From a virus, in IMG/VR virus record IMGVR_UViG_3300042691_006814, positions 1 to 24,282 of that record: a stretch of 24,282 nt of DNA. One strand, written 5' to 3'. The notes under the pieces were generated by a model, which was not told the origin of the DNA, did no database searches, and saw nothing but the letters and a program-made list of their open reading frames with translations. This document shows, one piece after another, positions 1 to 24,282 of this stretch (within the stretch, counting starts at the first letter, position 1; each line of letters begins with the position of its first letter). The position numbers and the translations under genes were made by a program.

Positions 1-586
1 TGACGTTCACCTCACCCGTACCCTTGGGCGTGATATTGATGTCGATGTTGGTATCAGTGCCGTCTGCGGACAATGTATCGCCGGTTAGGGTGACACCAGC
101 GGCTGTATTACTCGTCGTGAACGTCGTCGAGTCAATCGAAGTGATGCCCGAAAACGAGCCAGTAAAGGTGACCCCGGAAACGGAGCCGCCCGTGATGGTG
201 ACGTTGTTGGAGTTCTGGGTAGCGATGGTACCCAGCCCAAGGTTCGTGCGTGCATCCGAGGCTGTAGAGGCTCCCGTGCCCCCATCTGCAATGGCAAGAT
301 CGGTGATGCCCGTGATAGTGCCCCCGGTAATTGCAGCCTTTGATATAGCCACAGACCCAGTGCCATTAGGGGCAAGGACCAAATTTGCATTAGTGATGAG
401 CGTGCTGATCGTAGTGCCATCCAGTCGAATGGATTCTACGGACACGGACTCAGTACCAACCTTTAATGCAGTGGCAACCCCCGTACCGCTATAGACCGTC
501 TTCTCGGTTGCGGTCGGGCCATCGTCAATATGCAGTAACTGGTCAAACGTACTAGCAATCGTGTTGCCGGTCAGGTTAGTTGGCAT
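1..586 (-). CDS. Tail fibre-like protein, N-terminal part (cut by window edge)
   Basis: The reading frame is open from the ATG at 586 down to the left edge, so only about 195 N-terminal residues are seen. A GGAGAA ribosome site lies just upstream of the ATG. The sequence is Gly/Thr/Ser/Ala-rich and low in charge, as in fibrous phage tail proteins. Around residues 99-120 it carries the ADGGTGAST...NLGLGT motif that recurs in phage tail fibres. It lies 28 bp downstream of the tailspike gene, in the same direction, so it is probably co-transcribed. The likely role is host attachment or a structural adaptor at the tail tip. The C-terminal receptor-binding part is outside the window, so the exact role is open. 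Confidence 0.8.
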   Translation of the reverse strand, partial: MPTNLTGNTIASTFDQLLHIDDGPTATEKTVYSGTGVATALKVGTESVSVESIRLDGTTISTLITNANLVLAPNGTGSVAISKAAITGGTITGITDLAIADGGTGASTASDARTNLGLGTIATQNSNNVTITGGSVSGVTFTGSFSGITSIDSTTFTTSNTAAGVTLTGDTLSADGTDTNIDINITPKGTGEVNV

Positions 587-614
587 TCAGTTCTCCGCAA
601 AATTTTATGAATAT

Positions 615-2768
615 TTAAATCGCTGCTTCCCAAAACACTGTTACCGACGTTGAAGTTACATCAGCCCCTGACGAAGCCATATTTCCAACGCGAACTAAAA
701 TATTAGTAGCAGTAATGTTTTGAACTTGCGCAACGTACGTGTTATCCCCGCGAATAACAACATCAGCCCAGGTAGGTGTTGCGTAAATCCCATGAGCAAT
801 ATTGATGTTGCCATTACCGTCGGTTGTAGCCGTTGATGAACCGCGCTTGTAATTTTCTAGATCAGACAGACCGTAACAGTTTTCCGCTTTGATGCGAGAT
901 CCGCCAACATATGTTCCAGGCAAATCAAACGTATTTGAAGAGCCAATACAGTTTGAAAAGAGGATATCAACGCCAGTTAAGCCAACAACAACCCCACTGA
1001 ACATCCCGGTCGTTATTCCGCTAATTCTGGTGTTAGTAAACGTAATTCCAGAAGGAGCGTTTACAGGGTTGGCGATAAGGTACTGATGCCCACCACGAAT
1101 TTCACAATTGGATACGCGAAGCCCTTCAAGGTTTGCAATTGTCATTGCATAAGCATCAGTGCCAACTGATTGACGATGCTGAGCGTCAATGACGGTGTTG
1201 TCCAAAAACAAAATATTTCCTCGCATGTTCATTGAGGAAACATAACATTCGTTTACGTAACACTCCGTTGAAGTGTTTGATGCAACAGACAGAGAGCCGA
1301 CATCTACGTTATAAAAATGCGCAGTGCGATAGGCTGCGTTTGTTCCAACGCCTTGTGTTGTTGAGGCGTTTGGCGCAATCAGAACATAATCTTTAAAGAT
1401 AAAATCAAACTCACTGTGAATATCGCTTACAAGATTTACGTCAGCACTAAAGCCGTTTGAATCCATTGCAAACTCAGTGACGAGCCGAGCATTGCGCACA
1501 TAAACCCCGACAGCACGAGGAAGCACGGCTTCATCGCCTTCGCTGTAAACGTCCTCGTACAACAAGTTAAAACAAGGATGACTTGCAATCGTTGATACGT
1601 TGTCTTGTCCGCGAATGTTTTGAACAAAACAATTATAAGAAGCAGTATTGAAATCAATCGGTTGCCAGCATTCGATGCTTTCAACGTTTTTAAACGAAGT
1701 ATTTCTACTTCCGTTTGTTACGTTGACGCAATATCGAGCGCCGCTAAAAAACGAATCGTTAAACGTTGTGTTGTAGCTTTCGCCAACAAGCACTGGGTCA
1801 GGACCGCTGCCACGTCGTTTTTGCGGATCAATAGATCTCAGACCATTGACCACGCTGTTTGACAGGTAACGAATATCAATAACACGCCCGGTCCCGCCAC
1901 TAGATGAGGGGTACGTAACGGTTAAAGGCCCGTTAATCGTAAGGCTTACATTCTTGCGAACTGATAACGTAACCCCGTCAGTTGCAGAATCGTAGCCAAA
2001 CACAAGCGGTTCAGAAAAAGTGATGGTCGTTGAAGTTGTTGAAACGACCTTATGCACTTCTTTTTGCTTGTAGTTGTACCCAGTTTCGTATGTCTTTGTG
2101 CTGTCAATAAACACCAACATACCGGCTTGAATGCCAGTTGTGCTGTTTACAGTAATAGACAAAGCCCCTCTAGAAGAGGTGCCAGAAAAGGTTGGCGTAG
2201 CTACTTCTTTAGCTTGAAAAGATAGAGTGGTTGATGCGGCGTTATTGTTTAAAAAAGTTGCTCCGGCGCAATCAATTGTTAAATCGTTTTCAAGAACAAT
2301 AGTTTGGCTTCCCGTTGCCAACGAATAGACCCCGGGATCAACCACTAAGGTTTTGCCACTGGCTGCGTTAATTGCATTAACAATCGCCGTTGTATCGTTC
2401 GTTACGCCGTCCCCAACAGCGCCAAAGTCCTTAACCGATACGATATCTCGCAGCTTTGACTGAGCCGAACGCCCCGTGGCCCCAGTGCCGGACTGGAGAA
2501 ATCCGACAAGAGACGCTCCGTCATTGTCATCTAGTCTTGTGAACGCTACTTTTTCAGTATCAAGTTCAGCAATCGCAGTGGGTACAGTTGTTGCAGCAAT
2601 CCCACCAGAGGGTGTGTATGGGAGATCCCCCACTAACCCAGCGGCAAGCTGAGAACGAAGAATGCGTTTAGTCGTACCCTCACTCGTATCAAAAATAACG
2701 AGGTTGTCGTCATTGGCCGTACTAGCCCCGGCAATGGCGGTTAAGTCAGGAATACGCTTTCCGGGCAT
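615..2768 (-). CDS. Tailspike with pectate-lyase-type beta-helix
   Basis: This 717-aa protein has a head/tail-binding-like N-terminus (about residues 1-105), then the motif SVKDFGAVGDGVTNDTTAI at 111-129. That motif marks the start of the Pectate_lyase_3 / right-handed beta-helix fold of phage tailspikes. The middle (about 130-630) is rich in Asn, Val, Ile and Thr with no long hydrophobic helix, consistent with a parallel beta-helix. The C-terminus (about 640-717) looks like a small beta domain with a DGNGNINIAHG motif. Homologous spikes trimerise, bind surface polysaccharide and often cleave it. The catalytic acids cannot be assigned by eye, so enzymatic activity is inferred. The start is set by an AGGAG site just before the ATG. 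It is the penultimate visible gene of the late operon, followed by the fibre gene. Confidence 0.85.
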   Translation of the reverse strand: MPGKRIPDLTAIAGASTANDDNLVIFDTSEGTTKRILRSQLAAGLVGDLPYTPSGGIAATTVPTAIAELDTEKVAFTRLDDNDGASLVGFLQSGTGATGRSAQSKLRDIVSVKDFGAVGDGVTNDTTAIVNAINAASGKTLVVDPGVYSLATGSQTIVLENDLTIDCAGATFLNNNAASTTLSFQAKEVATPTFSGTSSRGALSITVNSTTGIQAGMLVFIDSTKTYETGYNYKQKEVHKVVSTTSTTITFSEPLVFGYDSATDGVTLSVRKNVSLTINGPLTVTYPSSSGGTGRVIDIRYLSNSVVNGLRSIDPQKRRGSGPDPVLVGESYNTTFNDSFFSGARYCVNVTNGSRNTSFKNVESIECWQPIDFNTASYNCFVQNIRGQDNVSTIASHPCFNLLYEDVYSEGDEAVLPRAVGVYVRNARLVTEFAMDSNGFSADVNLVSDIHSEFDFIFKDYVLIAPNASTTQGVGTNAAYRTAHFYNVDVGSLSVASNTSTECYVNECYVSSMNMRGNILFLDNTVIDAQHRQSVGTDAYAMTIANLEGLRVSNCEIRGGHQYLIANPVNAPSGITFTNTRISGITTGMFSGVVVGLTGVDILFSNCIGSSNTFDLPGTYVGGSRIKAENCYGLSDLENYKRGSSTATTDGNGNINIAHGIYATPTWADVVIRGDNTYVAQVQNITATNILVRVGNMASSGADVTSTSVTVFWEAAI

Positions 2769-2785
2769 CTTCTTCTCCTAGTAAA

Positions 2786-2806
2786 CAGGGGGGATAAACC
2801 CCCCTG
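2786..2806 (-). promoter_or_regulatory. Intergenic hairpin upstream of tailspike
   Basis: A perfect 8-bp stem (CAGGGGGG/CCCCCCTG) with a 5-nt loop lies between the 188-aa gene and the tailspike ribosome site. No proper T-tract follows on the minus strand, so it may be an mRNA 3'-end stabiliser or attenuator rather than a full terminator. Similar hairpins lie at 3398-3415 and 3902-3917. Confidence 0.55.
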
Positions 2807-2811
2807 CGAGT

Positions 2812-3378
2812 TTACACCGTTGCGCTAAACGGAGTAGCTTCAGCACCAGTAGCAATCAGGTTGCCCTGCACTGCATACAGGTTAGTAGCAATATCAACCA
2901 GCGTAACAAGACCGCCAGCCAATCCACCAGTAGTAGACCCGTTCATGGTGATTGTGTCACTAGCGGCAACAGTACTGAACTCAGTACCAGTGCCAGCAGC
3001 TTGGTCGGTCATATAGATCGAACCAGACATCACATCCGTATTATCCGCCACTTTAATGATGTCGCTGTTGCTGGTCACAGCCGTACCAACCGTGAAACGA
3101 AACACTGCACCAGAACCAGTTGCAGCAGGCAGCGTTGCAGTCACACCAGCGGCGCGGTTGAGCACAATAATTTTGCCATCGTGATCAGCAACCGTGACAG
3201 CCAGCGTGGCGGTAGTAGCCGACACAAGCCGAGCCGACGTATCTGCCGCCGCGTTGATCTCTGCGGCTGTTGCAGTAAGAGCAGTCCCACCAATCGACGG
3301 AGTAACGAGGTTCAGGCTATACGCCGTACCTCCTTGCAACGTAGGATTGTCTTGGGTAATACCGCGATACACACCCAT
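2812..3378 (-). CDS. Small structural protein, Ala/Thr-rich (possible head decoration)
   Basis: This 188-aa protein is very rich in Ala, Thr, Gly and Val and poor in charge. It contains the segment LTATAAEINAAAD (about residues 34-46), a motif I recognise from many phage virion proteins. The rest reads as alternating beta-strand-like stretches. AAAGGAG lies 6 bases before the ATG. It sits between the 151-aa capsid-adjacent gene and the tailspike, with hairpins on both sides. A decoration, head-fibre or tail-adaptor role is plausible but not shown. No enzyme motif, signal peptide or membrane segment is visible. Confidence 0.7.
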   Translation of the reverse strand: MGVYRGITQDNPTLQGGTAYSLNLVTPSIGGTALTATAAEINAAADTSARLVSATTATLAVTVADHDGKIIVLNRAAGVTATLPAATGSGAVFRFTVGTAVTSNSDIIKVADNTDVMSGSIYMTDQAAGTGTEFSTVAASDTITMNGSTTGGLAGGLVTLVDIATNLYAVQGNLIATGAEATPFSATV

Positions 3379-3397
3379 TATGTTCTCCTTTCAGCAA

Positions 3398-3415
3398 TGG
3401 GGGCCGAAGCCCCCA
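3398..3415 (-). promoter_or_regulatory. Intergenic UUCG-loop hairpin
   Basis: TGGGGGC and GCCCCCA form a perfect 7-bp stem. On the minus-strand RNA the loop is the extra-stable UUCG tetraloop. It starts 5 bases after the stop of the 151-aa gene and precedes the ribosome site of the 188-aa gene. No U-tract follows, so transcript stabilisation or partial attenuation is more likely than full termination. Confidence 0.55.
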
Positions 3416-3419
3416 CCAA

Positions 3420-3875
3420 TTAGTTAGCGTTGCCGACAAACGCGAAGAACTTGATCACCGCGTCTTCAGGAACGGCAGTGTTCAGCAGGATGTCGATAGT
3501 GTCAGCAGTAGCCACAACGGTCGGGTTAGCCAGATCAGCAGCCTTCAAGCCGGTGCTGTTGGTAGCCAGATCGTTACCATAAACGTTGGCAGCAGCAGGC
3601 GAACCACCCGTGTAGCCAATGTCGATGGTAGCAGTCGCGTTCACGGTTTCCGCCGTAAGTACGTTCATACCAGCCGACAACACAATAGAACCAGCGGGGA
3701 GGCTGATAATCTGGAGCGTGTCAGTAGCAGCCAGCGCGGTAGCGCCAGCGGCTGAGCGAGCAGACTTAACTTCAGCAAAATCGACGGTAACTTCAAATTT
3801 GGAGATATCGGTGACATTGGCGGGGTACGCAGCAGTGCCTTTGTCAAACCCCAGAGAATCGGTGTAAGCAGCCAT
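3420..3875 (-). CDS. Capsid-adjacent structural protein (decoration-like)
   Basis: This 151-aa protein lies directly downstream of the major capsid gene. It is Ala/Thr/Asp-rich and beta-like. The central stretch (about residues 55-105: LQIISLPAGSIVLSAGM, then TATIDIGYTGGS) resembles small proteins that often follow the capsid gene in environmental phages. The start has AAAGGAT five bases upstream. No membrane segment or catalytic motif is visible. The best guess is a capsid decoration or stabilising protein, based on position and composition; a head-completion protein is the alternative. Confidence 0.7.
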   Translation of the reverse strand: MAAYTDSLGFDKGTAAYPANVTDISKFEVTVDFAEVKSARSAAGATALAATDTLQIISLPAGSIVLSAGMNVLTAETVNATATIDIGYTGGSPAAANVYGNDLATNSTGLKAADLANPTVVATADTIDILLNTAVPEDAVIKFFAFVGNAN

Positions 3876-3901
3876 TTCTTATCCTTTCAGAATTGAGTAA
3901 C

Positions 3902-3917
3902 GGGGGCCGAAGCCCCC
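3902..3917 (-). promoter_or_regulatory. UUCG-loop hairpin after the capsid gene
   Basis: A 6-bp perfect GC stem (GGGGGC/GCCCCC) with a UUCG loop on the minus-strand RNA lies 5 bases past the capsid stop codon. No T-tract follows. Its position at the 3' end of the most highly needed cistron suggests protection of the capsid message or partial attenuation toward downstream genes. Confidence 0.55.
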
Positions 3918-3922
3918 GATCA

Positions 3923-4846
3923 TCAGAATTGCACAACAGCGGTGGAGAGAGCTTCGCCCTTCACAACTTGGTAGCCATAGACTTGCAGGCCACGGATGAT
4001 GTTGCCGAAGGTGGACTCACTGCGAATGGTTTCCATGTTGGTCATCTGGGACGCAAACGTGAAGCCCATCTTGTGACCCGCGATGATGTTGTACTTGCCC
4101 GAGGACACATACAGATTGTGGGACACGTAGATCGTGAAGCGGTCGATCATGCCAAGACGGCCATTGCGGACGATGGACATGCCGTCGCCAGTCAACGAAG
4201 CGTCTTTCAGTTCGGACTTCTTGATCAGACCGGCCATCTTGGCAGGGATCACAACAAAGCGATCCTGCTCAGGGCAGTTGGCTTCATCGAGAACGGTGCC
4301 CATATCAACCAGCAGATCGATAACCGAAGTGGTGCTGGACGCGCCATCTTTGGTAACGGTCAGCGGGGAACCAGTCGTACCGAGGTTGAACGAAGCAGAC
4401 TGCTCGCCAGCGGTCGCGCCTTTGTTAGTCGAGGCAATGCCGGTCAACAGATCGGTCAGCACGCGCTGGTCAATCTTGATCTTCATACGCTCAGAAGCGT
4501 CTTTCGACCACGTGTCCATCAGGTTGATGTCCGACTGAACTTTGTCCACGTCGTCCTCGACGCAAGCAAAGTATTCGCCTTTGTCGATCACGAGTTGGAT
4601 CTTCGGCTTGTCGGGGTTCTCCACCGTCAGGGTCTGGCCTTTGACGTACGAACGGATGGTGATTTCGGGCGTGGTGCGGATGTTAACCGTATCACCAAAC
4701 TGGCGAATTTCACCTTCATAGTCGGTGTTGGAGATTGCTGCGAGCACGGTGGCGTCGTAGAAATTCTCGATAAGTTTGCCAGACCAAATTTCGGGGATGA
4801 AGTTGCCCGAGTAATTGGGACGACCGGGGGAAACGGGATAAGACAT
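3923..4846 (-). CDS. Major capsid protein (HK97-fold, P22/environmental-phage type)
   Basis: This 307-aa protein fits HK97-fold capsid proteins in length and in its N-terminal pattern. FIPEIWSGKLIENFYDATVLA (about residues 16-36) and the following GDTVNIRTTPEITIRSY (about 51-67) are typical of capsid N-arm and E-loop regions in this group. The C-terminal part has the RSESTFGNIIRGLQVYGYQVV pattern seen at the end of such proteins. A GAGGAG ribosome site lies 7 bases before the ATG, consistent with strong expression. The gene follows a scaffold-like gene with 16 bases between, and is followed by decoration-like genes, the usual order of a head module. It would form the icosahedral shell around packaged DNA. 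Confidence 0.88.
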   Translation of the reverse strand: MSYPVSPGRPNYSGNFIPEIWSGKLIENFYDATVLAAISNTDYEGEIRQFGDTVNIRTTPEITIRSYVKGQTLTVENPDKPKIQLVIDKGEYFACVEDDVDKVQSDINLMDTWSKDASERMKIKIDQRVLTDLLTGIASTNKGATAGEQSASFNLGTTGSPLTVTKDGASSTTSVIDLLVDMGTVLDEANCPEQDRFVVIPAKMAGLIKKSELKDASLTGDGMSIVRNGRLGMIDRFTIYVSHNLYVSSGKYNIIAGHKMGFTFASQMTNMETIRSESTFGNIIRGLQVYGYQVVKGEALSTAVVQF

Positions 4847-4862
4847 GATATAACTCCTCTAA

Positions 4863-5906
4863 TCAAGCATTCATTTGGATGCGATTCTCTCGCTGTGCAG
4901 CGAAAATATCGCGTTCGATTCGGGCACGATCTTGCTCTCGTCCTTTGTATTTCCCAGCGCGAACATCGTTAAAGAACTTCTGGATGTCTTGCGGGGTATA
5001 GACTTTGGACTTGTTGGCCGTAGCAGCCGCAGTGGTGCTCTTTGAGCGACCGGGGGCAACCTGCTTTTCCAACTCAGAGTTCGAAGTACGCCCAGTGGAT
5101 TGAGCAACAGCGGCTTGTCCAGTACTCTCAAGCCAAGTACGGAAGATATTTGCGACTCGTCTTGCATCAAGACTGCGTTGCGCGTCATCAAGGTAAGTCT
5201 GCCGGGAAATACCGGTCAGCGGATCAGCCTCCAGCAACCACGTTTGGAATGCCTCGTTTCCGTTTACTTCACGGAAGTTGGGCACTGTGGTGCCAAGATC
5301 GGCCCAGAACTGTTGCTCTGCATTCATATGCTGCGTATGGGCAATATTCTGCACCTGCGGCACGATGTTTGTCTGTACCTGCTGAAGCATCTGCTCAAGT
5401 TTCGCAATACGTTGGGCTACTGCCGCCAACTCTTCGCGGGAAACTTTCCGCATCACATCAATAGACTCTCCATATTCCTCAACATCTTTGTCGGTCACAT
5501 ACTTATCGACAGTCGGCTGCTGAGTAGTTTGGGTAGTCTGTTGCGCAGATAACGACGCAAGCAACTGTTCCATCTGTTGTACACGCTGATTGAGTTCCCG
5601 ATTCTGGTGATGCAGGCGTGGGACTTCAGCGTTGTACATACCTTGAAGAGTCTTGTATTTCTGCAAGACAGTTTCTTCCGGCACATTGTCGTCACTTGCT
5701 TTCTGCTCAGGCGCAGGTGACGGAGCAGCATTATTCGTAGCAGGAGTCTCGTCGGCGGTATGGGTTGCTTCAACATTCTCAATAGGCGAAACGGTGCCAT
5801 CGGCATCACTTTCATTGGGTGTGCCTGTGTTGTCTTCCGCATTGAGTTGTTTGTACAACTCCTGAACTGCCTCGGTCTGTTTGCGAATTTGCTCTGGAAG
5901 TGCCAT
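4863..5906 (-). CDS. Capsid scaffolding-like protein
   Basis: This 347-aa protein is highly polar. Residues 25-75 are an acidic, Pro/Ala/Asp/Asn-rich disordered tract. Residues about 76-195 are predicted helical coiled coil (many Gln, Leu and Glu, heptad-like), interrupted by a Thr/Gln linker at 121-131. The last 50 residues are helical and basic, like the coat-binding tail of phage scaffolds. It lies between the portal block and the capsid gene, where scaffolds are normally encoded. It probably directs shell assembly and leaves the mature head. AGGAG lies 8 bases before the ATG. No protease motif is seen. Assignment rests on position and architecture, since scaffold sequences are poorly conserved. 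Confidence 0.75.
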   Translation of the reverse strand: MALPEQIRKQTEAVQELYKQLNAEDNTGTPNESDADGTVSPIENVEATHTADETPATNNAAPSPAPEQKASDDNVPEETVLQKYKTLQGMYNAEVPRLHHQNRELNQRVQQMEQLLASLSAQQTTQTTQQPTVDKYVTDKDVEEYGESIDVMRKVSREELAAVAQRIAKLEQMLQQVQTNIVPQVQNIAHTQHMNAEQQFWADLGTTVPNFREVNGNEAFQTWLLEADPLTGISRQTYLDDAQRSLDARRVANIFRTWLESTGQAAVAQSTGRTSNSELEKQVAPGRSKSTTAAATANKSKVYTPQDIQKFFNDVRAGKYKGREQDRARIERDIFAAQRENRIQMNA

Positions 5907-5950
5907 GTTGAACGCTCCTATCGGTATGCGTGATTAGACGGCGAGTTGCA

Positions 5951-6166
5951 TCATAACTTTGCCGCCAAAGCAGGGGACTCTTTAGCGAACTCAATAAGTT
6001 CACTAATCATCTGGCAGCGCCCCTGAAAGACTGCCGGATTATCTACTGCATAGGGAAGACGTTTCATCTCATGCGTAAGTATGTTCTCCAACCACAAAAG
6101 CAACTCAGGGTGCTGCCGAACAGCCGTCCCCAGTGCCTTCGTAATTTTTGTATCGGGCCTTAGCAT
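5951..6166 (-). CDS. Small hypothetical protein between portal and scaffold
   Basis: This 71-aa, mostly helical protein starts 2 bases after the portal stop codon (TAA, CC, ATG), so it is probably translated by coupling with the portal; no strong ribosome site of its own is visible. It contains a Leu-rich helix (PELLLWLENILTHEMKRL, about residues 20-37) but no membrane segment, because charges are spread throughout. Operon position suggests a minor head-assembly role. I do not recognise the family. Confidence 0.6.
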   Translation of the reverse strand: MLRPDTKITKALGTAVRQHPELLLWLENILTHEMKRLPYAVDNPAVFQGRCQMISELIEFAKESPALAAKL

Positions 6167-6168
6167 GG

Positions 6169-8226
6169 TTACATACTACCTACGCGGCTACTAACTGTGT
6201 TTGCTTCCTGCCCACCTTTGGGAGTGCCATCCGGCTGAGTTGGCGTACCCTGCGGAGCCTGCGCCTGCTGTTGTGCAGCGACGGCCATAGCCCTTGCCTG
6301 AATACGCTCTTGATAGCCAGTCTTCTCCCGAGATGGAACAACTTCATCCACAGACATCTGCAACCCTTTAGCCACTTCCCGAAGGATCGCAGCTCTCCCA
6401 TCCTTCCCGATAATCTCAAGATCGACCGGGTTGGCAGTTGCGTTGAGAAATTCAATACGTCGGATGTTGACGGTTTCCTTGACCGCAAGATTGATCGCAC
6501 CCTTGGCGATAACCTCAACATCCCCTTTGATGGATTCGTCTTCGTCGTACCGCATGTTGTAGACAAACTGACGCATGACAATGGGTTTAACCACATCGCT
6601 GTCGATGTGCATCACAACCTGCCGGATACCCTTCCCCGCTGCGCCCATAAGCATGGACAAGCCAGACGATGTGCGCCCAGCGCCTTGTACGTTAAGGTCG
6701 CCGTACACATAAGCGGGAATACCAGAGTGGTCATCAGCCAGTCGGCTAAACTTGTCATAGACAGCTACAAGCTCAGAAGCCCGTGAATCTGGCTGAGTAA
6801 ACCGGATCGCCGGAGCACTAGACCCCACAGGGTCGTTGATCGTCTGCCAAATTTTCCACGGTGCAAGCGTTGTGATCTCTTCGTTCGGGGGAAGTCGTTC
6901 TACATTGACCTCCACCTGCGGGCCGGAAGAGATGCCCATATTGTTCACAAGTGCCCTTGCGGCTGCATTACAGACGCTCTGAAGGTCTTCAATGATCTCG
7001 GGTATACCTTTACCCCAGAACGCGCCCGGACACTTGATAAACGACGTTTTGGCGTAGGGCTTCTCACCCAACGGGTCGTAGTTCAGCGTAGCCTTGATGA
7101 CGTAGTTCCCTACCAACCATACGTTAGCATCGTACTCTCGCGCTGGGTCGGGCACGTCTTCCTCAGACAGTCCCCATTCGATGAGCATCTTGCCGCTTAC
7201 TTTGCCCCAGAACTCCAGCGCATCGAACTCAGTAGTCGGACGCATGTAAGCGTAGTACTTACGCTCCTCTTCGTCCTTCTGAAGTTCTACATCCTCGTTG
7301 ATCCACGAAGCGCCATTACCTTCATCGAGCACCCGCCGTATCGCATCCTCGTCGTATCCCGGCACACCAATCAGATCAGCCAAGTCCATCCGGGTAAGCG
7401 GATGATGCTCGAAGAGGTAGCCCTCGTGGATGTTACTGATCCCCGGCTCAGGGTAAATGCGGAACGGATCAACCCGCTCGTACTCCGGACCAAGGCGCTC
7501 AATCGGCTCTACGACAGTGCGACCAGTAGCGTCAGTCTTCCACCCCAGCGCGCGTTGTCGACGCACTACCGGCCCTTTAATAAAGGCGCAGGGGTAGGTA
7601 ACGATGTCGGTGATGAAGTCGTTGAACGAAGAGTCCCAGCCGCCTTGCGCAAACTGGTCTTGGATTTTGATCTTCATCCGGTCGGCACGTGACTGCGCCT
7701 CCCGAAGGATGGAGAACCGGTAGTCCTGCGACACCATCTCCTTGATCTCCCGCATCTCCTCGACGTTCGGCGCTTTTCCGTACTCTTCAACGATTTTAAG
7801 CACACGATCCGCGAACATGGCCTGCACTTCTTTTTGCTGTGCAGGGTTCAGATCCGGGATGGGAGTAGCCTGCAAGTCCCAAGGGGGCGAGCCGTTGTCA
7901 AGTAAGATGTCCCGCAGCCACGACTCAGCCGCACGGCATTTTACTTCGGTGATCATCATGTAAATCTCAGACCCGCCTTGCCCACGGATCTGTTGCAGCT
8001 TGTCAGCTTCGTACTCGCCGTTGCGCTGGCGCATCGCCCGCAACATGATGTACTCGATGGGCCGCTTTGCAAGGCGCGCCACATCCCAACATTGCCGCAG
8101 ATAACTGGCAAGTCCGAGAATTACCGGCTGGTTTTGACGTTCTTGCAAGGCGCGTTGTGTCGCTTCTTGCTCCTGTTTGGCAAGTTCAGCATTACCCACT
8201 ACCCGCAAAAATGTCAGCCCAGCCAT
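6169..8226 (-). CDS. Portal protein (head-tail connector)
   Basis: This 685-aa protein is in the size range of P22-type portals (about 700 aa). The N-terminus is helical and charged. The middle carries portal-like signatures: a conserved FWGKGIPEIIEDLQSVCNAA segment, then NNMGISSGPQVEV and PWKIW (about residues 420-480), and GRTSSGLSMLMGAAGKGIRQV (about 540-560), matching the clip/stem region of this family. The C-terminus ends in a Gln/Ala-rich disordered tail. Twelve copies would form the ring through which DNA enters and leaves. Its ATG directly abuts the TAA of the 112-aa gene upstream, so translation is probably coupled. Gene order terminase-portal-scaffold-capsid supports the call. Confidence 0.88.
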   Translation of the reverse strand: MAGLTFLRVVGNAELAKQEQEATQRALQERQNQPVILGLASYLRQCWDVARLAKRPIEYIMLRAMRQRNGEYEADKLQQIRGQGGSEIYMMITEVKCRAAESWLRDILLDNGSPPWDLQATPIPDLNPAQQKEVQAMFADRVLKIVEEYGKAPNVEEMREIKEMVSQDYRFSILREAQSRADRMKIKIQDQFAQGGWDSSFNDFITDIVTYPCAFIKGPVVRRQRALGWKTDATGRTVVEPIERLGPEYERVDPFRIYPEPGISNIHEGYLFEHHPLTRMDLADLIGVPGYDEDAIRRVLDEGNGASWINEDVELQKDEEERKYYAYMRPTTEFDALEFWGKVSGKMLIEWGLSEEDVPDPAREYDANVWLVGNYVIKATLNYDPLGEKPYAKTSFIKCPGAFWGKGIPEIIEDLQSVCNAAARALVNNMGISSGPQVEVNVERLPPNEEITTLAPWKIWQTINDPVGSSAPAIRFTQPDSRASELVAVYDKFSRLADDHSGIPAYVYGDLNVQGAGRTSSGLSMLMGAAGKGIRQVVMHIDSDVVKPIVMRQFVYNMRYDEDESIKGDVEVIAKGAINLAVKETVNIRRIEFLNATANPVDLEIIGKDGRAAILREVAKGLQMSVDEVVPSREKTGYQERIQARAMAVAAQQQAQAPQGTPTQPDGTPKGGQEANTVSSRVGSM

Positions 8227-8565
8227 TTAGTCGTTCCAGTAAGAACAGGTATTGTAGTTATCCATAGCTTCGACTTTCTCTTCCAAAATATCCATTGCAT
8301 ATTTGGGAGAAGTCCCTTGGTTAACCATCTGAGCAGCCTGCCGGAGTTTATCCTGACTGGTAATAACTTTACTCTTCTGGAAGTTTTCCTGCTGCATCAA
8401 ACCTTTTTTGTACAGCATCCCGCCGGTCACAGTACGCGGTTCAAGTTTGACATCCTTAACCCCGGTTTTGGTCTGTACCATCTCGGACCGTGGTTGTTTT
8501 GCGGTAATACCCGAGCCGTCCATTTTGGGATTTGTCGAGTACATCGTTGAAAGTTTGGTCGCCAT
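8227..8565 (-). CDS. Hypothetical virion-operon protein upstream of portal
   Basis: This 112-aa protein starts at the internal ATG at 8565, not the upstream ATG at 8595, because AAGGAG lies five bases before it. It is basic and polar, with Lys/Gln/Thr-rich segments and no hydrophobic helix or known motif. It is the first gene after a terminator-promoter junction and touches the portal gene. Position suggests a head-assembly or packaging accessory protein. The family is not recognised. Confidence 0.65.
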   Translation of the reverse strand: MATKLSTMYSTNPKMDGSGITAKQPRSEMVQTKTGVKDVKLEPRTVTGGMLYKKGLMQQENFQKSKVITSQDKLRQAAQMVNQGTSPKYAMDILEEKVEAMDNYNTCSYWND

Positions 8566-8582
8566 ACCAGCTCCTTGCGCAG

Positions 8583-8611
8583 GTTCTACCAACAAGTATA
8601 TATACTGTCAA
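8583..8611 (-). promoter_or_regulatory. Putative sigma-70 promoter of the portal-capsid operon
   Basis: On the minus strand a consensus TTGACA (8606-8611) is followed by a 17-bp spacer and TAGAAC (8583-8588). The spacer contains TATACT, an alternative and better -10. The promoter sits right after the T-tract of the terminator at 8621-8650 and just before the 112-aa gene, so head genes could be transcribed separately from the terminase genes. Confidence 0.5.
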
Positions 8612-8650
8612 TAAAAAAGAAACCCCCCGGAGTATACTCAACGGGGGGTT
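8611..8650 (-). terminator. Rho-independent terminator after large terminase
   Basis: A perfect 9-bp GC-rich stem (8621-8629 with 8642-8650) has an inner GAGTA/TACTC pairing in its loop. On the minus strand it is followed directly by TCTTTTTTAT. It lies 52 bp past the stop of the large terminase gene, and is a textbook intrinsic terminator. Confidence 0.85.
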
Positions 8651-8702
8651 AAGCCTCTTGTGAAGGCGGCGACACTGCCACAAAGCAGTAATCCCCAATT
8701 TA

Positions 8703-10091
8703 TCATGTCCATCCTGACGCGGGCAAGCGTTTGATCTCCCTGCGCTGCTGAAGCACGCCCCCATCGCTCACGCTGTTTATGTGAAGCATCAGGTACTGGA
8801 GCGCCTCAGCCACGTGCGAGTGTTTGTTTTTGTCGATATCCCCATCCCCTTTGGGCTTATACCGGTATCCGCCCATCATGGCTGCTTTAAGCTGGGTGCA
8901 TCTGGGATCAACGAGGAACGCCGGGTCGCCGTCTACCTGCCGCATGAGGTACTCATCGACGGCGTTTATGCGTGCCGACACGCTGTTAGTTTTGGCCGGG
9001 AATACTTTCATCCCTTCCGCTTTAATTATGTCGACCGCACTGCGCTCGTCGGTCTGCGCCCTCTGCACCCCTGCCGGGTCAGTAACCACAAGCACTGGCG
9101 CACCGGGAAACCGCTCATACAACAGCGGCCTGAGCACCGTCCGTATAAACCGTTGGATGCCCATATCGAACGACACAGCTTCATCAAGTATCAGCGCCCG
9201 ACCACGGGGGTCTTGCTGGCCGATAACAGCCGCTGGGGTAAGCCCCAAGTCCATCCCAATGATAATGGGTCGAACCCCATTGATAATCGGGCGAAGTCGC
9301 GCCTGAGCCATATGGTAGTCCGGCCTGAAATACTTGTACACCGGCATACCAGCCGAGGAGAGGCCATACTCGCCATCGATGTAAACCCGTATATATTCTT
9401 CGCTGCGGCCTTGCGTGTCATAATACCCCTCCGGCAGATTCTCAATATTCTCTGCGTAAGGGCTACGTCCAGACGGCTGCTTGAACACTGCCCACCCGTT
9501 ATTGTTGGGCGACACACCGTCTCGTATATCAAGCCCTTCCATCTGGTAGTACCACCACGTATCCATCGTCGGTGGGTTGGTATCTGCCCACATCCCATGC
9601 CACGTAGGCCCGCCATCTTTTGCCGATGGAAACCGCCCAATACGTTTGGACATGGCGTCCACAATATCCGGGTGGATATCCCGACACTCATTGAACCACG
9701 CGAAGGTAAGCTCCAACGAGTTCAAGTTTGCCACGTCATCCGCGTCGTCCAGCGCGCGGAACATAATCTCGCACTCGACATCCCCCACCTTAAAGAAGTA
9801 CGTCTTGGTGGTGCGCATGTACTCACCACACTGCCCCGGTGGGAACCAGTCTAGGAAGGTCTTGATCGTCGTGTCCTGTAACTGGCGCACGGTTTCCCGA
9901 ACGATGGCACAGCGGCTCTTGCGTATTCCGTGGGCGTTGGGTTCCTGCATGCTGGCACGCCGCACAACCTCAAAGGAACAAGTGACGGACTTGCCACTAC
10001 CCACCGGCCCCATGAGTACGCGCATCTTGGCGTTGTTCGCCATGAACTTCTTGCCGGTTGGCGGCGGGGTGTATGAGATATCAAGTGCCAC
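8703..10091 (-). CDS. terL: Terminase large subunit (ATPase-nuclease)
   Basis: This 462-aa protein is the DNA-packaging motor. The N-terminal ATPase has Walker A GPVGSGKS at 28-35, a Walker B-like segment LTFAWFNE at 128-135 and a coupling-like WADTNPP at 168-174. The C-terminal RNase H-like nuclease shows its acidic residues in GMDLGL (D281), VVTDPAG (D338) and HSHVAEALQYL (E429). Length is normal for the family. The start is GTG at 10091 with GGAG seven bases upstream, and it overlaps the end of the 68-aa gene by 11 bases. It is the last gene before a strong terminator, so its transcript appears separable from the head genes. Confidence 0.92.
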   Translation of the reverse strand: MALDISYTPPPTGKKFMANNAKMRVLMGPVGSGKSVTCSFEVVRRASMQEPNAHGIRKSRCAIVRETVRQLQDTTIKTFLDWFPPGQCGEYMRTTKTYFFKVGDVECEIMFRALDDADDVANLNSLELTFAWFNECRDIHPDIVDAMSKRIGRFPSAKDGGPTWHGMWADTNPPTMDTWWYYQMEGLDIRDGVSPNNNGWAVFKQPSGRSPYAENIENLPEGYYDTQGRSEEYIRVYIDGEYGLSSAGMPVYKYFRPDYHMAQARLRPIINGVRPIIIGMDLGLTPAAVIGQQDPRGRALILDEAVSFDMGIQRFIRTVLRPLLYERFPGAPVLVVTDPAGVQRAQTDERSAVDIIKAEGMKVFPAKTNSVSARINAVDEYLMRQVDGDPAFLVDPRCTQLKAAMMGGYRYKPKGDGDIDKNKHSHVAEALQYLMLHINSVSDGGVLQQRREIKRLPASGWT

Positions 10092-10287
10092 TGGGAGGCT
10101 CCAGCAACATTACGATGAACTCTCTGCCATGCTTCTTGGATTTGTTGATCTTGGTCTGGAAGGAGTGTTTGTGTTCGCGCAGTGTAGCTTCCATGTTCCG
10201 AGCTTCCAGCGATGAGCGAAATTTTGCAGCGGGTATTCCGTTATACGTCTCACTGAACATATTCTGAATACTCAACGGCAGCGACAT
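10081..10287 (-). CDS. Small basic protein between terminase subunits
   Basis: This 68-aa protein starts at the ATG at 10287, chosen because GGAG lies seven bases upstream; longer in-frame starts run deep into the small terminase gene. It overlaps the small terminase gene by 38 bases and the large terminase gene by 11, a packing typical of real phage genes. It is Lys/Arg-rich (HKHSFQTKINKSKKHGREF in the second half), with no known motif. A packaging accessory or nucleic-acid-binding role is possible but only inferred. Confidence 0.6.
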   Translation of the reverse strand: MSLPLSIQNMFSETYNGIPAAKFRSSLEARNMEATLREHKHSFQTKINKSKKHGREFIVMLLEPPSGT

Positions 10288-10744
10288 CCTCAGTCTCCAC
10301 AGTGGTAGCTTCGATTGTTCGGGCATCCTTGGCGTCATTACCAAGGTTGATAGTAATCCGTACTCCGCCACTGCCACCATCAGCAGTGACTTCATTCTTA
10401 GGCTCCAGACCAGCCCACTTCACAGTGCTCTTGATCAGGTCAGCCTTTACCGCAGGAGACACCGATGGATCATGGATAAGAAGCCATGAAGTCGTCAACA
10501 ACTCCTCAGCCTGCGCTCGGGCTTTGAGTTTGAACGTAAGTCCTTTATCCCGCACCTCGCTGCGGTAATGCTCCACCTTCTTCAGGAAGACCGGATCAGA
10601 GTTGAATACCAGTATATCGTTGGCGGTGATGCTATGCCGCCCCATAATTTCTTGGAGCGATTCACCACTGCCTTCGAGGGTCAGCGCCACGTCGAACGCA
10701 AGTCTGTCATTCCACTTGGTGTGGTTAAGCGGGAGGTTGTCCAT
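10250..10744 (-). CDS. terS: Terminase small subunit-like protein
   Basis: This 164-aa protein sits first in the terminase operon. Residues about 15-60 look like a DNA-binding helical domain (ESLQEIMGRHSITANDILVF). A helical middle follows (LKARAQAEELLTTSWLLIHD, about 80-99), then KADLIKSTVKWAGLEPK (about 105-121), a combination I recognise from environmental phage terminase small subunits. The C-terminus is acidic and flexible. It would recognise the packaging site and load the large subunit. No ribosome site is visible: a promoter -10 ends six bases before the ATG, suggesting a leaderless message. Confidence 0.72.
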   Translation of the reverse strand: MDNLPLNHTKWNDRLAFDVALTLEGSGESLQEIMGRHSITANDILVFNSDPVFLKKVEHYRSEVRDKGLTFKLKARAQAEELLTTSWLLIHDPSVSPAVKADLIKSTVKWAGLEPKNEVTADGGSGGVRITINLGNDAKDARTIEATTVETEDVAAVEYSEYVQ

Positions 10745-10750
10745 ACTCGC

Positions 10751-10778
10751 AGTGTAGCGCGAGATACGTGGGTGTCAA
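10751..10778 (-). promoter_or_regulatory. Putative promoter for the terminase operon (leaderless)
   Basis: On the minus strand TTGACA (10773-10778), a 16-bp spacer and TACACT (10751-10756) precede the ATG at 10744 by only six bases. Initiation 7 bases past the -10 would fall on the A of the start codon. The -10 (TACACTG) resembles those of the two plus-strand promoters (TAGTCTG, CAGACTG). Confidence 0.5.
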
Positions 10779-10802
10779 GGGACTGGGCGGGGTACGCCAA
10801 TC

Positions 10803-10898
10803 CAAAACACGTAGAGTTTGGCACCTCAAAACACGTAGAGTTTGGCACCTTAAAACACGTAGAGTTTGGCACCTCAAAACACGCCAAGTTTGGGTATA
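10803..10898. repeat. 24-bp tandem repeat, three good copies plus one diverged
   Basis: The unit reads AAAACACGTAGAGTTTGGCA plus CCT and one junction base. Copies start at 10803, 10827 and 10851 (one substitution), with a decayed fourth copy at 10875. It lies in the divergent control region between the terminase promoter and the early operon. It is not coding. Iterated protein-binding sites (origin, packaging or transcription) are plausible. Confidence 0.85.
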
Positions 10899-10951
10899 AC
10901 TTTACACGTTCTAAATTTTGGGTCTTGCGTTGTGCGGTTTGGAATACTACC

Positions 10952-10985
10952 GGGGGGCATTGATTTTCTAAATCCATGTCCCCCC
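10952..10985. other. Long imperfect hairpin in the divergent region
   Basis: GGGGGGCAT (10952-10960) pairs with ATGTCCCCCC (10976-10985, one G-U, one terminal C unpaired). Inside, GATTT pairs with AAATC across one mismatch, leaving a 3-nt loop. No T-tract follows on either strand. It separates the two divergent transcription units. Confidence 0.55.
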
Positions 10986-10990
10986 TCCCT

Positions 10991-11055
10991 CGCACGCGCT
11001 CACACGCTCGCACGCACGTCGCGCATATCACGCGCTCGCACGCATGCACGCGCAT
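10991..11055. other. CG/CA-rich alternating purine-pyrimidine tract
   Basis: This tract is built almost only of CG, CA and GC steps, with an uninterrupted alternating stretch at 11037-11055, 14 bases upstream of a -35 box. Such tracts can flip to left-handed DNA under supercoiling. No gene is seen in it. Confidence 0.45.
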
Positions 11056-11068
11056 TGGCAGGGCAAAC

Positions 11069-11097
11069 TTGACACTAACGTCACGTTTTGCTAGTCT
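11069..11097 (+). promoter_or_regulatory. Early-type promoter 1
   Basis: TTGACA (11069-11074), a 17-bp spacer and TAGTCT (11092-11097). It shares CAAACTTGACAC, spacing, the CTG following the -10 and a GTCG start region with the promoter at 12521-12549, so it is likely a phage-specific variant read by host sigma-70 RNA polymerase. The predicted start is near 11104. Confidence 0.65.
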
Positions 11098-11103
11098 GGA
11101 ATT

Positions 11104-11237
11104 GTCGTAACACATCGCTACGACACGCCAGAACACCGGCGACGCTCTTTAATATAGTCGAATCTCTAGCAGGATGCATTTCGTTAGAAGGATGCATATC
11201 GCAGCCGGATGAAGTGCATCTATCTGGAGATACGAAA
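11104..11237 (+). promoter_or_regulatory. 5' leader with terminal stem-loop
   Basis: The predicted transcript begins with a perfect 6-bp stem GTCGTA/TACGAC (11104-11109 with 11119-11124). A second short CGCC/GGCG stem follows at 11126-11141. Further on, AGGATGCAT occurs twice (11171 and 11189), with a third partial copy near 11207. The leader ends in CTGGAGA, the ribosome site of the 93-aa gene. A 5'-terminal stem would protect the message from decay. Confidence 0.45.
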
Positions 11238-11519
11238 ATGGAAAACGCAAAAGAATTGAATTGGTTTTCGGTCGATGAGGATTCGATGAGTACTGCGCTC
11301 AAGGCAAAGTACCGCGCTCTAAAGAAAGCGCAAGAAGCCGCAAGACAAGCCAAAGAAGACTTCGAGCTTAGTTTTGTGGCAGAAGCGAAGAAAGCCGAGC
11401 GAATCGACGCGGATATATCGCTGGCCTTTGGATACCGATTTGGCAAATTAGCAGTCGCCAAGATCGATCCTAAAGCGGTGAAACCGTCCGCAGCATCCAA
11501 ACCGAAATTCTCGTTCTAA
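11238..11519 (+). CDS. Small charged helical early protein
   Basis: This 93-aa protein starts at ATG 11238, with GGAG eight or nine bases upstream. The longer in-frame frame is rejected because it would begin inside the promoter. Residues about 15-60 are a strongly charged Ala/Lys/Glu helix (probable coiled coil), followed by LAFGYRFGKLAVAKID and a Pro/Lys/Ser-rich basic tail. The basic tail could contact nucleic acid. It is the first gene of its transcript, so it is expected to be an early, abundant product, possibly acting on host processes. I do not recognise the family. Confidence 0.75.
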   Translation: MENAKELNWFSVDEDSMSTALKAKYRALKKAQEAARQAKEDFELSFVAEAKKAERIDADISLAFGYRFGKLAVAKIDPKAVKPSAASKPKFSF

Positions 11520-11526
11520 GCTGGTT

Positions 11527-11553
11527 CCCACCCCGCAAGGGGTGGGATTTTCC
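11527..11553 (+). terminator. Intercistronic terminator-like hairpin
   Basis: A perfect 8-bp stem CCCACCCC/GGGGTGGG with a GCAA tetraloop is followed by ATTTTCC. The T-run is short, so it may terminate only partly and set the ratio between the 93-aa gene and the genes after it. Confidence 0.6.
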
Positions 11554-11566
11554 AAGGGATAAGACA

Positions 11567-11752
11567 ATGATAGGGCACCAGCACAGTGGCCGAATCAGGC
11601 CCATTAAAGAGGTGTATTTCCATGTTTTATGTGCGGATGGAAAGCGCAGGCATGTAGTGTTGTGGGCGGATGATCCACAGCAGGGCGAAGAACAAACCGC
11701 ATGGTTGTCTGACATAACAATACTAACCCAAGGGAGTGCTGCAAATGAGTGA
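11567..11752 (+). CDS. Small hypothetical early protein
   Basis: This 61-aa protein has AAGGG nine bases upstream of the ATG. The sequence is soluble, with a basic N-terminus (HQHSGRIRPIKEV), beta-like VYFHVLCADGKRRHVVLW and an acidic C-terminal half. There is no membrane segment or known motif. It shares its final bases with the start of the 28-aa membrane peptide gene, so the two are co-translated. Confidence 0.65.
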   Translation: MIGHQHSGRIRPIKEVYFHVLCADGKRRHVVLWADDPQQGEEQTAWLSDITILTQGSAANE

Positions 11753-11831
11753 TGATCTGAAAGTGTTTGTAAGTTTACTGATTGGTGTACCGGCAATGTA
11801 CATATTTCTGGTGTTGATGTTAAGTATGTAA
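11745..11831 (+). CDS. 28-aa single-span membrane peptide
   Basis: An ATG at 11745 with AGGGAG eight bases upstream opens a 28-codon frame overlapping the preceding gene by 8 bases. After a charged MSDDLK start, residues 7-28 are almost wholly hydrophobic (VFVSLLIGVPAMYIFLVLMLSM), enough for one membrane span. The gene ends 7 bases before a strong terminator. Small phage peptides of this type can act on the host membrane, as lysis regulators or superinfection blockers; which applies here is not known. Strong ribosome site and operon fit make it credible despite its size. Confidence 0.6.
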   Translation: MSDDLKVFVSLLIGVPAMYIFLVLMLSM

Positions 11832-11838
11832 CCACAGG

Positions 11839-11864
11839 CCCGCCGAAAGGCGGGTTTTCTTTTT
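11839..11864 (+). terminator. Rho-independent terminator of the first early operon
   Basis: CCCGCC-GAAA-GGCGGG (6-bp GC stem, GAAA tetraloop) followed by TTTTCTTTTT, just after the stop of the 28-aa peptide. This is a classical intrinsic terminator on the plus strand. Confidence 0.9.
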
Positions 11865-11872
11865 GTGTGTCA

Positions 11873-11941
11873 GCTTTACACGCTGTAGCTCTGGAGGTTG
11901 TGGCTTTACACGCTGTAGCTCTGGAGGTTGTGGCTTTACAC
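11873..11941. repeat. 30-bp tandem direct repeat
   Basis: Two identical 30-bp units (11873-11902 and 11903-11932), beginning GCTTTACACGCTGTAGCTCT, are followed by the first 9 bases of a third copy. It starts directly after the terminator, at the edge of the gene-free region. Function unknown; not a CRISPR, as there are no spacers. Confidence 0.9.
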
Positions 11942-11998
11942 ACGGTAAGGTCGCGCCCGAGGGGGATCGCAGGTAAGGTTTAGTTATAGTAAACCCCT

Positions 11999-12196
11999 AA
12001 CTATACGTCGGGGGGTCACGGCTCGCCGCTTTTTAGCGCATATATACGTAACTATACAGCTATATACGTAAAGTTAGTGGCTAACAATACATGTTGCACT
12101 GCACAATCTAACTATACACGGCAATAATCTATTTTTTACACAGCACGATTTCGGGACTTTACATTAACTAACTTGACAACTATACACTGTATAGTT
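11999..12196. repeat. AACTATAC half-site family
   Basis: AACTATAC occurs in the plus orientation at 11999, 12050, 12110 and 12178, and inverted as GTATAGTT ending at 12196. The last two form the palindrome AACTATACA-C-TGTATAGTT (12178-12196). Centre-to-centre distances are 51, 60 and 68 bp, roughly five to six and a half helical turns. A dimeric DNA-binding protein is the expected partner. Confidence 0.65.
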
Positions 12197-12406
12197 ACTG
12201 AAAAAGTTGAGGGGAATCAACCACTTGCGCCAGTTTGACCACGGGAGCTATACATAGATACGATATAGATGATATAGATAATATAGGTTTTTTGTGTATA
12301 CCCTTTCACAAAGGCGGTGGAATTTTGCCGACATGGCCTCTGCACAACTTTTTTGCGCGACATTATCTCAAAATTCGTAGATTATTTAGATTGTGCAGTG
12401 CAACAT
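12091..12406. repeat. 21-bp perfect inverted repeat, arms 274 bp apart
   Basis: The arm at 12091-12111 begins ATGTTGCACTGCACAATC; its exact reverse complement is at 12386-12406. Next to the arms, AATAATCTA (12123-12131) is also inverted, as TAGATTATT (12378-12386). A shorter TTAGATTGTG recurs at 12483. No transposase lies between the arms, so this is not an insertion sequence. Confidence 0.85.
12173..12196 (+). promoter_or_regulatory. Possible promoter with overlapping palindromic operator
   Basis: AACTTGACA, as in the two early promoters, places a TTGACA at 12173-12178. A 19-bp palindrome, AACTATACACTGTATAGTT, follows directly where spacer and -10 would be. The -10 at normal spacing is poor (TACTGA), so either the promoter is weak or activated, or the TTGACA is coincidental. 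Confidence 0.35.
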
Positions 12407-12520
12407 CCTTTATAATCAATAGCTTGCACGATCTATTTGCGATCTATTTTTCCCCAACTTCATAGATTATTTACATCCACATTTAGATTGTGGTTTTTCC
12501 CAGCCTCGGCAGGCTCAAAC

Positions 12521-12573
12521 TTGACACGCCGGGCGGATCGTGCCAGACTGAAATTCGTCGGGCCAAACCCGAC
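12521..12573 (+). promoter_or_regulatory. Early-type promoter 2 with 5'-terminal stem-loop
   Basis: TTGACA (12521-12526), a 17-bp spacer and CAGACT (12544-12549). A perfect hairpin GTCGGG-CCAAA-CCCGAC (12557-12573) begins at the expected transcription start. It matches the design of the promoter at 11069 and drives the long operon beginning at 12610. Confidence 0.65.
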
Positions 12574-12609
12574 TGCATTACCTATTAACTTTACTGTAAG
12601 GAGCCTATC

Positions 12610-12867
12610 ATGGCTGAGAGCTACATGTACAACATCGAAATCACCGATACCTTTGGTGGTGAATCCAACTATTCTTGGGTCAAACGTGGAACAACCACTG
12701 CCAAGACTAGACGTGGCATCATTAAAGCTGTCAAAGACCTAGCAGGATGGACAGGCTGGTGCCGTGTAAAGGTAGCCTACTTCTCTGGTGATTTCATCGA
12801 AATACGTCCCACTACATCCAGTGGTGTATGTCAAGTTGCCTTCGTAACCTTCGCGGAGAGTAACTAA
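12610..12867 (+). CDS. Small hypothetical early protein
   Basis: This 85-aa protein is the first gene after early-type promoter 2, with AAGGAG six bases before the ATG. It reads as a small alpha/beta fold: a beta-like MYNIEITDTFGG start, a basic helix RRGIIKAVKDLAG (about residues 34-46), then aromatic and beta-rich WTGWCRVKVAYFSGDFIEI. There is no membrane segment. First-gene position implies early, strong expression. The family is not recognised by name, and host-takeover or counter-defence is speculation. Confidence 0.75.
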   Translation: MAESYMYNIEITDTFGGESNYSWVKRGTTTAKTRRGIIKAVKDLAGWTGWCRVKVAYFSGDFIEIRPTTSSGVCQVAFVTFAESN

Positions 12868-12868
12868 C

Positions 12869-13117
12869 ATGGAACGCACCATAACGCTTAACCTCACAAG
12901 CGAAAACATGCTCACCATTGCCGAATCCATTGGTTCTTGGGAGAAGCTGTGGCATGCCATAGGCTACCTATCCTCGTGGAATATGTCCTACCCCTACGTC
13001 CAAATCTGGAAAGATGGCGACACCGATCTCGTGGCAACTTATCGTGATGTAACCGGAAACCGCCAGTACGTCATTGGTGCAGTCTGGCACGGTGAGCACT
13101 ACGGCTTTCACTCATAA
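12869..13117 (+). CDS. Small hypothetical early protein
   Basis: This 82-aa protein starts one base after the previous stop, with GGAG ten bases upstream. It is Trp- and Tyr-rich (WEKLWHAIGYL, WNMSYPYVQIW), acidic and soluble. The C-terminal half looks beta-stranded (LVATYRDVTGNRQYVIGAVW). Tight spacing with both neighbours indicates one polycistronic message. Function unknown. Confidence 0.7.
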   Translation: MERTITLNLTSENMLTIAESIGSWEKLWHAIGYLSSWNMSYPYVQIWKDGDTDLVATYRDVTGNRQYVIGAVWHGEHYGFHS

Positions 13118-13148
13118 TCGTTTTACCCATCCTATCGGAGACACTACC

Positions 13149-13490
13149 ATGTCCAAGAAGATAGCAAACCGTGATGCTCGGTATTACGTCCAACGTTGTA
13201 TCCCATTCGAGGGTAGCAATCTTTTTTCTTTCACCCACTTCCTACCCGGCGAAACCCTTTACGCCGTCTATTCCTATGGCACCCACTGGCCCCTATTCAT
13301 CTGGTCTGATGAGGCTAAAACGTGGTTCGAGAATGAAGAGCGCCACAGCATCACAACCAGCAAGCACCGTTCCCAGTGCCATCCCCATTGCCCCACTGTA
13401 CCGTTATCCAATCAGCTCATGCGCAAGCTGATAGACGCGGGTTACAAAGCCATTGTCAAAGAGCGCATTCTCTCAGGAGCCACAGAATGA
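13149..13490 (+). CDS. Conserved-looking phage protein of unknown function
   Basis: The start at ATG 13149 (113 aa) is preferred because CGGAGA lies about seven bases upstream; longer in-frame starts lie inside the previous gene. The pattern RDARYYVQRCIPFEGSNL, then LYAVYSYGTHWPLFIW and HSITTSKHRSQCHP resembles a family I have seen in many phage genomes without a known role. It has four cysteines, three of them (QCHPHCP plus one near residue 17) possibly metal-binding. It overlaps the next gene by four bases (ATGA), indicating coupled translation. Confidence 0.75.
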   Translation: MSKKIANRDARYYVQRCIPFEGSNLFSFTHFLPGETLYAVYSYGTHWPLFIWSDEAKTWFENEERHSITTSKHRSQCHPHCPTVPLSNQLMRKLIDAGYKAIVKERILSGATE

Positions 13491-14083
13491 GCAATACCAA
13501 ACAGAAACTCATTGATAAATACCGCGATATCAACATCAACAACGACTGGTGGGAACCTGTCTATGACTTCTTTACCGAGGACATGGCAAACCTCGGTATC
13601 CGTGTGGATGAGATGTACTTCCGTGGTTTCTGGTCGCAGGGTGATGGTGCCTGCTTCGAGGGGTCTGTAAGCGACTGGCCTGTGTTCCTCGCTAAACATG
13701 GCACTGACAACCCTGTACTTGCAGACCATGCCAAGAAACACTTCAGCTTTGGCTGTACCCACAGGCACTTCTACTACCACGAAAACAGTGTGAGTTACGA
13801 CTGCGACTTACCTATACCAGACTCATCCAGCGATATCCACTTTGCTGAGGACTATTCCCCTTACCCAGTGGATGACTTGCGCACTTCGGCTTGGCTATCG
13901 GTACTCAACCAGTATGATTCCACCAAGCTGGAAGACGAGTTTCAAGACATCTTCAGATCCCACATGCAAGACCTATATAGCCGTCTTGAGGATGAGTACG
14001 AGCATCTCACCAGTGATGAGGCTGTGTGGGAGGCGGTCGTTGCTAACTGTTTGGATAAGGAGGAAGAGCATGAGAACGAGTGA
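13487..14083 (+). CDS. Conserved-looking phage protein, acidic
   Basis: This 198-aa protein starts at ATG 13487, overlapping the previous stop (ATGA), with CAGGAG seven bases upstream. The segment DWWEPVYDFF ... EMYFRGFWSQGDGACFEG (about residues 17-60) is a motif I recognise from many phage hypothetical proteins. The rest is acidic and rich in aromatics and His, with a helical C-terminus ending in a Glu cluster. Acidic small early proteins can mimic DNA or block host enzymes, but nothing here proves that. It overlaps the next gene by 14 bases. Confidence 0.78.
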   Translation: MSNTKQKLIDKYRDININNDWWEPVYDFFTEDMANLGIRVDEMYFRGFWSQGDGACFEGSVSDWPVFLAKHGTDNPVLADHAKKHFSFGCTHRHFYYHENSVSYDCDLPIPDSSSDIHFAEDYSPYPVDDLRTSAWLSVLNQYDSTKLEDEFQDIFRSHMQDLYSRLEDEYEHLTSDEAVWEAVVANCLDKEEEHENE

Positions 14084-14390
14084 ACTAACTGACTCCGCCC
14101 TTGATTGGGCAGTGGCTAAGGCTGAGGGACGCACTGATGTGCGAGTTGATGACGATGGAGAACTTGTAGGGCAAGACGAGTTTGACTACTCAACCGATTG
14201 GGCACAAGGTGGGCCGATCATTGAGCGGGAGAAGATGCGCGTAGCGTACAACCCCGATGAACATACTTGGGAAGCGGGTTGGGATTGTTATGTAAAAGGT
14301 TGGGGAGACACACCCCTAATCGCAGCAATGCGTTGCTACGTCGCCTCACGCCTTGGCGATGAGGTCGAAATCCCGGAGGAACTGAGATGA
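14070..14390 (+). CDS. DUF2591 (NinX-like) phage protein
   Basis: This 106-aa protein matches the pattern I know for the DUF2591 / NinX family: MRTSELTDSALDWAVAKAEG at the N-terminus, DYSTDWAQGGPIIERE in the middle, and TPLIAAMRCYVASRLGDEV-IPEEL at the end. NinX lies in the nin region of lambdoid phages; its function is unknown. It is small, acidic and soluble. AAGGAGG six bases before the ATG is the best ribosome site in this cluster. The start lies inside the previous gene and the stop overlaps the next start (ATGA). Confidence 0.88.
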   Translation: MRTSELTDSALDWAVAKAEGRTDVRVDDDGELVGQDEFDYSTDWAQGGPIIEREKMRVAYNPDEHTWEAGWDCYVKGWGDTPLIAAMRCYVASRLGDEVEIPEELR

Positions 14391-14770
14391 AACACGAAAA
14401 CATTGTCGATATCCGCGACATCATCGAGCGATATGAGGAACTGGACAGTCTTAAAGACAACAGCGGTGGAGCGTTTAACGAGGTTTTTACTGATTCAATG
14501 GCAGAGGAACGTGGCGACCTCGAAAACATCCTTTTTAAACTCAGGGGATATGGCGGTGACGAGGAGTGGCGTGGTGACTGGTATCCACTAACCCTTATCC
14601 ATGAGGAGTATTTCACCGAGTACGTCAAGGAATTGTTGGAGGATTGTGACCAGATACCTCGCAATCTGCCCAAGTACATCGCTATCGACTGGGAGCAAAC
14701 GGCAGCAAATATCCGTGCGGATTACTCGCCCATCGACATTGATGGGGATACGTACTTTTACAGGGGGTGA
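14387..14770 (+). CDS. Acidic phage protein with IDWE...DY...DG C-terminal motif
   Basis: This 127-aa protein overlaps the previous stop by four bases. It is strongly acidic. The C-terminus, AIDWEQTAANIRADYSPIDI followed by DGDTYFYR (about residues 98-126), is a pattern I recall from many phage proteins of unknown function, some annotated as antirestriction proteins, though I cannot confirm that link. The middle segment HEEYFTEYVKELLEDC is helical. An anti-defence role is possible from acidity and context only. Confidence 0.72.
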   Translation: MKHENIVDIRDIIERYEELDSLKDNSGGAFNEVFTDSMAEERGDLENILFKLRGYGGDEEWRGDWYPLTLIHEEYFTEYVKELLEDCDQIPRNLPKYIAIDWEQTAANIRADYSPIDIDGDTYFYRG

Positions 14771-14771
14771 T

Positions 14772-15005
14772 ATGAAACCTCGTTGCGACTGCCTTAACTT
14801 CTGTGGTGATGACCCTAGTATCGACAAGGGGCTGGTAAGGCCATGCCTCACGTTCAAAGCAGAACTACGAACCCGTAGGCTACACGATGCAGCACCGGAG
14901 TTACTTGTTGCCCTTAAGGATCTGATTAACTGCGCTGACCCTAACCGGGATATGGCAGAGATACGTAGGGCGCTTTCCTTAATTCGCAGAGTGGAGAAAG
15001 ACTAG
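14772..15005 (+). CDS. Small Cys-rich phage protein
   Basis: This 77-aa protein has ribosome site AGGGGG six bases before ATG 14772. The N-terminus CDCLNFCGDDPSIDKGLVRPC (residues 5-25) holds four cysteines in a spacing recurrent in small phage proteins, possibly a metal-binding knuckle. The C-terminal half (RRLHDAAPELLVALKDLINC...) is helical and resembles the 'AAPELLEALK' module widespread in phages. It directly precedes the next gene with no gap. Function unknown. Confidence 0.72.
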   Translation: MKPRCDCLNFCGDDPSIDKGLVRPCLTFKAELRTRRLHDAAPELLVALKDLINCADPNRDMAEIRRALSLIRRVEKD

Positions 15006-15236
15006 ATGAAGCTCAAACTTATTGATGAGACTGTTATCGGCCAGCATTTCGTGTGCCCCATCGAGTATGGCGATGTAACGGGGCTTAGCGATGATGAGGA
15101 AGCACTACTAAACCAATGGCTTAGTGACTTCCCGAAAGCTGTTTTTGTGTGGAGTGATGATCGGGTATTCACCAGATGCCAGATCACTTGGATGATGGGC
15201 GATTGCGTTGAAGTAAAAATTTACGGAGAAGAGTGA
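15006..15236 (+). CDS. Small acidic phage protein
   Basis: This 76-aa protein starts on the base after the previous stop, with GTGGAG about a dozen bases upstream. MKLKLIDETVIGQHFVCPIE, then GDVTGLSDDEEALLNQWL and the late FTRCQITWMMGDCVEVKIY segment match a family common in phages of Proteobacteria (DUF6926-like in my memory, not checked). It is acidic and soluble. Function unknown. Confidence 0.72.
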   Translation: MKLKLIDETVIGQHFVCPIEYGDVTGLSDDEEALLNQWLSDFPKAVFVWSDDRVFTRCQITWMMGDCVEVKIYGEE

Positions 15237-15240
15237 CGAC

Positions 15241-15393
15241 ATGAAAACCATCAGTGGAGTAACAGTAGGTATTCTGTTTTTCCTTGTTGTTTTCGTAGTT
15301 GTAGTCGAGTGGCTTGCAGGCTGTGGTGAATCATACGTCGATGCCAATGGGGTGCGGCATCAAAACGAGTGCGTACTTATCCCCAAACCATAG
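15241..15393 (+). CDS. Small lipoprotein or single-span membrane protein
   Basis: An ATG at 15241 with GGAGA near the end of the previous gene opens a 50-codon frame. Residues 9-22 are hydrophobic (VGILFFLVVFVVVV), followed by EWLAGC, a perfect lipobox (L25-A26-G27-C28) for signal peptidase II. The mature part would be a 23-residue peptide starting at Cys28, with a second Cys at 44. The N-terminus has only one positive charge, which is weak for a signal peptide. Phage lipoproteins of this size serve in superinfection exclusion or as Rz1 spanins; there is no Pro-rich Rz1 signature and no partner Rz gene. Confidence 0.65.
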   Translation: MKTISGVTVGILFFLVVFVVVVEWLAGCGESYVDANGVRHQNECVLIPKP

Positions 15394-15403
15394 GAGAGTA
15401 ATT

Positions 15404-15574
15404 ATGAAACGTCTTTTTGTTCTGCGTCATGGTAAAGGTGGGGCTGTGGTTACTGGCCCCGATAATCAACCGCTGTACTTCGCTTCCAAACCAGAAGCAA
15501 AGAGGGTGCGCGATAGCATCGGTGGTAATGCCGTTGTGTCTCGTGGCCCTGATAACCGCAATTCCACTAACTAA
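15404..15574 (+). CDS. Small basic hypothetical protein
   Basis: This 56-aa protein starts at ATG 15404 with GGAGAG seven bases upstream; the longer in-frame frame is rejected since it would read through the lipoprotein gene. The sequence is a short beta-rich unit (KRLFVLRHGKGGAVV) followed by a basic helix (KPEAKRVRDSIGG). Spacing of about 15 bases links it to the AAA+ gene. Function unknown. Confidence 0.65.
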   Translation: MKRLFVLRHGKGGAVVTGPDNQPLYFASKPEAKRVRDSIGGNAVVSRGPDNRNSTN

Positions 15575-15589
15575 TTCTGGAGGTTCGCC

Positions 15590-16579
15590 ATGAGAGCGAC
15601 ACTGTTGAAAGACACCATCAAGTCCCTTTTCCCCATCAAGCGTACCGTCTGCATCGAGGGTTCCCCCGGTGGTGGCAAAACCACCATTGTGCATGAGGTT
15701 GCACAGGAACTTGGAGTCCCTTACATCGAGCGGCATATGCCCACCATGTTGGTGGAAGACTTCGGTGTTCCTGATCTCACCACAACCAACGACAAGTTTG
15801 CTTACAAACTGCCCGAGTGGTTCCCAGTCAAGGGCAAAGCGCCTGACGTTGGCATCCTGTGCTTCGATGACCGCAACCAAGCCGGTACTGACTTACAAAA
15901 GGTCTTCGCTAACATCTGCCAAGCCCGTACCTTGCACGGTCACACCCTGCCTGATGGCTGGATGGTAGTCTCGACTGGCAATAGGCAAGCTGACCGTGCC
16001 GGTGCTAACCGTGTGTTGTCCCATCTGCGTAACCGCGAGACTGTACTTGAACTGGATACCCATCTCGACGACTGGACACAGTGGGCTATTGACCATAACG
16101 TAAAGCCAGAAGTCATTAGCTTTATCCGTTTCCGTCCCGGCTTACTCCACGACTTTGATCCTCAGCGTGATCAGAACGCTACCCCTCGCTCATGGGTTGA
16201 GGGTGTGTCCGACGTGCTTGGTACGGTGCCTGCCGATGCTGAGTTCGAGTGCTTTAAGGGTGCCGTTGGTGAGGGTGCTGCCGCTGAGTTTGTGGGGTTT
16301 GTACGGATCTTCCGCAAGCTGCCCAACCCTGACGCTATCCTGCTCAATCCTACGACCAGTGACGTGCCCACCGACCCAGCGACTCTCTACGCTCTCAGTG
16401 GTGCCATTGCACAGCGTGCTACCGAGGGTAACTTCGAGCGTGTCTGCCAGTACTCGGAGCGCATGCCTCCCGAGTTCTCAGTGCTTACCATCAGCCATGC
16501 CGCCCGTCGTAACCCCGACCTTGCCAACACGCAAGCCTTTACCCAGTGGTCGATCAAGCACCAAGCTGTTTTGTTCTGA
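15590..16579 (+). CDS. MoxR/CobS-like AAA+ ATPase
   Basis: This 329-aa ATPase has Walker A GSPGGGKT at 24-31. Its Walker B is GILCFDDRNQA at 88-98, aligned with the LDEINRA box of MoxR ATPases but with Asp94 in place of the catalytic Glu. A sensor-1 STGNR has N131, and an arginine-finger-like SHLRNR has R147/R149. The C-terminal lid is about 190-329. MoxR ATPases work with a von Willebrand A partner to remodel protein targets or insert metals; that partner is encoded three genes downstream. Start: CTGGAGG six bases before ATG. It probably forms a hexamer in the cytoplasm. The client is unknown. Confidence 0.88.
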   Translation: MRATLLKDTIKSLFPIKRTVCIEGSPGGGKTTIVHEVAQELGVPYIERHMPTMLVEDFGVPDLTTTNDKFAYKLPEWFPVKGKAPDVGILCFDDRNQAGTDLQKVFANICQARTLHGHTLPDGWMVVSTGNRQADRAGANRVLSHLRNRETVLELDTHLDDWTQWAIDHNVKPEVISFIRFRPGLLHDFDPQRDQNATPRSWVEGVSDVLGTVPADAEFECFKGAVGEGAAAEFVGFVRIFRKLPNPDAILLNPTTSDVPTDPATLYALSGAIAQRATEGNFERVCQYSERMPPEFSVLTISHAARRNPDLANTQAFTQWSIKHQAVLF

Positions 16580-16580
16580 C

Positions 16581-16775
16581 ATGGACGACTTGGAGTGGAT
16601 TGACTACCTACGACGACGTGGTGTGGTGTCCCTCGCAGATAGGCAGTCCATTGCCCATATGCTCAGGAGCGAAATGCTCTCTGTCAGGATGCAAGGGCTT
16701 GCCTTCTGCAATCGGATGCGGGTTATTCACCCTGATCTGTGGATAACCTGCCTCACTGCAAAACGTATCTTGTAG
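16581..16775 (+). CDS. Small helical protein in the AAA+ cassette
   Basis: This 64-aa protein starts one base after the AAA+ stop, without a clear ribosome site, so it is probably translated by reinitiation. It is helical and basic (LEWIDYLRRRGVVSLADRQS...), with a C-terminal PDLWITCLTAKRIL. A repeated-helix adaptor binding the ATPase is a guess from position only. Family unknown. Confidence 0.6.
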   Translation: MDDLEWIDYLRRRGVVSLADRQSIAHMLRSEMLSVRMQGLAFCNRMRVIHPDLWITCLTAKRIL

Positions 16776-16830
16776 TTCTTGATCACAACCCTGCAACACA
16801 CCCATCAATATCTTTAGAGGAGTTTCGACT

Positions 16831-17679
16831 ATGAATCTCAATGACCGTGCCCTTTTGGTACAGCTTTCCATTAGCCAATGGGCGGCTCGCAAGTACGACA
16901 AACGTGCTTCCAAGGAAGTAACGACTGCACATGGTGCGGCATCTGCCGCTGGCCGCTTCAACAAGTCGCTGCTACCGATGGCCGACTTGCTGGATAACAT
17001 CCATAAAAAATCGACGCTGATCCGGCAGAGGTACTACGACAACACGTTGCCGTGGGGTATCGACGGCACTCAGATGCTACCCACCAGTAACTACCTACAG
17101 TTCATGACGGAGTTTCGCAAAGAGCGTGACGAGTGGAACCTGCTTGTGAATAACTTTGTGGATAACTACGACACGCTGAAGGATGATGCCAAGCGTATTC
17201 TCGGTAGCCTGTACGACCCCGCTGATTACCCATCGGCTGTGGATATTCGGGCCAAGTTCCACATGGATATGTCGGTATATCCCGTCCCCAGTACTGACTT
17301 CAGGGTAGCCATTGCATCGGAGGAACTCAGTCGTATCCAACAAGATGTTGAGCGTCGTGTGAAGGACGCAGAGCAGGCCGCGTTGCAAGAGGTATGGCAG
17401 CGGTTGTTTGATCGGGTCAAGCACATGGCGGAAAAACTTGCTGATCCGAAAGCGATTTTCCGTGACTCGATGATCGATAACGCTCGTGAAATCTGCGCCA
17501 TCCTGCCACGGCTTAACTTCAGTGACGACCCAAATCTGGAAGCGATGCGGCAGCAAGTCGAGGCGACACTACTCAAACATCCTGAAGCACTGCGCAACGA
17601 CCCTGATCTGCGTCGTGACACTGCCGCTGAGGCCAAGTCAATCATGGACAAAATGTCCGTCTTTATGGGAGCACAGTGA
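16831..17679 (+). CDS. DUF3150-like protein of the AAA+/VWA cassette
   Basis: This 282-aa protein has a helical N-terminus (ISQWAARKYDKRASKEV), then GRFNKSLLP, TLPWGIDGTQMLPTSNYLQF and KFHMDMSVYPVPSTDFRV (about residues 42-165). The second half is a long charged helix (about 165-282). This layout resembles DUF3150 proteins, which are encoded between CobS/MoxR-like ATPase and CobT/VWA-like genes in SXT-type elements and phages. The assignment is by memory of that pattern. An AGAGGAG site lies upstream. The TGA overlaps the ATG of the next gene by one base. It may be the substrate adaptor or a scaffold for the pair. Confidence 0.65.
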   Translation: MNLNDRALLVQLSISQWAARKYDKRASKEVTTAHGAASAAGRFNKSLLPMADLLDNIHKKSTLIRQRYYDNTLPWGIDGTQMLPTSNYLQFMTEFRKERDEWNLLVNNFVDNYDTLKDDAKRILGSLYDPADYPSAVDIRAKFHMDMSVYPVPSTDFRVAIASEELSRIQQDVERRVKDAEQAALQEVWQRLFDRVKHMAEKLADPKAIFRDSMIDNAREICAILPRLNFSDDPNLEAMRQQVEATLLKHPEALRNDPDLRRDTAAEAKSIMDKMSVFMGAQ

Positions 17680-17870
17680 TGAACAAGGAAGACATTTTCG
17701 ACGCTGATGGCACTGCCATACAGGCAGCGTATGACCTGATACAAGTGATTCTGAAGACCGACCCCGGTGTATACGACGACATCGCTGCGCCTGTCCTGTT
17801 GCTGCTACGTCAGCGACTTGGTAGTTCATGGCGCAACGTACCCAAGAAACGCAAACTAAGGAGTGTGTAA
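17679..17870 (+). CDS. Small helical protein before the VWA gene
   Basis: This 63-aa protein begins at ATG 17679, sharing a base with the previous stop, with GGGAG eight bases upstream; its own TAA shares a base with the VWA start. The acidic N-terminal half (MNKEDIFDADGTAIQAAYDLI) and basic C-terminus (WRNVPKKRKLRSV) suggest a small helical adaptor. Coupled translation with both neighbours suggests stoichiometric production. No known motif. Confidence 0.65.
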   Translation: MNKEDIFDADGTAIQAAYDLIQVILKTDPGVYDDIAAPVLLLLRQRLGSSWRNVPKKRKLRSV

Positions 17871-18982
17871 TGGACATGAACAAACTCAAAATCAAACTGG
17901 CGAAAGCTAAGACCTCGCTCGTGTTGGAGCATCCGTTTATCGGGACCATTGCGCTCAATATGCCGTTCGAGTTCGACGAGTCCATACCTACCGCTGCAAC
18001 CAACGGTAAGCGGATCAAGTTCAACCCGGCTTTTATCAACGACTTGTCAGATGACGAGGTTAAGTTCCTCGTTGCCCATGAGTGCCTGCACCCCATGCTG
18101 GAACATAACTATCGGCGCGGTGGCAGGCAACCTAGGCGGTGGAACATGGCCGCTGACTACGTTATCAACAAGCTGCTAACCGATGACAAGATCGGGCGTA
18201 TGCCCAAGGTCGGACTACATGACCCCAATATCTACGCTGCCGGTGGCGGTACGTCAGAGGGTATCTACAACATCTTGCCAGAACAGAACGAGGAGGACGG
18301 CACCGATGGTTTGCTCGACGACTGCGAGGACGGTGAGGGTGATGCCGCTGAGCAGGCACAGCAACAAGCAGAGTGGAAAGTGAATCTCGCTCAAGCTGCG
18401 CAAGCTGCCAAGATGATGGGCAAAATGTCTGCCAACATGCAACGGCTGGTCAATGAGGTGTTGCAACCCAAAGTCGATTGGCGTGACGTGCTTCAACGCT
18501 TCCTTGTCAAAGCCCGTACTGACCAGCGCAGTTTCGCCCGTGCTAACCGGCGATTTATCGGGCAAGGTGTCTACTTACCCAGTGTTACCGGCGAGGCAAT
18601 GGGCGAAGTACTCTTCGCTGTTGACTGTTCTGGGTCTATCGACCAGCATACTATCAACCAGTTTGCTGCGGAGATCGGCAAGGTTAAGGACGACCTTTGC
18701 CCAACACGTATACACGTGATGTACTTTGATTCTGAAGTCAGTCATGTGGAGTCTTATGCACCAGACGATGCGCTCGACATCCGCCCTCATGGTGGCGGTG
18801 GTACTGACTTTGCCCCGGTGTTCGACAAGATCACTGAACTGGGTATTGAGCCGGTGGCTATCGTGTTCCTCACTGACCTGTGCTGTCACAGTTTCGGTAC
18901 ACAGCCTGACGCACCTGTGCTTTGGGTAACTACGCACTCGGGCAGTGCGCCGTTCGGTGAGGTTGTAGAGATGAATATATAA
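17870..18982 (+). CDS. HExxH metallopeptidase-like/VWA protein (DUF2201 type)
   Basis: This 370-aa protein starts at ATG 17870 (AAGGAG six bases upstream), not at upstream in-frame codons. The N-terminal domain has HECLHPMLEH with a zinc-protease HExxH at 70-74, then RRWNMAADYVIN (90-100), typical of the DUF2201 putative metallopeptidase. An acidic, Gln-rich linker (138-168) follows. The C-terminal VWA domain (about 245-370) has the metal site DCSGS (D252, S254, S256), T312 in GGGGTDF and D336 in FLTD. All MIDAS positions appear intact. It is the expected partner of the AAA+ protein. The combination suggests ATP-driven, metal-dependent processing of a target protein; the target is unknown. 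Confidence 0.85.
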   Translation: MDMNKLKIKLAKAKTSLVLEHPFIGTIALNMPFEFDESIPTAATNGKRIKFNPAFINDLSDDEVKFLVAHECLHPMLEHNYRRGGRQPRRWNMAADYVINKLLTDDKIGRMPKVGLHDPNIYAAGGGTSEGIYNILPEQNEEDGTDGLLDDCEDGEGDAAEQAQQQAEWKVNLAQAAQAAKMMGKMSANMQRLVNEVLQPKVDWRDVLQRFLVKARTDQRSFARANRRFIGQGVYLPSVTGEAMGEVLFAVDCSGSIDQHTINQFAAEIGKVKDDLCPTRIHVMYFDSEVSHVESYAPDDALDIRPHGGGGTDFAPVFDKITELGIEPVAIVFLTDLCCHSFGTQPDAPVLWVTTHSGSAPFGEVVEMNI

Positions 18983-19001
18983 AGTAACTAGAGAGGGAGT
19001 T

Positions 19002-19238
19002 ATGGATTACAACGAGAAGGTTGTTGATTACTACGAGCGGATAACTTCAGTGCTTCGGATGAACAATTTGGCTGACGCTGATGACGACGAGTATGAAGCT
19101 GCTATTCATGCCCTCGTTACTGTTCTCGCGGTTCTTGGTGGTGGATCTAGTAAAACAAACCGGAAATACTGCAACGACATTACACAACATCTTTATACCG
19201 TGATGTCTGAATTAGACAGTAGTAAGACTCTTAACTAA
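19002..19238 (+). CDS. Small hypothetical protein
   Basis: This 78-aa acidic protein has GAGAGGGAG directly upstream of the ATG. It is helical: MDYNEKVVDYYERITSVLRM, then an alanine- and valine-rich helix (AAIHALVTVLAVLGGG, about residues 33-48), too short and too near charged residues to be a sure membrane span. It directly follows the VWA gene in the same transcript. Family unknown. Confidence 0.65.
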   Translation: MDYNEKVVDYYERITSVLRMNNLADADDDEYEAAIHALVTVLAVLGGGSSKTNRKYCNDITQHLYTVMSELDSSKTLN

Positions 19239-19248
19239 GGAAAATATA

Positions 19249-19878
19249 ATGGCGACCGTACGATTTTCACAAGCTCTCACTGACGATATTCTTGCTACTG
19301 CTTCCAAAAAACTACAGCCCGCAGTACAGCGGGTTTATGACAGCCGCCCCGATCACTCATGGGGGGATAAGATTTACGACAAGATATTTGCTGATGATCT
19401 ACACCTTGTCCGACAACTACCAACATACTGGTGTAAAGCAGTCGATAGTATCCTTGTTGATACCGTAGGTGGTTTAAACATTAACATGAAGTTTAATCTG
19501 ACTACCCCACAACTGTGGCCTGCATCAATGGTAGACAACGCAGTAGCTACTACAAATGTCTATTCTATCGGGCGGGTAGTTCTTAAAGATCACCTTGTGT
19601 GGGGTGAGTTACATGCCGCTGCATCAGAGTACAACAAACGGGTGACAGAAGTACTGCGTCGGCAGAGTGAGTTCGTTGCCAGTGTGAAAAAAATTATTAC
19701 GTCATATACCACTTTAGCTCCTGCACTGAAGGCATGGCCCCCACTGTGGGACTTGTTGGACCAAGATACTAAATCCCGACACAAAGAAGTTAAGTCTAGC
19801 CCCAAGGTAACGGCTACCCCAGATGTAGACTTTGACAAACTTACTGCACAGATTACTGCGGCAAAGTTAATCGTATGA
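19249..19878 (+). CDS. Hypothetical phage protein (faintly Nmad5-like)
   Basis: This 209-aa protein has an AAGGAAA site. The N-terminal half is alpha/beta (VRQLPTYWCKAVDSILVD). The C-terminal half is a long helix followed by ASVKKIITSYTTLAPALKAWPPLWDLLD (about 145-172), a segment I associate with phage proteins near MoxR/VWA genes. The overall arrangement faintly recalls Nmad5, a domain named for association with nucleotide modification, but the match is weak. A DNA-modification accessory role is therefore only a hint. It overlaps the next gene by four bases (ATGA). Confidence 0.65.
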   Translation: MATVRFSQALTDDILATASKKLQPAVQRVYDSRPDHSWGDKIYDKIFADDLHLVRQLPTYWCKAVDSILVDTVGGLNINMKFNLTTPQLWPASMVDNAVATTNVYSIGRVVLKDHLVWGELHAAASEYNKRVTEVLRRQSEFVASVKKIITSYTTLAPALKAWPPLWDLLDQDTKSRHKEVKSSPKVTATPDVDFDKLTAQITAAKLIV

Positions 19879-20303
19879 AAATCGACGAGGAACGTCGTCG
19901 TGAATGGCTGCGGGCCTTGCGGAAGTGGAAGTATGGTATCAAGGTTCGCGCCAAACTGGGGGTATTGAAACCTATCTGCGAGGAAGTAGCCAGAGATAGG
20001 AGTCTCAGTTCTGTATGGACGATGCCCGATTGGAATACTGAGCCTTGGCTCACACTGCTATACGAGAGTATTCGTGATGAGCAATTTTCCCCTAGGATAC
20101 TGCGAGCGTTTGCTGAGAGTGCGGAGGTTACATTCTTGGCAAAGTTACAGCAACCTACACCGGAGAGAATAGTCGAAGGGGTAGACCGTATATGTAAAAC
20201 ATATAGTCGCAGACTTAGGGATAAGTTTGGGGTGTTTATCTGGGATCATCATGGGCAAGCCGAAGAAACCGAGGAAGAAGTACCGCCCACGGGCAGTCCT
20301 TAA
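19875..20303 (+). CDS. Hypothetical basic helical protein
   Basis: This 142-aa protein starts at ATG 19875, overlapping the previous TGA; no separate ribosome site is visible, so coupling is likely. The N-terminus is strongly basic (ERRREWLRALRKWKYGIKVRAK), the middle helical, and the end acidic and disordered (AEETEEEVPPTGSP). The basic start could bind nucleic acid. It overlaps the next gene by 53 bases. Family not recognised. Confidence 0.65.
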   Translation: MKIDEERRREWLRALRKWKYGIKVRAKLGVLKPICEEVARDRSLSSVWTMPDWNTEPWLTLLYESIRDEQFSPRILRAFAESAEVTFLAKLQQPTPERIVEGVDRICKTYSRRLRDKFGVFIWDHHGQAEETEEEVPPTGSP

Positions 20304-20748
20304 GAACCCGATTGGCTATGTAATAGAAAGTATTACCCCGTTACAGAACCATGACTTCTCGCTCACTACTCTGAAGATTAAACACAGTCAGGCAATGCTG
20401 GCTTTGATTCAGGGCAGAGCAACAAAGTCTGATATGGATACGCTCATATCGATGTGCAATGTAGTCGAAGCACTATTGGAAGAAGGGTTTGGTACGCAGT
20501 ACAAGTACGCTCACGAGCATGGTAAGTACGCGATTATAACCATCGCAACGAGGGCTGTAGTGCACGGGAGGTTTACTCCCACCGGCCCTGAAATATCAAT
20601 GCTCAACAAGTTGATGGAACTTCACGATGCACAGATGGAAATTATTACAGTGCGGGAATTGGAGAAAGCCATAGCCCTTGTAGAATCGCGGCTCCGCAGA
20701 GGGAAAGACACGGTGAAGCTGCCGACAGTATCAAACCAGTTATGTTAA
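20251..20748 (+). CDS. Hypothetical phage protein with basic N-terminus
   Basis: This 165-aa protein starts at ATG 20251 within the previous gene; a longer TTG start at 20227 is less likely. MGKPKKPRKKYRPR is the kind of basic N-terminal tail found in many phage proteins of unknown function. The remainder is helical with regularly placed Met, Leu and Ala residues, and no enzyme motif. It ends 12 bases before the DUF3310 gene. A nucleic-acid-associated role is plausible. Confidence 0.65.
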   Translation: MGKPKKPRKKYRPRAVLKNPIGYVIESITPLQNHDFSLTTLKIKHSQAMLALIQGRATKSDMDTLISMCNVVEALLEEGFGTQYKYAHEHGKYAIITIATRAVVHGRFTPTGPEISMLNKLMELHDAQMEIITVRELEKAIALVESRLRRGKDTVKLPTVSNQLC

Positions 20749-20760
20749 ACAGGAGTACGT

Positions 20761-21195
20761 ATGCCTAAGATTACTAAAAAACAACGTGTTATTGATCACT
20801 TCATCAAGAGTCCACTGGCTACACCCAAGTCCGTGTCCGAGAAATTCAGGATGGCGCTACCCACTGTGTATACCTTGCGTAAGCAGGCGCTCGCTTCCAT
20901 CCATACACCCCCGCCCCCGGCTGATGAGCCAGTGGTTGAGTACGGGTGGATAAACGAAGGGGAGCAGGCCAATCTGTCGCAGGTAGGCGGGGATCATTAC
21001 AAGAACATGGGTGTCGAGCCGTGGGATGTGGTCGATACATGGCCCATCGAGCAACGTATTGGTGCATACCGTGCCGGGGCTTTGAAGTATCTGATGCGGA
21101 TGGGTAGGAAGGACGCCGATGACTTGGAGATTTCCAAGAGTAAGCATTACCTTCAGAAACTTCTTGAAGTACTCGAAGAAAATTCGGGGCAGTGA
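20761..21195 (+). CDS. DUF3310 protein with N-terminal helix-turn-helix-like region
   Basis: This 144-aa protein has AGGAG five bases before the ATG. The C-terminal half (about residues 74-140) is a clear DUF3310: VGGDHYKNMGVEPWDVV, then AYRAGALKYLMRMGRK-D and SKHYLQKLLEVLE. DUF3310 proteins are phage-encoded and often annotated as gp1.7-like nucleotide kinases, so a nucleotide-metabolism role next to the polymerase makes sense. The N-terminal 45 residues (KKQRVIDHFIKSPLATPKSVSEKF...PTVYTLRKQAL) look like a helix-turn-helix, an extra not needed by the catalytic part; DNA binding is inferred. Confidence 0.82.
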   Translation: MPKITKKQRVIDHFIKSPLATPKSVSEKFRMALPTVYTLRKQALASIHTPPPPADEPVVEYGWINEGEQANLSQVGGDHYKNMGVEPWDVVDTWPIEQRIGAYRAGALKYLMRMGRKDADDLEISKSKHYLQKLLEVLEENSGQ

Positions 21196-21200
21196 CAGCG

Positions 21201-23069
21201 ATGGACATCGTAACCATCGACTTTGAAACCTATTACGACAAGGAGTTCTCCCTGTCGAAGATGACCACCGAGGCGTACATCCGTGACCCAAGGTTCGAGG
21301 TTATCGGGGTGGGCATCAAGGTTAACGACTACCCGACCGACTGGTACAGCGGGGACAACCCCGGCAAGTTTATCAAGTCACTGGACTATAGCAAGCGGGC
21401 TATCCTGTGCCACAACACAGCGTTCGACGGTGCCATCTTGTCATGGTTGTTCGGTATCCGTCCGAGACTGTGGCTGGACACACTGAGTATGGCTCGTCCG
21501 ACACACTCGCTTACTGTTGGTGGGTCGCTTGCGAAGTTGGCGGCGTACTACAGCCTCGGTAAAAAAGGTGATGAGGTCGTGGCTGCAATGGGTAAGCGGA
21601 GAAAGGACTTCACTGAGGCTGATCTTGCACAGTACGGGCGGTACTGCATCAACGACGTAGACCTGACAAAACAATTATTCGACAAGCTCAAGGTAGGTTT
21701 CCCATCCAGCGAGTTGTTGGTGATTGATCAGACACTACGTATGTACACGGAGCCGGTGATCGAACTCGACGTACCACTCTTGGAGAAACATCTTGAGGAA
21801 GTGCGTAGTCGCAAACGCTCTTTGATCCAAGACCTGAGCGTGAGTGCCGGTGGTGAGGTAGCGGTGCACAACATGCTCATGTCCAATGAGAAGTTTGCTG
21901 CGTACCTTACATGTCTCGGTGTGGAGCCGCCGCGCAAGGTAAGCCCCACTACTGGCAAGGAAACATGGGCGTTCGCCAAGACTGACAAGGGTATGACGGA
22001 CTTACTGGATCACCCGGACGAGCGTGTTCAAGCTGCGGTAGCGGCTCGCCTTGGTGTGAAGTCAACCATTGAGGAAACACGTACGGAGTCGCTCATTGGT
22101 GTGGCAGGAAGGGGTAAGCTGCCCATCATGCTGAACTACTACGGTGCCCACACGGGCCGCTTTAGTGGGGGCGACAAGCTCAACCTACAGAACCTCCCTG
22201 CTCGTGGTGGTAGCAACGCAATCAGGCGCAGTCTGAAGGCACCGGAGGGGCACAGCCTCATCGCATCTGACTCATCGCAGATCGAAGCTAGGATGGTGGC
22301 GTACATCGCAGGGCAGGATGATCTGGTGGAAGCGTTCAGTGAGAAGCGGGATGTGTACTCCGAGTTCGCCACTGAAATTTATGGCCGCAAGATCACCAAG
22401 TCTGACAAGGTCGAACGCTTTGTTGGGAAGTGCGGGATTTTGAGCTTAGGATACGGAGCCGGTGCGGCTAAGTACCGTGACATGCTGAGGATTCAGGGAA
22501 ATGTGACCATTGACCTGAACGAAGCCGAACGCATCGTGCGAATCTATCGCAGCAAGAACTTCAGGATCGCACAGCTTTGGCAGAAGTGTGGACAGGCGCT
22601 GACCGCGATGGTCAACGGCGGCAGTGGCAGCATCCATGACGTACTAACATACGATTCACTGGGTATCAAGTTACCCAACAAGCTGCGCATCCAGTACCCC
22701 GCACTGCGTGCCACGACGAACGGCTTTGAATACATCGCTGACCCAAGGCAGTATCAGAAGATAGTCGCACAGCGCGTGCTTGGTGAGACTGCTGACGTGC
22801 CGTGGGTACGCATCTACGGTGGGAAGGTGACGGAGAACCTGATCCAAGCCCTCGCCGCTATCGTTATCCGTGAGCAGATGGCCGCAATCGGACAGCATTA
22901 CCACGTTGCATTCCAAGTTCACGACGAGATCATCATCACCGCGCCGGACAGCAAGGCAGCACAGGCTGAGGCAAAGCTGGTGGAGATCATGTCAACACCA
23001 CCCAAGTGGGCACCCGGTCTGCCGGTTGCATGTGAGTCCGGTTCGGCAAAAAACTACGGAGATACATGA
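21201..23069 (+). CDS. Family A DNA polymerase with 3'-5' exonuclease
   Basis: This is a 622-aa replicative polymerase. The N-terminal exonuclease has TIDFETYY (D7, E9), CHNTAFD (D76) and YCINDVD (D152). The polymerase has motif A ASDSSQIEAR (D357), motif B RFVGKCGILSLGYGAG (R406, K410, L414, Y418) and motif C VHDEI (D575, E576). Leu414 aligns with E. coli Pol I Phe762. No 5' nuclease domain is present, as usual in phage enzymes of this size. ATG 21201 is preferred, giving the MDIVTIDFETYY start; GTG 21192, overlapping the previous stop, is an alternative. It should copy the phage genome; helicase and primase are not in view. Confidence 0.93.
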   Translation: MDIVTIDFETYYDKEFSLSKMTTEAYIRDPRFEVIGVGIKVNDYPTDWYSGDNPGKFIKSLDYSKRAILCHNTAFDGAILSWLFGIRPRLWLDTLSMARPTHSLTVGGSLAKLAAYYSLGKKGDEVVAAMGKRRKDFTEADLAQYGRYCINDVDLTKQLFDKLKVGFPSSELLVIDQTLRMYTEPVIELDVPLLEKHLEEVRSRKRSLIQDLSVSAGGEVAVHNMLMSNEKFAAYLTCLGVEPPRKVSPTTGKETWAFAKTDKGMTDLLDHPDERVQAAVAARLGVKSTIEETRTESLIGVAGRGKLPIMLNYYGAHTGRFSGGDKLNLQNLPARGGSNAIRRSLKAPEGHSLIASDSSQIEARMVAYIAGQDDLVEAFSEKRDVYSEFATEIYGRKITKSDKVERFVGKCGILSLGYGAGAAKYRDMLRIQGNVTIDLNEAERIVRIYRSKNFRIAQLWQKCGQALTAMVNGGSGSIHDVLTYDSLGIKLPNKLRIQYPALRATTNGFEYIADPRQYQKIVAQRVLGETADVPWVRIYGGKVTENLIQALAAIVIREQMAAIGQHYHVAFQVHDEIIITAPDSKAAQAEAKLVEIMSTPPKWAPGLPVACESGSAKNYGDT

Positions 23070-23215
23070 TGACTGACGAGGATGAAGTAGATGTGGTTAA
23101 CACTTATGTAAATAGACTACTTGAAGAATTTAAATATCTGGGAGAAAGTCAAAATAAATATCCTGAGAAGTGTGAACAATGCAATTTTGAATTGTGTAAA
23201 TGTATCGATATGTAA
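23069..23215 (+). CDS. 48-aa microprotein with Cys cluster
   Basis: The ATG at 23069 (ATG 23066 is also possible) follows GGAG seven bases upstream and shares a base with the polymerase stop. The first half is acidic and helical. The end carries C35-x2-C38-x4-C43-x-C45, a spacing suited to binding one zinc ion. It is less GC-rich than its neighbours. It might modulate the polymerase or a nucleic-acid target. Too short for family recognition. Confidence 0.6.
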   Translation: MTDEDEVDVVNTYVNRLLEEFKYLGESQNKYPEKCEQCNFELCKCIDM

Positions 23216-23228
23216 GGGAGAAGACGAA

Positions 23229-23543
23229 ATGACCCCAGTTAGATCGGGTGTACCACCTACTGCAATGCCACAAGCGCCATCAGCGCCGCAACCAACCAAC
23301 AACCTGACATACAACGAGTTGCGACAAAAGTGCGACAGTCTTGAGCGTGAAGTCGAACGCTTACGTGGACTCTGTGATCACCAGCACGCAATCATCCTCG
23401 GGCAGCAACCTACGATGGCCCACCTGCATTGGGAGTCGATGAAGTGGCAGCACTACAAACGGATTCTTGAAACCAATGAAGGTAAGTCGGCGGCAGCAGA
23501 AGCAGAGAGCATGGTACAGCAGAGGATGGCGGGGCTTATATGA
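23229..23543 (+). CDS. Small coiled-coil protein
   Basis: This 104-aa protein starts at ATG 23229 with GGGAG eight bases upstream. A Pro/Ala-rich start (residues 1-25) is followed by a coiled-coil-like NELRQKCDSLEREVERLRGL (about 28-47) and a helical second half. It overlaps the next tiny gene by four bases (ATGA). Function unknown; a dimeric adaptor is possible. Confidence 0.65.
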   Translation: MTPVRSGVPPTAMPQAPSAPQPTNNLTYNELRQKCDSLEREVERLRGLCDHQHAIILGQQPTMAHLHWESMKWQHYKRILETNEGKSAAAEAESMVQQRMAGLI

Positions 23544-23608
23544 CGTTTGCTGAGGTAGTCCTACTAGCTGGGGTTCTGATCCTGCTCGTCTGCCTTTTCA
23601 TTGATTAA
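23540..23608 (+). CDS. 22-aa membrane peptide
   Basis: ATG 23540 overlaps the preceding TGA (ATGA). The product is MTFAEVVLLAGVLILLVCLF followed by Ile-Asp and stop, essentially one transmembrane helix with an acidic end. The upstream GGCGGGGC is only a fair ribosome site, so expression would depend on coupling. Tiny phage membrane peptides can tune lysis or block host transporters; here this is a guess. Confidence 0.45.
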   Translation: MTFAEVVLLAGVLILLVCLFID

Positions 23609-23640
23609 AAATTAACGGCGAACACACAAAACAGGAGCAC

Positions 23641-24000
23641 ATGATGAAGTTGAAAATTAAACATTACTTGCTGGCATTACTTCTCATACCCACATCCGTA
23701 TGGGCACAGGCTGAGCAATTCCATACCTTCACCATTGAGGATACAACCTACACTCTCATGCCCTCATCCATGCGGATTGAGAACAAGCAACTGGTTGCGC
23801 TGTGGAATGTTGTCGCACCCAAGGTTAGTTGGCGTTGGAAGGTACGTGTTACTGGCTGTGACAAACCCTACGGCACCATCCATACGCAGATGGAAAACTC
23901 AGAGCACACCGACGAGTGGTCAATCGAAGGACTTCGGGGTTACGACTACCTTGCTGCGTATACCTGTGTGGCGTTCATTCTGAGGGAGAAGAACAAGTGA
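23641..24000 (+). CDS. Secreted or periplasmic small protein
   Basis: This 119-aa protein has AGGAG three bases before ATG 23641, and six before the adjacent ATG 23644, which may be the real start. A clear Sec signal peptide is visible: basic MMKLKIKHY, hydrophobic LLALLLIPTSV and a signal-peptidase-I-type cut after VWA (residue 22). The mature part is beta-like with two cysteines (C73, C109), able to form a disulfide in the periplasm. Phages use exported proteins for superinfection exclusion or envelope change; whether that holds here is not shown. Confidence 0.7.
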   Translation: MMKLKIKHYLLALLLIPTSVWAQAEQFHTFTIEDTTYTLMPSSMRIENKQLVALWNVVAPKVSWRWKVRVTGCDKPYGTIHTQMENSEHTDEWSIEGLRGYDYLAAYTCVAFILREKNK

Positions 24001-24282
24001 GCATCGAAGCCATGAAACTGGCATTGGAGGCGTTGGAGAAAAGCGAGCCAGTGAATCAAGGTGTGGGATATGTCAAACACCACAACAATGCTAAACGCGC
24101 CCTCCGCTCCGCCATAGCCGAGGCGTCCATGCAGCGGCTTACGGATGTGCAGCAGGAGATTGAGACTGCGGTGGCAGATCAAGCCACCTACGGCATGGGC
24201 ATCACGCTAGGCGGGAAACGGATTGATCCTGCGTCGATATACGAGAAGCCGGAGCCGGTGGCGTGGGAGGCAATCGAAAAAA
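23997..24282 (+). CDS. Hypothetical phage protein, N-terminal part (cut by window edge)
   Basis: The GTG at 23997 overlaps the preceding TGA (GTGA) and opens a frame to the right edge, about 95 codons; ATG 24012 is an alternative start. MKLALEALEKSEPVNQGVG and HHNNAKRALRSAIAEA form a short helical module seen at the ends or starts of many phage hypothetical proteins. EKPEPVAWEAIE near the edge is also typical of phage and prophage proteins. Function unknown. Confidence 0.6.
   Translation, partial: MSIEAMKLALEALEKSEPVNQGVGYVKHHNNAKRALRSAIAEASMQRLTDVQQEIETAVADQATYGMGITLGGKRIDPASIYEKPEPVAWEAIEK

What the first reader, a model, noticed from the sequence alone, without database searches (positions are those of the whole stretch)
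15590..18982. Phage-borne AAA+ / DUF3150-like / metallopeptidase-VWA cassette with two embedded small genes
Five genes in one direction, with one-base or ATGA-type stop-start contacts at three of four junctions (the fourth gap is 55 bases), encode a MoxR/CobS-like ATPase, a 64-aa helical protein, a DUF3150-like protein, a 63-aa protein and a HExxH-VWA protein with intact metal sites. Seen: the motifs and the overlaps. Known: MoxR ATPases pair with VWA proteins (RavA-ViaA, CobS-CobT logic), and similar trios occur in mobile elements without an assigned function. Inference: it is an ATP-driven protein-processing machine acting on a host or defence target during infection. The two small proteins may be adaptors specific to this system.
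Basis: partly seen in the sequence, partly recalled or inferred. Interest (0 to 1): 0.82.

Follow-up and report, generated by a model that had tools for sequence, protein, structure and literature searches.

The report
Phage three-part AAA+/protease-like/DUF3150 machine
Next to its DNA-replication genes this uncultured phage carries a conserved three-protein machine (an ATP-driven ring protein, a protease-like adhesion protein and a helical partner); it is a variant of a two-protein machine found in hundreds of phages whose target is still unknown, and the two small genes inside it are only passengers.

Summary
Three genes form a conserved module: a MoxR-like ATPase, a divergent DUF3150 protein, and a DUF2201 protein (HExxHxxxxH zincin-like plus MIDAS-bearing VWA domain). 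All three occur in 23 of 23 contigs picked by the neighbouring DNA polymerase, under strong purifying selection. The two small genes are passengers (5 and 8 related loci; not detected in the closest relative). The ATPase/DUF2201 pair without DUF3150 is a widespread, unexplained phage pair (N4 gp24/gp25). DUF3150 is added in this lineage, a cyanophage and rare bacterial loci; canonical DUF3150 genes sit beside CbbQ-type ATPases and CobT-like VWA proteins. The module is core and lies in the replication region, which argues against a dispensable weapon aimed at a host defence. Best reading: an ATP-driven client-remodelling machine, possibly a protease, serving phage replication; client unknown. 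The published CobST reading fits poorly (no CobT match, intact HExxH, no CobN found). New variant of a known kind.

The parts
15590..16579 (+). MoxR-like AAA+ ATPase, 329 aa (PHROG 1297; Walker A GSPGGGKT, Walker B FDDRNQA, sensor-1 GN, sensor-2 TPRSW)
   Evidence: phrog_1297 E 5e-72; A3 invariant columns; closest solved relatives by profile: Midasin, E 1e-18
16581..16775 (+). small accessory ORF 1, 64 aa; found in 5 related loci; passenger, not part of the core
   Evidence: no family match or in Pfam/PHROGs
16831..17679 (+). middle subunit (MID), 282 aa, divergent DUF3150-superfamily protein, mostly helical
   Evidence: A1; profile-profile E 1.6e-4 to 2.7e-5; AF2 mean pLDDT 81
17679..17870 (+). 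small accessory ORF 2, 63 aa; found in 8 related loci; passenger
17870..18982 (+). DUF2201 protein, 370 aa: N-terminal zincin-like domain (HExxHxxxxH: H70, E71, H74, H79) and C-terminal VWA domain with complete MIDAS (D252, S254, S256, T312, D336)
   Evidence: PF13203 162 bits, PF09967 99 bits; motifs in 97/97 distinct relatives
19002..19238 (+). small gene downstream of the VWA gene, 78 aa; found in 50 related loci, so more conserved than the two embedded ones; possible associate
19249..19878 (+). conserved downstream neighbour, 209 aa, weak Nmad5 similarity; context gene, membership in the module not claimed
   Evidence: 139 loci; 10 of 12 relatives match Nmad5, best E 6.5e-5
21192..23069 (+). 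family A DNA polymerase, used as an independent anchor for the co-occurrence test

Best explanation
The module encodes a MoxR-like AAA+ / VWA remodelling machine with a protease-like subunit; in this phage lineage it has three subunits. Proposed working: the ATPase forms a ring, probably a hexamer (inferred from its relatives); the VWA domain of the DUF2201 protein docks on the ring and holds a client through its MIDAS metal; ATP turnover twists or stretches the linker between the VWA and the zincin-like domain, as shown for NorQ-NorD; the HExxHxxxxH domain then grips or cuts the client; the DUF3150 protein is a constant third subunit, most likely a client or scaffold adaptor. The client most likely belongs to the phage replication programme (a phage or host replication, repair or transcription protein), because the module is core and sits in the replication region. 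Shown: gene conservation, order, intact sites, folds by prediction, position. Inferred: ring, complex formation, client, proteolysis.
For: All three genes in 23/23 contigs chosen by DNA polymerase with at least 8 kb upstream and in 82 distinct complete loci. dN/dS 0.045-0.094. Complete HExxHxxxxH and MIDAS motifs in 97/97 distinct relatives and in 10 divergent phage or bacterial homologues. Pfam DUF2201_N + DUF2201. Predicted structure: VWA fold Z 12.8, rmsd 2.5, 128 aligned, with NorD of a solved NorQD complex among weaker matches; the N-terminal half matches selecase metallopeptidase MJ1213, 25-26% identity over 72-77 columns. ATPase profile closest to Midasin, itself a ring ATPase with a MIDAS domain. 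NorQ-NorD twisting mechanism: PMC13036017. Replication context: PD-(D/E)XK nuclease, SNF2 helicase and DUF927 protein downstream of the polymerase. vWFA gene listed among 14 N4-like core genes: PMC10783043. Canonical DUF3150 genes also sit beside CbbQ-type ATPases and CobT-like VWA genes.
Against: No experiment on any member was found; complex formation was not tested (no multimer prediction available). Walker B carries DD in this lineage, so ATP turnover could be slow or absent. Genome position is only a weak guide to the client. Other phages keep the pair without the DUF3150 subunit, so MID is not needed for the basic machine. The zincin domain may be purely structural.
Confidence: 0.55

Rival explanations
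1. [quoted passage not shown]
For: Published proposal for virus-encoded ATPase/VWA pairs; the architecture, ring ATPase + MIDAS VWA, is that of CobS-CobT; canonical DUF3150 loci do carry CobT-like VWA proteins.
Against: The window VWA protein has no CobT or CobT_C match at E<=1 while VWA neighbours of canonical DUF3150 do; HExxHxxxxH is intact in 97/97 relatives, which CobT does not explain; no CobN and no ribonucleotide reductase large subunit match in 31 lineage records, some of them incomplete. That the paper's genes are the same family as these is probable but was not checked.
Confidence: 0.12
2. Host take-over or counter-defence protease: the machine destroys or disarms a host or defence protein.
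For: Zincin and ATPase motifs; MoxR-vWA ternary systems are central to bacterial conflict systems (PMC7159879); distribution in phages and rare bacterial loci.
Against: Core and slowly evolving in the lineage, unlike typical anti-defence genes; placed among replication genes; no convincing PADLOC match (best E 6e-4, P-loop only).
Confidence: 0.15
3. Virion assembly chaperone, as reported for the MoxR ATPase of Acidianus two-tailed virus.
For: Viral precedent for a MoxR-type ATPase acting in tail development, cited in PMC9964418.
Against: The structural and packaging genes of the window lie together on the opposite strand; the module is next to replication genes.
Confidence: 0.08
4. Replication-linked proteolysis comparable to p97 + SPRTN/Wss1: the AAA+ ring feeds DNA-bound proteins to a SprT/M48-like zincin.
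For: Weak SprT-like (E 0.04) and M48 (E 0.02) matches of the N-terminal domain; replication-module position; ParB and Prim-Pol genes near the Niastella trio.
Against: Family matches are below curated cut-offs; no DNA-binding part recognised; zincin folds are generic.
Confidence: 0.08

Closest known systems
Phage N4 gp24/gp25-type pair (PHROG 1297 ATPase + PHROG 1314, labelled 'HNH endonuclease')
   Same: Same two families, adjacent or near-adjacent, close upstream of DNA polymerase in several phages
   Different: Whole-genome searches of six phages with the pair found no DUF3150 protein; ATPase Walker B is DE in the five compared, DD here
NorQ-NorD and other MoxR/VWA chaperone pairs (CbbQ-CbbO, RavA-ViaA)
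   Same: MoxR-type ATPase + MIDAS VWA protein; works-like model (PMC13036017)
   Different: The partner here carries an HExxHxxxxH zincin-like domain; no client gene of those pairs was seen nearby
CbbQ-type ATPase + DUF3150 + CobT-like VWA gene sets of bacterial genomes
   Same: Three-gene set with a DUF3150 member beside the ATPase and the VWA gene
   Different: VWA protein is CobT-like, 545-731 aa, and matches CobT/VWA families; here it is DUF2201, 370 aa
Trio of Synechococcus phage MinM2, Niastella vici and Cupriavidus necator SHC 2-3
   Same: ATPase, MID homologue (29-34% identity) and DUF2201 protein together
   Different: Gene order ATPase-VWA-MID in Niastella; DE Walker B in MinM2; Cupriavidus carries two copies
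MoxR-vWA ternary conflict systems (VMAP, iSTAND, FtsH, beta-propeller; PMC7159879)
   Same: MoxR + VWA + third component
   Different: Third component here is DUF3150-like; none of those components was matched in MID

Membership tests
DUF2201 (PF13203 + PF09967) | Score above curated cut-offs of both domains | tested here: met
   162 vs 23.2 bits and 99 vs 26.4 bits
DUF2201 (PF13203 + PF09967) | Zincin motif and complete MIDAS conserved in relatives | tested here: met
   97/97 distinct relatives; 10 divergent homologues in the alignment
Phage ATPase family PHROG 1297 | Full-length profile match | tested here: met
   E 5e-72, residues 6-327
MoxR AAA+ family | Walker A, sensor 1 and sensor 2 present | tested here: met
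   Invariant or nearly invariant in A3
MoxR AAA+ family | Canonical Walker B with catalytic Glu (DE) | tested here: not met
   FDDRNQA in all lineage ATPases that cover the motif except L154; hence 'MoxR-like'. Related ATPases of phages with the pair only do have DE
MoxR AAA+ family | Helix-2 insert (clade-defining according to PMC7159879) | not tested
   ATPase structure not predicted; both prediction jobs went to MID and the VWA protein
DUF3150 (PF11348) | Score above curated cut-off | tested here: inconclusive
   Window protein: no hit. 26/45 relatives hit weakly; Niastella homologue 25.3 vs 24.9 bits; profile-profile probability 50-74%, E 1.6e-4 and 2.7e-5
Cobaltochelatase CobS/CobT | CobT / CobT_C match of the VWA protein | tested here: not met
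   No match at E<=1; VWA neighbours of canonical DUF3150 do match
Cobaltochelatase CobS/CobT | CobN subunit available | not testable with these tools
   Not found in 31 phage records; host unknown
MoxR-vWA ternary conflict systems | VMAP, iSTAND, FtsH or beta-propeller component | tested here: inconclusive
   MID has no such Pfam match; other genes around were scanned only in part
Known anti-phage defence proteins (PADLOC) | Specific full-length match | tested here: not met
   Only short P-loop or partial matches, E>=6e-4
NorQ-NorD-like AAA+/VWA complex | Physical complex with finger-in-pore docking | not testable with these tools
   No multimer prediction available

The most novel reading that the evidence does not exclude
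DUF3150 is the general third subunit of a class of MoxR-VWA machines shared by mobile elements and phages with two interchangeable VWA partners (CobT-like or DUF2201 zincin-like), and the DUF2201 form is an ATP-driven protease that phages need for replication.
Probability: 0.2. Interest if true: 0.75.

Novelty: new variant of a known kind. Interest (0 to 1): 0.47.

Why it matters
The ATPase/DUF2201 pair is found in hundreds of isolated phages, including N4-like ones whose vWFA gene is listed as core, yet its function is open, its PHROGs label (HNH endonuclease) looks wrong, and a published reading (CobST) conflicts with the conserved zincin site. The three-subunit version supplies a constant partner and a clear set of residues to mutate (K30, D94, H70, E71, D252), and laboratory phages such as N4 carry the two-gene form, so a long-standing unknown becomes directly testable.

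Tried and rejected
DNA-level search of phage records with the cassette: no match. PHROG label 'HNH endonuclease' for the VWA protein: rejected, the protein matches DUF2201_N and DUF2201 and no HNH family. Fold of MID: no PDB match at E<=0.001; VIA-align rows (best Z 12.0, four-helix bundles over residues 181-281) are at the level the tool calls common for helical bundles and were not used. Small genes as conserved adaptors: rejected after iterative profile searches (5 and 8 loci). DD Walker B as a marker of the three-gene form: tempting (window lineage, Niastella, Cupriavidus) but broken by MinM2 and L154, both DE. B12 link through ribonucleotide reductase or CobN: none found in 31 records. 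MID in bacterial genomes at large: only the seed genomes in samples of 398 and 395. A regular expression miscounted Walker B in 13 rows by matching an upstream stretch; the printed segments show FDDRNQA in those rows. Papers on DUF3150: none in the library. Papers on DUF2201: four, none with a function.
Full report
Observation. The window is a whole IMG/VR record of 24,282 bases. Five + strand ORFs lie at 15590-16579, 16581-16775, 16831-17679, 17679-17870 and 17870-18982. Junctions are a one-base gap, a 55-base gap, TGATG and TAATG. The rest of the record fits a tailed phage: tail spike, major head protein, head-tail adaptor and terminase on the minus strand, DNA polymerase A on the plus strand. 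The nearest isolates found are Rhizobium phages of the RHph_TM3_14A group (major capsid 53% identity; polymerase 36%).

Families. The last protein matches DUF2201_N and DUF2201 far above cut-off. The ATPase matches PHROG 1297 (E 5e-72) and the VWA protein PHROG 1314 (E 2e-101, labelled HNH endonuclease). The two small proteins match nothing convincingly. The middle protein (MID) has no hit above cut-off; 26 of 45 relatives match DUF3150 weakly, a Niastella homologue passes the cut-off, the MinM2 homologue is annotated DUF3150, and a profile of six canonical DUF3150 proteins aligns with the MID profile over 233-237 columns, including the N-terminal strand with the conserved W and R (E 1.6e-4 to 2.7e-5, probability 50-74%). 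I call it a divergent DUF3150-superfamily protein: likely, not secure.

Do the genes travel together? Searches with MID and VWA gave 154 viral loci besides the window's own; of the 155 counted, 153 hold MID and 145 the ATPase, and the loci without it end close to MID or VWA. These loci were chosen by the module, so I repeated the test with an independent anchor, the DNA polymerase: all 23 contigs with 8 kb or more upstream carry all three genes. Some contigs may be near-duplicates, so 23 is an upper bound on independent lineages. The order ATPase-MID-VWA holds throughout the loci. The spacing varies (10 to 848 bases between ATPase and MID, -8 to 805 between MID and VWA) and holds 39 clusters of small ORFs, some of which may be chance ORFs. 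Small gene 1 has relatives in 5 loci and small gene 2 in 8, and neither is detected in L002, the closest relative (90-95% protein identity). They are passengers. A small gene just downstream of the VWA gene (19002-19238) has relatives in 50 loci, and a 209-aa Nmad5-like gene follows in 139.

Sites. HExxHxxxxH, DxSGS, GGGGT and LTD occur in 97 of 97 distinct VWA proteins, and the zincin and MIDAS residues also in ten divergent homologues from Thermus, Vibrio, Rhizobium, Synechococcus and Pseudomonas phages and from Niastella and Cupriavidus. Walker B is FDDRNQA in the lineage, DD also in Niastella and Cupriavidus, and DE in five phages with the pair only, in MinM2 and in L154. dN/dS between window and L002 is 0.045, 0.066 and 0.094 for ATPase, MID and VWA.

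Structure. The predicted DUF2201 protein (mean pLDDT 82.5) has a C-terminal VWA fold (best Z 12.8, rmsd 2.5, 128 aligned). Its N-terminal half resembles selecase MJ1213, a small metallopeptidase, by sequence profile (E 0.004) and by Foldseek (25-26% identity over 72-77 columns, E 0.025-0.058). NorD from a NorQD complex is among the weaker VWA matches (9qhe_G). MID (pLDDT 81) is mostly helical with no significant PDB match.

Wider distribution. The DUF2201 protein has 530 matching phage records and the ATPase 702. In N4-like phages they are gp24 and gp25, function unknown (PMC2784036), and the vWFA gene is listed among 14 N4-like core genes (PMC10783043). Whole-genome searches of six phages with the pair found no MID or DUF3150. 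The three-gene form occurs in MinM2, in Niastella vici and twice in Cupriavidus necator SHC 2-3; the Niastella locus lies near ParB and Prim-Pol genes and one Cupriavidus locus near a recombination-directionality-factor-like gene, which suggests mobile elements. In 398 and 395 sampled genomes of the two phyla only the seed genomes matched. Canonical DUF3150 genes in genomes of the order of Cupriavidus sit beside AAA_5/CbbQ_C ATPases and CobT-like or other VWA proteins in the loci whose neighbours were scanned, though not every locus showed both. So DUF3150 recurs as a third gene beside MoxR-type ATPases with two different kinds of VWA partner.

Mechanism. Established elsewhere: MoxR ATPases act with VWA proteins, and NorQ-NorD is proposed to twist and stretch a linker to open its client (PMC13036017). 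Inferred here: the phage ATPase does the same with the DUF2201 protein, the MIDAS holds the client and the zincin half grips or cuts it, with MID as third subunit. Position close to DNA polymerase, nuclease, helicase and DUF927 genes (from the related contig L207) and core status point to the replication programme as the place of action. No step of this has been shown by experiment, and DD in Walker B leaves the rate of ATP turnover open.

Rivals. The CobST reading (PMC8651126) is weakened by the lack of any CobT match, by the conserved zincin site and by the absence of CobN and of the ribonucleotide reductase large subunit in 31 records. The host-target or counter-defence reading is possible but not favoured, because the module is core and slowly evolving. 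Virion assembly has a viral precedent (cited in PMC9964418) but the position does not fit. A p97/SPRTN-like role is attractive and unproven.

Verdict. A real, conserved module; new variant of a known kind; two of the five reported genes do not belong to it; the client is unknown.

Noticed in passing
window 17870-18982 and PHROG 1314: PHROG 1314 is labelled 'HNH endonuclease' but the protein is a DUF2201 metallopeptidase-like/VWA protein; the label is repeated in many phage annotations.
   Followed up: partly
window 15863-15883 (Walker B): Walker B reads FDDRNQA, DD in place of DE, fixed in the lineage and shared with the bacterial trios, but DE in MinM2, L154 and phages with the pair only.
   Followed up: partly
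window 19249-19878: 209-aa gene with weak similarity to Nmad5 (nucleotide modification associated domain 5) in 10 of 12 relatives, conserved downstream of the module.
   Followed up: partly
window 19002-19238: 78-aa gene right after the VWA gene, with relatives in 50 loci; a better candidate for an associated small protein than the two embedded ones.
   Followed up: partly
L165 and L185 (Cupriavidus necator SHC 2-3): Two copies of the full trio in one bacterial genome, one near a recombination-directionality-factor-like gene.
   Followed up: no
phage records OQ594354.1, OL906435.1, PP438419.1: Three cyanophage records of identical length (65,014 bases) and identical match scores are filed under different hosts; they may be one phage genome.
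   Followed up: no
L085, L098, L100, L109 (small gene 2): Small gene 2 is 97% identical in protein where the flanking MID and VWA proteins are only about 80% identical, which hints at recent exchange (nucleotide identity 93-95%).
   Followed up: partly
window 615-2768 (-): Tail-spike-like gene with partial similarity to several tail spike PHROGs, one annotated with colanic acid degradation.
   Followed up: no
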